DNA of 64,000 nt from Acidobacteriota bacterium (GTDB taxonomy: Bacteria > Actinomycetota > Acidimicrobiia > Acidimicrobiales > Palsa-688): positions 1 through 64,000 of the forward strand of contig JAGWSF010000120.1 of NCBI GenBank assembly GCA_028876385.1, given 5' to 3'. Numbering within the stretch: the first letter of the stretch is position 1; the number at the start of each line of letters is the position of its first letter. Shown one piece after another: positions 1 through 64,000 of this stretch. Position numbers and translations under genes: made by a program. The notes beneath the pieces are model-generated. The model was not told the DNA's origin. It was given only the letters and a program-made list of their open reading frames with translations, and did not search any database.

Positions 1-1
1 C

Positions 2-181
2 CTCGCCGGCCGGCGCTCGAGACTGGCGTCAGCCGCGGCCGGAGCCTGCCTGCTGGCCGGGTCGGCGCTCACCCGCTTCGGTGTCTTCCAGGCCGGCATG
101 CAGTCGGCCGAGGACCCGCGCTACACCGTTGAGCCACAGCGGGAGCGGCTCGCGGCGCGCTCCGGTTTGCCCTCGGCCTGA
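2..181 (+). CDS. C-terminal end of NrfD/PsrC-type membrane anchor subunit (partial)
   Basis: The frame is open from base 2 to TGA at 179-181, giving the last 59 residues of a protein whose start lies outside the window. A hydrophobic helix (CLLAGSALTRFGVFQAG) is followed by a soluble tail with DPRYTVEPQRERL. This resembles the end of NrfD/PsrC quinone-interacting membrane anchors, which pass electrons between the quinone pool and molybdopterin or iron-sulfur subunits. Codon usage matches the neighbouring genes. The family call rests on the tail motif alone, so the partner enzyme cannot be named. Confidence 0.6.
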   Translation, partial: LAGRRSRLASAAAGACLLAGSALTRFGVFQAGMQSAEDPRYTVEPQRERLAARSGLPSA

Positions 182-359
182 TCGCCCCGCCGTCGGCGCC
201 GGTCGTCGGGCCACCACACCACCCGCCCCCATAGAGGCCGTGACGGCGCGTTCGCACTGCTTCCCGAGACGCGTTCGCGCCCAATCGCTGGAGGCGCGCC
301 CGCGTAGAACCAAGCGACTTCAGACGGTCCGCTAGCCTGCCGATTCTTCCCACATAGGG

Positions 360-389
360 GCCGACTCAAACAGGGTCGGCGATTTTTTT
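360..389 (+). terminator. Rho-independent terminator
   Basis: GCCGAC (360-365) pairs with GTCGGC (375-380) around a 9-nt loop and is followed by seven T residues (383-389). This is a classic intrinsic terminator, unusual in so GC-rich a region. It probably ends the transcript of the NrfD-type gene. Bases 182-359 hold no gene that I can support. Confidence 0.8.
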
Positions 390-471
390 CCGGCAGAGCG
401 GGGCCACGGATAGTGCTCCGTCTGCCGGGCCGGTCACGGCGGTGATCCGGCCCGACGGCAGGAGGAGACCA

Positions 472-2454
472 TTGCAGGAAGAGACGGGGCCGGCCGTGGT
501 GTTCCGGCGCGCTGGAGCGGCGGGAGGGCTGCTCGTCACGGCCAGCCTGGTGATGTCCGCTCTCGGTGCCCCCGCCCCGGCGCCCAAGGCGGCCATGGCC
601 GCTGCCGACTGCCCGGCCCCGCAGTGCGCCCTGACACCGGTCGGGGCTGCGGCTCCTTCTCCCCCGGCTCCGACGCCGGGCCGCCTGGGGGGGTCGGAGC
701 CCGCCGACCCCGCTCGGGGCGGCTCGGGGGGCATAGGGGGGGCACCCGCCGCGGCCGCCGGCGTCCCCACCGTCACCGCCTCCTCCGGTTCCTCTGCCCC
801 CTCTGGTTCCTCTGCCCCCTCTGGCTCCTCCGCCTCCTCCGGGCCCTCTGCCTCCTCTGGTTCCTCCGGGTCGTCCGCCGGTCCCCTCCCCCGGGGTGCG
901 GTTGGGGTGACCGTCCAGATGGTCCCCCCGCCCACCGTAAACCCGGCGAGCCCACCGCCGGTCGCCGCGGTGGCGCCGGCGGCCGAGACGGCGGCGCCCC
1001 CGGCCGCCCCCGCTACGAGCGGCGCCACCTCGCCCGAAGCGGACCGACTCACCGCCGCCCGATCGTCCCTATGGCCGGCGTCGCTGCCGGCGGCGGGCCT
1101 GGCCGCCCCCGTCGTCGCCACCGTCGCCTCGGGGGGAGGAGGTCTGATCGAGGTCGGTGCCGACGGCGGCGTGTTCTCCGTCGGGTCGGGCACCTTTCGC
1201 GGGTCGCTCAGCGGCCGGCCTCTCGCCGCCGCGGTGAGCGGCGCCGCGGCCGACCCCGACGGTTCGGGCTACTGGCTGGTTTCGGCGGATGGTGGGGTGT
1301 TCGCTTTCGGTGACGCCGGTTGGTTCGGTTCGCTGGGGGGGCGGAAGTTGGCTTCGCCGGTGGTGGGGGTGGCGGCTACGCCGTCGGGGCGGGGTTACTG
1401 GCTGGTGTCGGCCGATGGTGGGGTGTTCGCCTTCGGCGACGCCCCCTTCCTCGGGGCGGACGGCTCGAGCGCCCTCGCCGGTTCGGTGACCGCCGTCGTG
1501 GCGGCGCCGGACGGCGCCGGCTACTGGCTCGCCGGCCGGAACGGCGCGGTGCTCTCGCACGGCGACGCCCACCCCGTCGCCGGGTCCGACGGCTCGGGAT
1601 CGGGGACCTTCCCGGCCGGGTCCGCAGCCGCGGTGACGACCTCCTCCTCTGCGGTGAGCCCGACCGGAGCGGCCCCGTCGGCGACCGGGTCGCCGGGCCC
1701 TTCGGGCGGCCCTGCGCCGTTGACGCTGCAAAGCCGACCCGAGCCCCCGGGGGCGGGGGGCTACCTGCCCGGCACCATAGGCATGGACCTGTCCCTCTAC
1801 CAGTGCAGCCGCATACCTCCGCCGGCCAATGGGGTCGCCGTGGTCCAGGTCACCGGGGGAGCCATCGACAACCCCCCCAACCCGTGCTACCTCCAGGAGG
1901 CCGCCTGGGCGGGGAACCACCTGTCGCTATATCTGTACATGGACGGGATGCCCCTCCCGCCGCCAGCCGCATCGGCGTCGGGGGCGGCCGGACCGTGCCC
2001 CTCTACGGCGGTGGCGTGCACCAGCTACAACTACGGGTGGACCTCCGTCCGCCGCTGGGTCGCCTACTCCACCTCCCTCGGCATCGTCTCCCAGAGGTGG
2101 TGGATCGACGTCGAAGCCGACTCGGGCTGGAAGGACCCGGCGAGCAACCAGATGGTGATCCAGGGGGCCCTCGACGGTCTGCGTTCGGAGGGGGTGACCC
2201 CGGGGATTTACTCCAACCGGAACCAGTGGGACCAGATCACCGGGGGCATGGCCGTGGCCGGGGTGGACGAGTGGGTGCCCGGAGCGGGCAATCTCGAGGG
2301 CCCTGGTTACACCGCCGCCAACTTCTGCGCCGCGCCCGACGCCTACACCTTCGGCGGTGGCCGGCTGCGCCTGGTGCAGTACGGCTACCAGGGCCCGTTC
2401 CCGGGTTCCTACTCGGGACCGCTCGCCGGTTACGACCTCGACCTGGCCTGCTGA
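472..2454 (+). CDS. Secreted protein: propeller-like repeats plus DUF1906/GH25-like TIM barrel
   Basis: TTG at 472 is preferred because AGGAGG lies at 460-465; an in-frame GTG at 442 has no such site. The 660-residue product starts with a hydrophobic signal-like segment (about residues 10-35). A Ser/Pro/Ala-rich linker follows to about residue 215, then four repeats of the type GYWLVSADGGVFAFGDA (about 225-365). A second linker leads to a C-terminal domain from about residue 435 (GMDLSLYQCS..., RWWIDVEADSGW, GIYSNRNQWD, DLDLAC). The acidic WIDVEAD strand and the ending resemble DUF1906/GH25-like glycoside-hydrolase barrels that act on cell-wall or surface glycans. The same repeats occur in the secreted protein at 21027-23408. 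Function is inferred from fold resemblance. Confidence 0.75.
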   Translation: MQEETGPAVVFRRAGAAGGLLVTASLVMSALGAPAPAPKAAMAAADCPAPQCALTPVGAAAPSPPAPTPGRLGGSEPADPARGGSGGIGGAPAAAAGVPTVTASSGSSAPSGSSAPSGSSASSGPSASSGSSGSSAGPLPRGAVGVTVQMVPPPTVNPASPPPVAAVAPAAETAAPPAAPATSGATSPEADRLTAARSSLWPASLPAAGLAAPVVATVASGGGGLIEVGADGGVFSVGSGTFRGSLSGRPLAAAVSGAAADPDGSGYWLVSADGGVFAFGDAGWFGSLGGRKLASPVVGVAATPSGRGYWLVSADGGVFAFGDAPFLGADGSSALAGSVTAVVAAPDGAGYWLAGRNGAVLSHGDAHPVAGSDGSGSGTFPAGSAAAVTTSSSAVSPTGAAPSATGSPGPSGGPAPLTLQSRPEPPGAGGYLPGTIGMDLSLYQCSRIPPPANGVAVVQVTGGAIDNPPNPCYLQEAAWAGNHLSLYLYMDGMPLPPPAASASGAAGPCPSTAVACTSYNYGWTSVRRWVAYSTSLGIVSQRWWIDVEADSGWKDPASNQMVIQGALDGLRSEGVTPGIYSNRNQWDQITGGMAVAGVDEWVPGAGNLEGPGYTAANFCAAPDAYTFGGGRLRLVQYGYQGPFPGSYSGPLAGYDLDLAC

Positions 2455-2473
2455 GCGGCCCCGGCCGGTAGCC

Positions 2474-2527
2474 GCGATGTTGGGTCCCGGTCCCGGGACC
2501 GCGATGTTGGGTCCCGGTCCCGGGACC
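2474..2527. repeat. Perfect 27-bp tandem duplication containing a palindrome
   Basis: Two identical 27-bp units occupy 2474-2500 and 2501-2527. Each ends in the perfect 12-bp palindrome GGTCCCGGGACC. The repeat lies in the 95-bp gap between the secreted hydrolase gene and the next gene on the same strand. It could form a terminator-like hairpin or act as a tandem operator. There is no T-tract, so the role is open. Confidence 0.8.
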
Positions 2528-2549
2528 GGCCCTTGGCTAGCCTCCCGGG

Positions 2550-4436
2550 ATGGTCGCAGCACGGCGGCGCTGGCCCTGGGCCCGCCGTCACACCCACTCC
2601 GCCGCGGTCCGCACCGGCCCCGATCCGTCGTCGTTCCCCGGTGGCCCGTCCGGAGCGGACCCGCCGCCGCCGGCGGTGGGGGCGCGGGGCCTTCACGCCC
2701 GGCGCCCGTCGAGCTTCTCGGTCGGCGTCGGCCTGCTGGTCTTCGCCTTGTACCTGGTCCCGGGCCTGGTCTCGTTCTGGCACGTCCTGCCGCACCTGGC
2801 CACCTCCGAGCCGGAGTACGGGGCCGGTGACCTGGCCAAGTACAACTGGTGCGTGGCCTGGGTGCCTTACGCCCTGGCCCACGGGCACAACCCGTTCATA
2901 ACCCACGCCGCCAACGTGCCCTTCGGGGTCAACCTCATGGACGACACCTCGGTCTTGGGCCTGGGCCTGGTGATGTCCCCGATCACGGTCCTGTTCGGGC
3001 CCTATGCCAGCGTCAACCTCCTGTTGATCCTGGCCTACCCCCTGTCGGCGTCGGCCGGGTACCTGCTGGCCCGCCGCTACATCGAGTGGCGGCCGGGGGC
3101 CTTCGCCGCCGGCCTGCTCTACGGCTACTCGCCCTACATGGTGGCCCAGGGCTTCGGTCACCTGAACCTTTCCTTCGTCCCGATTCCCCCCCTGGTGTTC
3201 CTGCTGCTCGACGACCTCTTCGTCCGCCAGCGCCGCAACCCGGTCGGACGGGGCGTGCTCCTCGGGGTCCTGATGGCCGCCCAGTTCCTGATATCGACGG
3301 AGATATTCGCCACCACCGTGCTCTTCTCGGTCATCGCGTTGGCGGTGCTGGCCGTGTGGCGCCCCCGCGAGATAGCCGCCCGACTGCCCCACGCCGCCCG
3401 CGGCATCGGGGCGGGGGCCGCGGTGGCCGTGGTGCTGCTGGCCTGGCCGGCCTACGAGGCCGTCCTCGGCGCCTACCACATCCACGGGGTGATAGCCGGG
3501 TTCCGGATCTACGACTCGGCGCTGCTCGGGCCGCTCCTACCGACCTCCCTGATGAAGTTCGGCACTCCGCATCTGCGGGCCCTGGGCGACAAGATCGGGG
3601 GGAACCTCTCGGAGAACGGTTCCTACCTGGGTCCCTTCCTCGTGCTCACGGTCATCGTCGCCCCGTTCGTGGTCAAGAAGCGGGCCGTGCGGGTGGCCGC
3701 GGTGATGGCCGTCATCGCCTTCGTGCTCACCCTCGGAGTCCGCCTCCACATCGGCCTGGCCCGTTTCGCCACCACGACCCGCAACTTCGTGCTCCCCGGC
3801 GCCCTGCTCTACAAGATTCCGCTGTTCAACGACAGCTTCCCGGTCCGCTACACGTTGTACGTCGCCCTATTCGCGGCCCTGGTGCTGGGTTTGGCCCTCG
3901 AGGCCCTGCGTCGGGAGCGGGGCCGGTTGTGGATGCCGGTCCTGCTGGCCGTGGCCGTCTTCGTGCCGCTGACCCCGACCTGGCCGGTGGCCGTCGGAAC
4001 CGTCGGCACCCCCGGCTTCTTCACCACTTCGGCGGTGAACGCCCTGTCGCCGGGGGAGGTCACCCTCGTGTATCCCCCGGCGACACCGGTCAACAGCGTG
4101 GCCATGAACTGGCAGGCCGAGGCCGACTTCCGCTTCTACATGCCGGGCGGTTATTTCGTGGTGCCCCAGCAGCCGTCGGGATCCCAGTTCTTCGAGCCGA
4201 CCGAGACCGTTCTCACCCTGCAGGCCCTGGAGCAGAGCCAGCCGGTGGCCCGCACCCCTCAGCTCCGGTCCGCCCTGACGTCCCAGTTGCACAGCTGGGA
4301 GGTCACCGCGGTGGTGGTCCAACCGGTCGGCTCCGATCCCGTCGGGTTCTTCACATGGCTGGTGGGACGACCGCCCGATGCGCAGGTAGGCGGCATGATC
4401 GAGTGGTATCACATCGACTGGACGGCCTCCTCGTAG
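2550..4436 (+). CDS. Polytopic membrane protein, GT-C glycosyltransferase-like
   Basis: A 628-residue protein with a polar, Pro-rich N-terminus and then about ten to twelve hydrophobic segments from residue 55 to about 470. A soluble, mostly extracytoplasmic C-terminal part follows. The first loop after TM1 carries acidic residues (SEPEYGAGDLAKYNW), as in GT-C polyprenyl-phosphate-sugar glycosyltransferases. PFGVNLMDDTS and LLYGYSPYMVAQGFGHLNL recur in large actinobacterial membrane proteins of unknown specificity. Its last 28 bp overlap the convergent GT4 gene. A role in surface glycan assembly is inferred from neighbours, and the donor and acceptor are unknown. Confidence 0.6.
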   Translation: MVAARRRWPWARRHTHSAAVRTGPDPSSFPGGPSGADPPPPAVGARGLHARRPSSFSVGVGLLVFALYLVPGLVSFWHVLPHLATSEPEYGAGDLAKYNWCVAWVPYALAHGHNPFITHAANVPFGVNLMDDTSVLGLGLVMSPITVLFGPYASVNLLLILAYPLSASAGYLLARRYIEWRPGAFAAGLLYGYSPYMVAQGFGHLNLSFVPIPPLVFLLLDDLFVRQRRNPVGRGVLLGVLMAAQFLISTEIFATTVLFSVIALAVLAVWRPREIAARLPHAARGIGAGAAVAVVLLAWPAYEAVLGAYHIHGVIAGFRIYDSALLGPLLPTSLMKFGTPHLRALGDKIGGNLSENGSYLGPFLVLTVIVAPFVVKKRAVRVAAVMAVIAFVLTLGVRLHIGLARFATTTRNFVLPGALLYKIPLFNDSFPVRYTLYVALFAALVLGLALEALRRERGRLWMPVLLAVAVFVPLTPTWPVAVGTVGTPGFFTTSAVNALSPGEVTLVYPPATPVNSVAMNWQAEADFRFYMPGGYFVVPQQPSGSQFFEPTETVLTLQALEQSQPVARTPQLRSALTSQLHSWEVTAVVVQPVGSDPVGFFTWLVGRPPDAQVGGMIEWYHIDWTASS

Positions 4437-5515
4437 AGCCCGACCATCGCGTGGCCGAGCGCCTCCCAGGTGAACCGCGCCGCCCGCTCCCGTCCCGCCA
4501 GACCGAGGTGCTCGGCGTGGTCGCGGTCGTCTAGGACCCGCTCCAGGGCCCCGGCCAAGGCCTCGCTGTCGCCGACCGGGACCACCACCGCGGCGTCGCC
4601 GACCACCTCGGGTATCGATCCGCCGGCCGTGGCGACCACCGGTACGCCGGCGGCCATGGCCTGCAGCGGAGGAAACCCGAACCCCTCGTAGCGCGACGGG
4701 TAGGCGAGGACCGTCGCGGCCCGCAGCAGAGCTCCGAGGGCGGCGTCGCTCAGGTACCCGGGGCGCACGACCCGGTCCCGGTGGGGCGACGCCGAGAGCG
4801 CCTCGGCGAACTCCGAGGCCCCCCACGCGTCGGCGCCGACGATCACCAGCCCCACGTCGCGGTGGCGTCCGGCCAGATCGTCGAAGGCCCGCAACAGCCC
4901 CGGGTAGTCCTTGCGAGGTTCCACCGTCCCTATCGACAGGATGTAGCGGGGGAAGGGGAGTTCAGGCGCCCGCCCGCCCTCGACCAGCGGAGGGATCCCC
5001 GGGTGGATGGCCCGCACCCGGGCGGAGGGAGCGCCGAAAGCCTCCCGCACCTCGGCGGCCACGAACTCCGAGTCGGTGTGCACGAAGGCGCCGCCGGCGA
5101 CGGCCCGCCGGATGAAGTCGGGGTAGGCGAGAGTGGCCGGCTCGCACACCTCCGGGTAGCGGAGGGGAGACAGATCGTGCACGGTGACCACCCGGGCGGC
5201 CCGGCGGGCTGGGGGGACGATGGAGTTGGTGCCGTGCAGGACGTCCAGGCGACCGGTGAACCATTCGGCGGGCACGTCGAGCCCCGCCTCCCACGCCCGG
5301 CGCAACGGCCGAGCCGGCATCGGCCGCCCGATCAGGTGGCTGCCGGGCGGCAGCTGGCGTTCCAGCTCGGGGCGCATACGCCAGGTGACGGCGAAGACGC
5401 CCAGGTCCAGACCGGGCCGGCCGGCGAGGGCCGACAGGAGACCTTCGACGAACTTGCCCACCCCGGTCCGCCGGCCGAGCAGCGGCTCACCGTCGAGGGC
5501 TACTCGCAGCACCAT
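4409..5515 (-). CDS. GT4-family glycosyltransferase
   Basis: 368 residues starting with MVLRVALDGEPL at 5515; the frame extends further upstream but that part is not protein-like. It shows the two-Rossmann GT-B layout: N-terminal RTGVGKFVEGLL, middle VVTVHDLSPL and LSIGTVEPRKDYPGLL, and the C-terminal donor-site block AYPSRYEGFGFPPLQAMAAG with the E-x7-E arrangement of GT4 retaining enzymes. It probably adds a sugar from a nucleotide donor to a lipid-linked or surface glycan on the cytoplasmic face. It converges on the GT-C-like gene and is divergent from the 184-residue gene, with only 24 bp between start codons. Confidence 0.85.
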   Translation of the reverse strand: MVLRVALDGEPLLGRRTGVGKFVEGLLSALAGRPGLDLGVFAVTWRMRPELERQLPPGSHLIGRPMPARPLRRAWEAGLDVPAEWFTGRLDVLHGTNSIVPPARRAARVVTVHDLSPLRYPEVCEPATLAYPDFIRRAVAGGAFVHTDSEFVAAEVREAFGAPSARVRAIHPGIPPLVEGGRAPELPFPRYILSIGTVEPRKDYPGLLRAFDDLAGRHRDVGLVIVGADAWGASEFAEALSASPHRDRVVRPGYLSDAALGALLRAATVLAYPSRYEGFGFPPLQAMAAGVPVVATAGGSIPEVVGDAAVVVPVGDSEALAGALERVLDDRDHAEHLGLAGRERAARFTWEALGHAMVGLYEEAVQSM

Positions 5516-5539
5516 CCGGGCAGGGTACCGTCGGAGCTG

Positions 5540-6094
5540 ATGACGCCCCCTCCTGAGCCCGAGACCCCCGTGCGGAGCCCAGCGACCGTCGACGACGGCC
5601 CCGACCGTCGCGACCCGGCCCCCGTCGGGCGGCCGAGTGGCCCCGTCGGGCGGCCGAGTGGCCCGGTCGGGAGCGGCGCGCCGCAGTCCGCCCCGCCGTA
5701 CCGGGATGAGGACCGCGCCGCCGCCGCGGCCCGCCTCGAGGCGGCCCGCCCCGGGTACCTGGAGCAGGTCCGGCGTCGGGCCGACGACATGGGCGTACCG
5801 AAGACCCCGGTCGGCCGGGCCCGCAAGGCGGTGTCCATGGTGGTGGCCACGGCCCGCATCAACCCCGACGTGCCGACCCACTCCCGTCGGCGGGTCACGG
5901 CCCTGGTGAAGCGGGGGGTGGCTGTCCTCACCCGGTTCTACGTGCTCCACCTCACCGAGCAGCTGACCGAACTGGGGGAGAGCACGTCGTGGATGGGCAC
6001 CGCCATCTGCGACTACGTGGCCGGCCTCGAAGCCGAGGTGGCCGACTTACGCGCCCGGGTGGCCCGTCTGGAGGAAGAACGGTCCCCCTCCTAG
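5540..6094 (+). CDS. Hypothetical protein with C-terminal coiled coil
   Basis: 184 residues from ATG 5540. The N-terminal third is Pro/Gly/Arg-rich and includes a tandem PVGRPSG repeat coded by two identical 21-bp units (5620-5661). The middle is basic and helical (TPVGRARKAVSMVVATARI). The end is a short coiled coil rich in Glu, Ala and Arg (GLEAEVADLRARVARLEEE). I do not recognise a family. It sits 10 bp before the ABC-2 permease gene on the same strand, so co-transcription with glycan export is likely. Confidence 0.6.
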   Translation: MTPPPEPETPVRSPATVDDGPDRRDPAPVGRPSGPVGRPSGPVGSGAPQSAPPYRDEDRAAAAARLEAARPGYLEQVRRRADDMGVPKTPVGRARKAVSMVVATARINPDVPTHSRRRVTALVKRGVAVLTRFYVLHLTEQLTELGESTSWMGTAICDYVAGLEAEVADLRARVARLEEERSPS

Positions 6095-6104
6095 GCTGGC
6101 GGTC

Positions 6105-6899
6105 GTGACCCTGGTCTCGAGCTACCGCGACAATCGCGAGCTGCTGCTCAACCTGGCGCTGCGCGAGCTGCGCTCCAAGTACAAGCGGTCGTTCCTCGGC
6201 TGGGCCTGGTCGCTGGTGACCCCGCTGGCGACCATGACGGTGTACACCATCGTCTTCAAGCTGTTCCTCAAGGCGTCACCGCCGCCGGGGGTGCGGGGAC
6301 TCAACGTCTTCTCCCTGTGGCTCATGTGCGGGCTCCTGCCCTGGACGTTCTTCTCCACCGCCATGATGGGTTCGATCGGCTCCATCGTCGGCAACGCCTC
6401 CCTCATCTCGAAGACGTTCTTCGACCGGCGCCTGCTTCCGGCGGCCACCGTCAGCGCCGCGGTCGTCACCCATTTCATCGAGATGGGGCTTCTGGTGGTG
6501 GTGCTGGTGGGGTTCGGTGACTGGAACGTGTTGCTCTTCCTCCCGATGGTGATCCTGCTGATCGCCATCACCGCGGCCATCGCTCTGGGCACCGGCCTGT
6601 TGCTCAGCGCCCTGAACGTCTACTTCCGCGACATAGAGCACTTCATGTCCATCCTGCTCATGGTGTGGTTCTACCTGACGCCGGTCATCTACCCGATCAC
6701 GTCGGCCAAGCGGTACGCCAAGTACATCAAGGTCAACCCCATGACCGAACTCACCAACTGCTTCCGGGCGGTCATGTACTACGGCAAGTTCCCCACGGCG
6801 GTGGACCTGGGGTACTCGGCGGCGTTCGCCCTCGTCGCGTTGGTCCTGGGCTGGAGGGTCTTCAACCGGCTCCAGGCCGGTTTCGCCGAGGAGCTCTAG
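6105..6899 (+). CDS. ABC-2 type polysaccharide/teichoic-acid export permease (Wzm/TagG-like)
   Basis: 264 residues from GTG 6105. LALRELRSKYKRSFLGWAW near the N-terminus is the hallmark amphipathic region of ABC-2 glycan exporter permeases. About six membrane segments follow, with FYLTPVIYP before the last helices and NPMTELTNCFRAVMYYG near the C-terminus. The protein would form the membrane channel exporting a lipid-linked glycan. No ATP-binding partner gene lies next to it: the following gene is on the other strand and is a methyltransferase. Confidence 0.88.
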   Translation: MTLVSSYRDNRELLLNLALRELRSKYKRSFLGWAWSLVTPLATMTVYTIVFKLFLKASPPPGVRGLNVFSLWLMCGLLPWTFFSTAMMGSIGSIVGNASLISKTFFDRRLLPAATVSAAVVTHFIEMGLLVVVLVGFGDWNVLLFLPMVILLIAITAAIALGTGLLLSALNVYFRDIEHFMSILLMVWFYLTPVIYPITSAKRYAKYIKVNPMTELTNCFRAVMYYGKFPTAVDLGYSAAFALVALVLGWRVFNRLQAGFAEEL

Positions 6900-6915
6900 C
6901 TCCGCACCCGCCCGG

Positions 6916-7797
6916 TCACGGTTTGGTCGCCACCACGCAGAGCAGGTAGCAGGCCGCGGCGTCCCAGTAGAGCCCCGAGTTGGCCGCCACCTCGTCCACG
7001 TCGAAGCGGCCGGCGGCCAGGCCCCTGCCGGAGTAGTTGGCGCCCTTGCAGTCGACCACGGCCAGCCCCGAACCTTCGATCAGGTCGCGCAGCTCGTCGA
7101 GGCGGTACTCGACCTCGTGGTCGGGGTCGACGAACTCGTCCTGCTGCAGCCGGGTGACCGTCCCGTTGGGGGTGTCGAGACCGAGGTGCCCCCCCGGTCT
7201 CAGGATGCGGGCGACCTCGGCCAGCACGTGGCGGCCGGCTTCGGGCGGGACGTGCTCGATCGACTGGCCGGAGTAGACCAGGTCCACGCTGTCGTCGGGA
7301 ATGCCGCTCAGGTCGGTCATCGAGTGGTACCGGTAGGTCACCGGCCCGAGCGGCGTGTCGACGCTTTCGGAGGTGGTGGCGTCCTGGCGGTAGATCTCGT
7401 GGCGGTCCTCGGAGGGCAGGTCGATGATGGTGAGGCTGTCGAAGCGGTAGGGGTAGCCCATGGCGACCATGGCCCCGGCCGGGTTGCCCAGATCGGTCCC
7501 GCCCAGGTCGACGATGACCCGGCCTGGCGGCAGCGACCGGACGAACTGGCAGCGGCTGGCGTGGAGGGAGTGCCCGAGCAGCTTGCCCGGGTAGCGGACG
7601 TCGCGGTGGTACTCGCTCGACGCCCGCAACGAATCGACCAGCTCCTGGTTGGTGAGGCCCGAGCGCAGCAGGGCGAGCGAATTATCCCGGCCTCCGGGGT
7701 CGGGGCTGCGGCGCAGCATCACCTGGTAGGCCAGGTCGACGGCGGCCTCGGGAGCCAGGTCGGCGAACCGGGGGGCCCGCCCCCACAGGGGCCTCAA
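6916..7797 (-). CDS. SAM-dependent methyltransferase with N-terminal DUF4214-like domain
   Basis: TTG at 7797 is chosen as start because GGAGGA lies about 8 bases upstream and TTGA overlaps the stop of the preceding gene, a coupled arrangement. The 293-residue product has an N-terminal helical module (LAYQVMLRRSPDPGGRDNSL) of the DUF4214 kind, often found on glycan-modifying enzymes. A class I methyltransferase follows with VIVDLGGTDLGNPAG (SAM loop), DSVDLVYSGQSIEHV and LRPGGHLGLDTPNG. It likely methylates a surface sugar or lipid; the substrate is unknown. It forms an operon with the upstream membrane protein gene. Confidence 0.75.
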   Translation of the reverse strand: MRPLWGRAPRFADLAPEAAVDLAYQVMLRRSPDPGGRDNSLALLRSGLTNQELVDSLRASSEYHRDVRYPGKLLGHSLHASRCQFVRSLPPGRVIVDLGGTDLGNPAGAMVAMGYPYRFDSLTIIDLPSEDRHEIYRQDATTSESVDTPLGPVTYRYHSMTDLSGIPDDSVDLVYSGQSIEHVPPEAGRHVLAEVARILRPGGHLGLDTPNGTVTRLQQDEFVDPDHEVEYRLDELRDLIEGSGLAVVDCKGANYSGRGLAAGRFDVDEVAANSGLYWDAAACYLLCVVATKP

Positions 7798-8204
7798 GGC
7801 TGACTTCCTCCGGCCAGCGCCTCCGCCGTCTGGCATACGGCGGGGATCTTGGAGGTCTCCCCGAGGATCACCGCGACGAAGCCCGGGCGGTCGTGCTGCA
7901 GGGCGGTGATGCAGGCCCGCAACTGGCCGGTCGAGGTCTGGGAGAGGTCCATCTGGGCCTGGACCCGGGCCAGGTCGAGGGCCTGGGCCTGCTCCAGGTC
8001 CCGCCATCGGGCGGCGTCACGCTGGTAGCGCCAGGCGGTCACGCCGAGCACCACGACCGCGCCGAGCAGCCCCGCGATCACCGCGGCCACCACCACCCGC
8101 GGCCATCGGCGCCGCTTCCGGGTCGGCATCGACGCGGTCGGCGGAGCCCAATCGGGCTGGGGGATGAAGGTCTCTTTCTGCCACCACTCGGCGACTGAGG
8201 ACAT
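7794..8204 (-). CDS. Single-pass membrane protein, unknown function
   Basis: 136 residues. A short cytoplasmic N-terminus with Trp residues (VAEWWQKE) and a basic stretch (TRKRRRWPR) precedes one membrane helix (about residues 37-58, VVVAAVIAGLLGAVVVLGV). An extracellular helical part of about 75 residues follows, with two cysteines. No family recognised. Its stop overlaps the start of the methyltransferase gene by 4 bp, and it is divergent from the PIG-L gene with a 20-bp gap, so the promoters of both must be compact or overlap coding DNA. Confidence 0.65.
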   Translation of the reverse strand: MSSVAEWWQKETFIPQPDWAPPTASMPTRKRRRWPRVVVAAVIAGLLGAVVVLGVTAWRYQRDAARWRDLEQAQALDLARVQAQMDLSQTSTGQLRACITALQHDRPGFVAVILGETSKIPAVCQTAEALAGGSQP

Positions 8205-8224
8205 CCGCCAGAGTGTAGGCAGCT

Positions 8225-8989
8225 ATGAGGCGCACCGCCCTTCACGTGTCCCCCCACCCCGACGACGAGGTGCTCGGTTGTGGGGCCACCCTCCTCGCCC
8301 TGCGTCGGGCCGGATGGCGGGTGGTCAACCTCACCTGCAGCCTCGGGCGTGACACCGACCGGGACCGGCGCCGGGGCGAGCTGAAAGCCGCCGAGGCGGT
8401 GCTCGGCTTGGAGGGCCGGGTCGCCGATCCGCCCGTGGCCATCGGCTCGGCCGACGATATGCGCCTGGCCGAGGACCGGATTGCGGACCTGGTGGGGTCC
8501 ACCGCCGGTGACATCGGGGCCGATCTGGTGCTGTCGCCCCACCCCCAGGACGCCCACCACGGGCACGCCGTGGTCAGCCGGGCCGTGGCCCGCAGCCCGC
8601 AGTTCTCCCGGTGGTGGGCCTGGGGCCTGTGGCGTGACCTGCCCGCTCCCAATCGCTACGTCGCCTACGGCCGTTCCTCCATGAACCGTCTCCAAGCGGC
8701 GCTGGCGTGCCACGCCGGGGAACTGGCCCGCAACCCCTACCAGGACGCCCTGACGGGCCGGGGCCGGGTCCAGGCCGTGCTGGGCGCCGAGCGGGTGGCC
8801 GGGTTCGGTTCCGGGCCGCTGTCGACCCTGGATTTCGCCGACCTGCTCGAGGAGCGGGTCCGGACCCCTTCAGGCTGGCATCTCGCCGGCGGCCATGTAG
8901 TCGGTCTTGGCGAACTCGTGGATCCAGACCCGGATGGAGGGCATCGGCGCCCCGATGCTCTCGTGGACGGCGTCGGTGACGGCCCGTAA
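8225..8989 (+). CDS. PIG-L family N-acetyl sugar deacetylase
   Basis: 254 residues. The N-terminal zinc motif PHPDDE and the later HPQDAHHGH motif are the metal-binding elements of the PIG-L/MshB/LmbE fold. These enzymes remove acetyl groups from N-acetylglucosamine conjugates. The substrate is probably an exported glycan precursor, given the glycan genes beside it, but mycothiol-type substrates cannot be excluded. The last 120 bp overlap the tautomerase gene on the other strand. The matching C-terminal residues (after about 215) look less conserved. Confidence 0.85.
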   Translation: MRRTALHVSPHPDDEVLGCGATLLALRRAGWRVVNLTCSLGRDTDRDRRRGELKAAEAVLGLEGRVADPPVAIGSADDMRLAEDRIADLVGSTAGDIGADLVLSPHPQDAHHGHAVVSRAVARSPQFSRWWAWGLWRDLPAPNRYVAYGRSSMNRLQAALACHAGELARNPYQDALTGRGRVQAVLGAERVAGFGSGPLSTLDFADLLEERVRTPSGWHLAGGHVVGLGELVDPDPDGGHRRPDALVDGVGDGP

Positions 8990-9049
8990 CAAGGCCGCCT
9001 TCTGTTCGTCGGTGCGGCCCTCGAGCATGTTGATCTGAATGAGCGGCAT
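8870..9049 (-). CDS. 4-oxalocrotonate tautomerase family protein
   Basis: 59 residues, the standard length of a 4-OT subunit. Pro follows the initiator Met (MPLIQINMLEGRT) and would be the N-terminal catalytic base after Met removal. GRTDEQKAALLRAVTDAV is the typical first helix, and a basic/aromatic tail follows. 4-OT proteins catalyse keto-enol tautomerisation in aromatic meta-cleavage or related pathways, usually as hexamers. Two thirds of the gene is antisense to the 3' end of the PIG-L gene. It ends a leftward run after the phosphatase gene. Confidence 0.85.
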   Translation of the reverse strand: MPLIQINMLEGRTDEQKAALLRAVTDAVHESIGAPMPSIRVWIHEFAKTDYMAAGEMPA

Positions 9050-9060
9050 GGGCGCCGACC

Positions 9061-9594
9061 CTACCCCCAGAGGTCGGCCAGGGCCCGCAGCAGTTCCTCC
9101 TGGGCGCCGACCTCCGGGCCGGCCCCCGGGCGGGCCGCCGACACGACCGCCCGGGCCCGTTCTAGCGGGAGACCGAAGCGCATCAGCAGGGCCGCCGCCA
9201 CCGTTCCCGCCCGACCCAGCCCGGCCCCGCAGTGCACCAGCACGCCGAGGCCCTCGCCCAGGCGGGCGGCCAGCTCGTCGAGCAGACCCACGGCGGCGTC
9301 GACCGGCGGGGCGTGCAGGTCGGGTACGGGCCACCACCGCGCCGCCGGAGGCGACCCGCGGGCGGCTCGCAGCCATTCGACGTAGCCGGGGTAACGCTCG
9401 TCGAGTTCGAAGGGCTCGCACAGGCAGACGACCATCGACGCTCCCACCGAATCCAGGGCGGCGGCCGGGTCGGGCCCGACGTAGCGCCGCCCGGCCAGCC
9501 AGAGCCGGCCCGGAACGGTCGCGGGCAGGGGTATCTCGTCCACCCCGCCGTGCCGGGAGCGGCCCCGGGGCCATTCGCCATCCGCGCCGGTCAT
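9061..9594 (-). CDS. Dual-specificity/tyrosine phosphatase-like protein
   Basis: 177 residues. The P-loop HCGAGLGRAG matches HCX5R, with Cys as nucleophile and Arg binding phosphate. The upstream VPDLHAP supplies a candidate general-acid Asp. A helical C-terminus follows. The domain has the size of a minimal dual-specificity phosphatase (cysteine-dependent phosphohydrolase). Its substrate could be a protein, lipid or inositol phosphate. The gene reads toward the tautomerase gene with a gap of 11 bp, and its start is 97 bp from the divergent HAD gene. Confidence 0.8.
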   Translation of the reverse strand: MTGADGEWPRGRSRHGGVDEIPLPATVPGRLWLAGRRYVGPDPAAALDSVGASMVVCLCEPFELDERYPGYVEWLRAARGSPPAARWWPVPDLHAPPVDAAVGLLDELAARLGEGLGVLVHCGAGLGRAGTVAAALLMRFGLPLERARAVVSAARPGAGPEVGAQEELLRALADLWG

Positions 9595-9691
9595 GTCCCC
9601 GACATTGCCACCGCCTCCTGCTCGGGAGCCACCTGCCGGTGGTGTGGGGCGGGCCGCGGCCGGCCTCCGGTTGCGGCCAAACTACGTCGCC

Positions 9692-10387
9692 ATGGACGCG
9701 GTGATATTCGACTGGGGCGGGACCCTGTCGGTCTGGACCGAGGTGGACATCGAGGACATGTGGCGGCTGGCGGCCCGCCACATCGCCCCCGACCGGGAGG
9801 ATGAGCTGGTGGCGACGCTCATCGCGGTGGAGGAGAGGTCGTGGCGGCGGACCCGTACGGATCGGCGTTCGACCCGACTGGCCGACCTGCTGGCCGAGGC
9901 TTCGGCCGAGATACACGCCGACGTGGCCGCGGCCGTGCTCGAGGAGGCCGCGGTCCACCATCTCGACACCTGGACTCCCCACATCCGCCACGTCGAAGAC
10001 GCGGCGGCCACGATCGGGCGTTTGCGGGAGATGGGTCTGCGCATCGGGCTCCTGTCCAACACCCACTGGCCCCGGCACTTCCACGAGCACTTCCTCGAAC
10101 GCGACGGCCTGGCGGAACTGATCGACGCCCGGTTCTACACGTCCGAGATGGACTACGTGAAGCCCGACGCCCGGGCCTTCCGAGAGGTGCTGGACAGCCT
10201 GCCGGCCCGCCGGGCCGTGTTCGTCGGCGACCGTCGCTACGACGACGTCTGGGGGGCTCAGCAGGCCGGTATCAAAGGAGTGTGGGTCAGAAACAGCCGT
10301 GACGTGGACGCTCACATCGAACCGGACGGCGTCATCGATCGATTGGCCGACCTGCCGGAGGTGGTCACCCGGTTGGCGGCCGGCTGA
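9692..10387 (+). CDS. HAD-superfamily hydrolase
   Basis: 231 residues from ATG 9692; the frame is open further upstream, but similarity begins at MDAVIFDWGGTL. Motif I is DWGGT, so the nucleophile Asp is kept but the +2 Asp general acid is Gly. Motif II is LLSNTHW, motif III lies near YVKPDARAF, and motif IV is VFVGDRRYDD. A helical cap lies between motifs I and II. Loss of the +2 Asp is common in one branch of HAD proteins and may mean slow phosphatase activity or a different chemistry. The substrate is unknown. Confidence 0.8.
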   Translation: MDAVIFDWGGTLSVWTEVDIEDMWRLAARHIAPDREDELVATLIAVEERSWRRTRTDRRSTRLADLLAEASAEIHADVAAAVLEEAAVHHLDTWTPHIRHVEDAAATIGRLREMGLRIGLLSNTHWPRHFHEHFLERDGLAELIDARFYTSEMDYVKPDARAFREVLDSLPARRAVFVGDRRYDDVWGAQQAGIKGVWVRNSRDVDAHIEPDGVIDRLADLPEVVTRLAAG

Positions 10388-10420
10388 CGGCGACCGGCCC
10401 GGGGGGCTACGTTCGGGATC

Positions 10421-11650
10421 ATGGATGAGGCCGACGCGCCCGTACAACCCGATCTCGACGCCATGGCCCAGGGCGCCCGGATCATGGCCAACGAGCCGCA
10501 CGGGGTCTACCGGGCCATGCGGGAGGTGATGCCGGCGGTGGAGTTCGTGGACACCCCGGGCGGCCGGATGGGCATCATCTGCCATCGCCGCGACATCGAG
10601 GAGGCCTTCCGCCACCCCGAGGTCTTCGCCTCGACCGAGGCTGTGGACCTTTCCAACATCCGTCCCCTCATACCGCTGAACATCGACCCGCCGGACCACA
10701 AGAAGTACCGCAAGCTGCTCGACCCGCTGTTCGCGCCGCGTGCTGTCGCCCGGTTGGAGCAGCCGGTGGCCGACCTGGCCAACAGCTTGATGGATGCCTT
10801 CGACGGACAGGACGAGATCGACTTCGGACCGGCCTTCTCGGTGCCCCTCCCGAGCCAGGTGTTCCTCACGCTGCTCGGGTTGCCGCTCGACGAGCTGCCC
10901 ACCTTCCTGGCCATGAAGGACGGGATCATCCGTCCGGAGCGCGTCGTCGGGGTCCACAGCGGTCATCCCGACGCCCGGGCCCACCAGCAGGCCACCGCCC
11001 GGTCGATATACGAGTACTTCGACAGGGTCCTCGACGAGCGGGCCGAGGAGCCGCGCGACGACCTGGTGACGCATTTCCTGGCCGCCGAGATCGACGGTGA
11101 CCGGCTGAGCCGCGAGGAGATACTGGACATCAGCTTCTTGTTCCTGATCGCCGGCCTCGACACCGTCACCGCCTCACTCGACTGCATGTTCGCCTTCCTC
11201 GCCCGCCACCCCGAGCATCGCCGGCAGATCGTGGCCGACCCGTCGCTGATACCCGCCGCCGTGGAGGAGCTCCTGCGCTACGAGACCCCCGTCATCGGGG
11301 TACCGCGCAAAGCCGTCCAGGACACGCTGCTCGGCGGATGCCCTGTTCCCCGCGGCGCCCAGGTGACCCTGCTCCTCGGCTCCGGCAACACCGACGACGT
11401 GGAGTTCGGCGACGGCGACACGGTGCGCTTCGACCGTGACCCGAACCGCCACATGGCCTTCGGCGGGGGCGTGCACCGCTGCCTGGGATCGCACCTGGCC
11501 CGCCTCGAGCTGCGCGTGGCGCTGCGCGAGTGGCACAAGCGCCACCCCGAGTACCACGTGGCCCCCGGGGTCGAGTTGGACTTCACCACCGGCATCCGCT
11601 CCATCGACCGGTTCCCGCTTGTGCTACGCCGCGGCGACCTGCCCGGCTGA
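10421..11650 (+). CDS. Cytochrome P450
   Basis: 409 residues, a normal bacterial soluble P450 length. The I-helix has LIAGLDTVTAS (oxygen-activation AGxDT), the K-helix has EELLRYE (ExxR), and the haem loop is FGGGVHRCLGSHLAR with Cys as the proximal ligand. It would need ferredoxin and reductase partners, which are not adjacent. It opens a co-directional group with the DapB-like reductase, amidohydrolase and LLM oxidoreductase, which suggests a shared catabolic route, perhaps for a lipid, terpenoid or xenobiotic. The substrate cannot be read from sequence. Confidence 0.95.
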   Translation: MDEADAPVQPDLDAMAQGARIMANEPHGVYRAMREVMPAVEFVDTPGGRMGIICHRRDIEEAFRHPEVFASTEAVDLSNIRPLIPLNIDPPDHKKYRKLLDPLFAPRAVARLEQPVADLANSLMDAFDGQDEIDFGPAFSVPLPSQVFLTLLGLPLDELPTFLAMKDGIIRPERVVGVHSGHPDARAHQQATARSIYEYFDRVLDERAEEPRDDLVTHFLAAEIDGDRLSREEILDISFLFLIAGLDTVTASLDCMFAFLARHPEHRRQIVADPSLIPAAVEELLRYETPVIGVPRKAVQDTLLGGCPVPRGAQVTLLLGSGNTDDVEFGDGDTVRFDRDPNRHMAFGGGVHRCLGSHLARLELRVALREWHKRHPEYHVAPGVELDFTTGIRSIDRFPLVLRRGDLPG

Positions 11651-11683
11651 CCGGCCCGCACCAACCACCGAGAGGGAGTTCGA

Positions 11684-12745
11684 TTGACCTACAGAGTCGT
11701 GCAGTGGGCCACCGGGGGTGTCGGCCGGGCGGCCATCGAGGGCGTCGCCCGCCACCCCGACCTGGAGCTGGTCGCCTGCTGGGTGCACTCGGCGTCCAAG
11801 GCGGGTCAGGATGCCGGCGAGATCGCCGGCCTCGGACCACTCGGCGTCATCGCCACCGACGACCCCGATGAGGTTCTGCGGGTACCCGCCGATTGCGTCA
11901 TCTACGCCCCGCTCGTACCCGACGAGCGGATCGTGGAGCGCATCCTGCGCTCCGGACGCAACGTCGTGACCCCCGTCGGGTGGGTCTTCCCCGACGCCCG
12001 CAAGAGTGAGCTCCTGCTCGACGCCTGCCGGGAGGGCCGGTCATCGCTCCACGGCACCGGCATCCACCCGGGGGGCATCACCGAACGCTTCCCGCTGATG
12101 GTCTCGGGCCTGTCGGGGGCGGTGACATCAGTACGGGCCGAGGAGTTCTCCGATATCCGCACCTACAACGCCCCCGATGTGGTCGGCGACATCATGGGTT
12201 TCGGGGGTCCTCCCGAAGAGGCCCTGGCCGGTCCCATGGCCCAGCTCCTCGGCGGCGGCTTCCGCCAGTCGGTACGGATGGTCCTGCACGAGATGGGCTT
12301 CCGCGACGACGCCGAGATCAGGACCACTCAGGAGGTCGCTGTCGCCACCGCGCCCATCGACTCGCCCATCGGGGTCATCCAACCCGGTCTGGTGGCCGCC
12401 CGTCGCTTCCGCTGGGAGGCCGTGATCGACGGGCAGGTGGTGGTGGCGGCCGTCGTCAACTGGCTCATGGGGGAGGAGCACCTCGACCCGGCGTGGAACT
12501 TCGGGCCGGCCGGCGAGCGCTTCGAGGTCGAGGTGGTCGGCGATCCCCCGGTGCTGGTCACATTCAAGGGCTGGCAGCCCGAGACGGTGGAGGAGGGGCT
12601 GCGGCGCAACCCGGGGGTGGTGGCCACGGCCATGCACTGCGTAAACGCCGTGCCTTACGTGTGCCGCGCCGAGCCCGGTATCCGCAGTTACCTGGAGCTC
12701 GGCCTCATCGCCGGCCGGGCCGCCCCCCACCTCGGTCAGCGCTGA
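11684..12745 (+). CDS. DapB-like NAD(P)-dependent dehydrogenase/reductase
   Basis: 353 residues from TTG 11684, with GAGAGGGAG about 10 bases upstream. VVQWATGGVGRAAI is a Rossmann nucleotide-binding loop, and the second part (GTGIHPGGITERFPL, VLHEMGFRDDAEI) matches proteins annotated as dihydrodipicolinate-reductase-like or 2,4-diaminopentanoate-dehydrogenase-like in actinobacteria. Such proteins often sit beside P450 and acyl-CoA genes and are not lysine biosynthesis enzymes. It follows the P450 gene by 33 bp and is probably co-transcribed. Confidence 0.75.
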   Translation: MTYRVVQWATGGVGRAAIEGVARHPDLELVACWVHSASKAGQDAGEIAGLGPLGVIATDDPDEVLRVPADCVIYAPLVPDERIVERILRSGRNVVTPVGWVFPDARKSELLLDACREGRSSLHGTGIHPGGITERFPLMVSGLSGAVTSVRAEEFSDIRTYNAPDVVGDIMGFGGPPEEALAGPMAQLLGGGFRQSVRMVLHEMGFRDDAEIRTTQEVAVATAPIDSPIGVIQPGLVAARRFRWEAVIDGQVVVAAVVNWLMGEEHLDPAWNFGPAGERFEVEVVGDPPVLVTFKGWQPETVEEGLRRNPGVVATAMHCVNAVPYVCRAEPGIRSYLELGLIAGRAAPHLGQR

Positions 12746-12862
12746 GCCCTAAAACGTGGCCCCCGCCCGGCCGTCCCGACCCGGGCCCAGTCGCAGGGCC
12801 GGATCCGGCGAGCCGCGCTGTCCCGGGCGCGCCGCCGCGGCCAACGGTCATAGGCTCCGAGC

Positions 12863-14512
12863 ATGGGATATGACGTCGTCATCCGTGGGGGGACGGTCGT
12901 GGACGGGTCCGGTACGCCGGCCCGCACGGCCGATGTGGCGCTCGACGGGGGCGTCGTCGCGGAGGTGGGCCGGATCACCGAAAGGGGCCGTCAGGAGGTG
13001 GACGCGTCGGGCGCCTTGGTCACTCCGGGCTTCGTGGACATTCACACCCACTACGACGGGCAGGCCACCTGGGACGATCGGCTGCAGCCGTCGTCGGGGC
13101 AGGGCGTCACCACCGTCGTCATGGGGAACTGCGGGGTGGGTTTCGCCCCGGTCAGGGACGGCGACCAGGAGCAGCTGATCGAGCTGATGGAGGGCGTCGA
13201 GGATCTCCCCGGCACCGTGCTGCACGAGGGGCTGCCGTGGAGCTGGGAGAGCTTCGGGGAGTTCCTCGACACCTTGGAGCGCCGCCCCCGCGACATCGAC
13301 TGCGCCGCCCAGGTCTGCCACGGGCCTCTCCGTCTGTACGTGATGGGGCGGCGGGGGGCCGACCGGGAACCGGCGACCGAGGAGGAGATCGCCGAGATGG
13401 GGCGGCTGGCGGCGCAGGGGATCGCCGAGGGGGCTCTCGGTTTCACCACTTCGAGGACCCTCAATCACAAGACCAGCCGGGGCGAGCCGACACCGACCCT
13501 GACCGCCGCCCGCGAGGAACTGGTCGGCATCGCCGAAGCCATCGGTCGCACCGGGGCCGGTGTCCTGCAGGTCATCTCGGACTTCCCCGACTTCGACTCG
13601 GAGGTGGCGACCCTCCTCGAGATGATGCGTCGGTCCGGCCGCCCGCTGTCGGTGTCGCTCCTGCAGACCGCCGCCGGCGACGGATACCGCCGGATGTTGG
13701 GCACCCTCGAGGAGGCCAACAGGGAGGGCCTGCGGATGCGGGGCCAGGTCGCCAGCCGGGCGGTGGGGGTGGTCATCAGCCTGGAAGGGACCATCAACCC
13801 GTGGAAGGCGTCGCCCACCTTCCGCTCCTCCCCGGACCTGCGTGACCCGGCAGTGAAGGACCGCATCCTCGCCGAATCACCGCCCCTCGGGGCCGGGTTC
13901 ATGCGACCCGAGCGCATCTTCGAGCTCGGGGATCCTCCCGACTACGAGCCGGCGCCGTCGGCGTCGCTGGCGGCACGCGCCGGCCGGGAGGGCCGGGCCC
14001 CCGAGGACCTGCTCTACGACCTCCTGCTCGACGGCCTGGCCTATATGCCGGTGATGAACTTCTTCGACGGGAACCTCGACGCGGTGGCCGAGATGCTCGC
14101 GCACCCGCACACCGTTCCCGGCCTGGGCGACGGCGGGGCCCACGTGGGCACCATCTGCGATGCCAGCTTCCCGACCACGCTGCTCACCCACTGGGGTCGC
14201 GACCGCCGCCACGGCGCCCGCTTCGAGCTGCCCTGGCTGGTGGCCCGACAGTGCCGGGCCACGGCCCAGACCGTGGGTCTCACCGATCGGGGCCTGCTGG
14301 AGCCCGGCTACAAAGCCGATGTCAACGTCATCGACTTCGAACGGCTGGGGCTGGAGCGTCCCCGTATCACCGGCGACCTGCCGGCGGGGGGCAAGCGGCT
14401 CATGCAGCCGGCCCATGGCTACCTGCACACCTTCGTGTCCGGCGTCGAGGTCTACCGGGAAGGTGAGCCCACGGGGGCGCTGCCCGGCAGACTGGTGCGG
14501 GGCGGACGGTGA
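12863..14512 (+). CDS. Amidohydrolase, N-acyl-D-amino-acid deacylase family
   Basis: 549 residues. GFVDIHTHYDGQ carries the HxH metal pair of the amidohydrolase fold. GNCGVGFAP, RTLNHKT and LGDGGAHVG (late catalytic Asp region) match the D-aminoacylase/dihydroorotase-like branch. A small beta domain made from both ends carries GGTVVDGSG and the C-terminal GYLHTFVSGVEVY. It hydrolyses a C-N bond in an unknown substrate. Its stop overlaps the GTG start of the LLM gene. Confidence 0.88.
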   Translation: MGYDVVIRGGTVVDGSGTPARTADVALDGGVVAEVGRITERGRQEVDASGALVTPGFVDIHTHYDGQATWDDRLQPSSGQGVTTVVMGNCGVGFAPVRDGDQEQLIELMEGVEDLPGTVLHEGLPWSWESFGEFLDTLERRPRDIDCAAQVCHGPLRLYVMGRRGADREPATEEEIAEMGRLAAQGIAEGALGFTTSRTLNHKTSRGEPTPTLTAAREELVGIAEAIGRTGAGVLQVISDFPDFDSEVATLLEMMRRSGRPLSVSLLQTAAGDGYRRMLGTLEEANREGLRMRGQVASRAVGVVISLEGTINPWKASPTFRSSPDLRDPAVKDRILAESPPLGAGFMRPERIFELGDPPDYEPAPSASLAARAGREGRAPEDLLYDLLLDGLAYMPVMNFFDGNLDAVAEMLAHPHTVPGLGDGGAHVGTICDASFPTTLLTHWGRDRRHGARFELPWLVARQCRATAQTVGLTDRGLLEPGYKADVNVIDFERLGLERPRITGDLPAGGKRLMQPAHGYLHTFVSGVEVYREGEPTGALPGRLVRGGR

Positions 14513-15381
14513 AGGTCCGTTTCGCCGTCTCGGTGGGGCTCGGGCCGCCCGATCCGGCCGCCCTGGCCGCGGTGTGCACCTCAGCCGAGGCCAAGGGGTT
14601 CGACACCCTGTGGCTGTCCGACGTCCCTTCGGTGCCGTCCACCGAACCGACCCTCGGCGTGGCTTACGCGGCGGCGGTGACCCGGCGGGTCCGTCTCGGG
14701 GTCAACTTCATACCGTTCGGTTCGACGCCCTACCTGGTGGCCCACCGCCTGGCCCAGCTCGACCAGCTGAGCGGTGGCCGGCTGCTCGTGACCCTGGTCC
14801 CCGGGCTGGACCTTCCGGGGGAGCGGGACCGTCTGGGCACCGCCGGGCGGCACCGGGGCCGGTTGATGGACGAGGTGATCCCCGAGCTCAGGAACCTCTG
14901 GTCGGGCGCTGACCTGCCGGTCAAGCCGGTGCAGGAACCTCTCGAGCTGTGGCTGGGCGGCTCCGGCCCCGAGGCCGTCGCCCGGGCCGGAAGGCTCTCC
15001 GACGGCTGGCTCGGCTCGATGGTCTCCCCCCGGCGGGCCGGGGAGATCCGGGCCGGCATCCTCGCCGCCGCCGACGCCGCGGGCAGGAGCGTGGACCCCG
15101 AGCACTTCGGCCTCTCCATCGGCTACGCCCGTGACGCCTCGGGCCTCGAAGCGGCCGCCCGGACCCGGCTGCGGGCGGTCCGGCCCCGCCGTGAGGACCT
15201 CGACCCCGGGGTCGACCCTTCCGACCTGGTCCCCGTGGGAGCTGACTCCCTAGGCCGGCTCGTCTCCCGACTGGTGGACGAGGGCCTGACCAAGTTCGTT
15301 CTGCGCCCGGTCGCGCCGGTAGCCGACTGGGACGCCGAGCTGGACTGGCTCGCCGAGGCGGTTCTGGCGCTGCAGACCTGA
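14509..15381 (+). CDS. LLM-class (F420- or flavin-dependent) oxidoreductase
   Basis: 290 residues from GTG 14509, whose GTGA overlaps the amidohydrolase stop, so translation is coupled. It has the luciferase-like TIM-barrel pattern: FDTLWLSD in strand/helix 2, RVRLGVNFIPFG, and the LAQLDQLSGGRL helix. LELWLGGSGPEAVARAGRLSDGWL near residue 150 is the cofactor-phosphate-binding region. Actinobacterial members mostly use F420 for hydride transfer. It ends the P450 cluster. Confidence 0.88.
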   Translation: MKVRFAVSVGLGPPDPAALAAVCTSAEAKGFDTLWLSDVPSVPSTEPTLGVAYAAAVTRRVRLGVNFIPFGSTPYLVAHRLAQLDQLSGGRLLVTLVPGLDLPGERDRLGTAGRHRGRLMDEVIPELRNLWSGADLPVKPVQEPLELWLGGSGPEAVARAGRLSDGWLGSMVSPRRAGEIRAGILAAADAAGRSVDPEHFGLSIGYARDASGLEAAARTRLRAVRPRREDLDPGVDPSDLVPVGADSLGRLVSRLVDEGLTKFVLRPVAPVADWDAELDWLAEAVLALQT

Positions 15382-15438
15382 GCGACCCGACGGCGGATCC
15401 CCCTATGGGCTCGGCTGGCCGCGGACTCCTACGGGGGC

Positions 15439-15816
15439 TCAGCCGGTGGTGGCGATCCCCGCGGCGCAGGCCAGGCGGTCGGCCTCGGCCCGGTGGTCGA
15501 GTCCTGGTGGCAGGCTGACCAGGAAACGGTCGAAGCGGCCGGTGCTGATGTCGAGCTGGACCGCGGTCTGCTGCGAGCGCACCACGCAGAAGTCGTAGCG
15601 CCGGTCGCCGTGTATCCACGTGCCCATGGCCGCCACCCCCCTGAGCGCCGTCCCGGCCATCCTCCGGCCCCGCAGGGCCAGCCACGGCTTGTCCACGGCC
15701 TGCACCGAGCGCACTGCGGTGAGCGGTACCCGGATGTCGTTGTGGAACGACAGGACCTTCTGGGCCAAGGTGAGATGCAGCACCAGGTCGGTTCCGTCCA
15801 CGATCAGCTCGGCCAT
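15439..15816 (-). CDS. Small protein with bacterial PH-like fold
   Basis: 125 residues. The pattern VLHLTLAQKVLSFHNDIRVPLTAVRSVQAVDKPW then GDRRYDFCVVRSQQTAVQLDI reads as the antiparallel strands of a bacterial pleckstrin-homology-like domain with a C-terminal helix (DHRAEADRLACAAG). Similar small proteins of unknown function are common in actinobacteria. No enzyme motif is visible. It reads leftward and converges on the LLM gene. Confidence 0.55.
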   Translation of the reverse strand: MAELIVDGTDLVLHLTLAQKVLSFHNDIRVPLTAVRSVQAVDKPWLALRGRRMAGTALRGVAAMGTWIHGDRRYDFCVVRSQQTAVQLDISTGRFDRFLVSLPPGLDHRAEADRLACAAGIATTG

Positions 15817-15846
15817 CCGGCTGAGCCTATTGCCGCCGCCGGGGCC

Positions 15847-16638
15847 TCAAGGCGCCGTCCGCTCCCGGACCGACTCCAGCAGGAGGGTGGAGTAGGCCAT
15901 CTCGAATCCGCCACCGAAGCGGTCGATCACCGCTCCGATCCCGTCGAGCACCCGCTGCAGCCGGTCCGGTGACATGGCGATGTGATCGCTGTGGGTGGGC
16001 AGCTGATCCAGCCACTCGTCGCGGGTGTAGGTGCGGGACCATTCGAAGCGGTGCTCCAGCGGACCGCTCAGCCCGGCGGTGGCCCGGATGCCGGCCCGTT
16101 CGGCCTCGTAGCCCCTGTCCACCGAGTAGGTGGTGGCGACCGAGAACCCGTCGGCTTCGGGGGCCACCTCCCGGTAGACCTGCTCGAAGGCGGCGCGTAC
16201 CTCGGCCGGAGGGCTCCCGATGTTCCAGAACAGGCACAATCGACCACCCGGCCGCAGCAGCGAAGCGGCCCGGGCCGCCCCGGCGCGCGGGTCGACCCAG
16301 TGCCACACCTGAGCGGCGGTGACCAGATCGAAGACCCGGCCCCGGCTGTCCCATTCCTCGAAACGGGCCACCTCGACGGGGGTGCCCCGCCGCCCCGCCA
16401 CTTCGGCCATACGGGGGTCGGCCTCGACCCCCAGTACGGAGGCGCCGCGATCGGCCATCAGACGCGCCGCGATGCCGGTGCCGCACCCGACGTCGAGCAC
16501 TTCGAGACCCGACGGCGTCGGGCCGAGCAGATGGTCGACGAGGGCGGGCGGGTAGGAAGGACGGGAACGGTCGTAGCGTTCGGCCGAGGCACCGAAGGAT
16601 TCGGCGCGCTGCCGATCGGTGTGCAGGTCGCCGGTCAT
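15847..16638 (-). CDS. Class I SAM-dependent methyltransferase (UbiE/type-11-like)
   Basis: 263 residues from ATG 16638; further in-frame starts upstream are less likely because family similarity begins at the [16 protein letters not shown] stretch. [14 protein letters not shown] is the SAM-binding loop, GVEADPRM the acidic ribose-binding strand, and [10 protein letters not shown] and [13 protein letters not shown] complete the core. Similar proteins are annotated as small-molecule methyltransferases. It is divergent from queC with 43 bp between start codons. Confidence 0.85.
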
Positions 16639-16681
16639 GACGTACATGCTCGCGCCCGGGAAGTGGGTAGCGTCGTCCCCT

Positions 16682-17389
16682 ATGGTGAACTCGGGTCGTC
16701 CGGCGGTGGTGCTCTTGAGCGGTGGTCTCGACTCGACCACCGTCCTGGCCGTCGCCCAGCGCGACGGGTACCGCTGCCACGCTCTGTCGTTCGACTACGG
16801 CCAGCGCCACGACGTCGAGCTCGATGCCGCCCGGCGGGTGGCCGAGGCCATGGGCGTGGAGCACCACGTGACCGCTCGCATCGATCTGCGCGCCTTCGGC
16901 GGGTCGGCGCTCACCTCCGATACGGCGGTGCCCAAGGGTCGGAGCGTGGCCGACATGGAGGTCGGTGTACCCGTCACCTACGTGCCCGCCCGCAACACCA
17001 TCTTTTTGTCCTTCGCCCTGGCTTTGGCCGAGACCGTCGAGGCGTCGGACATCTTCATCGGGGTCAACGCCTTGGACTACTCCGGTTACCCGGACTGCCG
17101 GCCGGAGTACATCGCGGCCTTCGAGTCGATGGCCAACCTGGCCACCCGGGCCGGGGTGGAGGGCCGGACCCGCACGCAGATCCACGCTCCGCTCATGGAG
17201 CTGAACAAGGCGGCGATCATCGCCCTCGGGGTGGAGCTCGGAGTCGACTACGCGCTCACCCACAGCTGCTACGACCCGGCGCCGGGAGGACATCCCTGCG
17301 GGGCGTGTGACGCCTGTCTACTGCGGGCCAAAGGGTTCGCCGAAGCCGGTATGGCCGACCCGGCGCGGGCCCGCTTCGAGGCCACCTGA
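16682..17389 (+). CDS. queC: 7-cyano-7-deazaguanine synthase QueC
   Basis: 235 residues. [10 protein letters not shown] is the PP-loop that adenylates the carboxylate of 7-carboxy-7-deazaguanine. [26 protein letters not shown] and [16 protein letters not shown] are QueC family blocks. The C-terminal cysteines (SCYDPAP...[12 protein letters not shown]) form the zinc site. It converts CDG to preQ0 using ATP and ammonia. The stop overlaps the queE start by one base (TGATG). Start chosen at ATG 16682. Confidence 0.95.
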
Positions 17390-18036
17390 TGGCCTACCTG
17401 GTCAAGGAGGTGTTCTACACACTGCAGGGTGAGGGCGCCCGAAGCGGGCGGCCGGCGGTGTTCTGCCGGTTCGCCGGCTGCAATCTCTGGACGGGGCGGG
17501 AGCGTCACCGCCCCTCGGCGGTCTGCCGGTTCTGCGACACCGACTTCGTCGGCACCGACGGGCCGGGCGGAGGTCGCTTCTCCAGCGCCGGGGAGCTGGC
17601 CGGGGCCGTCGCCGCGGCGTGGACGGGAAGTGGGCACCCCGAGGCGGCGCGTTACGTGGTCTGCACCGGAGGGGAGCCCCTCCTTCAGCTCGACGAGGCG
17701 CTGGTGGAGGCGCTGCACGAGCAAGGCTTCGAAGTGGGCCTCGAGACCAACGGGACCCTGCCGGCCCCGGTCGGGATCGACTGGGTGTGCGTTAGCCCCA
17801 AGGCGGGGGCGCCCGTCCGATTGGCCCGGGCCGACGAGATGAAGCTGGTCTACCCCCAGGACGGGCTAATGCCCGAAGACGCCGAGCGGCTCGACCTGGT
17901 CGCCGACCGGCTCTACCTGCAGCCCATGGACGGCCCGTTGCTGGCCGAGCACACCCGGGCGTGCGTCGAGTACTGCCTGGCCCACCCCCAGTGGAGCCTG
18001 TCGCTGCAGACCCACAAGCTGCTGGGCATCCCGTGA
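17389..18036 (+). CDS. queE: 7-carboxy-7-deazaguanine synthase QueE (radical SAM)
   Basis: 215 residues. VFYTLQGEGARSGRPAVFCRF is typical of the N-terminus. The iron-sulfur cysteines are in FAGCNLW and CRFCDTDF, with an extended spacer between first and second Cys as in some QueE subtypes. VCTGGEPLLQ and GLETNGTLP are the GGE and substrate motifs, followed by VSPKAG. It converts 6-carboxytetrahydropterin to 7-carboxy-7-deazaguanine. It overlaps queC and queD at its ends, so all three are translationally coupled. Confidence 0.95.
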   Translation: MAYLVKEVFYTLQGEGARSGRPAVFCRFAGCNLWTGRERHRPSAVCRFCDTDFVGTDGPGGGRFSSAGELAGAVAAAWTGSGHPEAARYVVCTGGEPLLQLDEALVEALHEQGFEVGLETNGTLPAPVGIDWVCVSPKAGAPVRLARADEMKLVYPQDGLMPEDAERLDLVADRLYLQPMDGPLLAEHTRACVEYCLAHPQWSLSLQTHKLLGIP

Positions 18037-18413
18037 GCGGCCACCGCGTCTTCCGGGAGTTCGGTTTCGAGGCGGCCCACCGCCTGCCTCGGGTCCCTGA
18101 AGGTCACAAGTGTGCCCGCCTCCACGGCCATTCGTTCCGGGTGGAAGTGCACGTGGAGGGACCGCTGGATCCCGGGCTCGGGTGGGTCATGGACTTCGCC
18201 GACTTGAAAGCGGCGTGGCAACCGGTGCACGACGCCCTCGACCACCGCTACCTCAACGACGTCGAAGGCCTGGAGAACCCGACCAGCGAGAACCTGGCCT
18301 CGTGGATCTGGGAGAGGCTGGCCCGGGGGGGACTGCCCGTGTCGCGCATCGTGGTGAGAGAGACCTGCACCTCGGGTTGCGTGTACGAGGGGCACCGGAC
18401 GTCGACTGGCTGA
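18033..18413 (+). CDS. queD: 6-carboxy-5,6,7,8-tetrahydropterin synthase QueD
   Basis: 126 residues from GTG 18033, overlapping the queE stop (GTGA). Zinc ligands are in FEAAHRL and LHGHSF, with the catalytic Cys in KCARLHGH. DHRYLND and ENPTSENLASWIWERL are also family blocks. It acts on 7,8-dihydroneopterin triphosphate made by GTP cyclohydrolase I. A GTP cyclohydrolase gene, queF and tgt are not in the window, so whether preQ0 feeds tRNA queuosine, a natural product or a DNA modification stays open. Confidence 0.93.
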   Translation: MSGHRVFREFGFEAAHRLPRVPEGHKCARLHGHSFRVEVHVEGPLDPGLGWVMDFADLKAAWQPVHDALDHRYLNDVEGLENPTSENLASWIWERLARGGLPVSRIVVRETCTSGCVYEGHRTSTG

Positions 18414-18430
18414 CCCGGCCGCCTCCTGTT

Positions 18431-20098
18431 TCAGAGCCGGCGGTACCAGTGCTCGGCCTGGCGCAGCCGGCGCTCCAGCTGCTCGAGGGTCGCCTCGGTG
18501 ACCTTGCCGACCCCGGCCAACCGGTTGAGCTCGGAGTTGACCTTGGCGTGGGACCATCCGGTTTTGTGGACCAACGCCCGGGCCATCTCGGCGTTGGCGA
18601 CCCGCAAGCGGGACTTGCGCTCCCGACGGGTGAGCAGAGGACCCGGTGGCGCTACGTCGGTCGGGCGTGCCACAGCCGCCGCCGGGTTGCCAGGGAAAGC
18701 GGAGGGGCCGCCCGACAGCGACGGCAGTTCGACCACCAGATCCTCGTCATGGTCGGCGTCGTGGGAGCCGGCCGCTTCGGCACCTCCCCCCGCTAGCTCG
18801 TGGGTGTCGGTCGCCACCGCCGAGATGACGGCGAACAGAGACAGCTGCTCGCCATCCCGGACGGCCTCCTCCCGCAGCTCGTCGAACTCGGCGGGGTCGG
18901 CCTCGGGCCGGGGGGCGGTGTCCCGGCGCAAGCTGTGTCGACGGGCCTCGGCGATGCGGTGGGCCCAGCCCCGTAACCGGGCGTCGTCAGGGATGAAAAG
19001 GTAGGCCTTCTGGTCGGGCACCCCCGGGGTCCAGCGCACCAGACGGCCGACGGCCTGCCGGAAGAAGAGCTCGGTGGTGGTGGTGGTGGCGTACACCCCG
19101 ACCCGCAGCCGGGGGATGTCCACGCCTTCCGACACCATGCGCACCGCGACCAGCCACGGGTCCTCGGAGCGGGCGAACGCCGCTATGCGGTCCGAGGCCG
19201 AGGGATCGTCGGAGGTGGCCAGAACCGGTTGCACCCCGTGGCGCCACGCCAGGGCGTCGGCGATGCCTCGGGCGTGGTCCACGTCGGTGGCGATGACCAG
19301 GCCACCCGCTTGGGGGTGGCTGCGGCGGATGGCCGTGAGGCGCTCGTGGGCCGAGCGCAGGACCGACGGCAACCAGTCGCCGTCGAGCGAAAGTGCCGCC
19401 CGGAGACGCTGATTGGCCCGGACGGTGTCCAGGGCATCGTCGAAACTGGCCTCCCAGGTGGAGCCGTCGGGCGCGCTCCACTCCATGTGGCCCCCGGTAC
19501 GGGGGAAGTACACGGGCCGGACGACCCGTCCGGCGCTGAGGGCGTCGCCGTAGCCGTACTCGTAGTCCGGTCGGGCCTCGTCGAGCTCGTAGCGGAGGAA
19601 CGGGATGCTCAGCGTGTCGGAGCGGAAAGGGGTTCCCGACAGGGACAGGCGCATGGCCGCCCCCTCGAAAGCGGCCCGCACCGCGGTGCCCCATGCCCGG
19701 TCGTCACCGGCATGGTGGATCTCGTCGAAGATGACCATGGCTCCGGTCACGAGTCGGGCCATCACCGGGGCGCACCCGGCGACCTGCTGGTAGGTGGTGA
19801 CGAGGCCGTGCATGTCCCGGGGCAGATCACCCTCGGCTGAGGTCCACTCGTGGTCGAGGTGCATCCCGAACCCGAGGGCGGCGGCCGCCCACTGGCGCTT
19901 GAGGTGGGCCGTGGGAGCGACCACCACCAGCCGACGGGGGCCACCCGGCGCAGCCAGCCGCCGGATGGCCGCGGTCAGCGCGAAGGTGGTCTTACCCGCC
20001 CCGGGGGTGGCCACCGTGAGGAAGTCCCGTCCGGCTGCCCCGTCGAGACGCTCGAGGGCTTGTTTCTGCCAGGGGCGGAGGCGGACGCGGTGGGACAC
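18431..20098 (-). CDS. SF2 DNA/RNA helicase (DEAD/DEAH-like)
   Basis: 555 residues. RPWQKQALERL is the Q-like N-motif, VATPGAGKTT is Walker A, VIFDEIHHAGDD is Walker B in DEIH form, LSLSGTPFRSDT is motif III, and MVSEGVDIP with FRQAVGRLVRWTPG are motifs V and VI. A Glu/Asp-rich linker (about 420-480) precedes a C-terminal helical domain (KTGWSHAKVNSELNRLAGV). This domain layout belongs to a widespread actinobacterial helicase of unclear role, possibly repair. It converges on queD with 17 bp between stops. Confidence 0.9.
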   Translation of the reverse strand: MSHRVRLRPWQKQALERLDGAAGRDFLTVATPGAGKTTFALTAAIRRLAAPGGPRRLVVVAPTAHLKRQWAAAALGFGMHLDHEWTSAEGDLPRDMHGLVTTYQQVAGCAPVMARLVTGAMVIFDEIHHAGDDRAWGTAVRAAFEGAAMRLSLSGTPFRSDTLSIPFLRYELDEARPDYEYGYGDALSAGRVVRPVYFPRTGGHMEWSAPDGSTWEASFDDALDTVRANQRLRAALSLDGDWLPSVLRSAHERLTAIRRSHPQAGGLVIATDVDHARGIADALAWRHGVQPVLATSDDPSASDRIAAFARSEDPWLVAVRMVSEGVDIPRLRVGVYATTTTTELFFRQAVGRLVRWTPGVPDQKAYLFIPDDARLRGWAHRIAEARRHSLRRDTAPRPEADPAEFDELREEAVRDGEQLSLFAVISAVATDTHELAGGGAEAAGSHDADHDEDLVVELPSLSGGPSAFPGNPAAAVARPTDVAPPGPLLTRRERKSRLRVANAEMARALVHKTGWSHAKVNSELNRLAGVGKVTEATLEQLERRLRQAEHWYRRL

Positions 20099-20241
20099 GG
20101 GAAGAGGGGCAGAGCGGAGGTCGGGGGGACGACGAGTCTGTCACGGCCGAGGCCGTGGTGGGCGCCGGTCGCCGTAGCGAGCTTGGGGAGCGACATGGGT
20201 AGAACTGTCATCGGGAGACCAGCAGCCAGAGGAGGTGCCCG

Positions 20242-20667
20242 GTGCCGAAGATGACCAGGGGTGGCCAGGTTGATCAGAACGAGTTGCCGTCGACGCTCCG
20301 GCGTTCACCGGCCAAGGCCCAGCGGACTTTCGCCAAGACCCACGACGCGGCGGTCGGCGAGTACGGCGAGGGTCGCCGGGCCCATCAGACCGCTTACGGC
20401 GCCGTCAAGCATTCCTTCGAGAAGGTCGGCGACCACTGGGAACCGAAGGAGGCCAAAGGGCCCTCCGACGAGCAGTCGGCGAGAGGCGGGGCCGCAACCT
20501 CTGAGAGGTACCGCTCCGAGGAGGGAGTGGACGCCAACGCCAGCAAGGCTCACCTCATGGACGTGGCCCGCCGCCTCCAAATTCCCCGACGGTCGACCAT
20601 GAACAAAGCCGAGCTGGTCGAAGCCATCAAGAAGGCCAACCGGCGTCTCAGCGCAGCGAGTCGCTGA
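20242..20667 (+). CDS. ChaB-family protein with C-terminal Rho-N/SAP-like segment
   Basis: 141 residues from GTG 20242, with GAGGAGG about 10 bases upstream. NELPSTLRRSPAKAQRTFAKTHDAAVGEYG is ChaB-like: LP near the N-terminus and a helical repeat with HxxA. The C-terminus SKAHLMDVARRLQIPRRSTMNKAELVEAI resembles the Rho N-terminal or SAP-type nucleic-acid-binding fold. Such fusions are common in actinobacteria, and the ChaB name (cation transport regulator) is historical. It is divergent from the helicase. Confidence 0.8.
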   Translation: MPKMTRGGQVDQNELPSTLRRSPAKAQRTFAKTHDAAVGEYGEGRRAHQTAYGAVKHSFEKVGDHWEPKEAKGPSDEQSARGGAATSERYRSEEGVDANASKAHLMDVARRLQIPRRSTMNKAELVEAIKKANRRLSAASR

Positions 20668-21026
20668 GCCCGCTCAGCTGGCCTGCCAGAAGCGCGAGCG
20701 GCGGCTCGCTCCCGCGTCTTCCGGCCGCGGCGATGGGGCCCTTTCGATGCGTTCCCTGACCATCCCTTCTGCAGCCGTCACCACGCCCGGGGGCCCAAAG
20801 CCCAGCGCGTCGCCGGCGCCTGCTGCCTGGGGGTGTAGAGCTCCGCTGCTCAGTTGGCGATCCTCTGTCGGTGTCCGAACCCCGCAGCGGCCGGCCCGTC
20901 GGATGAGGGACGGAAGAAGTCGCCGTCGGCGGTCATCCAGGCCGAGTGGGGGTGCCGAATACTGGGTGACCGACCCGGTGTGTCCGATAAGGCGCGCCGG
21001 CCAACAGAGCGGAGGGGAAGAATCCC
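20668..21026. other. Intergenic region upstream of the large secreted protein
   Basis: 359 bp with no supported gene. It must hold the promoter and leader of the secreted protein gene, whose Shine-Dalgarno is GGAGGGGAAG just before ATG 21027. I see several GC-rich inverted segments but no clear -35/-10 pair and no riboswitch I can name. Confidence 0.5.
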
Positions 21027-23408
21027 ATGACCAGGTCGACATCCAGATTCCGAAAGGGGGTGCTTCGCTCCTTCGTGGCTGTCGGCGGGCTGGCGTTGCT
21101 CGGCGCGACCGCGTCGGTCGTCGCCTCACCGTCGGCCAACGCCGCGAACGTGCGCGGTGCCTCCGGCACGCCCAACGTGCCGTCGGGTGGCAACGGCACC
21201 ACCATCAATCCGCTGCAGTACGGCTGCCAGAACGACCATTCCACCTGCGGTAACAACGGCGCCAACCGGGGTGGGGTGGGCGAGTCATACGCCTATCTGA
21301 ACGGGCAGTACATCCAGATCCTATATACCGAGAACTGGTACTGCGACGCCAACGTGTCCAGCGCGGCCAGCACTGGTTGCGAAGCGGGGGCGGCACCGTC
21401 CGCCAACCCGTCGGCCCAGTCGAGTGGCGGGACCGGGACCTCCCTCGGCAACACCACCCACGGCGATACCCTCTACATCCCCACGCCGCTGTTCTCCAAC
21501 CCTCCTCCCACTCAGTGCGCGGCGGGGACGGCCACGATGACTTGTATCGACCATCCGAAGACCATCGACTTGTCGCGTATCGCCTCGGCACTCCCGGGCA
21601 ATCCGTCGCCTTCTTCGGTGTCGGACGTCCCCATCCCGGCCCACAACCATGTGGTCGCAACCCGCAACGGGGGTAATCCCGAGTGGTGGAACGTGGAGGT
21701 GGTGGCTACCAGTAGCCCCTCGACGTTCAACTCCTTGACCAGCGTCTCGGCCATCAACTCCGCGGTGGCCGCCGGCACCGCAGTCGCCGTTCCTACCAAC
21801 GCCTATCTGTTCTTCCAGGTCCTTCCCGGGACGGTGCCGGCGGCGGTGGCGTCGAACGCCGCCAACCTCAACGCCGACCAGTACCCGCCGGGCAACCCGG
21901 CCGGGCCGGCGCCGGCGCCGAGCGCCCCGGACCAGTCCGAGACGGGCTCCACGTTCAATAACTTGAACTACGACTGCGGTCAGAGCGCCCCCAACTGCGA
22001 GAACCTCGGTATCGCCCACGGTTGGGTCTCCGGAACACCCGGGGCGGCCGGCCAGGATGTGCAGCTGCTGTACTCCGAGCAGCAGTTCTGCGATTCCTCG
22101 GTCGCCAACCCGGGAGCGGCCCCCTGCGAGGTCGGCAAGCCGGCGGCCACCGTGCCGCCTGGGGTGGGCGACTCGACGGTACCTACTGCGGCCAACTCGG
22201 CGCCGGGCGCAACCGGCGGTAACAGCCAGATCGACCCGCTGTACATCCCTGTACCGCTCGGTTTCACCCCGACCTACTCGCAGTGCCCTTCGGCCATCAC
22301 CTGCATTGATCATCCGATGACGGTCGACCTGTCCAACATCGCCCAGTACCTTCCGGGCAATCCCTCGCCGGCGTCGCTGACCAACGTGCCCCTGCCGAGC
22401 CATGACCATGTCATCCGCACACGTAACGCCGACCAGCCTGAGTGGTGGAATGTCGAGGTCGTTCCGGTCACGTCCCAGGCGCAACTGAACGCCGTCGAGA
22501 ACCTCAAGAACCTGACCGCCTCACAGGAGCTTCCCTTCAACCCGACCACCAATCCGGGCGGGGCCATCGACAGCAACATCTACCTGTGGTTCCAGACCCT
22601 CCCCGGCCAGGCGGTGAACACTCCCGGTCCGGTTCAGACCAGCTGTGTATCCCACCTGCCTTCAGGGCAGGTGGTGGCGGCCGCCCCGCTGGCCGACGGC
22701 ACCGGGTATGTCGAGGTTGACAGCGCCGGCGACGTCGCCGTCTTCGGCGGAGCGACCTGCTACGGATCCCTCAGTGGGCTCCGGCTCAACGCCCCCATCG
22801 TCGGGGTCGTCGCTGACCGCACCACCGGCGGCTACTGGATGGTCGGCGCAGATGGGGGTGTGTTCGCCTTCAACGCCCCCTTCTATGGCTCCACTGGTAA
22901 CGTGCAGCTCGCCAAGCCGATCGTCGGTATCGCCACCGACTTGAACAGCCAGGGCTACTACCTGGTCGCCTCCGATGGCGGCGTGTTCGCCTTCAACGAG
23001 CCGTTCCAGGGCTCGACCGGTGGCGTGCAGCTGAGCCGACCTGTTGTAGGAATGGCCGTCGACCCCACCCCCGGTCCGAACGGGATCAGGGGCTACTGGC
23101 TGGTGGCCTCCGACGGAGGCGTGTTCTCCTTCAACGCCCCCTTCTACGGCTCAGCCGGGAACCTGCCGTTGGCCTCTCCCGTCATGGCCATGTCGCCACT
23201 GTCGGACGGCTCCGGCTACCGGCTGTTCGCCACCGATGGAGGAGTGTTCGACTACAACGCCCCGTTCTACGGCTCGGCGGCCGGGGTCAAGCTGGCACGG
23301 CCCGTGATCGCCGGATCCAGTGACACCGGTACCGACGGATACTGGGAGTTCGGCAGCGATGGCGGGGTATTCACCTACAACGCCCCGTTCTACGGTTCCG
23401 CCGCCTGA
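21027..23408 (+). CDS. Large secreted protein: duplicated Cys-rich domain plus propeller-like repeats
   Basis: 793 residues. A basic n-region and hydrophobic core (about residues 9-35, ending near ANA) form a signal peptide. Two homologous domains follow (about 55-245 and 305-525). Each has NPLQYGCQ- or NLNYDCGQ-like starts, paired cysteines, a YIP[TV]PL block, CIDHP, LPGNPSP, a His-containing block (HNHVVATRN or HDHVIRTRN) and WWNVEVV. The rest is five to six repeats of the GYWMVGADGGVFAFNAPFYGS kind, about 40 residues each. No catalytic family recognised. The conserved Cys, His and Trp pattern suggests a disulfide-stabilised binding domain. It probably acts at or outside the cell surface. 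Confidence 0.8.
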   Translation: MTRSTSRFRKGVLRSFVAVGGLALLGATASVVASPSANAANVRGASGTPNVPSGGNGTTINPLQYGCQNDHSTCGNNGANRGGVGESYAYLNGQYIQILYTENWYCDANVSSAASTGCEAGAAPSANPSAQSSGGTGTSLGNTTHGDTLYIPTPLFSNPPPTQCAAGTATMTCIDHPKTIDLSRIASALPGNPSPSSVSDVPIPAHNHVVATRNGGNPEWWNVEVVATSSPSTFNSLTSVSAINSAVAAGTAVAVPTNAYLFFQVLPGTVPAAVASNAANLNADQYPPGNPAGPAPAPSAPDQSETGSTFNNLNYDCGQSAPNCENLGIAHGWVSGTPGAAGQDVQLLYSEQQFCDSSVANPGAAPCEVGKPAATVPPGVGDSTVPTAANSAPGATGGNSQIDPLYIPVPLGFTPTYSQCPSAITCIDHPMTVDLSNIAQYLPGNPSPASLTNVPLPSHDHVIRTRNADQPEWWNVEVVPVTSQAQLNAVENLKNLTASQELPFNPTTNPGGAIDSNIYLWFQTLPGQAVNTPGPVQTSCVSHLPSGQVVAAAPLADGTGYVEVDSAGDVAVFGGATCYGSLSGLRLNAPIVGVVADRTTGGYWMVGADGGVFAFNAPFYGSTGNVQLAKPIVGIATDLNSQGYYLVASDGGVFAFNEPFQGSTGGVQLSRPVVGMAVDPTPGPNGIRGYWLVASDGGVFSFNAPFYGSAGNLPLASPVMAMSPLSDGSGYRLFATDGGVFDYNAPFYGSAAGVKLARPVIAGSSDTGTDGYWEFGSDGGVFTYNAPFYGSAA

Positions 23409-23426
23409 TCAGCACCATCGGGTAGG

Positions 23427-23484
23427 AGCCAGCCGAATTCGGCTGGCTCACGAGGGGGGCGGGGCTTCGGCCCCGCCCCCCTCG
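23427..23484 (+). terminator. Double hairpin terminator with UUCG tetraloop
   Basis: Bases 23427-23448 form a perfect 22-bp palindrome centred on GAATTC. Immediately after, 23451-23465 pairs perfectly with 23470-23484 (15 bp, mostly G-C) around a TTCG loop closed by C-G, the extra-stable UUCG tetraloop. It lies 18 bp after the stop of the secreted protein gene. No T-tract follows, so it may act as a terminator without U-tract or as an mRNA-stabilising 3' structure. Confidence 0.75.
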
Positions 23485-23633
23485 CGTCCGCCCGGCTGCT
23501 TCCAACCCCGCCCCTCGTGGTCCACAGGGGTGTATCCTGACCGTTGAGCGCACGCGTGTGCGCAGTGGCCCTTTCCGTCACGTCGCCCCGGACCACGGTG
23601 GCGCGTCGTTGGCCTGGAGGAGAAGGGGCCGCT

Positions 23634-24872
23634 GTGGGGACCAACTTTGCTGCTGGGGAATCGACGAGACAGGTCGGCTCGGTGGTGGCCGAGCCTGGCA
23701 GTGCACCATCGGGCGTCTACGCTCAAGTGGCAGCACTCCTGCATGAGTCCCGAAGGCAGGCACCTGACGAACTAGGGACGTTCCTCGGGCGCCGGGTGGC
23801 TCAGTTCGGGATGCGGGAACTCTCCGTGTACGTCAGCGACTTCGAGCAGCGCAACCTTGTCCCGATCCCAGGGTCAGCAGCAACGACGTCGTTGGATATA
23901 GACGCCTCGCGCGGCGGGCGGTGCTTCACGACTGCTGGGCAGGTTCAAGAGCGGACCGACGGTGGCGTCCGCCTCTGGAGTGTCGTGGTGGATGGGGCGG
24001 CGCGCCTCGGCGTAATCGGCGTCACGGTGCCCGAGGTGGACGACGAGGTGCGGGCGCTCGCCGACAGCCTGGCCGGGGTGGTCGCCGCCCTGTTGGTCAC
24101 CCGGGGCCAGTGCACCGACGTGTATACAGGGATCCGGCGCAGCCAGAACTTCAGCTTGGCGGCTGAGATCCAATGGGACCTTCTCCCACCCTTGAGCCTC
24201 GACAGCGGGCGGGTGTCAGTGGCTGGGTTGATCCAACCCGCCTACGAAGTGGGAGGCGACTCCTTCGACTACGCCGTGAACGGTGACACCCTCGACTTCG
24301 CGGTGTTCGACGCGATGGGTCACGGGCTCGAATCGAGCCAGCTCGCCCACCTGGCCGTCAGCAGCTACCGTCACAGCCGCCGATCCGGCCTGGGCCTCGA
24401 GGGCACTTACGAGGCCATGGACACCGTCATCGCCGGCAGAAGTGGCGGGGAGGCCTACGTCACGTGCATCCTCGCTCGACTGAACCTGCTCGACGGCACC
24501 TTGAGCTGGATCAACGTCGGTCACCCGCGCCCGATCCTGGTGCGCGCCGGTAGTGTCGTCGGTCCTCTGGAGTGCCAGCCGACGTTGCCCGCCGGACTGG
24601 CCGGAGGCCCCGGCGTCGACAGTCTCATTCTGGTCGGCCATGATGTCATGGAGCCGGGGGACCGGCTCTTTTGCATCACCGATGGAGTCGTCGACTCACA
24701 CCGCCCAGGCGGCGAGGACTTCGGGGAGGAACGGCTCATCGAGCTACTCAGTGAGCAATCCAGCACCAGACTGGACGCGGCAGAGACGGTACGTCGGCTA
24801 TCACACGCGGTGCTCGACTATCACGGCGTTCTGAGCGACGATACGACCGCCTTTCTCGTCGAGTTCCACTAG
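23634..24872 (+). CDS. SpoIIE-type PP2C phosphatase with N-terminal GAF-like region
   Basis: 412 residues from GTG 23634, with GGAGGAGAAGG upstream; an earlier in-frame GTG at 23544 has no such site. The first 175 residues look like a GAF-type sensory fold. The C-terminal part has SLAAEIQWDLLPP, YEVGGDSFDYAVNG, AVFDAMGHGLESS, NVGHPRPILVRAG, LFCITDGVVDS and LSDDTTAFLVEF, with the Asp residues that bind Mn/Mg in SpoIIE/RsbU phosphatases. It should dephosphorylate an anti-anti-sigma factor in a partner-switching pathway. A matching HATPase gene lies at 46672-47145. A 6-bp inverted repeat sits about 75 bp before the start. Confidence 0.88.
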   Translation: MGTNFAAGESTRQVGSVVAEPGSAPSGVYAQVAALLHESRRQAPDELGTFLGRRVAQFGMRELSVYVSDFEQRNLVPIPGSAATTSLDIDASRGGRCFTTAGQVQERTDGGVRLWSVVVDGAARLGVIGVTVPEVDDEVRALADSLAGVVAALLVTRGQCTDVYTGIRRSQNFSLAAEIQWDLLPPLSLDSGRVSVAGLIQPAYEVGGDSFDYAVNGDTLDFAVFDAMGHGLESSQLAHLAVSSYRHSRRSGLGLEGTYEAMDTVIAGRSGGEAYVTCILARLNLLDGTLSWINVGHPRPILVRAGSVVGPLECQPTLPAGLAGGPGVDSLILVGHDVMEPGDRLFCITDGVVDSHRPGGEDFGEERLIELLSEQSSTRLDAAETVRRLSHAVLDYHGVLSDDTTAFLVEFH

Positions 24873-25035
24873 TCACGGCCGGCGGCCACGGGCCGGCGGC
24901 TGCGGCCGGTCGCGTTGTGCGATCGAACCGGCATCGACCCCCTTCCGCGGCCCGGCGAAGAGCCCTAGAAATAGCCTCTGAACAGGACTTAAAGGGCTTA
25001 GCGGCATCCCCGGTGTCTGCTACAGTCATCGTCAC
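24873..25035. promoter_or_regulatory. Orphaned tRNA-Ser promoter region left of the island
   Basis: The segment is similar in blocks to the DNA before the intact tRNA-Ser: a GGCGGCTGCG(G/A)CCGG(T/C)CGCG-like block, a CTCTGA(A/G)CAGGACTT block, and TCTGCTACAGT just before the repeat. TACAGT at 25021-25026 is 9 bp before the truncated tRNA, the same distance as at the right end, and is the likely -10. I infer that this is the original chromosomal promoter of the tRNA gene, now driving only a 5' fragment. Confidence 0.65.
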
Positions 25036-25074
25036 GGAGAGGTGCGAGAGCGGCCGAATCGGACTCACTGCTAA
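25036..25074 (+). repeat. Left attachment site / truncated tRNA-Ser 5' half
   Basis: The 39 bases are identical to positions 1-39 of the tRNA-Ser at 41005. They run from the 5' acceptor strand through the D arm to the end of the anticodon loop (CTGCTAA). After that the sequences diverge (CGCAG here, TGAGT in the tRNA). Strand exchange in the anticodon loop would leave exactly this fragment. Confidence 0.88.
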
Positions 25075-25192
25075 CGCAGGGAACGGGCGATTTTTCGCCA
25101 GCGCCAAAATGGGCGAAACCAAGAAAACTGCAGGTCAGCCCTAGGAAACTGGACCGGGCAGGTCTTCCGTTACTGGCCGCTGGTGGCCGTCC

Positions 25193-25227
25193 GTTGCGTT
25201 GCGCTGTTGAATCAGCGTTGAACGCAT
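25193..25227 (+). repeat. Left arm-type repeat of the island
   Basis: 35 bp matching 40815-40849 in direct orientation with one mismatch. It ends in GTTGAACGCAT. That 11-mer recurs at 25326-25336, directly after a partial copy at 25316-25325. Repeats placed like this inside both ends of an element are typical of tyrosine-integrase arm-binding sites. Confidence 0.75.
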
Positions 25228-25270
25228 AAAGCGCCAGAGGCGCCTGAAAGTCGTGAGTTGGACGAGTTCA

Positions 25271-25298
25271 GGACCTTCGATCCGGTGTTCGAAGGTCC
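25271..25298. promoter_or_regulatory. Perfect 10-bp inverted repeat
   Basis: GGACCTTCGA (25271-25280) and TCGAAGGTCC (25289-25298) pair perfectly across 8 bp. It lies between two arm-type motifs, so it may bind an accessory protein such as an excision factor, or form a hairpin. There is no T-tract. Confidence 0.55.
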
Positions 25299-25829
25299 GG
25301 TAGCGGCCCCGCTCTGTTGAACGCGGTTGAACGCATTCGTCTCCGGTTGGCAGGTCCGGACTTCGGTCATGTGAGGAGGCTCATCATGTCGTCAACTGTT
25401 CTGGCCGAGGACACGAGGCCGGCCGGTGGCCCGGCCGACTCGGGAATGGGCCAGGCCGCTGAATCGTCGTGTCAACGGTCTCGTCTGGTCCCGACTCCAC
25501 CACGACTGCGGACCGTTGTCGACGATCCAGGATCGTGTGGTTGTGACGCCCAAGTGCAGCAGCACCCGGTTCCAGGCCGAGCGGGTCCGGGAGAGGAGGG
25601 CGACCCGGACGCTTCCTAAGCGATCAACCCGACTTGCCGCCTGAGCGCGACATCGGGACTCGCACTGAACGGCACTTTGCGGCGCTGGTGGTAGCGGTCT
25701 CACTGTCGGGATATCGGGGCGGGTGCCACGGTTGCGGCGAATGAGCTTCGACCGCGGCCATGGGACAGGCCTCGAGTGCGACGAGGCACGCCCCCTGTTA
25801 TTGGCCAGCGTCGGTGGTGGTCATATCTC

Positions 25830-26456
25830 TCAAGGTTCTGCGAACAGGGTTCGGCGCCAGATGGTGGCCAGGGTCTGCGCGGCCTCGGGTATGGGAAGGC
25901 CCTGGTCTCGGCCGTAGGTTTCGAGGAGGTACCGTTCGTTCATCCAGACCAGTGCGATGGCGGTCTGGGCTGGGTCGGCGATTTGGCACAGCCCTTGCTG
26001 GTGCAGGCCTTCTATTCGTGCTTGGACGGGGGCTACGAACGATTGGATGGCGGCGTGCCATGCCTGTTCGATGTCGGGGCTGCCGGCTGAGGCGTCGGCT
26101 AGGGCGAGCAGGAGCCGCCCGTGCTGGCAGAAGACCTCCGCTAGTGCGGTCGCCGCGGGAAGTAGCCCTTCGCGTGGGTCGACGTCGATGTTCAGCCACA
26201 GGTCCGCCGCTCGTCCGAGTTCGCCTCGGGCGTGGAGCAGCTGGCGGAGGAGGACCGCCTCGAGGTCGGGGAAATACCGGTAGAAGGCGGTCCGGGTGAG
26301 ACCGGCGCGGGTCATGACGTCTTCGATGCTGAGGTCCCGAAAGGGCCGGTCGGCCAAGAGCGCTTCGGTGGCGTCGAGGATGGCCTGCTCGATGGCTTCC
26401 CGCCGCCGGCGGAGCTGGGTGCGCCGGTCTGTGCGGGTTGGGGCCATTGCGCCCAT
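25830..26456 (-). CDS. TetR-family transcriptional regulator
   Basis: 208 residues. The N-terminal HTH is AILDATEALLADRPFRDLSIEDVMTRAGLTRTAFYRYFPDLEAVL, arranged as in TetR proteins. The C-terminal 140 residues are helical and would form the ligand pocket and dimer interface. It is divergent from the diiron protein gene, and an operator-like GTGAC-N5-GTCAC lies between them, so it probably represses that gene and itself until a ligand binds. Confidence 0.9.
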   Translation of the reverse strand: MGAMAPTRTDRRTQLRRRREAIEQAILDATEALLADRPFRDLSIEDVMTRAGLTRTAFYRYFPDLEAVLLRQLLHARGELGRAADLWLNIDVDPREGLLPAATALAEVFCQHGRLLLALADASAGSPDIEQAWHAAIQSFVAPVQARIEGLHQQGLCQIADPAQTAIALVWMNERYLLETYGRDQGLPIPEAAQTLATIWRRTLFAEP

Positions 26457-26464
26457 CCTATTCG

Positions 26465-26491
26465 GTGACGTACTGTGTGACAGGGCGTCAC
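26465..26491. promoter_or_regulatory. Putative TetR operator
   Basis: GTGAC (26477-26481) and GTCAC (26487-26491) form an inverted repeat with a 5-bp spacer. A further GTGACG half-site lies at 26465-26470. The cluster falls in the 66-bp gap between the divergent TetR and diiron-protein start codons, where an autoregulatory operator would be expected. Confidence 0.6.
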
Positions 26492-26522
26492 GGGGGTGGC
26501 GAAGAACAGAGGAGGGTCTATC

Positions 26523-27617
26523 GTGAGCGCTGCGGCGTCCGGCGATGAGCGTTCGACTGTCAATGAAACTCTGGCCGCGGCTACACGGTCTTGGGGGATT
26601 CCATCGACGGCCACCACCATGTTCGATTTCGCCTACACAGAGGGCCGCGAGCAGCTGTTGCGGCTGTATGACAAGGGGACCCGTCGCCAGTGGATCGGCT
26701 CGGACCGCCTGGACTGGGACCTCGAGGTCGACCCGGAGCGGCCGGTGGGGATGCCCGACGAGATCCACCCCCTGTTCGGTACCGAGTGGTGGGAGAAGAT
26801 GACCGAGGCGGAGAGGAACGAGGCGCACCGCCACCTGGAGGCCTGGCGGTTCAGCCAGTTCATGCACGGCGAGCAGGGCGCTTTGATCTGCACGGCCAAG
26901 ATCGTCCAGACGGTCCCCGACATCGACTCGAAGTTCTATGCGGCCACCCAGGTGATCGACGAGGCCCGCCACGTGGAGGTCTACAGCCGGTACTTGCACG
27001 AGAAGGTGCAGCTGGTCTACCCGCTCAACGCCAACTTGGCCAGCCTGTTGGACGACACGATCCAGGATTCGCGCTGGGACATGACCTATCTGGGGATGCA
27101 GGTGCTGATCGAGGGTTTGGCCCTGGCCGCGTTCGGCGTCATCCGCAACATGGCCACCGAGCCGCTGGGAAAGGCGCTCAACGCGTATGTCATGCAAGAC
27201 GAGGCCCGCCACGTGATGTTCGGACGTCTGGCGCTGCGGGACTACTACCCTCAGCTCACCCAGGCCGAGCGCGACGAGCGCGAGGAGTTCTGTGTCGACG
27301 CCTGCTACCGGATGCGGGACCGCTTCTTGGGCGAGGAGGTCTGGGAACGCCTCGGCCTGCCCGCGGAGGTGGCGGAATACGTCGAGCACAGCGAACTGCA
27401 GCGCACCTTCCGCAGCTATCTATTCACCAGAATCGTGCCCATCCTGCGTGACATCGGCCTTTGGGGCCCGAAGATACGCAAGGCGTTCACCGACATGGAC
27501 GTCATCGGTTTCGCCGACAGCGACATCGACGCCGAGATGGCCAACGACGAACAGGCCGCCGAGGAGTACGACCAGAAGCACATGGCCCACCTTCGAGCCG
27601 TCGCCGAAACGCCCTGA
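26523..27617 (+). CDS. Ferritin-like diiron oxygenase
   Basis: 364 residues from GTG 26523, with AGGAGGG upstream. Helical bundle with iron ligands in HGEQGAL, DEARHVEVY, IEGLAL and DEARHVMFG, the two-fold E..ExxH pattern of diiron carboxylate proteins. The size and repeated DEARHV motif resemble AurF-like N-oxygenases or ribonucleotide-reductase-like oxidases more than storage ferritins. The reaction is unknown: amine oxidation, hydroxylation or oxidative defence are all possible. It is controlled by the divergent TetR gene and is the first complete island gene on the plus strand. Confidence 0.82.
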   Translation: MSAAASGDERSTVNETLAAATRSWGIPSTATTMFDFAYTEGREQLLRLYDKGTRRQWIGSDRLDWDLEVDPERPVGMPDEIHPLFGTEWWEKMTEAERNEAHRHLEAWRFSQFMHGEQGALICTAKIVQTVPDIDSKFYAATQVIDEARHVEVYSRYLHEKVQLVYPLNANLASLLDDTIQDSRWDMTYLGMQVLIEGLALAAFGVIRNMATEPLGKALNAYVMQDEARHVMFGRLALRDYYPQLTQAERDEREEFCVDACYRMRDRFLGEEVWERLGLPAEVAEYVEHSELQRTFRSYLFTRIVPILRDIGLWGPKIRKAFTDMDVIGFADSDIDAEMANDEQAAEEYDQKHMAHLRAVAETP

Positions 27618-27713
27618 CCGGAGACCACCCTGGAGGGAGGGCCTAAGTTAGGTCTGTCCACGGCCTTGGGTCGATCCCGATCGCCGGCCAGATGATGTCC
27701 CGTACAGAACTGC

Positions 27714-28282
27714 CTAGTTAGGCTGGCCGGGGCTGACAGGGCCGAAGATCATCCCGAGAGGCACGTACCTGCCGGACCACCGCTCATCGAGTGGGCCGTC
27801 CCATGAGATGCCATACGTGCCGAGCACTCCGCCCCACCCGGCATGCGCGGGCGGCAAGGGCACGCACTCGGACGGCCCGCTGAGGTCGTAACGCAGACAC
27901 TCGGGGTCGACCTCGATAGCGTGCTCGAAGTCGATCGCATCGGTCGCCCACCGACGAGCACGACGTTTTCGATATGAAGGTTGTCCCGGTGACAGATGCC
28001 CCGAGCGTGAATCCCGTGCACGAGGGCGAACACCTTCGGGCGCGTCGCCGCCACTTCCTCTGGGTTTGCTGACGTAAACCAATTTGTCAGAGGCGTTCCG
28101 GTCGCCTGGACGACACCCCCCTGGGGACCGATACCCGGCTCCCACCGGATAACGGGCGGAGTCAGGCCTTGAGCCGCCAGCCGCTCGAGGTGGCTTCGGG
28201 CGAACGCTGCCTCTTCCGCGCAGCAGAATTGGCGCAGGTGTCAGCCAGTTATCGTCACGAGCTCCGTTGGGTTCTCGACCAT
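27714..28282 (-). pseudogene. Decayed protein-kinase-like gene
   Basis: Reading leftward from ATG 28282, a frame gives MVENPTELVTITG and meets TGA at 28241-28243. It then continues with RSHLERLAAQGLTPPVI and HGIHARGICHRDNLHIEN (HRD catalytic loop and Asn) until about 27950. There a one-base shift moves the reading into another frame with DAIDFEHAIEVD (DFG-like Asp) and WDGPLDERWSGRYVPLG, ending at TAG 27714. The combined reading is a small kinase-like or aminoglycoside-phosphotransferase-like fold. One nonsense codon and one frameshift argue for a pseudogene. A sequencing error could explain one of the lesions but hardly both. Confidence 0.65.
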
Positions 28283-28605
28283 ACGTCAGGGTATTTAGGA
28301 CGACGACCCACCGACGCGCTCATCCGCTCGTGACTGAATCCGTCGCCCGGCACCAGATTCGCATCAACATCAGTGTGCCAGAATTCGCAGGGTGCCGCCT
28401 GTCCCAGTTCGCCGGGTAGTGGGAAACGCCAGAGGAGTTAGCGCAGCAGTGCTACTGCGGTCGCGAATGTCTCCTCGCCGATGTTCTTCGCAGACACCGA
28501 CGACCGTTGCACATTGCTAGCCCACCTGCATCTCGGAGACCTCTCTAGCTCTGGGATCGCTATCGTCCAGAGTCGTTGGCCCCTGAGACCAATAAAGAGG
28601 GCCCC
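28283..28605. other. Intergenic, no supported gene
   Basis: 323 bp. A short leftward reading ending near 28437 (AKNIGEETFATAVALLR) could be the tail of a lost gene, but nothing upstream of it is convincing. No promoter or repeat stands out. Confidence 0.4.
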
Positions 28606-29100
28606 TTACTCAAGCTTCTCGGTCAGGAGGCTGAACATCCATCGCTGCGATGGCAGAGTGACCGGTAATGGCTCGAACGAGACCGAATGGTAACCGGCGA
28701 ACTCCACGCCTACGACGCGCTCGGCTACCCGCCGTGCCCCTTCCTCGCCGCCCCCAGCCGCGTCGATGAACGCCTTCAGACATCGTTGCCACCATTTCCC
28801 GCCCGGAGAATCCTTCAAATCGGGGTGGAGGTAATGGAACGGCCACTCCCTAACCTCCTGCCGAAGATTCTTCTGGATGTGGTCCTGCAACATTGTACTG
28901 CCGTGCCACTGAGGATCGTCGACGGCCACCCCCGGGTTGAGGCTCAATAGCACGATCGGCGCTTCAAGCCGACCAACCCACGGCTCGGGTATCAGCGAAA
29001 GATCGATCCTCGTCGGTGCGTCGGCGGCCTTGTAACGATTGAAGGTCTCGATGTACGGCCGGTCCTCGGGAAGGAACCACTTATTGTCATCATGGACCAA
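28606..29100 (-). CDS. Unknown protein, possibly uracil-DNA-glycosylase-like fold
   Basis: Up to 164 residues if started at TTG 29100; the true start is uncertain. VGRLEAPIVLLSLNPGV resembles the first motif of uracil-DNA-glycosylase-like folds, and KWWQRCLKAFIDAA and EFAGYHSVSFEPLP follow. I cannot confirm the family. The 5' part overlaps the 3' part of the preceding leftward gene in another frame. The two together read like one protein broken by a frameshift near 29100, so this may be the C-terminal half of a damaged gene. Confidence 0.5.
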   Translation of the reverse strand: MVHDDNKWFLPEDRPYIETFNRYKAADAPTRIDLSLIPEPWVGRLEAPIVLLSLNPGVAVDDPQWHGSTMLQDHIQKNLRQEVREWPFHYLHPDLKDSPGGKWWQRCLKAFIDAAGGGEEGARRVAERVVGVEFAGYHSVSFEPLPVTLPSQRWMFSLLTEKLE

Positions 29101-29408
29101 GTCGTTGTCACACCCCGAGGCCCATGGGCAGCGGCATCGAGGGCGAGCAGGTAGGCATAGTGCCGCTGACTCGGAGAAGTCCCGCCGAATCGGAGCATGC
29201 GGCATTCAGCGAATAGAGCTGCACGCAGGTCGTCCGGCTCCATCCAAGTGAAACCTGACTCGATCCACCTCGACCGGACGTCGGACGCCAGTCTCTCCGC
29301 CGCCTCCGTGGTTCCGCCCACGTGGGCGTAGCCATCGAAGGCCATGGCTCGATCGAATAACCGGGCGAAGTCTTCTTGCTCCACGGTGCCGATGCCGTCG
29401 TCCACCAT
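28992..29408 (-). CDS. Unknown protein, possibly the N-terminal half of a frameshifted gene
   Basis: 138 residues from ATG 29408. The part to about residue 105 looks real (FDRAMAFDGYAHVGG, FTWMEPDDLRAALFAE, RMLRFGGTSPSQRHYAYLL). The last 33 residues are Thr/Arg/Pro-rich and look like an out-of-frame tail, because the other frame carries a better protein there. Either the two genes overlap by about 109 bp or a single ancestral gene suffered a frameshift. No family recognised. Confidence 0.5.
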   Translation of the reverse strand: MVDDGIGTVEQEDFARLFDRAMAFDGYAHVGGTTEAAERLASDVRSRWIESGFTWMEPDDLRAALFAECRMLRFGGTSPSQRHYAYLLALDAAAHGPRGVTTTWSMMTISGSFPRTGRTSRPSIVTRPPTHRRGSIFR

Positions 29409-29632
29409 GCACAGAGCATTACAGATGATTGTGACGCCCGCTGTTGTGGATGAAAGGGACGGGTCTTGAGTGTGGTCGGAATCAGTCGGCGTGGGGGACG
29501 CCCATAATCGCGGGCGGTGGTGTCCCCGAAGATCGGAGGCCGCCCGCCCCGGATCGCCGGCTGCCGGGCGCCAATTGCGATCGCGTGAACGGGCGCGACT
29601 GGTGTCCAGCTCTACTCCTTCGAGAATTCCGG

Positions 29633-30187
29633 TCAAAAGCCGCGGATGAGTTTGGAGAGCGTTGTCGCCGCGGCCGCAAGGGCGGGGTGCGTTGAGATGT
29701 CCTCCACCTCGACCACCGCGAGTCCGGCGATGTCCCAAAGGGCGAGGGTCGTCCATGGCGGGCGGTGGTAGGACCACCATTGGATGCCGCTCCATGACCC
29801 TTCGGCAAAGATGCGAGCTGCGATCTGTTGGGTACGCGGCCGGTTGCGGATAACTACGTGGGTAGTACGTATCCCGCGTTGCGACAACACCCTGGCGTCG
29901 TCGAGATCGAGGAGAGGGTGTGCCTCCTCATCGAACCGGAACGTGGCCAAGGCCTTCACGGAACCAGGCAACGCGGGGAACTGGAGCATCTTCGGGGTCC
30001 AGCGGACGAGGTTCCCGAAGGTCTCTCCGATGGCTGCCTCAGGTGACGGCGACAAGTACATGGTGGTGTACAGGTTCGGGTTATCCCAGCGGCCCCTACC
30101 CTGAGCTGCTACCTCGACATAGAGCGGATGACCAGGATCGCCCGTTGGTGAGGTCTCCAAGTAGGGGAAGACTCGATAGAGCAGCAC
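29633..30187 (-). CDS. RES-domain toxin
   Basis: 184 residues. LLYRVFPY at the start, GRGRWDNPNLYTTMYLSPSPEAAIGETFG in the middle and a late SWSGIQWWS pattern fit the RES domain: Arg near the N-terminus, Tyr-x-Ser strand, Glu helix. Known RES toxins degrade NAD+. It lies 2 bp after the stop of the Xre/ParS-like gene, the usual antitoxin-first order. A bacteriostatic toxin maintained by the island is the likely role. Confidence 0.8.
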   Translation of the reverse strand: MLLYRVFPYLETSPTGDPGHPLYVEVAAQGRGRWDNPNLYTTMYLSPSPEAAIGETFGNLVRWTPKMLQFPALPGSVKALATFRFDEEAHPLLDLDDARVLSQRGIRTTHVVIRNRPRTQQIAARIFAEGSWSGIQWWSYHRPPWTTLALWDIAGLAVVEVEDISTHPALAAAATTLSKLIRGF

Positions 30188-30189
30188 GG

Positions 30190-30792
30190 TCAGGCGTAGG
30201 CGCCTGCAGCCTCAGCCTCGATCGCTTCAAGGACTGGCCCGGATCCGTTCACACGCAGAACGTCTATCGGGCGGGCCCCATCGAGAAATGCGTTAGCGCC
30301 CTCTAGCCAGTCACCAATGACGTCCTCGTCCCAAATGAGCTGAAGACGGGCGATGATGTGGTCTAGGTCTACCAGCAGGGGGGCGACCTGAGAACTGGGC
30401 ACCTCTACAGCCTTTCGCCACCGGGATGGTTGACTCTCTGATACGCCGAGAACTGCTGCCGCTCGGCGGTTGCCGAGAACCCGGACTACCTGGTCGGCCC
30501 GAACCTCGGGTTGCCAGCTGGTGGACGTGCCTGCCGTAGCCGCTTGGGAGGATGCTGTCGCCCCGGTGCTCCCCTTGCTGGTGGGTGTGCGTTTGGCCGT
30601 TCCTGTCTTGGTCGAACCAGCCGCCGATGTCTTGGCGACTGCCTTCTTGGCCGCCTTCGTCGTCTTGGAAGTCAGCTTGGTCATGCCGGACGCCTTGGTG
30701 CCCAGCGCCGCGACGGTCCTCTTGGCTGGCACTCTCTTTGGGGGCTGGACGGCTCGAGCTCCACGGCGGTCCGACTCTCTCATGCCACCCAT
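30190..30792 (-). CDS. Xre/MbcA/ParS-type antitoxin with Lys/Ala-rich N-terminal extension
   Basis: 200 residues from ATG 30792 (alternatives exist). The C-terminal 100 residues hold an HTH-like region (RVLGNRRAAAVLGVSESQPSRWR) and the MbcA/ParS helical domain (LIWDEDVIGDWLEGANAFLDGARPIDVL), which binds and covers the RES toxin. The first 90 residues are rich in Lys, Ala, Thr and Ser (e.g. KTTKAAKKAVAKTSAAGS), like the tail of histone H1. This is not usual for this antitoxin family. It is followed by the toxin gene. Confidence 0.75.
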   Translation of the reverse strand: MGGMRESDRRGARAVQPPKRVPAKRTVAALGTKASGMTKLTSKTTKAAKKAVAKTSAAGSTKTGTAKRTPTSKGSTGATASSQAATAGTSTSWQPEVRADQVVRVLGNRRAAAVLGVSESQPSRWRKAVEVPSSQVAPLLVDLDHIIARLQLIWDEDVIGDWLEGANAFLDGARPIDVLRVNGSGPVLEAIEAEAAGAYA

Positions 30793-31099
30793 ACTACCCC
30801 ACCCAAAGAATTCCTTGGGTGCGCTGAACCTCCATCTCCCCGGTGAGAGGACACCGACGAGTCGCTCAACAGCAGTGGCTAAGGTTGAGAAAGTCCCATA
30901 ACGTCGCCTCATAGTGTCCTCCATCGTCAAGAGGCGGGGTGACTCGGATCGCCGGCTGCCGGACGCCCCCGTCGGCTCTCGGGGGTGTTGAACATTATGC
31001 TCGGCCTGACATGATGAATAGCGAAAGGAGCTGAGAGCGCCGAGTACGAGTGCGGGGCGCGTGGCCAGCCGTAACCGGATGCGCTGTTGTTCTGGTCGC
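30793..31099. other. Intergenic upstream of the RES/Xre pair
   Basis: 307 bp between the Xre gene start and the stop of the 160-residue gene. It should contain the toxin-antitoxin promoter. The frame of the antitoxin stays open to 30930, so the true start may lie further upstream than annotated. No clear operator palindrome seen. Confidence 0.4.
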
Positions 31100-31582
31100 C
31101 TACAGATGGGAGCGGAAGGCAGCGTCGTGGTCGTCTACCAATGGATCGTCGAGATCGGTGAGGAAGAAGGCGATGAAAGTGCTTTCAGGACCGGCCTGTT
31201 GTAGCAGTCGTCGCCATGACCAAAGGTTGGGGTGGTCCCAGTGTGTCGCGGCCTCAGCCGGCGTCAGGGCGTCGACGGCACACGAGAAGTCCTCGGTGCT
31301 CAAGGGGAAGGTTCCCGTTTGGTTGGTGTAGCCGCAGAAGGCGGCAAGTACTGCGGCGGGAAGCCGGTGCTCGCTGTGTGGGTCGTTGACATGGCCGAAG
31401 GTCAGATGCCCGTCGTCCAGACGAGCGACGCTGTACGCGACGGGTGGCTTGAAGCCGGGTATCCGGTCGGAAAACCGCTGACGAGCAGCGAGTAGGTCGG
31501 CGTCGGTGACCCATCGTTCCTCGTTTACAGCATCAGGATCCCTGCTCGGCATCGTCACGCCCAACGCCGGCTTGCGAGCCAT
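31100..31582 (-). CDS. Unknown protein linked to vapBC
   Basis: 160 residues, soluble and acidic at the C-terminus (FLTDLDDPLVDDHDAAF). Readable blocks are WVTDADLLAARQRF, VARLDDGHLTFGHVNDPHSEHRLP and THWDHPNLWSWRRLLQQAG. I do not recognise the family. It starts 10 bp after the vapC stop on the same strand, so it is probably the third gene of that operon. It could be a partner, a second antitoxin, or unrelated cargo. Confidence 0.6.
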   Translation of the reverse strand: MARKPALGVTMPSRDPDAVNEERWVTDADLLAARQRFSDRIPGFKPPVAYSVARLDDGHLTFGHVNDPHSEHRLPAAVLAAFCGYTNQTGTFPLSTEDFSCAVDALTPAEAATHWDHPNLWSWRRLLQQAGPESTFIAFFLTDLDDPLVDDHDAAFRSHL

Positions 31583-31592
31583 GCGGGTACGC

Positions 31593-32006
31593 TCAAATCG
31601 TCACGACGGTGATGGGTCGGTCGCCCGCAACGGTATGAGCATCACCGGGATCGCTGGTTAGAACGGTGATCCGGTCGGCATCGCTCGATCGAATAACGGC
31701 ACCGAGATGGGAGTCGGCTACCGACGCCTGCGTACCTTCTCGGATCGACGCCGCGGTGTTTGCTTGAGCTGCGTCGAGGACCTCGTCCGCGATCCTCAGG
31801 CGGTTGGCGAAGGCCCACGAAACTGCTGTGCGGTCCCAACCAGCCTCGACCCGAACCGTGGTCGGAACTTGAATGTTGACCGGAACAGCGCGGCGCTTTC
31901 TCTGGGTGACGACTTGGACGTGGCTGAGTACTCTCCGGTGCTTCGGGTGGTCGACGGTTCCAAGAGCCTGAACAGCTTCGTTGTCTAAAAGGATGAGGCT
32001 GGTCAT
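31593..32006 (-). CDS. PIN-domain ribonuclease toxin (VapC-like)
   Basis: 137 residues from ATG 32006, overlapping the antitoxin stop (ATGA). LILLDNEAVQAL gives the first catalytic Asp, a central Glu lies in the VRVEAGWDR stretch, and VADSHLGAVI and LTSDPGDAHTV give later acidic residues. VapC toxins cut tRNA or rRNA. The order (antitoxin, toxin, overlap) is typical. Confidence 0.78.
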   Translation of the reverse strand: MTSLILLDNEAVQALGTVDHPKHRRVLSHVQVVTQRKRRAVPVNIQVPTTVRVEAGWDRTAVSWAFANRLRIADEVLDAAQANTAASIREGTQASVADSHLGAVIRSSDADRITVLTSDPGDAHTVAGDRPITVVTI

Positions 32007-32416
32007 GCCGAGGCGCTGGCTCGGGCTTCGGCCCACAGCAAGACGTCATCAGCGTCGGCGTTGGGGTGGGTGCGGGTGATCTCAGCGGCGGCCTGGCGAA
32101 GCAGCCCAGTCCGGCCGGCCAGGGGATGACCATCAAGTTCGGCAGCCGCAATCGCCAACTCGGCCAAACCGGGCCGTGCCTGAGGGTGTTGTTCGTAGTG
32201 GGCGTCGAGGACAGCTTGCATGACGACGGCTTCGAGCATCGCCCTCAGGGCAGTCGCCGTCAGCGCCGTCGTCGAAGGTGCGATCCCCAGCTCACGAACC
32301 GCCACCGTCGCAGCGTCCCGAAGAGCGACCGGCAGACGCATCGACGTGTTGGTGGTCTCTACCGCTGAGCTGTCGAGCAAGCGGGTGATCTGCTCGATGG
32401 CCTCCTCGTTCCTCAT
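32003..32416 (-). CDS. VapB-like antitoxin
   Basis: About 137 residues from ATG 32416; other in-frame starts up to 32479 are possible. The N-terminus holds a ribbon-helix-helix-like pattern (TNTSMRLPVALRDAATVAVRELG). The C-terminal half is helical and Ala-rich and probably wraps the toxin. It is longer than a standard VapB. An inverted repeat just upstream is a likely autoregulatory operator. Confidence 0.65.
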   Translation of the reverse strand: MRNEEAIEQITRLLDSSAVETTNTSMRLPVALRDAATVAVRELGIAPSTTALTATALRAMLEAVVMQAVLDAHYEQHPQARPGLAELAIAAAELDGHPLAGRTGLLRQAAAEITRTHPNADADDVLLWAEARASASA

Positions 32417-32424
32417 GAGCAACC

Positions 32425-32444
32425 GTACCACAGCCATGTGGTAC
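32425..32444. promoter_or_regulatory. Operator-like palindrome before the vapBC pair
   Basis: GTACCAC (32425-32431) and GTGGTAC (32438-32444) form a perfect 7-bp inverted repeat with a 6-bp spacer, 8 bp upstream of the chosen antitoxin start. A further GTACC-like half-site lies just beyond (32450-32454). The place and shape fit autoregulation by the toxin-antitoxin complex. Confidence 0.6.
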
Positions 32445-32583
32445 AGGACGTACCATCTCATAAGACTCACCCGGACCATCCCGATATCTCAATTCCAGGG
32501 GTGCCCTCAATCTCCGGTTCGCGGGCGCTTATCAAAGGCCGCCGCGCGGCCAGAAGAGACGTCTTGGCTCAAACGGGGCGTAC

Positions 32584-32817
32584 TCAAGAAACCTCGTGAG
32601 AGTCCAGCCACTCCTCATACCAGTCGTGGCGGACCCGGATGTCGCCGTTCTTGAGGCGGATGCTCCTGGGAAACCAAGGTGCGCCGCGAGCGGACCACTT
32701 GTAGGCGGTGCTGGTGGACACGCCGAGATCGGCGGCAATCTGGCGGATGGTGATCCATCGACCGCTCGGGCGCCTGGTCTCTCCCTCGACCTTGGCGTCG
32801 GTGGTTGCGTCGCTCAT
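32584..32817 (-). CDS. AlpA/excisionase-like HTH protein
   Basis: 77 residues. ITIRQIAADLGVSTSTAYKWSARG is a winged or MerR/AlpA-like HTH, followed by a short strand region (RLKNGDIRVRHDWYEEWL). Such small proteins direct excision or regulate integrase genes of actinobacterial elements. It is 6.4 kb from the integrase gene rather than beside it. Its start overlaps the stop of the upstream broken gene (ATGA), which suggests ancestral translational coupling. Confidence 0.75.
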   Translation of the reverse strand: MSDATTDAKVEGETRRPSGRWITIRQIAADLGVSTSTAYKWSARGAPWFPRSIRLKNGDIRVRHDWYEEWLDSHEVS

Positions 32818-33208
32818 GCCGATCCCGTCCCGAACAGGTTGGCCATGAACGGCTCCGTGTGCCAGGGGGTCAGGCGGAGCCACGACGGATAGGTGGTGCG
32901 GAGGTGCAGGGCGTGTCCCGGTTTGCCGTGGGCGATGACGCTCTCCGGCAAGAGCGGGTCCAGGCGGGTGGTGGTGGTGTGCTGAGTATGGAGTAGGCCG
33001 CGGGCCGGACCGGACGGTGGTGGCGGACCCAGCCGGTCGATCAGGTGGGGCCGGGGTCAGCCAGGGCGGCATCGCGGACCGCCCGGCGGTCGACGGTGAG
33101 CCCAGGGGTAGCCGGGGTCTGGGCGCCGCTGCGGGACAGCTGGTGGGCCGGGTCCCGGTAGGGGTCCGAAAGCTCCGCCGGCTCGAACCGGGTCGGCGGC
33201 AGGGGCAC
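32814..33208 (-). pseudogene. Broken unknown gene coupled to the AlpA-like gene
   Basis: Two leftward frames join into one protein-like reading. The first runs from GTG 33208 (TRFEPAELSDPYRDPAHQLS, VDRRAVRDAALADPGP) to TGA at 33041-33043. The second takes over around 33041-33056 and continues (LLPESVIAHGKPGHALHLRT, YPSWLRLTPWHTEPFMANLF) to TGA at 32814, overlapping the AlpA start. I read this as one gene with a frameshift and probably a lost 5' end. In related elements a replication initiator often precedes such an HTH gene, but I cannot recognise one here. Confidence 0.45.
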
Positions 33209-33318
33209 CTGGTGTTAAGCGACACGCTGGTTGAGGATGTAGGGGTGTCCTGGCGACACTGAAGTCCAGGATGTTGGCCGGCACCCCTGCCGCCGACGGC
33301 GAGACAGGCGGCGCTCAT

Positions 33319-33614
33319 TCGCTCGAGCGGGGACCAGGCGGCGCCGCCCGGTCGCCGCCCCGTGATCCCCTGCGGGCCGGTGAGGCCCCGCAGCCGCTCC
33401 ACCAGCACTCCCGGCCGCTCGGGGCCGAGGTGGGCGCCGTGGACCACGGCCGGCTGGACGGCCGTGACGACCGCCTCGAGACCGGTTGCGTCGAGCCCGC
33501 CCATGCCGGCTCCCCAGTGGGCGACTACCGGTGCCGCCGGGTTGGCCACGTCGAGCACCAGCGACACCCCGGCGGCCCGCAGGTGGACCGGGGCCACGAC
33601 CGGCTGGGGGGTGT

Positions 33615-33618
<4 letters not shown>
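33319..33618 (-). pseudogene. Truncated alpha-galactosidase (GH36) N-terminus
   Basis: From ATG 33618, overlapping the galK stop (ATGA), about 100 residues resemble the N-terminal beta domain of GH36 alpha-galactosidases: VHLRAAGVSLVLDV, VVAHWGAGMG, LRGLTGPQGITGRRPGG, AAWSPL. After about 33319 similarity is lost, although the frame stays open. No catalytic domain follows. I infer that the gene was cut by a deletion or insertion at the island's 33.0-33.3 kb junction. It would have been the last gene of the galactose operon. Confidence 0.65.
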
Positions 33619-34774
<1,156 letters not shown>

Positions 34775-34778
<4 letters not shown>

Positions 34779-35866
34779 CACCGGTACGCCCGCAGCAGGT
34801 CGGCGGCGTGCTCGGGGGCGATGTCGTTGATGAACATCCCCATCCCCGACTCCGATTCGGCCAGCGCCTTCACCTTGCCGGGCGCCCGCATGATCGAGAA
34901 CAGCTCCAGGTGCAGGTAGGCGTCCTCCCGGCCGGTGTGGGCCGGAGCCTGATGCCAGGCCGCGATGTAGGGCATGTCGACCTGGTAGACGCCGTCGAGG
35001 CGGCGCAGGATCTCGGCGTAGATCTCCGCCAGCGCGGCTCGCTCGGCGTCGTCGGTGGCCGGCAGGTCCGGCACGTGCCGGTGCGGGTACAGATGGATCT
35101 CGAACGGCCACCGGGCCGCCGCTGGCACGAAGGCCGTCCAATGCCGGTTGGAGGCCACCACCCGCCGGCCGCCGGAGCGCTCGGAGGCCAGCACGTCGGC
35201 GAACAGGTTGCGCCCGGTTGCCTCCCGATACCGCCCGGCGTTCTCGAGCATCACCCGGGTGCGGCTGGTGACGACCGGGTACCCGTAGATCTGGCCGTGC
35301 GGGTGGCTGAGGGTGACGCCGATCTCGGCGCCGCGGTTCTCGAAGCAGAACACCTGGGCCACGGTCGGCATGGCGTTGAGCGCCTCGGTGCGCTCGGCCC
35401 ACGCCTCGATGACCAGGCGGACCCGCCCGGGGGACAGGGTGGCGAAGGTCTCCCCGTGGCGGTCGCTGAAGACGATCACCTCGCAGCGGCCGTGGCCCCG
35501 CTCCCGGTGGTAGAGCCGCGGATCCAGGGTGACCCCGTCGTCGGGGACGGTGGCCTGCTGTGAGAAGGAGGGAAAGCGGTTCTCGAACACCACCACCTGG
35601 AAGTCGGTGGTCGGGATCTCGGTCCGGCGGTCCTCGGCGGACGGGCACAGCGGGCACTGGTCGACCGGCGGGAGAAAGGTCCGCCGCTGGCGGTGGCTGG
35701 CCACCGTCACCCACTCCCCGACGATCGGGTCCCAGCGCTGCTCGGAGGTGCTGGCCGTGGCCGGCAGGTCCCGCAGGTCGGGCACCACCAGGCGCGGCTC
35801 GCTCCCCTCGTCGAACCACAGGATCTGGCGGCCGTCGGCCAGATGCCCGGAGGTCACCATCACCAT
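34775..35866 (-). CDS. galT: Galactose-1-phosphate uridylyltransferase GalT
   Basis: 363 residues from ATG 35866, overlapping the regulator stop by one base. The active site is SHPHGQIYGYP, with the second His as the uridylylated nucleophile. CPLCP near residue 75 and other His residues form the zinc site, and NRFPSFS and FEIHLYPHRHV are family blocks. It exchanges UMP between UDP-glucose and galactose-1-phosphate. An epimerase (galE) is not in the island, so the host must supply it. Confidence 0.96.
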
Positions 35867-36666
35867 CACCGCCCCATTCCCGCCGGGGCAACGGTGGAGC
35901 TGACGACGATCAGTTCCTCGACCGATTCGGCCAGGACGGCCCGGGCGTCGTCTGGCAGGCCGCTGTCGGTGATCAGCACGTCCGCCTCGTCGAGGGCGGC
36001 GACCGAGGACAGGCCGACGGTGCCCCACTTCGTGTGGTCGGCCAGCACGACGCAGCTGCGGGCCGCGGCGATGAGAGCCCGGTTGACCTCGGACTCCATC
36101 AGGTTGGGGGTGCTGAAGCCGGTCCACTCGGCCATCCCGTGGACCCCCATGAACACCACGTCGAAGTTGAGCGAGCGGATGGCGGCCAGCGCCACCGGCC
36201 CGACCAGGGCGTCGGAGGGGGTACGGATGCCGCCGGTCACGATGACCGTCCGGTCGGCGCGATCGCCGGCGCCGAGGGCCTGGGCGGTGCGCATCGAGTT
36301 GGTCACCACGGTCAGCCCCGGCACCTCGGCCAGCTGCCGGGCCAGGACATGGGTGGTCGTGCCAGCCGAGATGGCGATGGCCGACCCCGGTTGGACGGTG
36401 GCGGCGGCCCGCCGGGCGATGGCCTCCTTCTCGCCGGGCTGGCGGCCGACCTTGGCGTCGAAGCCGGGCTCCTCGGTGGCGCCGATACCGGTTCGGGTGG
36501 CGCCACCGTGCACCTTGTCGAGTAGGCCCTGGCGAGCCAGCGCCTCGAGGTCCCGCCGGACCGTCACCTCCGACACCGACAGCAGCTGGGTGAGGTCGGA
36601 CACCCGCACGCCGCCGGACCGGCGCACCTCCTCGAGGATGAGGCCGTGGCGCTGCTTGGCCAGCAC
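35866..36666 (-). CDS. DeoR-family repressor of the lac/gal operon
   Basis: 266 residues from GTG 36666, 2 bp after the beta-galactosidase stop. The N-terminal HTH is RVSDLTQLLSVSEVTVRRDLEALARQGLLDKVHGG, textbook DeoR. The C-terminal sugar-phosphate sensor has ISAGTTTHVLARQL, VTNSMRTA, VTGGIRTPSDALVGP and VVLADHTKWG. It sits second in the operon and probably represses it by binding the palindrome overlapping the -10 box at about 38800-38815. A phosphorylated sugar is the expected inducer. Confidence 0.92.
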   Translation of the reverse strand: MLAKQRHGLILEEVRRSGGVRVSDLTQLLSVSEVTVRRDLEALARQGLLDKVHGGATRTGIGATEEPGFDAKVGRQPGEKEAIARRAAATVQPGSAIAISAGTTTHVLARQLAEVPGLTVVTNSMRTAQALGAGDRADRTVIVTGGIRTPSDALVGPVALAAIRSLNFDVVFMGVHGMAEWTGFSTPNLMESEVNRALIAAARSCVVLADHTKWGTVGLSSVAALDEADVLITDSGLPDDARAVLAESVEELIVVSSTVAPAGMGR

Positions 36667-36668
36667 GT

Positions 36669-38672
36669 TCAGCCCCCGCCCCGCTCGCGCACCACGGCCA
36701 CCGCGCCGGGCGCCACCGTCACCCGCCCGTCGACCGGCCGGCCCGTCAGCAGCTCGAGGCCCGACGCGGCGACGGCCTGCTCCTCGGCGGTGTGGTTGAT
36801 GGCGAACAGCCAGGTGCCGTCGGGGCCCCGTCGGCGGACCACCTCCACCCCCTCGGCCACCTCCGCCGTCCGGCGCACCCCGCACCGAGCGACCAGGTCG
36901 CCGACCAGCGCGTCGAGATCGGCGCCGTCGAGACGGGTGGCCAGGTACCAGGCGTGGCCCGCCCCGACGGCGTGACGGGTGAGCGCCGGGCTGCCGGCGA
37001 CCGGACCTGAGGCGAAGGTCGCCCGTACCTCGGCGCCTTCGGTCCGGCCCAGCTCGCTCCAGATCCGGCCGGTCCGCCCGTCGCTGAGGCCGACGGTCTC
37101 GCCGGGCAGGAGCGGGAAGAACTCCTCCATGCGCACGCCGAGCAGGTCACGCAGGGCGCCCGGGTAGCCCCCCAGGCGGATGTGGTCGCGCTCGTCGACG
37201 ATCCCCGAGAAGAAGGTGGCCAGGAGCGTGCCCCCGCCCTCCACGTAGGCGGTCAGGGCGGCGGCCTCCTCGTCGGTCAGGAGATACAGGTGGGGGGCGA
37301 CGACGAGACGGTAGGGGGCCAGGCCGTCCAGCGGCGACACCACGTCGGCGGTGACGGCCCGGCGGCGCAGGGCGGCGTGCCAGGCCCTCAGGTGGCCGGC
37401 GGCGTCGAGGTGCACGCTGGGGTGGGCGCCCAGCTCGGCCCCCCACCACGCCGGCCACGTCCAGGCCAGCGCCACCTCGGCGTCGACGCTCGAGCCGGCC
37501 ACCTCGGCCAGGGCCCGCAGGTGGGCACCCAGCTGGACCACCTCCCGCCACACCTTGGTGTCGGTCCCGGCGTGGGGGACCATGCCCGAGTGGTACTTCT
37601 CGGCCCCGGCCCGGCTGGCCCGCCACTGGAAGAAGCCGATGGCGTCGGCGCCCCGGGCCACATGCGTGAGGCTGTTGCGGATCATCTCGCCGGGGGCCTT
37701 GGCCCGGTTGAGCGGCTGCCAGTTGACGGCGCTGGTCGAGTGCTCCATCAGCCACCACGGGCCGCCGGCCAGGCTGCGCATCAGGTCCCCGGCCAGGGAC
37801 AGGTCGTCGGCCGGGTCGACCATGTCGAGGCGGACGTAGTGGTCGTTGCTGACGACGTCGACTTCGGCCGCCCAGGCCCGGTAGTCGAGCGGTTCGAACA
37901 GCGACATGAAGTTGGTGGTGACGGGGACGTCGGGGGTGACGCGGCGCAGCACTTCCCGCTCGGCCCGGTAGCAGGCCAGTAGCTCGTCGGAGCAGAAGCG
38001 GGCCCAGTCCAGCTGCTGGCCAGGGTTGCGCCATGTCCCCGTGCTGCGGGGGGGCAGGATCTCGTCCCATTCGCCGTAGCGCTGGCTCCAGAAGGTGGTA
38101 CCCCATGCGTGGTTGAGCCGGTCCAGATCGTCGTAGCGGGACCGGAGCCAGACCCGGAACGAGGCCGCCGACGTGTCGCAGTAGCAGGCTGCGTTGTGAC
38201 AGCCGTACTCGTTGTGGACGTGCCACATGGACAGCGCCGGGTGGTTGCGGTAGTGCTCGGCCAGGGCGGCGGCCAGGGCGGTGGCCGAGCGGCGGTAGTC
38301 CGGCGAGCTGGGGCAGAAGGCCTGGCGCGATCCCCACCACAGGGTGGTCCCGTCGGCCAGCACCGGCAGGCTGTCGGGGTGGGCCCGGCTCCACCACGGC
38401 GGCGGGGAGGCCGTCGCGGTGGCCAGGTCCACGGCGATACCGGCGCCGGCCATGGCGTCTATGACCCGGTCGAGCCAGGCGAACTCGTAGCGGCCCGGTT
38501 CGGGCTCGAGGAGGGCCCAGGAGAAGATGGCCAAGCTGACGAAGCTGACCCCGGCCTCGGCCATCAGGCGGAGGTCCTCGTCGAGGGTCTCCTCGGGCCA
38601 CTGCTCGGGGTTGAAGTCACCCCCGTAGGCGATCCCCGGCGGGCGGGACGGCCAGATTCTGGTGACAGTCAC
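36669..38672 (-). CDS. GH42 beta-galactosidase
   Basis: 667 residues from GTG 38672, with GGAGCC upstream. YGGDFNPEQWPEETLDEDL is the GH42 N-terminal block. MWHVHNEYGCH holds the acid/base Glu after Asn, and WWLMEHSTSAVNW holds the nucleophile Glu. CHNAACYCD has the cysteines of the metal site found in some GH42 enzymes. A trimerisation-like middle domain and a C-terminal beta domain follow. No signal peptide, so the substrate, probably lactose or galacto-oligosaccharide, must be imported. No transporter gene is in the operon. Confidence 0.94.
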   Translation of the reverse strand: MTVTRIWPSRPPGIAYGGDFNPEQWPEETLDEDLRLMAEAGVSFVSLAIFSWALLEPEPGRYEFAWLDRVIDAMAGAGIAVDLATATASPPPWWSRAHPDSLPVLADGTTLWWGSRQAFCPSSPDYRRSATALAAALAEHYRNHPALSMWHVHNEYGCHNAACYCDTSAASFRVWLRSRYDDLDRLNHAWGTTFWSQRYGEWDEILPPRSTGTWRNPGQQLDWARFCSDELLACYRAEREVLRRVTPDVPVTTNFMSLFEPLDYRAWAAEVDVVSNDHYVRLDMVDPADDLSLAGDLMRSLAGGPWWLMEHSTSAVNWQPLNRAKAPGEMIRNSLTHVARGADAIGFFQWRASRAGAEKYHSGMVPHAGTDTKVWREVVQLGAHLRALAEVAGSSVDAEVALAWTWPAWWGAELGAHPSVHLDAAGHLRAWHAALRRRAVTADVVSPLDGLAPYRLVVAPHLYLLTDEEAAALTAYVEGGGTLLATFFSGIVDERDHIRLGGYPGALRDLLGVRMEEFFPLLPGETVGLSDGRTGRIWSELGRTEGAEVRATFASGPVAGSPALTRHAVGAGHAWYLATRLDGADLDALVGDLVARCGVRRTAEVAEGVEVVRRRGPDGTWLFAINHTAEEQAVAASGLELLTGRPVDGRVTVAPGAVAVVRERGGG

Positions 38673-38752
38673 AGTGCGGCTCCTATCAGCGCTTGCTCGC
38701 GCCGAGGGATAGTCCGGCCACGATCGGCTTCCGGGCAGAGCGGCCGGACTGT

Positions 38753-38790
38753 CCCGGCAACTCAATGACTACCCGGCAACTCAATGACTA
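38753..38790. repeat. 19-bp tandem repeat in the operon leader
   Basis: Two identical 19-bp units at 38753-38771 and 38772-38790, each CCCGGCAACTCAATGACTA. They lie between the promoter and the start of the beta-galactosidase gene, within the expected 5' untranslated leader. They could be regulator half-sites or a simple duplication. Confidence 0.75.
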
Positions 38791-38799
38791 CCCAACGAA

Positions 38800-38841
38800 A
38801 TCGAACAGTTTCGATCATAAACACTCAGCAAATTCTGTCAA
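38800..38841 (-). promoter_or_regulatory. Promoter and operator of the lac/gal operon
   Basis: On the minus strand, TTGACA (38841-38836) and TATGAT (38819-38814) are separated by 16 bp, almost the sigma-70 consensus. The perfect inverted repeat ATCGAA-N4-TTCGAT (38800-38815) overlaps the -10 box and likely start site, and CGAAA/TTTCG arms extend it. A repressor bound there would block RNA polymerase. The DeoR-type gene in the operon is the natural candidate. Confidence 0.8.
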
Positions 38842-39079
38842 GACCCAAGATTGAACCAAACGGCCGCCGCCCGGATCGGGGCCGCCTGGGCTGGTTCGGG
38901 TGCGTTGGCGCGACGACCGCACCCCGGTCGACTCCGATGAAGTATCGGGCTGGCTGGACACCCTGGTCGGTGGAGGCGATCCGCTGAGCCAGCGCTTCGC
39001 CGAACTTGTGGTCACGGCCGGCGAAGGGCCCTCAGGCTCGTGGAAGGTGGCCGGATCGAGCAAGGAGGGACACGACAGG

Positions 39080-39229
39080 ATGATCTTCGTGGGTGATGAC
39101 TGGGCGGAAGCGCATCACGATGGGCATGTGATGGAAGCCGCCGGCGGGCTGGTGCCGGCGCCCAGAACGTCGGGTCAGCTCGGGGCTGACCCGCTTTTGG
39201 TGGACCCTGGATTTGCTAGGAGAAGCTAG
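39080..39229 (+). pseudogene. IS110-family transposase N-terminal fragment
   Basis: After AAGGAGG, a frame starts MIFVGDDWAEAHHDGHVMEA, the typical first residues of IS110 DEDD transposases (GDDWAE.HHD carries the first catalytic Asp). Similarity ends after about 25 residues, and the frame stops at 39229. The remaining transposase is absent. It lies between the sugar operon promoter and the integrase gene. Confidence 0.65.
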
Positions 39230-39249
39230 GGCCCCCACCCTCCTGGTTC

Positions 39250-40752
39250 CTATTCGCCTGGAAGGCTGAAGGAGGCGAGCCGGCTGACTCCTTCCTCTTC
39301 TCTGCCGGGAGCGACGCTTTGATAGATGTCCAGGAAGACCGACAGTGTCTTGTGACCGGACCAGCGTTGGCAGACGACGGCGTCCACTCCTTCGCGCAAC
39401 CACCAGGAGCAGGCGGCATGACGGAGGTCGTGTCGACGCAGCTTGGCCAGCTTGGGCTGGCGGGGGTCGTCGGCCGCAATGTCCGTGCGTAGGGGCCAGA
39501 GGGCCGCTCGGCCGGGATACCAGACCGACTTGTTGAACATGTCGGGATCGAAGGCCTTGCCGTTGCGGTGGAAGACCAGGCCGTCCGGCCCCACCCCGTA
39601 GGCGTCGCGGTGGTCGAGGAGCTTGGCCACCAGGGCCGGGTGGACCGGCGACCGGCGGGTGTCGGCCAGGTCGCGGTCCTTGAGCGGGCCCCAGTCGGGG
39701 TCCTCGCCGGGGTCGAGCCAGCGGGCCGCCACGGGGCGGTGGGTGCGCCGGACAGTGACCCAGCCGGCCCCGCCATCGGCCGGCAGGTCCAGGTCGTCCC
39801 ACAGGAGGCCGGCCGCTTCCCCGGGCCGGAGGCCGCACAGGGCCATCACCAGCACGAAGGATTCGACCACCCCACCCCATGCGCCATGCTCGGCGCAGGC
39901 CCGGGCCAGGGCAAAGGCCTCGGGCGGCCCGATGACCAGGTCAGCGTCCACGGCCAGGGCGGCCCGTCCGCCCACCAACGAGTTCTTGCCTGTCACCTTG
40001 CGTCGGGGCTTGACGGCGAGCCAGGGGTTGCGCTCGATGGGCATGTCGTCGCGGCCGATGGCCCAGGTCCAGCACGCCTTCAGCGGCTGCAGAAACCGGG
40101 TGAGAGTCGCGGCGCTGACCCGCTTGTCCGGATTGCGTTGGTTGACCTCGAAGCGGGCCACGAACTCCTCGATCTGCCCGGTCGTCAGGGAGTCGGCCGG
40201 AGCCGAGTGGCGCCGTAACCAGTCGCGTCCGGCCGTTTGGCGGTCGGTCAGCTCGTGGGAGAGGTGCCCGGGTAAGAAGGACCCGTTCTGGGTGAAGTCC
40301 TCCACCGCCTCGAGGTCGGCTCCTTCCGGTTCGGCACCGCTGGCGAGGAGCCACCGGCGGGCCCGCCCGAAGGCCATGGCGGCCAGGACCTTGGTCTTCG
40401 GCTCCCACTCGGGGTGGGCCCGGTAGTAGGCCTCGGTCAGCTCGAAGACGGTGGCGACGGTGGGGCCGGCCGGCCGCTCGGGCTCTACGAAGCGGCGGGC
40501 TTCCAGGTCGAAGGGGAGACCGGCGGCGAAGTCCCTCTCCAGCTGTTCCTTCCAGGCCTGGGCCTGACCGGCCTTGGGGAACCGCTTGAGCCACTGGATC
40601 CCGTCGCAGCGTCCGCCGACGTCCCAGCAGTCGACCTGGCGGCGCCGCCGGGTGGCGGTGGCGCGGTCCTGGACCCACTCGGTGGTCTTCTTCTTGGTCA
40701 CCCAGACGCTGAAGGTCCGGGGTACGAACGGCTCGGCGGGTCGCAGACTCAC
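39250..40752 (-). CDS. int: Tyrosine site-specific integrase
   Basis: 500 residues. The C-terminal catalytic set is visible: Arg in ALCGLRPGEAAGLLW, Lys in DWGPLKDRDLAD, HxxR in KLRRHDLRHAACSWW, His in RWSGHKTLS and Tyr in FLDIYQSV. The central region (HSAPADSLTTGQIEEFV, VSAATLTRFLQPLKACWTWAI) is the core-binding SAM-like domain. An N-terminal arm-binding part precedes it. It should recombine the tRNA-Ser site at 41005. The start codon is 252 bp from the right attachment repeat. Confidence 0.95.
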   Translation of the reverse strand: MSLRPAEPFVPRTFSVWVTKKKTTEWVQDRATATRRRRQVDCWDVGGRCDGIQWLKRFPKAGQAQAWKEQLERDFAAGLPFDLEARRFVEPERPAGPTVATVFELTEAYYRAHPEWEPKTKVLAAMAFGRARRWLLASGAEPEGADLEAVEDFTQNGSFLPGHLSHELTDRQTAGRDWLRRHSAPADSLTTGQIEEFVARFEVNQRNPDKRVSAATLTRFLQPLKACWTWAIGRDDMPIERNPWLAVKPRRKVTGKNSLVGGRAALAVDADLVIGPPEAFALARACAEHGAWGGVVESFVLVMALCGLRPGEAAGLLWDDLDLPADGGAGWVTVRRTHRPVAARWLDPGEDPDWGPLKDRDLADTRRSPVHPALVAKLLDHRDAYGVGPDGLVFHRNGKAFDPDMFNKSVWYPGRAALWPLRTDIAADDPRQPKLAKLRRHDLRHAACSWWLREGVDAVVCQRWSGHKTLSVFLDIYQSVAPGREEEGVSRLASFSLPGE

Positions 40753-41004
40753 GGGGTCTCTCCGTCCTCTCGAAGGGCCTTTCTGGAGGGCAGTCAGGGC
40801 GGCGGCTGCGACCGGTTGCGTTGTGCTGTTGAATCAGCGTTGAACGCATGCCAGTTTAGGGCGTTTTCGGCGTCCCGGGGAGGGCCTCCGGGGCGGCCCC
40901 AGGGCCCTCTCCCCGACGCCTCCTGAGCGGCCAGAAAATGCCCTCTGAGCAGGACTTTAAGGGGGTGAGCGCGGTCCTCCATGGTCTGCTACAGTTGTCA
41001 TCAG
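40753..41004 (+). promoter_or_regulatory. Right-end arm and tRNA-Ser promoter region
   Basis: The 252 bp contain the right arm-type repeat (40815-40849), a GC-rich imperfect hairpin near 40877-40915 and then blocks similar to the DNA before the left attachment repeat (CTCTGAGCAGGACTT, TCTGCTACAGT). TACAGT at 40990-40995 is the likely -10, 9 bp before the tRNA. I infer that this element-borne DNA now drives the intact tRNA-Ser gene. Confidence 0.65.
40815..40849 (+). repeat. Right arm-type repeat of the island
   Basis: 35 bp matching 25193-25227 in direct orientation with one C/T difference, ending in GTTGAACGCAT. In the circular form of the element the two repeats would flank the joined attachment core. 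Confidence 0.75.
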
Positions 41005-41043
41005 GGAGAGGTGCGAGAGCGGCCGAATCGGACTCACTGCTAA
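41005..41043 (+). repeat. Right attachment site within tRNA-Ser
   Basis: Identical to 25036-25074 over 39 bp. Identity stops at the last base of the anticodon loop, so the crossover probably falls in the 7-nt loop, whose 5-bp stem gives the inverted integrase core sites. Confidence 0.85.
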
Positions 41044-41095
41044 TGAGTTGACCTCTAACCGGGGTCCGGGGGTTCAAATCCCCCCCTCTCCGCCA
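41005..41095 (+). tRNA. tRNA-Ser (anticodon GCT), CCA encoded
   Basis: Acceptor strand GGAGAGG pairs with CCTCTCC. The anticodon arm is ACTCA-CTGCTAA-TGAGT with anticodon GCT. The long variable arm is typical of serine tRNAs, the T arm is GGGGG-TTCAAAT-CCCCC, and CCA ends at 41095. It reads AGC/AGU codons. Its first 39 bases are also the right attachment repeat of the island, so this tRNA is a hybrid of element and chromosomal halves. Confidence 0.95.
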
Positions 41096-41127
41096 GGATG
41101 CTCCCGGATGTCCAATAGAGTTGCTCG

Positions 41128-42027
41128 ATGGAGAACGTCGGGGGTCTGCAGGACCGGGTCAACTCCATCGTGTGGTACCACACCATGGACCTCGGTAACG
41201 GTGTCGTCACTGACGGGTTCTGCAAGACGTATCTGGGGGCGGACCATTTGCCGGACTTTGAGGCCAAGTCCGTGCTCGACATCGGGGCGTGGGATGGCTA
41301 CTACTCGTTCCTGGCCGAGCGAGCCGGGGCGTCGAGGGTGGTGGCGGTCGACCACTACGCGTGGGGTGTGGACTTCGCCAAGCGCAACCCGTACTGGGTT
41401 GAATGCCACGAAGCGGGCGTCCTGCCTGATCACAGCCGCGACACGACCGAATTCTGGGACCCCGATATGCCCGGGAAGCGGGGCTTCGACATCGCTCACG
41501 AGGCCTACGCCAGCCGCGTCGAGGCGGTGGTGGCCAACTTCGCCACTGTCGACCCGAGCAGCCTGGGCACCTTCGACGTCGTTCTGTTCCTCGGCGTGCT
41601 GTACCACCTCAGAGAGCCCCTGGCCGCCCTGGAGGCGGTGCGGCGCCTGACCGGCGGGGTGGCGGTGATCGAAACGGAAGCGCTCCTGATCCCGGGCCGG
41701 GACGGCTGGTCCGGGCTGGAGTTCACGGCTGGCTGCTACCGGGGCTACGACTACAGCAACTGGTTCACCCCGACGCTCGAAGCCCTTCACGAGATGTGCC
41801 GCGCTGCGGGGTTCTCGAGGGTGACGACGATGATCGGCGCCCCCTCGCCGCCCTCTCCGACCACCGCCGGACCGGTGCGCCAGACCGGGGACTGGCGTTC
41901 GGAGGCCCTCCGAATCCAGAGGGGGGTGCGCCGCCGGGTGGGCTACGCGTTGCACCCACCCCTGCCGGTGCCGGCGCCGCCGCCCGAACCGGTCCACTAC
42001 CGGGCGTTGGTCCACGCCTACGCCTAG
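41128..42027 (+). CDS. SAM-dependent methyltransferase, DUF1698/CmoB-like
   Basis: 299 residues. SVLDIGAWDGYYSFLAERAG is the SAM loop, VVAVDHYAWGVDFAKRN the ribose-binding strand, and FDVVLFLGVLYHLREPLAALEAV a hallmark of the CmoB/DUF1698 group. The C-terminal 50 residues are Pro/Arg-rich. CmoB proper makes cmo5U34 in tRNA, but actinobacterial relatives often act on other substrates, so the tRNA next door is not evidence of function. Confidence 0.8.
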   Translation: MENVGGLQDRVNSIVWYHTMDLGNGVVTDGFCKTYLGADHLPDFEAKSVLDIGAWDGYYSFLAERAGASRVVAVDHYAWGVDFAKRNPYWVECHEAGVLPDHSRDTTEFWDPDMPGKRGFDIAHEAYASRVEAVVANFATVDPSSLGTFDVVLFLGVLYHLREPLAALEAVRRLTGGVAVIETEALLIPGRDGWSGLEFTAGCYRGYDYSNWFTPTLEALHEMCRAAGFSRVTTMIGAPSPPSPTTAGPVRQTGDWRSEALRIQRGVRRRVGYALHPPLPVPAPPPEPVHYRALVHAYA

Positions 42028-42434
42028 AGCCGGAAGTCACCCGACCAGAACCGCCCGACTACCGTCCCGCCAGGGCCAGGCCGGCGCCCAGGTGCACGTC
42101 AAACTGAACCGGGTGGCACCGGGCCAGGACCGGGGTCTACCGGCCGGACGGGACGTTCGAGGGCCGTCTCCCGCTCGGCGGCCCTCGTACCCACCCCTTG
42201 TCCCGGTACCCAGACGGCGAGCGTGGTGTGCACGACCACGGCGAGTGCTTATGGGGTACTGCCGTGATCGTAGGGAAGCTCATCGCCGCGGCGGTATGGC
42301 CCAGTAGGGGCATTTGTGCGTTCTGGGGGGACTAGTCCGCCGGGTGCCGGGCTGGGGGATGGCGGCCGTGGGCGAGCCGCCGACCGGCTCTCGGTCGCTG
42401 GCCGGTTGCGCTCCGCGACGGGGATACTGGAGGG
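42028..42434. other. Intergenic, no supported gene
   Basis: 407 bp between the methyltransferase and the YceI-like gene. Short open frames are present on both strands but without recognisable protein pattern. The last part must hold the promoter and Shine-Dalgarno (CTGGAGGGGTG) of the next gene. Confidence 0.45.
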
Positions 42435-43277
42435 GTGACAGCTGCGGGAACCACCGACGGTCGCCCCCCGGTCCGGTACCGCCGGCGCCGGGCTCAACCG
42501 GGCCGTCGGGGTGGACGCACCTACCCCCTCAAGTGGGTGGCGGCCGGCCTGGCCGTCGTGGCCGCCGTGCTCATCGGCGGCCCCTACCTGTACTTCGCGG
42601 TGATCGAGGGCAATCCCCCGGCCCGCCTGCAGCTGCCTCCTGCCGCCGGGGTGGCTCCCGGCACGGCCGCCCCGGGGCCGGTGACCGGAACCTGGGTCGC
42701 CTCGACGGGATCGCAGGCCGGCTACCGGGTGGATGAGTTGCTCTTCGGCCAGACCCACACCGCCGTCGGGCGGACCTCCAAGGTGACGGGCGGTGTGACC
42801 ATCTCCGGCACCGAGGTGACTGCTGCCGACTTCTCCGTCGACATGGCCAGCGTGAAATCCGACCAGGGATCGAGAGACGTGCAGTTCCGGGGGTTCATCA
42901 TGCGGACCGCCGACTACCCCACGGCGGCGTTCCGCCTCACCTCCCCCATCCAGCTGGGCGCCGTTCCCGCCATCGGGCAGAAGATCGCCGAGCAGGCCGT
43001 GGGCGACCTCACGATGCGCGGCGTGCGACGGTCGATCACCTTCACCCTCGGCGCGGAGCGCCTCTCTGCGGACACCCTCGACATCAATGCCGAAATCCCC
43101 ATTCGCTTCTCCGACTGGCACATCCCCAACCCGTCCTTCGCGGTGGCCAGGGTGGGAAGCACGGGTACCCTCGAGGTGCTGCTGCGCCTCGTCGCCGCCG
43201 ACTCCTCGGGTCGGCCGCTGCACCCCCAGCCGACGCCCCGGTCGACCACCACGGTGTTCGTGCCCGGCCAGTTCTGA
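42435..43277 (+). CDS. Membrane-anchored YceI-family protein
   Basis: 280 residues from GTG 42435. A basic N-terminus (RYRRRRAQPGRRGGR) precedes a membrane helix (about 33-55). The YceI lipocalin-like beta barrel follows: GTWVASTGSQAGYRVDE, DFSVDMASVKSDQGSRD, FIMRTADYPTAAFRL, VGDLTMRGVRRSITF and a final strand region. YceI proteins bind isoprenoid or amide lipids outside the membrane. The C-terminal tail is Thr/Pro-rich. Confidence 0.88.
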   Translation: MTAAGTTDGRPPVRYRRRRAQPGRRGGRTYPLKWVAAGLAVVAAVLIGGPYLYFAVIEGNPPARLQLPPAAGVAPGTAAPGPVTGTWVASTGSQAGYRVDELLFGQTHTAVGRTSKVTGGVTISGTEVTAADFSVDMASVKSDQGSRDVQFRGFIMRTADYPTAAFRLTSPIQLGAVPAIGQKIAEQAVGDLTMRGVRRSITFTLGAERLSADTLDINAEIPIRFSDWHIPNPSFAVARVGSTGTLEVLLRLVAADSSGRPLHPQPTPRSTTTVFVPGQF

Positions 43278-43346
43278 GCGGTTGCTTCCGGGCGGGGTGG
43301 CGGTGGCGTTGTCACAGTCCCGCGTGGCGGCGTTATGGTCTGCGTC

Positions 43347-44786
43347 ATGGGGGAACGAGACGACATATTCGCCAGTGCCCGGCGGTTGGCCGGGGCCATC
43401 CGACTCGGTGAGCTGAGCCCGTCGGAGGCACTGGACACCTGCCTGGAGCGGGTCGACCGGCTCAACCCGGAGTTGGTGGCGGTGATCTGGCGCAACGATG
43501 ATGACGCCCGCGAGCGGGCTCGCCAGGCCACCGACCGCCTGGCCCGGACCCCGTCGGGCGAGCGAGGGGACCTCCCGCCGTTCTTCGGTGTGCCGCTGCC
43601 GGTCAAGGACCTGACCGCAGTGGCCGGATGGCCGGTCACCTACGGTTCCTGGGCCGCGCCCGACCGTCTCTCGGACGAGAGCGCCCTCGTCGTGGAGGCC
43701 TTCGAGCGGGGCGGCTTCCTCCTGACGGGTAGGACCAACACCCCCGAGTTCGGGCCCATCACCGCCGCCGAGAACGTCCGCTACGGGGTGTCGCGCAACC
43801 CCTGGGACCTCGATCGCACCCCGGGCGGCTCGAGCGGCGGGGCCGCCGCCGCGGTGGCCGCCGGCATGTTCCCCGTCGCCCACGCCAACGACGGTGGTGG
43901 CTCCATCCGGATCCCGGCGTCGTGCTGTGGGCTGGTCGGCTTGAAGGTGAGCCGGGGCCGGGTCCCCAACCGGGTCAACTCCTGGGAGGGGGGTTCGGTG
44001 GAGGGCGTCGTCTCCCGGGACGTCGCCGACACCGCCGCCGTCCTGGACGTCATATCGGGGTTCGACCGGGGCCTCTGGTACAACGCGCCCCCGCCGGCAC
44101 GGCCCTTCGCCGACGAGGTGGGCTCCGATCCCGGTTCGCTCAGGGTGGGCCTGGTCGAGACCGCACCGTTCGGTCTGCCGCTGGACCAGGTCTGCCGGGA
44201 CGCCGTCGGCCACGCCGGGCGGCTCCTGGAGTCCATGGGCCACCGGGTCGAGCCGGTGAGCTTCGAGATACCCGACGAGTTCCTCGCCGCCTTCTTGAAC
44301 GTGGTCAACAGCGGGCTGGCCGATTACGACGACATCGACTGGGACCGGGCCGAACCACACGTTCGGGCCAACCGGGCCGCCGCCCTGCAGGTCGACAGCC
44401 TCTCCTACGTGCGTTCGGTGCACCAACTGCAGCGCTTCACCCGGGAGCTCGTGGCCCGGTGGGGCACCGAGTTCGATGTGCTGCTGACACCGACCATGAG
44501 CATCGCCCCGCCACGCGCCGGGGAGATACTGGCCGCCGTCCACGAGGGGGCGGGCGGGGGACCGGCCCTGCAGGTCTTCCAGATGGCCGTCTTCACCTCG
44601 GGATTCAATATGACCGGCCAGCCCGCCGTGTCGCTGCCCACCTACTCCACCGAGCAGGGACTACCCATCGGGGTGCAGGTGGTGGGGGGACCGTGGGAGG
44701 AGGCTCTCCTCCTGCGACTGGCCGCCCAGATGGAGCCGGCGGCCGGATGGTTGGACCGCCGGCCCGAGCCCCGACCGGCGCCCTGA
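43347..44786 (+). CDS. Amidase (amidase signature family)
   Basis: 479 residues from ATG 43347 (an ATG at 43335 is also in frame). PLPVKDLTAVAG holds the catalytic Lys, and RTPGGSSGGAAAAVAAGMFPVAHANDGGGSIRIPAS holds the two Ser of the Ser-cisSer-Lys triad. NMTGQPAVSLPTYSTEQGLPIGVQVVG is the C-terminal family block. It hydrolyses a carboxamide; the substrate is unknown. It is followed by the MFS transporter gene on the same strand, which may import that substrate. Confidence 0.93.
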   Translation: MGERDDIFASARRLAGAIRLGELSPSEALDTCLERVDRLNPELVAVIWRNDDDARERARQATDRLARTPSGERGDLPPFFGVPLPVKDLTAVAGWPVTYGSWAAPDRLSDESALVVEAFERGGFLLTGRTNTPEFGPITAAENVRYGVSRNPWDLDRTPGGSSGGAAAAVAAGMFPVAHANDGGGSIRIPASCCGLVGLKVSRGRVPNRVNSWEGGSVEGVVSRDVADTAAVLDVISGFDRGLWYNAPPPARPFADEVGSDPGSLRVGLVETAPFGLPLDQVCRDAVGHAGRLLESMGHRVEPVSFEIPDEFLAAFLNVVNSGLADYDDIDWDRAEPHVRANRAAALQVDSLSYVRSVHQLQRFTRELVARWGTEFDVLLTPTMSIAPPRAGEILAAVHEGAGGGPALQVFQMAVFTSGFNMTGQPAVSLPTYSTEQGLPIGVQVVGGPWEEALLLRLAAQMEPAAGWLDRRPEPRPAP

Positions 44787-44928
44787 CCCGACCGACGACC
44801 TGAAGCCCTCCGGCGGGTGACTCGGGCGTGTCCGCGGCCGAGCCCCGGCCGGGTGGGCCCGCCTAGACGTCGGAGGGTGTTGGGGCCGGGCCCCGCTGGG
44901 TATAGGCGCCTGCGGGGAGGTCAGAGAC

Positions 44929-46578
44929 ATGACGACACTCGCAGATACTGGAAACCTTCGCTCGGCGGGCGGCAACTTCAGTTTGGTCCCGGCCCGCATC
45001 GACCGGCTCCGGTGGTCCCGGTTCCATACCCGCCTGGTGATCGCCCTCGGGGTGGCCTGGGTCCTCGACGGGCTGGAGATCACCATCGCCTCCAACTCGA
45101 CGTCGATCATCTCCTCGAAGGCCGCCCTGCACATGTCGTCGGCGTCGGTCTCGTTCTCGGTGGGCACCGTCTACCTGCTCGGCGAGGTCGCCGGCGCCAT
45201 CTTCTTCGGGCGGCTGTCGGATTCGTGGGGACGGCGCAACCTGTTCATGATCACGCTGGGCGTCTACCTGCTCGGCGGGGGACTTACGGCGCTCACCCTG
45301 GGCCACAGCGAAGGATGGGTCCTCTGGCTGGACCTGACCCGTTTCGTGGCCGGTATGGGTATCGGAGGCGAGTACGCGGCCATCAACTCGGCCATCGACG
45401 AACTGATCCCGGCCCGCTACCGGGGGCGGGTCGACATCGCCGTAAACGGCACCTACTGGGGCGGGGCGCTGATCGCGTCGGTGCTGTTCCTCGAGGTGGT
45501 CAAGCACCTGCCCATGTCCTACTCGTGGCGGGTCGCCTTCCTGTTCGGCCCGGCGCTGGGCTTCGTCGTACTGTTCGTGCGCAAGAACCTGCCCGAGAGC
45601 CCCCGCTGGCTGCTCATGCACGGCCGGGTGGAGGAGGCCGAGGCGGCCGTGGCCGAGATCGAGCGGCACACCGTCGACTCGGGCGGGTCGCTCGACGAGG
45701 TGGACGAATCCAAGGCCATCGAGGTTCGTCCCCCCAGCCAGACCGGCTTCATCGCCCTCGGCCGGACCCTGGCCGTCACCTACCCGAGGCGGACCGTGCT
45801 GGGCGCCTCGCTCATGATCACCCAGTCGTTCCTGTACAACGCCATCTTCTTCACCTACTCGCTGGTGCTGACCAAGGTCTACGGGGTGAGCAGCGGGTCC
45901 ACGGCCTACTACTTCATGGCCTTCGCCGCCGGGAACTTCATCGGGCCGCTCCTCCTCGGACACCTCTTCGACAGCATCGGCCGGCGCAAGATGATCGCCG
46001 GCACCTACAGCATCTCGGCCGTGCTCCTCGCGGTCAGCGCGGTGCTGTTCAAAGCCGGCGACCTGACCGCACTCACCCAGACCCTGTGCTGGTGCGTGAT
46101 CTTCTTCTTCGCATCGGCCGGCGCGTCAGCGGCCTACCTGACGGTCAGCGAGATCTTTCCCGTGGAGGTACGGGCCAAGGCCATCGCCGTGTTCTTCGCC
46201 GTGGCGCAGTTCTTCGGATCGTTCGGGCCGTGGGTGTACGGCGAGCTGATCGGCAACGGCACCAACCACACCGCCCTGTTCATCGGATACCTGCTCGGGG
46301 CGGGGGTCATGCTGCTCGGAGCGGTGATCGAGGCCGTCCTCGGGGTCGACGCCGAGGGCCGGTCCCTGGAGGACATCGCCCTGCCGCTCGCCCTGCAGGG
46401 CGACTCGCCCTCCCCTCACCTCGGTGCGCTCACCGGTGCGCCTCGGCCGCCGGCCGCCCGCTCGGTGCTGGATCTTCGTCCGAGCGGGTCAGACTCCGCC
46501 GGTGGGGCGCCGGGGCCGGTCGCCGGCGAGGGCGCCGACGGGCCGGGCCGGGACCCCTCGGAGCGGCGCTCCCCCTGA
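44929..46578 (+). CDS. MFS transporter, sugar-porter/aromatic-acid-like
   Basis: 549 residues, 12 membrane segments, with a long Pro/Gly-rich cytoplasmic tail (from about 480). GRLSDSWGRRNLFM after TM2 and GHLFDSIGRRKMIAG after TM8 are the two copies of the MFS loop motif. RYRGRVD and PESPRWLLMHGR are typical of the sugar-porter/SLC22-like branch. The substrate is unknown and may be an organic acid or an amide, given the amidase upstream. Shine-Dalgarno GGGAGG lies before ATG 44929. Confidence 0.88.
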   Translation: MTTLADTGNLRSAGGNFSLVPARIDRLRWSRFHTRLVIALGVAWVLDGLEITIASNSTSIISSKAALHMSSASVSFSVGTVYLLGEVAGAIFFGRLSDSWGRRNLFMITLGVYLLGGGLTALTLGHSEGWVLWLDLTRFVAGMGIGGEYAAINSAIDELIPARYRGRVDIAVNGTYWGGALIASVLFLEVVKHLPMSYSWRVAFLFGPALGFVVLFVRKNLPESPRWLLMHGRVEEAEAAVAEIERHTVDSGGSLDEVDESKAIEVRPPSQTGFIALGRTLAVTYPRRTVLGASLMITQSFLYNAIFFTYSLVLTKVYGVSSGSTAYYFMAFAAGNFIGPLLLGHLFDSIGRRKMIAGTYSISAVLLAVSAVLFKAGDLTALTQTLCWCVIFFFASAGASAAYLTVSEIFPVEVRAKAIAVFFAVAQFFGSFGPWVYGELIGNGTNHTALFIGYLLGAGVMLLGAVIEAVLGVDAEGRSLEDIALPLALQGDSPSPHLGALTGAPRPPAARSVLDLRPSGSDSAGGAPGPVAGEGADGPGRDPSERRSP

Positions 46579-46580
46579 AG

Positions 46581-46626
46581 CAGCGCCGGCCCGGGGACCG
46601 GCGCAGCGCCGGCCCGGGGACCGGCA
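46581..46626. terminator. 23-bp direct repeat forming hairpins between convergent genes
   Basis: Two copies of a 23-bp unit (46581-46603 and 46604-46626, one difference at the last base). The first contains GCGCCGG and CCGGCGC as a perfect 7-bp stem. It lies 2 bp after the MFS stop, between convergent genes, where a bidirectional terminator is expected. No T-tract. Confidence 0.6.
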
Positions 46627-46671
46627 GGTCCTCGGGCCGGGATCGCCGCGGGGTCGGCGCCGGCCCGCCTG

Positions 46672-47145
46672 TCAGGTGATCGGATCGGCCGGGCTGGTCT
46701 GTTCGATCTGCTCGACGGCCTCGTCCACGGTGGTTACCGCGGTGAGGTCCACGCAGTCGTCGGAAGGGGCCGGTTCGTCGCCGTCGCCCACCTCGGCCCA
46801 GACGATCTTGCCCTGGTCCCGGTTCTCCATGCCCCACGCCTGCGACACCGCCGACACCAGGGCCAGCCCCCGGCCGCTGGTGGCGTCAGGGGGTGCCGGC
46901 GAAACCACCGGCAGGCGGGGGTTCTCGTCGTAGACCTCGATGCGGACGCGCGACGGCCGGGCCTCGACGCGCAGCACCACGGCGGTCCGGGCGTGGAGTA
47001 CGGCGTTGGTGACCAGCTCGCTGGCCACCAACACGGCGCTGTCGAGGTGCTCGGCCACATCCCAGCTCTCGAGGCGGTCGCGGACGAATCGACGGGCCGC
47101 CGTGACCATCTCCGGGTTGCTCTCGAACTCCAGACAATCATCCAC
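46672..47145 (-). CDS. Anti-sigma-type ATP-binding protein (HATPase, RsbW-like)
   Basis: 157 residues. VLVASELVTNAVLHA is the N-box of GHKL ATPases, VRIEVYDENPRLP the strand with the ATP-contacting Asp, and SGRGLALVSAVSQAWGM the G-box. It has the size of RsbW/SpoIIAB-like anti-sigma kinases common in actinobacteria. It may pair with the SpoIIE-type phosphatase at 23634. The last 30 residues are acidic. Confidence 0.85.
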   Translation of the reverse strand: MDDCLEFESNPEMVTAARRFVRDRLESWDVAEHLDSAVLVASELVTNAVLHARTAVVLRVEARPSRVRIEVYDENPRLPVVSPAPPDATSGRGLALVSAVSQAWGMENRDQGKIVWAEVGDGDEPAPSDDCVDLTAVTTVDEAVEQIEQTSPADPIT

Positions 47146-47233
47146 GCGGCCAGCTGCCTCACCATTTGAGGGGCGGGGTTCGAGGTCGCCGGGCCACGAG
47201 CCAGGGATCTCGACCCCCAGATTTATAGCAGAC

Positions 47234-47752
47234 CTAACTGTCCTGTTCGGGGCTTGCGAGACTAGACGTGGCGACTGTCCCGAAAATGGTGATCACGAAC
47301 AGCACGAAGGTGATCACGTGGACCGAGGTGCACCACTCGCAGATGGCCCTCACCCGGTACAGCTCGTAGTAGACCAGGCGTAGGGCCGACGCCAGCCCGA
47401 CCACGCACCAGGCCACCCGGCCGGCTCTAACCGCCGTGGCCGTGGCCCGCCACGCCCAGGGCGACTGCAGCGGCACCATCACCACGAAGTACACCAGCCC
47501 GAGCAGGGCGACGGGGATCCCGAACCACATGGACCAGGGGCTGGTCGTCACCTTGGCGCAGTTGATCAGGCTGCCCGCCCCGCCCGTCGGGCAGGCCAGC
47601 GACGTGGAGCCGGTGTAGTGCTCGTAGGTGAGATAGGCGCTGACGCCGAGACCCACCACCGACAGGGCCGTACCGGTCAGCCACGGCCAGCGGGGTCGGT
47701 CGGCACCGAGGGGCTCGACTTCGGGGCCCGAGACCCTGGTGGCGTCGGCCAT
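47234..47752 (-). CDS. Vitamin K epoxide reductase family protein (VKOR)
   Basis: 172 residues with four to five membrane helices. INCAKVTTSPWSMWFGIPVALLG carries the loop Cys and Ser/Trp of VKOR, and AICEWCTSVHV is the CxxC active site. Bacterial VKOR reoxidises a Trx-like partner and passes electrons to quinone, replacing DsbB. It follows the DUF929 gene by 15 bp on the same strand, its probable redox partner. Confidence 0.93.
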   Translation of the reverse strand: MADATRVSGPEVEPLGADRPRWPWLTGTALSVVGLGVSAYLTYEHYTGSTSLACPTGGAGSLINCAKVTTSPWSMWFGIPVALLGLVYFVVMVPLQSPWAWRATATAVRAGRVAWCVVGLASALRLVYYELYRVRAICEWCTSVHVITFVLFVITIFGTVATSSLASPEQDS

Positions 47753-47767
47753 GGCCGGGTGGGCGGC

Positions 47768-48754
47768 TCAGCCGCCGTTCGCCGGGGTGGAGGTCCCGGT
47801 GTTACCCGACGAGGTGACCGGGGCGTTGACCTTGGCCACCGCGGCGCAGACGCTGCTCGGCTGGTCCTTGGTCATGTTGCACAGGTACTTGGTGAACACC
47901 GCCGCCGCCGAGTTGATCTGGGCCCCGATGGTGTTGTTGTTGCTGCCCACCGAGGCGAGGATGTCCGAGAAGCTCTTGTAGTAGATGGTCTGCGGGTTGT
48001 ACTGGGCCGACTCGAGGACGGCCTGGCCCCCGAAGTCGATGAAGGGGAAGGCCAGGTTGGTCCCCTCATTGGCCGTCCACACGGCCTGCTCGGCGTTGGT
48101 CAGCTTCTCCAGGGTCTTGTAGTAGCTGCCGCTCGGCTGGTTGGTGTAGAGCTCTTTGGGCACGAAGCTCAGGTAGGGGCTCGAATAGGTGGAGCCGTAG
48201 TAGGTCCAGGTGCCGGCGTCGCCGTCGGACACCGCCGAGTGGGTGGTCCCGAGGTTGGTGAAGGTGCCGAACTTCATCAAGGCGATGGTCATGGGCCAGC
48301 GCTCGGCGGCGCAGATGGGACAGAACTCGGCCCCGATGAACAACACTTCGGGCTTGCCGTTCTGGGTGAGGGGTCCCCCGGCTGCGGTGCTGGCGTAGGT
48401 GGTGGGCGTGATCCGCCCGTTGCCCTCGACCAGGGTGGAGACGGTGATGGCGTTGACCTGGTCCACCGCGGCGGCCGGCGCCGGGCTGCGGGGAGCGCCG
48501 CCGCCACCACCGGAAACGCTGAACGCGACGACCACGACGATGATCACCACGGCTGCACCGACGGCCAGGATGGCGTAGGTACGGTTGCGGCGATGGGCCG
48601 CCTGGCGGGCCTGGCGACCGCGAGCCGGCGGGGCGCTGCGGACCGGGCCGCCACCCGGGCGGGGGCGGTTGGCGCCTTTACCCTTGCCGGCGCGAGGCGG
48701 TACCGCCGCCTTGGCGCGTGGAGCCTGGTCGTCGGGGGGGCGGGCCTCGCTCAC
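47768..48754 (-). CDS. DUF929-type thioredoxin-like membrane-anchored protein
   Basis: 328 residues from GTG 48754. A basic Pro/Gly/Arg-rich N-terminus (about 55 residues) precedes one membrane helix (about 62-82). An extracytoplasmic domain follows with KPEVLFIGAEFCPICAAERWP, whose CPIC is the redox CxxC. It resembles DUF929 proteins of actinobacteria and archaea. With the adjacent VKOR it forms a likely disulfide-forming pair outside the membrane. Confidence 0.85.
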   Translation of the reverse strand: MSEARPPDDQAPRAKAAVPPRAGKGKGANRPRPGGGPVRSAPPARGRQARQAAHRRNRTYAILAVGAAVVIIVVVVAFSVSGGGGGAPRSPAPAAAVDQVNAITVSTLVEGNGRITPTTYASTAAGGPLTQNGKPEVLFIGAEFCPICAAERWPMTIALMKFGTFTNLGTTHSAVSDGDAGTWTYYGSTYSSPYLSFVPKELYTNQPSGSYYKTLEKLTNAEQAVWTANEGTNLAFPFIDFGGQAVLESAQYNPQTIYYKSFSDILASVGSNNNTIGAQINSAAAVFTKYLCNMTKDQPSSVCAAVAKVNAPVTSSGNTGTSTPANGG

Positions 48755-48879
48755 GGGCCAAATCCTACGAGACAGTTGAAGGCGGCGCCGGTCGCTCACC
48801 CGGTCGGGTCAAAGGGGCCGCCCGCGGATCCGCCCGCGGCCCGCCCGGCCGCCGAGACATATTTCACTTTTGTCGGGTA

Positions 48880-48909
48880 TTGCCGGATGGTCCGACCGGT
48901 GTATATAAC
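48880..48909 (+). promoter_or_regulatory. Putative promoter of the PF10118-like gene
   Basis: TTGCCG (48880-48885) and TATAAC (48904-48909) are 18 bp apart in an unusually A/T-rich stretch (GTATATAACTACTACTAG) within a GC-rich region. The start codon is about 67 bp further on. Spacing and composition fit a sigma-70-like promoter. Confidence 0.5.
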
Positions 48910-48976
48910 TACTACTAGTACGAAAAAGAAGGGGCTGGCTGCCCGTACAGACGGCCCGTACTGGAGGAGGAGACCC

Positions 48977-49870
48977 GTGACCCCCACCACCGCGACCCCC
49001 ACCGGGCCCGCCGTGCCGGACCGTTGGATCCCGACCCGACGCCTAGCCTTCGACTTCGCCGCCGAGGACCTGCCCCGGTACTTCGCCGACGGCGACCTGG
49101 TCTTCAGCCACGTGCTGGCCGTCCTGTCGGCGCTGTTCCCCGAGGGCGAGGACTTCTTCGTCCGGTCGGTGCGTCACTACCGAGACCGCATCAGCGACCC
49201 CGTCCTGCAGAAGCAGGTCGCCGGGTTCATCGGGCAGGAGGCCGTCCACGGCCGCCTGCACCGCCGGTTCAACGACCGCCTGGCCGACCGGGGCTACCCG
49301 ACCCGCTTCGTGGACCGGGCCACCGGGAGGCGCCTGGCCCTCGTCGCCCGCCTGGCGCCCCCGGCCTACCAGTTGGCGGTGACCGCCGCGCTGGAGCACT
49401 ACACCGCCACCTTCGCCGAGGTGCTGCTCGGCGATCCCCGGGCCCAGGCCCTGTCGTCGGTGCCCGAGGTGCGGGCCCTGTTCCTGTGGCACGCGCTGGA
49501 GGAGAGCGAGCACAAGGCGGTGGCCTATGACGTCTTCCAGCACGTGTGCGGGAGCCACCGGCTGAGGACCCGGGTCATGAAAGCCACCACGGTCGTGTTC
49601 CTCGGGGCCCTGGCCGTCCACTCGGCGCTCTCCCTGGCCGCCGACCGCCGGGCGTGGAACCCCCGTCGCCTACTGCCCAGCCTGGCCCGGCTCGGCGGCA
49701 ACCCCTTCTTCGAGGCCCGGGTCCGGGAGCGGCTCCGCGACTACAAACGGCCCGACTTCCATCCCGACGACCACGACGCCACCGAACTGCTCGAACGGTG
49801 GCGGGCCGAGCTGTTCGGCTCGGAAGGCGAGCTGGCCGGGATGGTCACCGGCGCCGAGGGCGGGAGCTGA
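48977..49870 (+). CDS. Metal-dependent hydrolase, PF10118-like
   Basis: 297 residues from GTG 48977, with GGAGGAGGAGA upstream. The mostly helical protein has metal-ligand-like motifs GQEAVHGRLHRRFN, LEHYTATFAE and WHALEESEHKAVAYDV, a diiron-like E..ExxH arrangement used by the predicted metal-dependent hydrolase family PF10118. A hydrophobic stretch lies near 205-225. Substrate unknown. Single gene, convergent with the ketopantoate-reductase-like gene. Confidence 0.8.
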   Translation: MTPTTATPTGPAVPDRWIPTRRLAFDFAAEDLPRYFADGDLVFSHVLAVLSALFPEGEDFFVRSVRHYRDRISDPVLQKQVAGFIGQEAVHGRLHRRFNDRLADRGYPTRFVDRATGRRLALVARLAPPAYQLAVTAALEHYTATFAEVLLGDPRAQALSSVPEVRALFLWHALEESEHKAVAYDVFQHVCGSHRLRTRVMKATTVVFLGALAVHSALSLAADRRAWNPRRLLPSLARLGGNPFFEARVRERLRDYKRPDFHPDDHDATELLERWRAELFGSEGELAGMVTGAEGGS

Positions 49871-49876
49871 CGCCGC

Positions 49877-50839
49877 TCAGATGAGCGCGGCCAACTCGTC
49901 CGGCGTCATCGAGCCGGGGGGAGCCTGGCGGGTCGCCGCTTGCCGGGCCACGCGGACCAGGAGATCGTTGACCGGGGTGGGGTACCCGTGCAGCCGGCCG
50001 AGCAGCGAGATCTCCCCGTTGAGCCAGTCGGTCTCGATGCGGCCGGTGGACCGTTGCATGCTCTGCCAGCTCGACCCGCCCGGGCGGCGTTGCCCGGCGA
50101 TGTCACGGATGGTCAGGATGTCACCCCTCCGCTGACGGTCCTCGTCCTCCGAGGCCACCTCCACGCCGGCGACCCGCAGGCAGGCCTCGCCCTCCTCGCG
50201 GGCCCGGACGCTGACCGGGTCGGTCCCGAACCGGCCCCCGCAGAGGGCCTCCACCGAGTTGGCCAGGTTCATGATGAGCTTGCGGTACTTCCACCTCATG
50301 AGATCGGGCCGCGGCTCGGACACGAAGCCCCCCGCCCGCAGCGCCGCTGCGATGACCCCCGAGATGTCGTCCACGCCTCCCGGGTGGCGGCCGACGTCGA
50401 GGATCCCCGGCACCGGGAGCGAGTTCTGCTGGACCACCCCGGGCTCGAGGTGGGTGGCCGGGCACATGACGCAGACGGCGTAGACCCGGGCGAACGACCG
50501 CAGCGCCGAGCGCTCATTGTCCACACCGTTCTGCAGGCAGGCCACCGCCACGTCGGGCGGGGCGGCGGTGCGCAACGCTTCCAGAGCGGCGGCGGTGTCC
50601 TGGGACTTCACCGCCAGTAGCACGGCGTCGCCCGAACCGATGCGAGCCTCGTCGGCGTCGCTGACCACGTCCACGTCGATGCGGCGGGCGCCGTCGGCGT
50701 GCTCCACGGTCAGCCCCCCGGCCTTCATGGCCTCGGCGTGGCGGCCGCGGGCGATCATGGTGACGTCCACCCCACCCTCGGTCATCAAAGCCCCGACCAG
50801 GCCCCCGATGGCCCCGGCCCCGTAGACGATGAAGCGCAT
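49877..50839 (-). CDS. 2-dehydropantoate 2-reductase family protein (PanE/ApbA-like)
   Basis: 320 residues from ATG 50839. FIVYGAGAIGGLVGALM is the NADP-binding GxGxxG loop, LLAVKSQDT and CLQNGVDNE are PanE blocks, and KYRKLIMNLANSVEALCGG carries the catalytic Lys and Asn. It reduces a 2-oxo acid such as ketopantoate. Several actinobacterial paralogues have other substrates, so pantothenate synthesis is not certain. Confidence 0.87.
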   Translation of the reverse strand: MRFIVYGAGAIGGLVGALMTEGGVDVTMIARGRHAEAMKAGGLTVEHADGARRIDVDVVSDADEARIGSGDAVLLAVKSQDTAAALEALRTAAPPDVAVACLQNGVDNERSALRSFARVYAVCVMCPATHLEPGVVQQNSLPVPGILDVGRHPGGVDDISGVIAAALRAGGFVSEPRPDLMRWKYRKLIMNLANSVEALCGGRFGTDPVSVRAREEGEACLRVAGVEVASEDEDRQRRGDILTIRDIAGQRRPGGSSWQSMQRSTGRIETDWLNGEISLLGRLHGYPTPVNDLLVRVARQAATRQAPPGSMTPDELAALI

Positions 50840-50876
50840 GGGCCCACCCTCGCACACCGGCGCCGGCCGGGTCGCC

Positions 50877-51269
50877 TCAGCGCTGTCGGAGCCGGTCGAT
50901 CTGGCGGCGGTCCCGCTTGGTGGGCCGCCCGGTAGCCGGATCGCGCACCAGCCCGGGGGCGGTCAGCCCCGGTTCCGGAGGGGGCGGGCTGTGATCCACC
51001 AGGCACTCGGCGGCCACAGGCGCGCCCACCCGTCGCTCGATCACCCGCGCCACCTCGAGCACCCGGTCCCGGCCGTCGAAGCGGATGGTCACGACATCGC
51101 CGACGCGTACCGGCGTGGCCGGTTTGGTCACGCCCCGGTTGACCGCGACATGCCCCGCCCGGCACGCCTCGGTGGCCATGGTCCGGGTCTTGAACACCCG
51201 GACCGACCACAGCCAGCGATCGACCCGCGTCGACTCAGGGTTGCCACCCGCGACGGACACCATCCCCAC
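50877..51269 (-). CDS. S4-domain RNA-binding protein (Hsp15-like)
   Basis: 130 residues from GTG 51269, or 128 from ATG 51263. STRVDRWLWSVRVFKTRTMATEACRAGHVAVNRG is the S4 fold, with the usual TPVRVGDVVTI strand. The C-terminus is basic (TGRPTKRDRRQIDRLR). Hsp15 binds stalled 50S subunits with nascent chains in E. coli; actinobacterial members are similar in size. Confidence 0.87.
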   Translation of the reverse strand: MGMVSVAGGNPESTRVDRWLWSVRVFKTRTMATEACRAGHVAVNRGVTKPATPVRVGDVVTIRFDGRDRVLEVARVIERRVGAPVAAECLVDHSPPPPEPGLTAPGLVRDPATGRPTKRDRRQIDRLRQR

Positions 51270-51457
51270 GATATCGCCGGGCCGGCCCCACCCACGGTGC
51301 GCCGGGCGGACCGCTCCGCCGCCCGGAACCGCCCCGGCGGTCCGGCCCGGGCGGTGACGCCCGGTCCCGGTCGCGCCCGGCCTTCTGCCCCCGATGTCAG
51401 CCTTCGCGGGTATACGGGTGAATCGCCCTCGGGGGCGGCGCGTCTAGCCTCCAACCA

Positions 51458-51937
51458 ATGGACGCCAAGGTCATGCTCTGCGACTTCGCCGAAGTCAGCG
51501 GAGGCAAACTCTTCATCACCGGTGCCGGCATCTCGCTCCTGGCCAGCCCGGCCCCGGTCCCCCCCTATCCGGTCAACGTCTCGCTGGCCATCCTGGTATC
51601 GATTCCCTGGACCGAGACCGACGCCCAGCACGTCATGACGGTGGAGTTGATCTGCGAGGCTTCGGGCGCCCAGCAGCGGGTGATGCTGAGCGACCAGTTG
51701 CCCGAGGGGCACGACCCCGCCGACATGGGGATGATCGTGTTCATCTTCTCGGCCATGCGGCTGCCGACCATGGTCGACGGTGACGAGTCGTCCATGCCCG
51801 TATCGATCCCCCTGTTCGGGCTGCCCCTGCCCGAGCTCGGTCCGTATTTCTTCAGCGTCCGCATCGACGGCCGGGAGATGGATCGGGCGTCGTTCCGGCT
51901 GATCCCCCGCCAAGCGGTGCCGGCCGAGCAGCAGTAG
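51458..51937 (+). CDS. DUF6941-like conserved protein
   Basis: 159 residues. MDAKVMLCDFAEVSGGKLFITGAGIS then PVNVSLAILVSIPWTETD is the pattern of a small beta-rich family (DUF6941) widespread in actinobacteria and without known function. The end, LGPYFFSVRIDGREMDRASFRLI, completes a beta sandwich. No catalytic motif. Single gene. Confidence 0.7.
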   Translation: MDAKVMLCDFAEVSGGKLFITGAGISLLASPAPVPPYPVNVSLAILVSIPWTETDAQHVMTVELICEASGAQQRVMLSDQLPEGHDPADMGMIVFIFSAMRLPTMVDGDESSMPVSIPLFGLPLPELGPYFFSVRIDGREMDRASFRLIPRQAVPAEQQ

Positions 51938-51956
51938 CCGCAGTAGCGGCGGTGAC

Positions 51957-51972
51957 CCCCCCGGAAGGGGGG
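51957..51972 (+). terminator. Short GC hairpin after the DUF6941 gene
   Basis: CCCCCC (51957-51962), GGAA loop and GGGGGG (51967-51972) form a 6-bp stem with a stable tetraloop, about 20 bp after the stop. No T-tract. An A/T-rich stretch follows to about 52040 and may hold the promoter of the conservon genes. Confidence 0.5.
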
Positions 51973-52112
51973 ACGGAGCTCAACAAACTGCTCAAAATTC
52001 TCTAACCCACATAAAAGCCGAAAATCTCGCTCAACTGCGCCAGGCGGCCCGCCGAGACGAGCTTTGGAGGGGCCATCCGGGTCCCTTCGGACACTCACGG
52101 AGCAGCTGACCA

Positions 52113-53531
52113 TTGGCCATTCGGGACCTCCACGACGGCGCGGAGACGATCATCACCGGTCTTCACGCCCGCCTGGCGGTCATCGCCGCCGATCCCGATC
52201 AGCGCCGGCGTCTGCGCCACGCCGTCAGCTCGACCCCCGGCGTGCGGGTCGTCGACGCAGCGGCCGTTGACGCCCTGCGGCGACGACGCGATGGCGGAGC
52301 CGCCGTCCACGCCCAGAGCCTCGACGGTCTGGAGGAGCGCGTCGCCCGGTTCCGCCAGCTGCGCGACCAGGCCGGGGAGGCGCTGGTGCAGGCCGTGGCG
52401 GGAGTGGAGGCGTCCCTCGGCGCCCTCGACGACTTCGACCAGGCCGAACGCGAGCTCGAGCGGGCTCAGCTGCTCCGGGATCAGGCGAGTGCCGCCGAGG
52501 CGCTCGAGGCCCGCCGTCTGGCCGAGGTCCTCGAACGCCGCCTCCGCCTCACCGAGCAGCGGCGCGACGCCATCCGGGTGATCGAGGACATCGAGGCGGG
52601 AGGCCCGGCCCGTCGTTCCCCGGAGCTGCGCCGCCAGATTGCCGACATGGAGGCCGGTCTGGCTCGGGCCGAGGCCGAGCAGACCCGCGCCGAGCGGGCG
52701 TCCGAGGCCACCCTGCACCAGGCCCGGGAGAGCCGCCAGACCGCCTGTGCCGAGCTCGAGCGGGCCGACCGCATGCTGCGCGCCGACCTGCCCGGTGCGC
52801 CGGGGGTGTCGACCCACGACTGGCCCACAGGACCTCCCCTCCCGGTGCTGATCGCCGAGCGCCGGGACCGCATAACCGCCGTACTGGCCGAGCGCTACGA
52901 GGCCCGCGCCCAGGCCCGGGCCGCGGTGGACGAGGCCAGCTCGGGGTTGCGCGACGCCGAGCGGGAACTGGCCGAGGCCCGGGCGACAGCAGCCGAGCTC
53001 GACTCGGTCTCGCTGATCGAGAGCCTCTTCGGCTTCGACGATCCTGAGCTCGCTCGGCGCGGCGGGGGCCGGCCCACGGTCGTCTGCGACGAGGCTTTCA
53101 CCGGCGTCGCCCCGTCGGTCGTGGCCTCGGTGGTGGAGCACGTCGTGCTCGGGTCCGACGTCCAGGTGGTCATCCTCACCGAGGACCCCGCCCTGGTCGT
53201 TTGGGCCGCCGGTCTCGACCCCGAGACGGGGGTGCTGGTCACCGTGGCCGGCCCCGGCACCGGTCCCGGCACTGTCGATGAGGCGCCGGGGCGGGCCCCG
53301 GCCGGGCACGGCGGGTCGGCCACCATCACGCCGCTGCGCCCGCTGACCGGTGGCTCCCCTCTGAGCCGCCCCTCCCCGCTGCCGGCCCCCCAGTCGGCGT
53401 CGTCGCCTCCGCCGGTCACCCTCCCCGGGCGCGACGGGCTCGGCCCCACCCCCCGGTCGGACGCCCGCGACCGGATTCCTTTCACCGACAGCTTCAAGGA
53501 GCCCCTCCGTCATGTTTCGACGTATCCGTAG
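52113..53531 (+). CDS. Coiled-coil SMC/ABC-like protein with degenerate ATP site
   Basis: 472 residues from TTG 52113 (weak Shine-Dalgarno, start uncertain). The N-terminus TIITGLHARLAVIAADPD sits where SMC/ABC proteins have a Walker A loop, but no GxxGxGK is present. Residues about 60-305 are a long coiled coil. PTVVCDEAFTGVAPSVVASVV then looks like Walker B and D-loop, and VQVVILTEDPALVVWAAGL like the H-loop strand. A Pro/Ser-rich tail overlaps the sensor kinase start by 20 bp. The tight link suggests work with the conservon, but the function is unknown. Confidence 0.65.
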   Translation: MAIRDLHDGAETIITGLHARLAVIAADPDQRRRLRHAVSSTPGVRVVDAAAVDALRRRRDGGAAVHAQSLDGLEERVARFRQLRDQAGEALVQAVAGVEASLGALDDFDQAERELERAQLLRDQASAAEALEARRLAEVLERRLRLTEQRRDAIRVIEDIEAGGPARRSPELRRQIADMEAGLARAEAEQTRAERASEATLHQARESRQTACAELERADRMLRADLPGAPGVSTHDWPTGPPLPVLIAERRDRITAVLAERYEARAQARAAVDEASSGLRDAERELAEARATAAELDSVSLIESLFGFDDPELARRGGGRPTVVCDEAFTGVAPSVVASVVEHVVLGSDVQVVILTEDPALVVWAAGLDPETGVLVTVAGPGTGPGTVDEAPGRAPAGHGGSATITPLRPLTGGSPLSRPSPLPAPQSASSPPPVTLPGRDGLGPTPRSDARDRIPFTDSFKEPLRHVSTYP

Positions 53532-55884
53532 CCGTCTGATCGCGGCGTTCGCCGTCCCGTTGGCCCTCCTTGTGACCGTGACCAGCGTGGCGGCCTGGGG
53601 GAGCTGGCGCAGTGAGCAGACCGTCTCCCAGCAGTCCAGCCTGGCGCTGGCCGCCAACGGGCCTTCGGGGATCGTCAACGCCCTGCAGAACGAGCGCGAC
53701 GAAGCCACCGCCGACCTCGTCGGCCTCGCCGCCGAGGCCCACCTGGCGGTGAAGAGCAACGCCGACGCCAGGCACCAGACGGACGTGGCGCTGGCCGCCT
53801 TCCGCTCATCGGTGGTCTCCGCCGGCGGGTCCACCGAGAAGATCTTCCAGCCCGCGCTCGACTCCCTGTCGCAGCTCGGAGCGGTCCGTAGCCAGGTGGA
53901 CGCCTACCAGGGGACGCGCTCGCTGGCCGATGCCGGGGCCCGGGCCGTCGACGTTGCCGCCTTCGACCAGTACGCCGGGCTGATCGACGGTTTCCTCCGG
54001 GCCATCGCCGTGGCCCCCCAGTACATCAGTGACCCCTCGCTGCGCTCCAGCGTCGAGACCCTCGACCTGTTCCTCAACCAGTCCGAGGCCCTCACCCTGG
54101 TCGCCCAGCAGATGTTCTCGGCCTCGTTGCTCCACGCCACCAACCCGGCCGGCTCCATCGTCCCCGGTGCCGACCTCGGGGCATTCGAGTCGTGGACCCA
54201 GCGCCTCCAGGCCTACACGTCGGGGCCGGACGGACCGGTGGTGACCGGGGTCGTCGCCGGAGCCGGTCGCGCCGCGGCGGCCATGACCCCGTTCGTCCAC
54301 GACGTGATCGGCGGCCAGCCGCTCAACGTGCTGGCCTTCACCCAGGCCCTGGCCCCGATCGGCAACGTCTGGCAGGGCGCCGCCGTCACCGTGGGCCAGC
54401 ACATATCGGCGAGGGCCGCCTCGTTGCGTACCTCGGCGGAGCTGCGGGCCATCCTGTACGGGCTGGGCGCCCTGGCCTCGGTGCTGCTCGTGGTCTTCAT
54501 CCTGTTGCGGGTCAGCCGCTCCATATCGGCGCCCCTCACCCGGCTGGCCTCTGACGCCCAACGTATGGCCGACCACGACCTGCCGGCCGCGGTCGAGGCC
54601 ATCTTCAGCCCGGCGGCGGGTGGGGCCCCCTCGGAGGAGTCGGCCGACTCGGGCGCCGGGTCCCATCCGGTGGACTCCACCGACGGCCTGGCCGAGGTCC
54701 AGGAGGTCGCCGGAGCGCTCGAAGCCCTGCAGCGGCGGGCCCTCGAGCTGGCCACCGAACAGGCCACCCTGCGGCGCAAGGTCGCCGACGCCTACGTCAA
54801 CCTGGGTCGGCGCAACCAGAACCTGGTGAGCCGCCAGCTGGAGCTGATCAGCCAGATCGAGCAGCAGGAGGAGGACCCCGCCACCCTCGAGGAGCTGTTC
54901 CGTCTCGACCACCTCACCACCCGGATGCGCCGCCACGCCGAGTCGCTGCTGGTCATCGCCGGATCCGGGGCGCTCCGTCCCTGGTCGGAGGCGGCCAGCG
55001 CCGTCGACGCGGTGCGGGCCGCCTCGGCCGAGGTCGAGGACTATCAACGTCTGCGGCTCCACCACTTCGACCACGCCGTGGTTTCGGCCACCGCCACCAC
55101 CGACCTCGTGCACATCCTGGCCGAGCTGATGGAGAACGCGCTGAGCTTCTCCCCGCCCCACGCCTCGGTGGGGCTCTACGGGAGGGCCCTCGACAGCGGC
55201 TACACCATCAGCGTGGTCGATGCGGGTATCGGCCTGACCCCCGAAGCACGCGACGCCGCCAACCGGCGGCTGGCGTCGGGCGGGGACCTCGACGACGCCG
55301 CCAACCGGTGCCTCGGCCTCCTCGTGGCCGGGCGCCTGGCCTCCCGTCACGGGATCCAGGTGACGCTGCACGACTCCGACGCGGGTGGGGTCACCGCCCG
55401 GGTCAGTATCCCCGCCGCCCTCATCGAGTCGTCGGTCACCGGACCGAGCGAGGTCGCCTCCAGCCCGGTCCCTGTCGAGTTGCCCACCGCCGACCCGGGC
55501 GCTGCCGCGGCGGCCGGCGTGTTCCCCGGCTCCGCGGCGGGCGGACATCTCCCCCGGTCCGCGGCGCCGGTGGCGCGATCGGTCAGCCCCGCTCCCGGTG
55601 GGGCTCTACCCCGGCCCGACGCCGCCGAGCCGTCCCCCAACGAGAGCCGCTTCGAGGTGGCACCGGTGGTCGCCCCCACCCTGGCCGAGGCGGCCGGCCC
55701 GCCGCTCGCCCCCGGCGGCCTGCCGCGGCGCATACCGGGCGCGACCCTCGGACCGACCGATGACAGCCTGCGCAGGGATCGCACCCCGGCCCCGCAGACC
55801 CCCTGGGCCGTCTCCTACGCCCTCACCGACTACCTGAACAGCCGCGCCGAGCCCCCGTCGGGCCGGCCGCCGACGGAGGCCTGA
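53512..55884 (+). CDS. Conservon sensor histidine kinase with NIT domain (CvnA-like)
   Basis: 790 residues. TM1 (about 8-30), an extracytoplasmic helical NIT-type sensor region (about 50-310), TM2 (about 313-335), HAMP-like linker, then a coiled coil and a DHp-like helix with LFRLDHLTTRMRRHAESLL (phospho-acceptor His likely in LDHL). HATPase boxes are LAELMENALSFSPP, SVVDAGIGLTPE and RCLGLLVAGRLASRHGI. A Pro/Ala-rich tail of about 140 residues ends the protein. It begins the kinase/roadblock/DUF742/GTPase set and is followed 2 bp later by the roadblock gene. Confidence 0.92.
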   Translation: MFRRIRSRLIAAFAVPLALLVTVTSVAAWGSWRSEQTVSQQSSLALAANGPSGIVNALQNERDEATADLVGLAAEAHLAVKSNADARHQTDVALAAFRSSVVSAGGSTEKIFQPALDSLSQLGAVRSQVDAYQGTRSLADAGARAVDVAAFDQYAGLIDGFLRAIAVAPQYISDPSLRSSVETLDLFLNQSEALTLVAQQMFSASLLHATNPAGSIVPGADLGAFESWTQRLQAYTSGPDGPVVTGVVAGAGRAAAAMTPFVHDVIGGQPLNVLAFTQALAPIGNVWQGAAVTVGQHISARAASLRTSAELRAILYGLGALASVLLVVFILLRVSRSISAPLTRLASDAQRMADHDLPAAVEAIFSPAAGGAPSEESADSGAGSHPVDSTDGLAEVQEVAGALEALQRRALELATEQATLRRKVADAYVNLGRRNQNLVSRQLELISQIEQQEEDPATLEELFRLDHLTTRMRRHAESLLVIAGSGALRPWSEAASAVDAVRAASAEVEDYQRLRLHHFDHAVVSATATTDLVHILAELMENALSFSPPHASVGLYGRALDSGYTISVVDAGIGLTPEARDAANRRLASGGDLDDAANRCLGLLVAGRLASRHGIQVTLHDSDAGGVTARVSIPAALIESSVTGPSEVASSPVPVELPTADPGAAAAAGVFPGSAAGGHLPRSAAPVARSVSPAPGGALPRPDAAEPSPNESRFEVAPVVAPTLAEAAGPPLAPGGLPRRIPGATLGPTDDSLRRDRTPAPQTPWAVSYALTDYLNSRAEPPSGRPPTEA

Positions 55885-55886
55885 CC

Positions 55887-56309
55887 ATGCTCGGAACCAC
55901 TGCCGACGCCCGCACCTTCAACTGGCTGCTGGACAACTTCGTGGACACCAGCGCCGGCGTATCCGACGCCGTGGCGGTGTCGTCCGACGGGCTGCTGATG
56001 GCCACGTCGCGCACTCTCGACCGGGCCGGGGCCGAGCGGGTCGCGGCCATCATCTCGGGACTGGTCGGGCTGGGCCGGGGCGCGTCCCGGGCCTTCGGCT
56101 GGGAGCCGCTCCAGCAGGTGATAGTGGCCATGGGCGGAGGCTTCCTATTCGTGTCGACCATCTCGGACGGCAGCAGCCTCGGCGTGGTGGCCGAAGCGTC
56201 GTGCGACACCGGGCTGGTCGGCTACCAGACGTCGGTGCTGATCGAGCGGATCGGAGCGCTTCTCACCCCCGACCTCGTCGCCGAACTGCGATCGGCGGTC
56301 CTGCGGTGA
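55887..56309 (+). CDS. Roadblock/LC7-domain protein (CvnB-like)
   Basis: 140 residues. NWLLDNFVDTSAGVSDAVAVSSDGLLMA, AAIISGLVGLGRGAS and VIVAMGGGFLFVSTISDGSSLGVVAEASCDTG follow the alpha/beta roadblock fold. Such proteins act with the small GTPase, as in MglB/MglA, and may be a GAP or scaffold. Its stop overlaps the DUF742 gene start (GTGA). Confidence 0.93.
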   Translation: MLGTTADARTFNWLLDNFVDTSAGVSDAVAVSSDGLLMATSRTLDRAGAERVAAIISGLVGLGRGASRAFGWEPLQQVIVAMGGGFLFVSTISDGSSLGVVAEASCDTGLVGYQTSVLIERIGALLTPDLVAELRSAVLR

Positions 56310-56653
56310 CGGGGGCGGTGACCGGGGCGGGCGGAGGCCTGGTCCGGCCGTTCATCATCACCGGGGGCCGGACCGCCACCTCCCGGGCCGATCTGCGCTG
56401 GGAATCACTCGTCGAGGTCACCGCCTCGGTGGTCGCCGAACCCACCTCCGAACAGGCGGCCATACTCGCCGAGGCCGTCACGCCGGTATCCATCGCCGAG
56501 CTGTCGGCCCACCTGCGCCTACCCCAGGCTGTGGTCGCCATCGTGGTGGAGGACCTCCTGGAAATGGACGCCGTACGCGTCCACCAGACCGACCCGGTGG
56601 AGATCGAGCTCTCCGCCCTGACCCGGATGATCGACCGTGTCCGCAGCCTTTGA
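56306..56653 (+). CDS. DUF742 protein (CvnC-like)
   Basis: 115 residues from GTG 56306, coupled to the roadblock gene. LVRPFIITGGRTATSRADLRWESLVEV is the typical DUF742 start. The rest is a winged-helix-like region (TPVSIAELSAHLRLPQAVVAIVVEDLLEMDAVRVH). It could bind DNA or link the kinase to the GTPase. Its end overlaps the GTPase gene by 17 bp. Confidence 0.92.
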   Translation: MTGAVTGAGGGLVRPFIITGGRTATSRADLRWESLVEVTASVVAEPTSEQAAILAEAVTPVSIAELSAHLRLPQAVVAIVVEDLLEMDAVRVHQTDPVEIELSALTRMIDRVRSL

Positions 56654-57215
56654 CGCCCCGCGCCACGTGATGGCCGCCAAGTTCGTCATCGCCGGGGGCT
56701 TCGGCGTGGGGAAGACCACTTTCGTCGGAGCCATCAGCGAGATCGACCCGCTCCAGACCGAGGCGGCCATGACCACCGTCAGCCGGGGCGTCGACGATCA
56801 CCGCGCGGTGGAGGAGAAGTCGACCACCACGGTGGCCATGGACTTCGGCCGGCTGACCGTCGACGAGTCCCTCGTCATGTACCTCTTCGGCGCACCCGGC
56901 CAGGACCGCTTCCGGTTCATGTGGGACGACCTGGTCACCGGGGCGCTCGGGGCGGTGGTGCTGGTCGACACCCGACGCCTGGCCGACTCGTTCGCTTCCA
57001 TCGACTACTTCGAGCAGCGGGGCCTGCCGTTCGTGATCGGGGTCAACCGCTTCCCCGGCACCGAGTACCACCGCCTGGTGGACGTGGTCGGCGCCCTGGG
57101 GGTCGGCCCCGAGGTGCCGGTCATGGACTGCGACGCGAGGGTGCGGGCCTCGGCCCGCGACGTCATCCTCGCCCTCCTCGAGATGCTCGTCGCCCGCCTC
57201 GTGCCGTCCCGCTGA
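56637..57215 (+). CDS. Small Ras-like GTPase of the conservon (CvnD-like)
   Basis: 192 residues from GTG 56637. FVIAGGFGVGKTTFVGAI is the P-loop. YLFGAPGQDRFRFMWDDLV is the G3 region with Pro-Gly-Gln in place of the usual DxxGQ order. GVNRFPGTEY replaces NKxD, as is common in CvnD proteins. It would switch with the roadblock protein on the membrane. It ends the core conservon; the P450 gene follows 82 bp later. Confidence 0.93.
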   Translation: MSAAFDAPRHVMAAKFVIAGGFGVGKTTFVGAISEIDPLQTEAAMTTVSRGVDDHRAVEEKSTTTVAMDFGRLTVDESLVMYLFGAPGQDRFRFMWDDLVTGALGAVVLVDTRRLADSFASIDYFEQRGLPFVIGVNRFPGTEYHRLVDVVGALGVGPEVPVMDCDARVRASARDVILALLEMLVARLVPSR

Positions 57216-57297
57216 GCCGGACCGACTCCGGGCCGGCCGGGGATGCGTCGACTACCTTCACCGCGGAGTCACACGATGCGGAGGGGGATCACCGGTC

Positions 57298-58497
57298 ATG
57301 GCCACCACCACCGAGCCTTACGTCAACCTTTTGGATCCCGACTGGTATGTCGAGCCCTGGGACGCCTACCGCTGGTTGCGGGACCAGTCTCCGGTCCACT
57401 GGGATCCGGTGCAGAAGCTGTGGGGCATCTCCCGCTACGCCGATGTTCTCCACGTCGAGAAGCGGACCGACCTCTACAGCTCCTGGCCCGGCTCGCGACC
57501 CCACACCGACCAGACCGCCGACCGCTCGATGATCAACATGGACGACCCCGATCATCAAGAGCAGCGCAAGCTGGTCGTGCGGAGGTTCACCCCCCGGGCC
57601 GTGCGCAGCCACGAGGAGCGGGTACGCGAACTGGCGGACTCCCTCATCGACGAGGCCACCGCCGGCGGGGCCCGCAGCTTCGAGGTCGTCGACCGGGTGG
57701 CGTCACGGCTTCCGGCCATGGTGATCGCCGAGATGCTCGGCTACGAACCGGACCAGTGGCCGGTGATCCGCAAGGTGTCGGAGGACACCATGCACAATGC
57801 CGGCCAGACTCCCGCCGACGGGTCCCCGTTCAGCTCGAGACCGGAGTCCGAGGCCGCGCTCAACGAGTGGGCGGCGGTGACCATGGAGCTCATCGCCAAG
57901 CGGCGGGCCGAACCGCGCGACGACCTGGTGTCGGTGTGGTGTCACAGCGAGACCGACGGCGAGCCCTGGGACGACGGTCGGGTTCTCGAGGAGACCATCC
58001 TGGTGGTCGACGGCGGGGCCGAGACGACCCGCACGGTGATCGGCTCGATCACCCGCGAGTTGGCTCTCCGGCCCGACATCCAGCGTCAGCTGAGGGAGAA
58101 CCCGGGGCTGCTCACCAACGCCGTCGAGGAGTTCATCCGGTGGGTTTCACCCATCTTGAACATGCGCCGCACGGCCACGACCGACCACGAGCTGAACGGC
58201 CAGCACATCGAGGAGGGCCAGGAGCTGCTCCTGCTCTACGCCTCGGCCAACCGCGACGAGCGCGTCTACGACCGTCCGGAGGAGTTCGACGTGACGCGCG
58301 ACCGCAACCATCACGTCGCGTTCGGGTTCGGTACCCATGTCTGCCTGGGAGCGTCACTGGCCCGCCTCGAGCTGCGCGTCGTCTTCGAGCAGCTGCTGGC
58401 CCGCCTCCCGGAATGGCGGCTCGTCCCAGGCACCGAGCCGCGCATCATCCCAGCGACCTTCACCCGGGCCTACGACGCGGTGCACATCGAGTTCTGA
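57298..58497 (+). CDS. Cytochrome P450 (conservon-associated)
   Basis: 399 residues. The I-helix reads VVDGGAETTRTVIG, the K-helix VEEFIRWVSP (ExxR), and the haem loop FGFGTHVCLGASLARLELR. MINMDDPDHQEQRKLVVRRFTPRAV is typical of the CYP125/142-like steroid or terpenoid group. P450 genes often end actinobacterial conservons (CvnE), and the position supports that here. Its 3' 144 bp are antisense to the open frame of the ctaG-like gene. Confidence 0.94.
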   Translation: MATTTEPYVNLLDPDWYVEPWDAYRWLRDQSPVHWDPVQKLWGISRYADVLHVEKRTDLYSSWPGSRPHTDQTADRSMINMDDPDHQEQRKLVVRRFTPRAVRSHEERVRELADSLIDEATAGGARSFEVVDRVASRLPAMVIAEMLGYEPDQWPVIRKVSEDTMHNAGQTPADGSPFSSRPESEAALNEWAAVTMELIAKRRAEPRDDLVSVWCHSETDGEPWDDGRVLEETILVVDGGAETTRTVIGSITRELALRPDIQRQLRENPGLLTNAVEEFIRWVSPILNMRRTATTDHELNGQHIEEGQELLLLYASANRDERVYDRPEEFDVTRDRNHHVAFGFGTHVCLGASLARLELRVVFEQLLARLPEWRLVPGTEPRIIPATFTRAYDAVHIEF

Positions 58498-59394
58498 TCC
58501 GCGCCGGGCCGGGCCCGGCGGGCGGCGCGGGCTGCCCAACCGGCGCCCCTCGCCGGCCGGGTGGTCGAGCAGTCCGGCCTCGACCCACCAAGGCACCGAC
58601 CAGGCCGTCGGGTCGCCGGTGGCCAGCCGTCTACGGCCGCGCTTTTCCTCCCGCCAGGCCGTCCGGGCCGCCTGTACCACGATCACCGCGAGCCACACGG
58701 TGGACGTCATGGTGGCCCCGACTACGAACAGCTCGCCCCCCCGGTGGGTGCCAGCCAGGGTGACGCCCGGTCCGAGGGGCCGCCCCTGGAAGCGCACCCA
58801 CAGCCCGACGAGGACCTCGAAGGGCATGTTGGCCATGACGGCGAGGATCCTCGCCGGGTCCGACGGGCGCCGCCCCACGCCCGGGTCGAGCAGAGGCTGC
58901 CAGTAGAGGCACCCCACGGTCAGCAAAGCTAGATGGGAGGCGTGGTGGGCCACGGGGTGCAGAATCAGGTAGTCGTACACCGACCGGTCGGTGATCATGA
59001 CGTACATGGACCCCAGGTAAAGGGGCCAGGTCAGCCACGGTGAGGTCACCACCGCGACGGCACCGCTGCGCAGGAGCCGGTTGATCCGACTCTGCATCCG
59101 TCGCGACGCGCTCTGCGAGAGCAGCACCAGGGGACGGCCGAGCACCAACATGGGCGGTCCGACCATCATCAGCAGCAGGTGCTGCAGCAGGTGGGCCGCC
59201 ACGTTGGTGTCGTCGCGTCCGGCGATCGCAGACGAGCCGAGAGCCACCCACAGGGCCCCCGTACCGGCGCACCAGGCGGCGAGCCGCCACGGCGGCCATC
59301 GGCGGCCGCGGCGTCGCAGGCTCCCCACCCCGACGGCGTAGCCGGCTACGACCGCCACCAGGACGACCAGCACCAGGACGACCTGCACTGCCAC
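58354..59394 (-). CDS. CtaG-like cytochrome c oxidase assembly membrane protein
   Basis: 346 residues with about seven membrane helices. NVAAHLLQHLLLMMVGPPMLVLGRPL and LYLGSMYVMITDRSVYDYLILHP with HHASHLALLTVGCLYWQPLLDP are hallmarks of the bacterial caa3/CtaG-type assembly factor, which helps copper insertion into oxidase subunit II. The last 50 residues (from about 295) are charged and antisense to the P450 gene; their reality is uncertain, so the true functional end may be near 58500. Confidence 0.8.
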   Translation of the reverse strand: MAVQVVLVLVVLVAVVAGYAVGVGSLRRRGRRWPPWRLAAWCAGTGALWVALGSSAIAGRDDTNVAAHLLQHLLLMMVGPPMLVLGRPLVLLSQSASRRMQSRINRLLRSGAVAVVTSPWLTWPLYLGSMYVMITDRSVYDYLILHPVAHHASHLALLTVGCLYWQPLLDPGVGRRPSDPARILAVMANMPFEVLVGLWVRFQGRPLGPGVTLAGTHRGGELFVVGATMTSTVWLAVIVVQAARTAWREEKRGRRRLATGDPTAWSVPWWVEAGLLDHPAGEGRRLGSPRRPPGPARRGSELDVHRVVGPGEGRWDDARLGAWDEPPFREAGQQLLEDDAQLEAGQ

Positions 59395-59468
59395 CCAGTA
59401 CCCGCCGGGCGCCGGGCCAAACCGACCGGGGCCAGCCCGGTCGCCGGCCCGGGCCTAATATCCCGAAC

Positions 59469-59891
59469 GTGCCCTCCGACGCTGTTCTCAAGCTGATGAA
59501 CCTCAGCCACCGGGCCGCCATCGTCCTCTCTGGCGGTCGGGTCGGGAGGTCGTTCAGCGGTATGCCGGTGGTGGAGTTGACCACTACCGGCCGCAAGACC
59601 GGGCGGGCCCGCACCTGCCTGCTCACCTCGCCCTTCCAGGAGGGTTCGCGGATCTACCTGGTGGCGTCCCGTGGCGGCGACGACCGTCACCCCGACTGGT
59701 TCCTCAACCTCGAGGCCCACCCCGAAGTCACCGTCTCGGTCCAGGGCGGGCCGCCTCAGCCCCGCCGGGCCCAGGCCGTCAGCGCCGACGAACGGGCCCG
59801 GGTGTGGCCTCTCATAACCGCCCGGCACCGTAACTACGCCGGCTACCAGGAGAAGACCGCCCGGGAGATACCGCTCGTCGCGGTCGATTAG
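59469..59891 (+). CDS. F420-dependent nitroreductase/quinone reductase family (Ddn-like)
   Basis: 140 residues from GTG 59469. PVVELTTTGRKTGRARTCLLT, YLVASRGGDDRHPDWFLNLEAHPEV and the C-terminal NYAGYQEKTAREIPLVAV are standard blocks of the Ddn split-barrel family. These proteins use F420H2 to reduce quinones or nitro compounds. It lies between the ctaG-like gene and the next plus-strand gene, 4 bp before it. Confidence 0.92.
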   Translation: MPSDAVLKLMNLSHRAAIVLSGGRVGRSFSGMPVVELTTTGRKTGRARTCLLTSPFQEGSRIYLVASRGGDDRHPDWFLNLEAHPEVTVSVQGGPPQPRRAQAVSADERARVWPLITARHRNYAGYQEKTAREIPLVAVD

Positions 59892-59895
59892 GCCG

Positions 59896-60672
59896 GTGCC
59901 GGCGGTCCAGGCGGATGGCGGGTCGGCAGGGAGGGGCAGGTACGTGGCGCTGACCGCGCGGCTCAACGCCCGTCGCGACGCCGTGGTGGAGATGTCCTTC
60001 GCCGAGATGGACCGGCTCGTCCCCGGCGGCCTACCTCTTTCCGCCCGCAAACAGCTCGGGTGGTGGGCCAACAGCCGGACGGCCCAGCCGCAGGCCCGGG
60101 CCTGGCTGGACGCCGGCCGGCGGGCCGATCCCGACTTCGGCGCGGGCGTGGTCCGCTTCGCGCGGGCCCCCGATCCCGTTGACCCCGTCGACCCCGCCGG
60201 GAGTGTGGCGGCGGCGGCCGACCCCGAGGCTGCCGGCCGCCGCTCGGCCACCCAGACACTGCCGGCCGTGCCCGCCATCGACGCCTCCGTGCACGTCGAG
60301 TGGAAGACCAAGGGCTACGTGACCCGCGACGCCGGCCGGCTCCGTTTCCCGGTCCTCGCTCCGGTCCCCGGGCTGTACCGTTTCACCCTGACCGGCGAGG
60401 GCGGGGAGCGGGTCTACATCGGCGAATCCGACGATCTGCGGCGGACTCCGCCGCGTCGCCGGGACAGTGCGGCGCCTCTCCCGATGGGCCGGTTGCAAGC
60501 CGCTGTCGCCGCGACCCTGGCGGGGGGAGGCACCGTCGTCGTGTCTTATGTGAGCCACGCTCGCCTCGATGGGGAGGAGCTCGACCTGTCATCGAGGGCG
60601 ATCCGCAAGTTCCTTCAGACGCTGGTGGTGCTGCGGCTGTCCCGGGCCGGGTCTGCCGCCGAGAGCCTGTAG
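59896..60672 (+). CDS. DUF7662-like domain fused to GIY-YIG-like nuclease domain
   Basis: 258 residues from GTG 59896. The first domain (MSFAEMDRLVPGGLPLSARK, LGWWANSRTAQPQARAWLDA) is like the small DUF7662 module found near nucleases. The second has GLYRFTLTGEGGERVYIGES, the GIY-YIG strand pair, and DDLRRTPP after it. The glutamate helix expected near the C-terminus is not obvious (RAIRKFLQTLVVL instead), so the nuclease may be inactive or diverged. No partner gene seen. Confidence 0.6.
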   Translation: MPAVQADGGSAGRGRYVALTARLNARRDAVVEMSFAEMDRLVPGGLPLSARKQLGWWANSRTAQPQARAWLDAGRRADPDFGAGVVRFARAPDPVDPVDPAGSVAAAADPEAAGRRSATQTLPAVPAIDASVHVEWKTKGYVTRDAGRLRFPVLAPVPGLYRFTLTGEGGERVYIGESDDLRRTPPRRRDSAAPLPMGRLQAAVAATLAGGGTVVVSYVSHARLDGEELDLSSRAIRKFLQTLVVLRLSRAGSAAESL

Positions 60673-60680
60673 CCGCCGGG

Positions 60681-60839
60681 TCAGTCCATCGGCACGACGG
60701 TGCCGCTGGAGGCGAGCTCCGGCGACAGGGGACTCTCGTGGTCGGGGTGGTTGGCGTGCATGTCGCAGAACCTGGCCACGCACTCGTGGCAGCCGACGGT
60801 GGCCATCGCCTGGCACTTGCTGCAGAGTAAGCCGGACAT
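60681..60839 (-). CDS. Small Cys/His zinc-finger-like protein
   Basis: 52 residues, reading MSGLLCSKCQAMATVGCHEC then VARFCDMHANHPDHESP, with a polar tail to the stop. Two CxxC pairs plus CxMH and a second His suggest one or two zinc sites, similar to a B-box or zinc-ribbon module. The frame is complete with start and stop and AAGGGG upstream. It is converged on by the GIY-YIG-like gene. Function unknown. Confidence 0.65.
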   Translation of the reverse strand: MSGLLCSKCQAMATVGCHECVARFCDMHANHPDHESPLSPELASSGTVVPMD

Positions 60840-61122
60840 CCTGGGTGAACCCCTTTCGAGCTCCTGAGGTAGGCGGAGACTACCAATCCGGGGGTGCGCC
60901 GGCCCGAAGATGACCCACCCCCGCCGCTAGACCCGGCATCGTCGTGCTGGGCGCCCGGCGCGTCGGCGGTCGCGACTCGGAACGCCCGTCGACGGCGCAA
61001 CTCGCGGTCATTCCCGAAACCGGTGCCGATGGGAGGGGAACGGCGCAACCCCACGGCGAGTGGCGCTCAGGTCGGCGACGGCCCTGTCCGATGGCCGCTC
61101 GGAGAGAGGAGGCGCCCGGCCC
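60840..61122. other. Intergenic leader region before the HD-GYP gene
   Basis: 283 bp with no supported gene. It contains two copies of ACGGCGCAAC (60992-61001 and 61040-61049) and several GC-rich inverted segments, and it ends with GAGAGGAGG before ATG 61123. A structured leader is possible, but I cannot assign it to a known riboswitch. Confidence 0.4.
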
Positions 61123-62685
61123 ATGAGCCATCAGGAGAAAGCAGTCGACGCCGACGGCTCCGCGCCGCGGGACCGTTGGGAGAGACGCCGTCTCATGGCG
61201 CTTCTCGTGCTCACCCTCGTTTACCTGGGCCCGACGTCGGTGGCGGTCGTGGCGGGGGCTGCCCTCAGCCGGGCGTATCACCGTCCCCCTTCCACCCCCG
61301 GTCTGATCCTCTGGCTGGCGATGCTCGGCCTCATGTCGGTGGTCATCGTCGTGGTCCTCGACCGGGTCTTCCGCCGCCTCCTTCCACTGGCCGTACTCCT
61401 GCGCATGACCCTCGTGTTCCCCGACCGGGCCCCGTCACGGTTCCGGTCGGCCATCCGCAGCATCTCCGTCAGGGACCTCGAACGCCGTCTGGAGGAGGCC
61501 GGTCGCGGGGGCGACCCCGGCGAGACCCTCAATGAGTCAGCCGTCCGGCTGGTGGAGTTGGCGGCGCTGCTGACCGCGCACGACCGGCGCACCCGCGGCC
61601 ACAGTGAGCGGGTCCGGGCCTACGCCGAGATGATGGCCGAGCACCTGCGCCTCGCGGACGAGGACCGCAACAAGCTGCGCTGGGGGGCCATGCTCCACGA
61701 CATCGGCAAGCTGACCGTCTCACCGGCCATCCTGAACAAGAAGGGTCGCCCCGACCCCGAGGAGTGGGAGGCCATCAAGGGTCACCCCGGGGCCGCGGTC
61801 AACTTCTTGAAACCGCTCGAGAGCTGGTTGGGGACCTGGGCCAACGCGGCGTCGGAGCACCATGAACGCTGGGACGGGAAGGGCTACCCTCTCGGCCTGT
61901 CCGGACGGCAGATCTCGCTGTCGGGCCGGATCGTGGCCGTCGCCGACTCCTACGAGGTGATGACCGCCACCCGCTCCTACAAGAAGCCCATGCCGGCCGC
62001 GCTGGCCCGCCAGGAGCTGCAGAAGTGTGCCGGCACCCAGTTCGATCCCGACATGGTCAGGGCGTTCCTGAAGGTGTCGCTCGGTCGTCTCCGCTGGGAG
62101 ATGGGCCCGGCGGCGTGGATCGCCCAGCTTCCGGCCCTGAGTTGGACCGCACCGGCTGTCACCAACGCGCCGGCGATGGTTCTGACCACGGCGGCCCGGG
62201 TGGTGGCCGTATCGGCGGCCGCCCCTACGATCGCTTCGGGGATCGCGGTGTCAGCCCCGGCCCCGCAGCCGACGCCGATCGCGACTCTCAGTGCGACCGC
62301 CGTCACCACCTCGACCACCACCGCTCCGCCGGCGTCGGCCAGCCCGCTCCTCCAGCCCGTGATCGGCCACCTGTCGAATCCGGCGGCCAGCGCGACCGAG
62401 CCTCCTACGAGCACTTCCACGACCTCCACCGTCGCCCGGACCGGGACCACCGTGACCACCGCAACCGCGACCCCTCCGACCAGCGCCGGCGGAGCACCCG
62501 TGACCACGAGCAACCCCTCGACCACGGCCGCCCCGGCCAGCGCCGGCGGACCGCCGGTGACCACGAGCAACCCCTCGACCACGACGGCCCCGGCCGGCAC
62601 CGGCCAGGCCAACAACCCCTCCTCCGGGGGCAACGGGAACTCCAGCCACGCCGCGGCCGCCCCAGGCACGTCCAAGAAGCCCTGA
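61123..62685 (+). CDS. Membrane HD-GYP phosphodiesterase with Ser/Thr/Pro-rich tail
   Basis: 520 residues from ATG 61123. Two membrane helices (about 25-48 and 57-80) precede the HD-GYP domain: RTRGHSERVRAYAEMMAEHL, GAMLHDIGKLTVSP, KGHPGAAVNF, SEHHERWDGKGYPLGL (GYP kept) and VAVADSYEVMTATRSYKKPM. It would hydrolyse cyclic di-GMP. From about residue 345 the tail is rich in Ala, Thr, Ser and Pro, with a tandem 19-residue repeat (SAGG[AP]PVTTSNPSTT...) coded at about 62482-62595. Such a tail is unusual for a cytoplasmic phosphodiesterase. A hydrophobic stretch near 350-385 could return it across the membrane. Confidence 0.85.
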   Translation: MSHQEKAVDADGSAPRDRWERRRLMALLVLTLVYLGPTSVAVVAGAALSRAYHRPPSTPGLILWLAMLGLMSVVIVVVLDRVFRRLLPLAVLLRMTLVFPDRAPSRFRSAIRSISVRDLERRLEEAGRGGDPGETLNESAVRLVELAALLTAHDRRTRGHSERVRAYAEMMAEHLRLADEDRNKLRWGAMLHDIGKLTVSPAILNKKGRPDPEEWEAIKGHPGAAVNFLKPLESWLGTWANAASEHHERWDGKGYPLGLSGRQISLSGRIVAVADSYEVMTATRSYKKPMPAALARQELQKCAGTQFDPDMVRAFLKVSLGRLRWEMGPAAWIAQLPALSWTAPAVTNAPAMVLTTAARVVAVSAAAPTIASGIAVSAPAPQPTPIATLSATAVTTSTTTAPPASASPLLQPVIGHLSNPAASATEPPTSTSTTSTVARTGTTVTTATATPPTSAGGAPVTTSNPSTTAAPASAGGPPVTTSNPSTTTAPAGTGQANNPSSGGNGNSSHAAAAPGTSKKP

Positions 62686-62761
62686 GGTCACAACCGGCGG
62701 CGCCGGCGGGGTCCGCGCCGACCCGCGCCGACCCCGGCCACCCCGGCCTCCGCAGGTGTGG

Positions 62762-63445
62762 TCAGGGGCGGGGTAGGAGCCGGTAGCCGGCGCCGCGGAC
62801 GGTGTGGATGAGGGGGGTCAGGCCCGGCCGGTTGAGCTTCCTTCGCAGGTAGCCCACGTACACGTCGACGATGTTGCTCGACGGATCGAAGCCGTAGTCC
62901 CACACCCGGTTGAGGATCTGCACCCGGGACAGAATCTGCGTCGGGTTGCGCATGAACAGCTCCAGCAGGGCCCACTCGCGCGGCGACAGCTCGATCTGCA
63001 GGTCGCCCCGGCGGATCTCCTTGGAGGACAGGTCGAAGTGGAGGTCCTCCACGACCAGCAGGTTGGAGACCTCCTGGTCGGGGGTGCGCAGGGCGGCGCG
63101 GATGCGGGCCAGCATCTCGTCGAAGGCGAACGGCTTGGTTATGTAGTCGGTGGCGCCGGCGTCGAGGCCGGCCACTTTGTCAGTGGTGGCCTGGCGGGCG
63201 GTGACGATGATCACCGGGGCCCGGATACCGCGGTCGCGCAGGACCGAGAGGAACGACATGCCGTCCGATCCGGGCAGCCCGAGATCGAGCAGGACCAGGG
63301 ACAGGTCTCCGCCGATGAAGTCGACCAGCGACGTGGCCTCCCGCTCGTCGGAGGCGATCGACACGATGTAGCCCTCCGCGGCCAGGCCTTTGGCCAGGAA
63401 GGACGCGATCCTAGGGTCGTCCTCGACGACGACGATCTGGGTCAT
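62762..63445 (-). CDS. OmpR/PhoB-family response regulator
   Basis: 227 residues. VVVEDDPRIASFL gives the acidic pair, LVLLDLGLPGSDG the phospho-acceptor Asp, IIVTARQA the Thr switch and DYITKPFAFDEM the conserved Lys. The C-terminal winged helix (IELSPREWALLELFMRNP, VWDYGFDPSSNIVDVYVGYLRRKL) is complete. It is preceded on the minus strand by the kinase gene 68 bp away, its probable partner. Confidence 0.94.
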   Translation of the reverse strand: MTQIVVVEDDPRIASFLAKGLAAEGYIVSIASDEREATSLVDFIGGDLSLVLLDLGLPGSDGMSFLSVLRDRGIRAPVIIVTARQATTDKVAGLDAGATDYITKPFAFDEMLARIRAALRTPDQEVSNLLVVEDLHFDLSSKEIRRGDLQIELSPREWALLELFMRNPTQILSRVQILNRVWDYGFDPSSNIVDVYVGYLRRKLNRPGLTPLIHTVRGAGYRLLPRP

Positions 63446-63513
63446 ACCGGTCCGGGGCTCATCGGGGCGCAGGGCTCCCGGCTGGATGAGCGCAGGTCAC
63501 GGGGGCGCCGTGC

Positions 63514-64000
63514 TCATCGCGGTGACACGCTCATCGGGATGCTGGGGTGCAGGACGCGGCTGGCGGGCAGGACGATACGGAAACGGCTGCCCCGCCCCGG
63601 CGCGCTGTCCAGTTCGACCCGGCCGCCGTGGGCCTCGGCCACCGCCTTGACTATGGCCAGCCCGAGGCCGCTGCCGGTGTACGAGCTGCTCGCCGAGCGG
63701 CGGAACCGGTCGAAGATGACCTGCTGGTCCTCGGCGGTGATGCCCGTACCGTTGTCGGCCACCTCGATGACCAGCTCCTGTCCGAGGCGGACATCGACCG
63801 ATATCCGGTCGGCCTCCCCGGTCGCCCGCACCGCGTTGTCCACCAGGTTGAGGATGGCCCCCCTCAGCTTGGCCGGGTCGGCCCGCACCTCGACGCGGGG
63901 CACCGGGCCGAGCGTCCATTCCCGGTTGGCCATCACCCGCGCCGCGTCGAACAACTCGTCCACGAGCGCCGGTAGGTCCACGGACTGCTCCATGAGGAAG
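63514..64000 (-). CDS. Two-component sensor histidine kinase, C-terminal part (partial)
   Basis: The frame is open to the window edge and gives about 160 residues of an HATPase domain: LRGAILNLVDNAVRATG (N-box), VIEVADNGTGITAEDQQVIFDRFRR (G1 and F-box), SGLGLAIVKAVAEAHGGRV (G2). The DHp domain and sensor lie outside the window. It should phosphorylate the adjacent OmpR-type regulator. Confidence 0.93.
   Translation of the reverse strand, partial: FLMEQSVDLPALVDELFDAARVMANREWTLGPVPRVEVRADPAKLRGAILNLVDNAVRATGEADRISVDVRLGQELVIEVADNGTGITAEDQQVIFDRFRRSASSSYTGSGLGLAIVKAVAEAHGGRVELDSAPGRGSRFRIVLPASRVLHPSIPMSVSPR

What the first reader, a model, noticed from the sequence alone, without database searches (positions are those of the whole stretch)
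52113..57215. Conservon with an added SMC-like coiled-coil protein lacking Walker A
The kinase/roadblock/DUF742/GTPase set is a known actinobacterial module. Here a 472-residue gene overlaps the kinase start by 20 bp. It encodes a long coiled coil with Walker-B-like CDEAF and an H-loop-like strand but no GxxGxGK at the N-terminal position. A degenerate SMC/ABC-type subunit tied to the conservon could be an unrecognised component, for example a membrane or DNA scaffold for the GTPase switch.
Basis: partly seen in the sequence, partly recalled or inferred. Interest (0 to 1): 0.7.

Follow-up and report, generated by a model that had tools for sequence, protein, structure and literature searches.

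The report
Dead SMC-like partner of G-protein operon
A bacterial small-GTPase signalling operon (a conservon) carries an extra, previously undescribed gene for a coiled-coil protein that descends from YhaN/SMC-type ATPases but has lost its ATP-binding motif; across one bacterial family the gene is always found with the operon, so it is probably a new kind of accessory part of that switch.

Summary
The 472-aa gene (52113-53531) is real, overlaps the CvnA-like kinase by 20 bp, and has no Walker A in any possible upstream extension. Thirteen family members (window included) all lack Walker A, and wherever the 3' side is assembled the next gene is a conservon kinase. In that bacterial family (f1) the gene and the conservon GTPase are present or absent together (13 of 13 against 0 of 16). 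More distant relatives (~850 aa, family f23) also precede a kinase. Conservons of other families in the order lack it.

Profile-profile comparison links it, through membrane-hairpin homologues that also lack Walker A, to YhaN-like (AAA_27) ATPases with intact GPNEAGKS. Both head lobes match; reversed and shuffled controls do not. Walker A, the ABC signature and the H-loop His are gone; the Walker B Asp is kept. It is therefore a pseudo-ATPase.

Twelve of 13 genes carry an upstream sigma28/WhiG-type element, and type IV pilus genes lie near the conservon in several relatives.

Best reading: a third class of conservon accessory protein, besides the P450 and GAF types, acting as a non-catalytic coiled-coil adaptor of the kinase. 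Partner, function and pilus link are inferred. The structure model was too shallow to show the head.

The parts
52030..52055 (+). sigma28/WhiG-like promoter element CTCAACTGCGCCAGGCGGCCCGCCGA
   Evidence: The single match in the window is not significant by itself (0.93 expected per 64 kb), but the element lies in the same upstream region in the congeners L017 and L018 and in 12 of 13 homologues (0.0074 expected per 220 bp).
52099..52102 (+). GGAG ribosome-binding site of the pseudo-ATPase gene
   Evidence: Sequence; GGAG recurs a similar short distance 5' of the aligned start in most relatives.
52113..53531 (+). gene of the Walker-A-less YhaN/SMC-like coiled-coil protein (472 aa)
52113..52256 (+). 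N-terminal lobe, residues 1-48; residues 25-35 (AADPDQRRRLR, 52185-52217) stand where related ATPases have GPNEAGKS
   Evidence: Alignment of relatives; hhalign registers the window family to the membrane-hairpin family (1-30 with 1-31, weak, E=0.014) and the hairpin family to YhaN-like ATPases (1-188 with 1-197, E=5.6e-6); predicted strand-strand-helix.
52257..53030 (+). coiled-coil arm, residues 49-306: ascending helix 49-162, tip near 163-169, descending helix 170-223 and 243-306 with a conserved W-x-x-G-x-PLP joint at 224-242
   Evidence: AlphaFold2 secondary structure, high confidence in this part; invariant W237 G240 P242 L243 P244. Pairing of the helices as one hairpin is inferred from their lengths.
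53070..53216 (+). C-terminal lobe, residues 320-368: TVVCDEAF (Walker-B-like, 53076-53099) and QVVILTEDP (H-loop position, His replaced, 53163-53189), then conserved W-A
   Evidence: Invariant D326, Q351, T356, W364, A365 in 13 sequences; hhalign to the membrane-hairpin family E=1.6e-9.
53238..53528 (+). Pro/Gly/Ser-rich disordered tail, residues 376-472, found only in this genus
   Evidence: alignment; pLDDT 25-40.
53512..53531 (+). 20-bp overlap with the kinase gene
   Evidence: genus-specific.
53512..55884 (+). CvnA-like sensor kinase (790 aa)
   Evidence: PF02518 6.5e-11, weak HAMP; homologues next to the relatives carry PF08376 NIT.
55887..56309 (+). CvnB-like roadblock/LC7 protein
   Evidence: PF03259 2.8e-17.
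56297..56653 (+). CvnC-like DUF742 protein
   Evidence: PF05331 9.7e-19.
56637..57215 (+). CvnD-like small GTPase
   Evidence: PF03029 3.2e-25; GGFGVGKT P-loop.
57298..58497 (+). cytochrome P450, CvnE-like position
   Evidence: PF00067 6.6e-30; same place in both congeners.

Best explanation
The gene encodes a pseudo-ATPase: a coiled-coil protein with two vestigial head lobes, descended from YhaN-like (AAA_27) SMC-type ATPases, that no longer binds or hydrolyses ATP in the ABC manner. In this lineage it is a dedicated accessory component of the actinobacterial G-protein system (conservon), made from the same operon as the CvnA kinase and acting with it. The most likely mechanism is that it serves as a rigid cytoplasmic adaptor: the head lobes or the base of the arm contact the kinase's cytoplasmic part and set its activity, or hold kinase, roadblock and GTPase together, much as CvnF8 modulates CvnA8 in Streptomyces but with an unrelated fold. 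Transcription probably comes from a sigma28/WhiG-type promoter, which would make the module part of a surface-organelle programme (type IV pili, and flagella in this genus), possibly c-di-GMP-gated. Shown: gene, overlap, motif losses, homology, gene linkage, shared promoter-like element. Inferred: loss of ATP binding, physical partner, adaptor role, promoter activity, link to pili.
For: Motif losses in all 13 family members, with aligned starts and mostly conserved RBS. In all 12 loci that can be assessed the kinase is the next gene. In family f1 the GTPase and this gene co-occur in 13 of 13 assessable genomes and are both absent in 16. A longer form precedes a kinase in five f23 genomes. hhalign: to the f23 form 3.2e-18, to the membrane-hairpin form 1.6e-9; hairpin form to YhaN-like ATPases 6.5e-9 (C lobe) and 5.6e-6 (N lobe); reversed or shuffled controls 0.03 or worse. 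YhaN-like members have GPNEAGKS and AAA_27 at 6.5e-8. Promoter-like element upstream of 12/13 genes versus 0.0074 expected per 220 bp, the same element before genes that read as fliS and flhA and before a GGDEF gene, a FliA/WhiG sigma gene in the genome at 271 bits. Type IV pilus genes near conservons of relatives. Precedent that an accessory protein stimulates the kinase: PMC13343842; WhiG controls type IV pili in Rubrobacter: PMC8325347.
Against: No interaction or function is tested. The membrane-hairpin relatives share the promoter element but are not next to conservons, so the common denominator could be the sigma regulon. Conservons of other families in the order do without the gene. In three f23 genomes the neighbour is a kinase-like gene without roadblock or GTPase. 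Reported accessory proteins accompany CvnA homologues lacking a sensor domain, whereas here the kinase has an extracytoplasmic region. The direct profile match to YhaN-like ATPases is weak (0.0019); homology rests on intermediates. The structure model is poor in the head lobes and its PDB matches are coiled coils only. PilM presence does not discriminate genomes with and without the conservon.
Confidence: 0.55

Rival explanations
1. It is a member of the sigma28/WhiG regulon that happens to share a transcript with the conservon: a surface-organelle (type IV pilus or envelope) scaffold in its own right, co-regulated with but not part of the G-protein system.
For: Membrane-hairpin relatives without a conservon neighbour carry the same promoter element (6 of 9); conservons of relatives lie by prepilin peptidase, pilins, PilM.
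Against: Close relatives are never found without a conservon kinase next door where the contig allows a check, and are absent where the GTPase is absent.
Confidence: 0.25
2. It is a GTPase regulator, for example a coiled-coil GEF or GAP cofactor for the conservon GTPase rather than a kinase partner.
For: Co-occurrence with the GTPase in f1. Some of the top coiled-coil hits in PDB are the Rab GEF SH3BP5, but those reflect coiled-coil geometry at E of 0.0035 or worse and are not evidence of relationship.
Against: In three f23 genomes the longer form sits beside a kinase-like gene with no GTPase or roadblock gene in the 13-16 kb loci read.
Confidence: 0.12
3. It is still a nucleotide-dependent SMC/ABC motor that binds ATP by an unusual loop and acts on DNA.
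For: The Walker B Asp is invariant, and an acidic residue follows it in the aligned members; SMC-like order of secondary structure.
Against: No P-loop Lys/Ser, no ABC signature between arm and Walker B strand, no H-loop His in any relative; one divergent member (G020) has lost the Walker B motif as well.
Confidence: 0.05

Closest known systems
Conservon / actinobacterial G-protein system (CvnA-D; PMC13343842, PMC8510531)
   Same: Same four core genes in the same order, plus a P450 in the CvnE position.
   Different: Carries an upstream gene that is neither the P450 (CvnE) nor the GAF (CvnF) type; its kinase homologues carry a sensor region, while CvnE/CvnF were reported with sensor-less kinases.
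YhaN / AAA_27 (PF13514) SMC-like ATPases with a membrane hairpin in the coiled coil
   Same: Two half-heads at the ends of a coiled coil; profile homology of both lobes through intermediates; conserved W-A after the H-loop position.
   Different: No Walker A, no signature motif, no H-loop His, no membrane hairpin, about half the length.
CvnF8 of Streptomyces coelicolor (PMC13343842)
   Same: Accessory gene of a conservon; presumed to act at the kinase.
   Different: CvnF8 is a GAF-domain protein; no sequence relationship found (no GAF match).
MglA/MglB polarity module of Myxococcus (PMC9481161) and WhiG control of type IV pili in Rubrobacter (PMC8325347)
   Same: Small GTPase plus roadblock linked to type IV pili; sigma28-type promoter control.
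   Different: No CvnA kinase, DUF742 or pseudo-ATPase in the Myxococcus module (own knowledge); the pilus link here is gene neighbourhood only.

Membership tests
Conservon / actinobacterial G-protein system | CvnA (kinase-like), CvnB (roadblock), CvnC (DUF742), CvnD (GTPase) in one operon | tested here: met
   PF02518, PF03259, PF05331, PF03029 in order, overlapping or adjacent genes.
CvnE/CvnF accessory proteins (the 472-aa gene) | P450 or GAF domain | tested here: not met
   No Pfam or NCBIfam match other than chance level.
CvnE/CvnF accessory proteins (the 472-aa gene) | Accompanies a CvnA without sensor domain | tested here: inconclusive
   Kinases beside relatives carry NIT, which departs from the rule; the window kinase has a long region between two putative TM segments but no NIT match at E below 1.
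YhaN/SMC-type ABC ATPases | Walker A (GxxxxGK[ST]) near the N-terminus | tested here: not met
   Absent in all 13 family members; upstream in-frame stop in the window.
YhaN/SMC-type ABC ATPases | ABC signature motif before Walker B | tested here: not met
   Only about 16 residues between arm and Walker B strand, no LSxG.
YhaN/SMC-type ABC ATPases | Walker B hhhhD[DE] | tested here: met
   D326 invariant, next residue D/E in the aligned set.
YhaN/SMC-type ABC ATPases | Half-heads at both ends of a coiled-coil hairpin | tested here: inconclusive
   Order of strands and helices fits, but head confidence is roughly 45-60 and PDB matches are coiled coils only.
YhaN/SMC-type ABC ATPases | Detectable sequence homology | tested here: met
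   Transitive: window family to hairpin family 1.6e-9, hairpin family to YhaN-like 6.5e-9 and 5.6e-6, controls negative; direct match only 0.0019.
Accessory component of the conservon switch | Genetic or physical interaction with core proteins | not testable with these tools
   Gene linkage only.
Sigma28/WhiG regulon | -35/-10 element of the flagellar type upstream (consensus TAAA / GCCGATAA) | tested here: inconclusive
   Family-wide element CTCAA-N14-16-SCCGA in 12/13; the window copy departs from the consensus (GCCGAGAC); no transcript data.

The most novel reading that the evidence does not exclude
An ATPase-dead, YhaN/SMC-derived coiled-coil protein is a dedicated third class of accessory subunit of bacterial G-protein systems: it couples a CvnA kinase and an MglA-like GTPase to type IV pili under WhiG (c-di-GMP) control, and it belongs to a larger, undescribed family of Walker-A-less membrane-hairpin proteins found in many families of this order.
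Probability: 0.3. Interest if true: 0.75.

Novelty: new variant of a known kind. Interest (0 to 1): 0.6.

Why it matters
Signal flow in conservons is poorly understood, and only P450 and GAF accessory types are described in the paper read here (PMC13343842). A third, unrelated accessory type with strict co-occurrence in a lineage gives a new handle on what the kinase responds to or touches. The wider family shows SMC/YhaN-type heads turned into pseudo-ATPases and kept across many genomes, which no domain library used here names.

Tried and rejected
Hidden Walker A through another start: rejected by the upstream stop and the aligned starts of relatives. Pfam, NCBIfam and sequence search of PDB for the 472-aa protein: chance-level hits only. 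Foldseek of the model: coiled-coil matches only. Close relatives in other genome collections: two congeners only; viral contigs: none; phylum-wide search: none outside the order. A strict promoter pattern with wrong spacing found nothing; the corrected pattern worked. In the window's own genome the strict pattern is not enriched over its control, so the promoter argument rests on relatives and on position. PilM phyletic pattern as a test of the pilus link was uninformative. A deeper alignment for structure prediction was not used because the tool admits only sequences from named sources, which left three sequences. The long antisense ORF 52095-53834 (-) is taken as a shadow of high-GC coding. 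Literature search for a described Walker-A-less SMC-like pseudo-ATPase of this kind found nothing relevant, within an incomplete library.

Full report
What is there. The 472-codon gene at 52113-53531 is preceded by an in-frame stop 6 bp upstream of its TTG and by GGAG, and it overlaps the kinase start by 20 bp. Downstream come kinase, roadblock, DUF742, GTPase and P450: a standard conservon with a CvnE-like P450. Substitutions against two congeners concentrate in third positions, with dN/dS about 0.17 and 0.37, so the frame is coding. No library names the protein.

Relatives. In the text below, P is the window's family, T the membrane-hairpin family, F the long f23 form, Y the YhaN-like ATPases. 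A search of 61 related genomes found P in 13 (window included), all in the window's bacterial family f1. Where the 3' side is assembled (12 of 13) the next gene is the CvnA-like kinase; where the contig goes on, the rest of the conservon follows. The GTPase is found in 14 of the 32 f1 genomes. Eleven of these have P by direct search, G006 by profile, G020 has an eroded copy read by eye, and in G019 the contig starts at the kinase. The 16 f1 genomes without GTPase lack P; two incomplete genomes (G010, G027) have P on short contigs. These counts are not corrected for shared ancestry.

Outside f1. F (~850 aa) precedes a kinase in five f23 genomes: with roadblock, DUF742 and GTPase in L061, on a short contig in L060, and with a short kinase-like gene and no roadblock or GTPase in L063-L065. 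Conservons read in other families of the order (about 14 loci, some with a short upstream stretch) have no such gene, and a phylum-wide search found no close member elsewhere. The 20-bp overlap is a genus trait: other genera have 92-176 bp gaps.

What the protein is. All 13 sequences lack Walker A. In its place the aligned N-terminus reads like GLHPAIAVVAANAxARAAA. The C-terminal lobe keeps an invariant Walker-B Asp and a strand ending T-[DE]-D-P in most members, followed by W-A. There is no ABC signature and no H-loop His. A profile built from P reaches a larger group in the order: T, 436-471 aa with a membrane hairpin in the middle, and 700-800 aa forms, none with Walker A. T in turn matches Y: ATPases of which two read in full have GPNEAGKS/GPNESGKS, with LSHGT before Walker B, and one matches AAA_27 at 6.5e-8. 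Profile-profile E-values: P-F 3.2e-18 (plus 1.2e-7 for the N-terminal part), P-T 1.6e-9, T-Y 6.5e-9 (C lobe) and 5.6e-6 (N lobe); controls with reversed or column-shuffled alignments gave 0.03 or worse. The N-lobe alignment places GVGRAERDGL of T on GPNEAGKSSW of Y. The conclusion is a degenerate YhaN-type head. The direct P-Y comparison is only 0.0019, so the claim is transitive.

Structure. AlphaFold2 with three sequences gave pLDDT 65.6. The coiled coil is confident: helix 49-162, then 170-223 and 243-306. The lengths (114 against 54+64) suggest one hairpin with the tip near 163-169 and a joint at the conserved W-x-x-G-x-PLP; this pairing is inference. The lobes have the expected order of strands and helices but low confidence. 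PDB matches are coiled coils without significance.

Promoter. Upstream of 12 of 13 P genes lies CTCAA-N14-16-SCCGA, at -56 to -213 from the start; 0.0074 is expected per 220 bp. Six of nine T genes have it at about -35. The same element precedes genes that I read as fliS and flhA from their sequences, and a GGDEF gene, in the window's genome or its sister, and a FliA/WhiG sigma factor is encoded (271 bits). It resembles the flagellar consensus TAAA/GCCGATAA used by WhiG, which controls type IV pili in Rubrobacter (PMC8325347). In the window the element is a weak match; alone it would not be significant, and the strict pattern is not enriched in the window's own genome.

Pili. Conservons of relatives lie by prepilin peptidase (L019, L028 by Pfam; L020, L022 by eye), by PilM or N-methylated pilins (L062, L184), and in another family by PilB, PilC and prepilin peptidase (L199). 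No pilin-like gene was seen in the window. PilM occurs with and without the conservon, so the link is neighbourhood only.

Mechanism. Recent work shows that the GAF accessory protein CvnF8 binds CvnA8 and stimulates its ATPase and autophosphorylation (PMC13343842). By position and by the f23 cases without GTPase, the most likely partner here is the kinase. I propose a non-catalytic adaptor; this is inferred. Rivals are an independent sigma-regulon scaffold, a GTPase regulator, and, least likely, a cryptic ATPase.

Noticed in passing
L066, L068, L069, L072-L074, L076, L077: A family of 436-471 aa proteins with a membrane hairpin in a coiled coil and YhaN-like lobes without Walker A occurs in many families of the order; most of these genes start about 10 nt after a GCCGA(T) element, as if leaderless, and several seem to lie just after tRNA genes (read by eye, no tRNA scan run).
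   Followed up: partly
L063:5859-9389, L064, L065: An ~850 aa Walker-A-less homologue is paired with a short (318-326 aa) HATPase_c protein without sensor, roadblock or GTPase genes in the loci read.
   Followed up: partly
L062, L184: Conservon embedded among type IV pilus genes (PilM in L062; N_methyl pilin-like genes in both).
   Followed up: partly
57298-58497: P450 in the CvnE position, kept in the congeners L017 and L200, beside a kinase that has an extracytoplasmic region; reported CvnE genes accompany sensor-less kinases.
   Followed up: no
51458-51937: DUF6941 gene directly upstream, conserved in the genus (L017, L018).
   Followed up: no
L082, L104, L106: Sigma28-type elements before genes that read as fliS and flhA and before a GGDEF gene, suggesting flagella in this genus.
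   Followed up: partly
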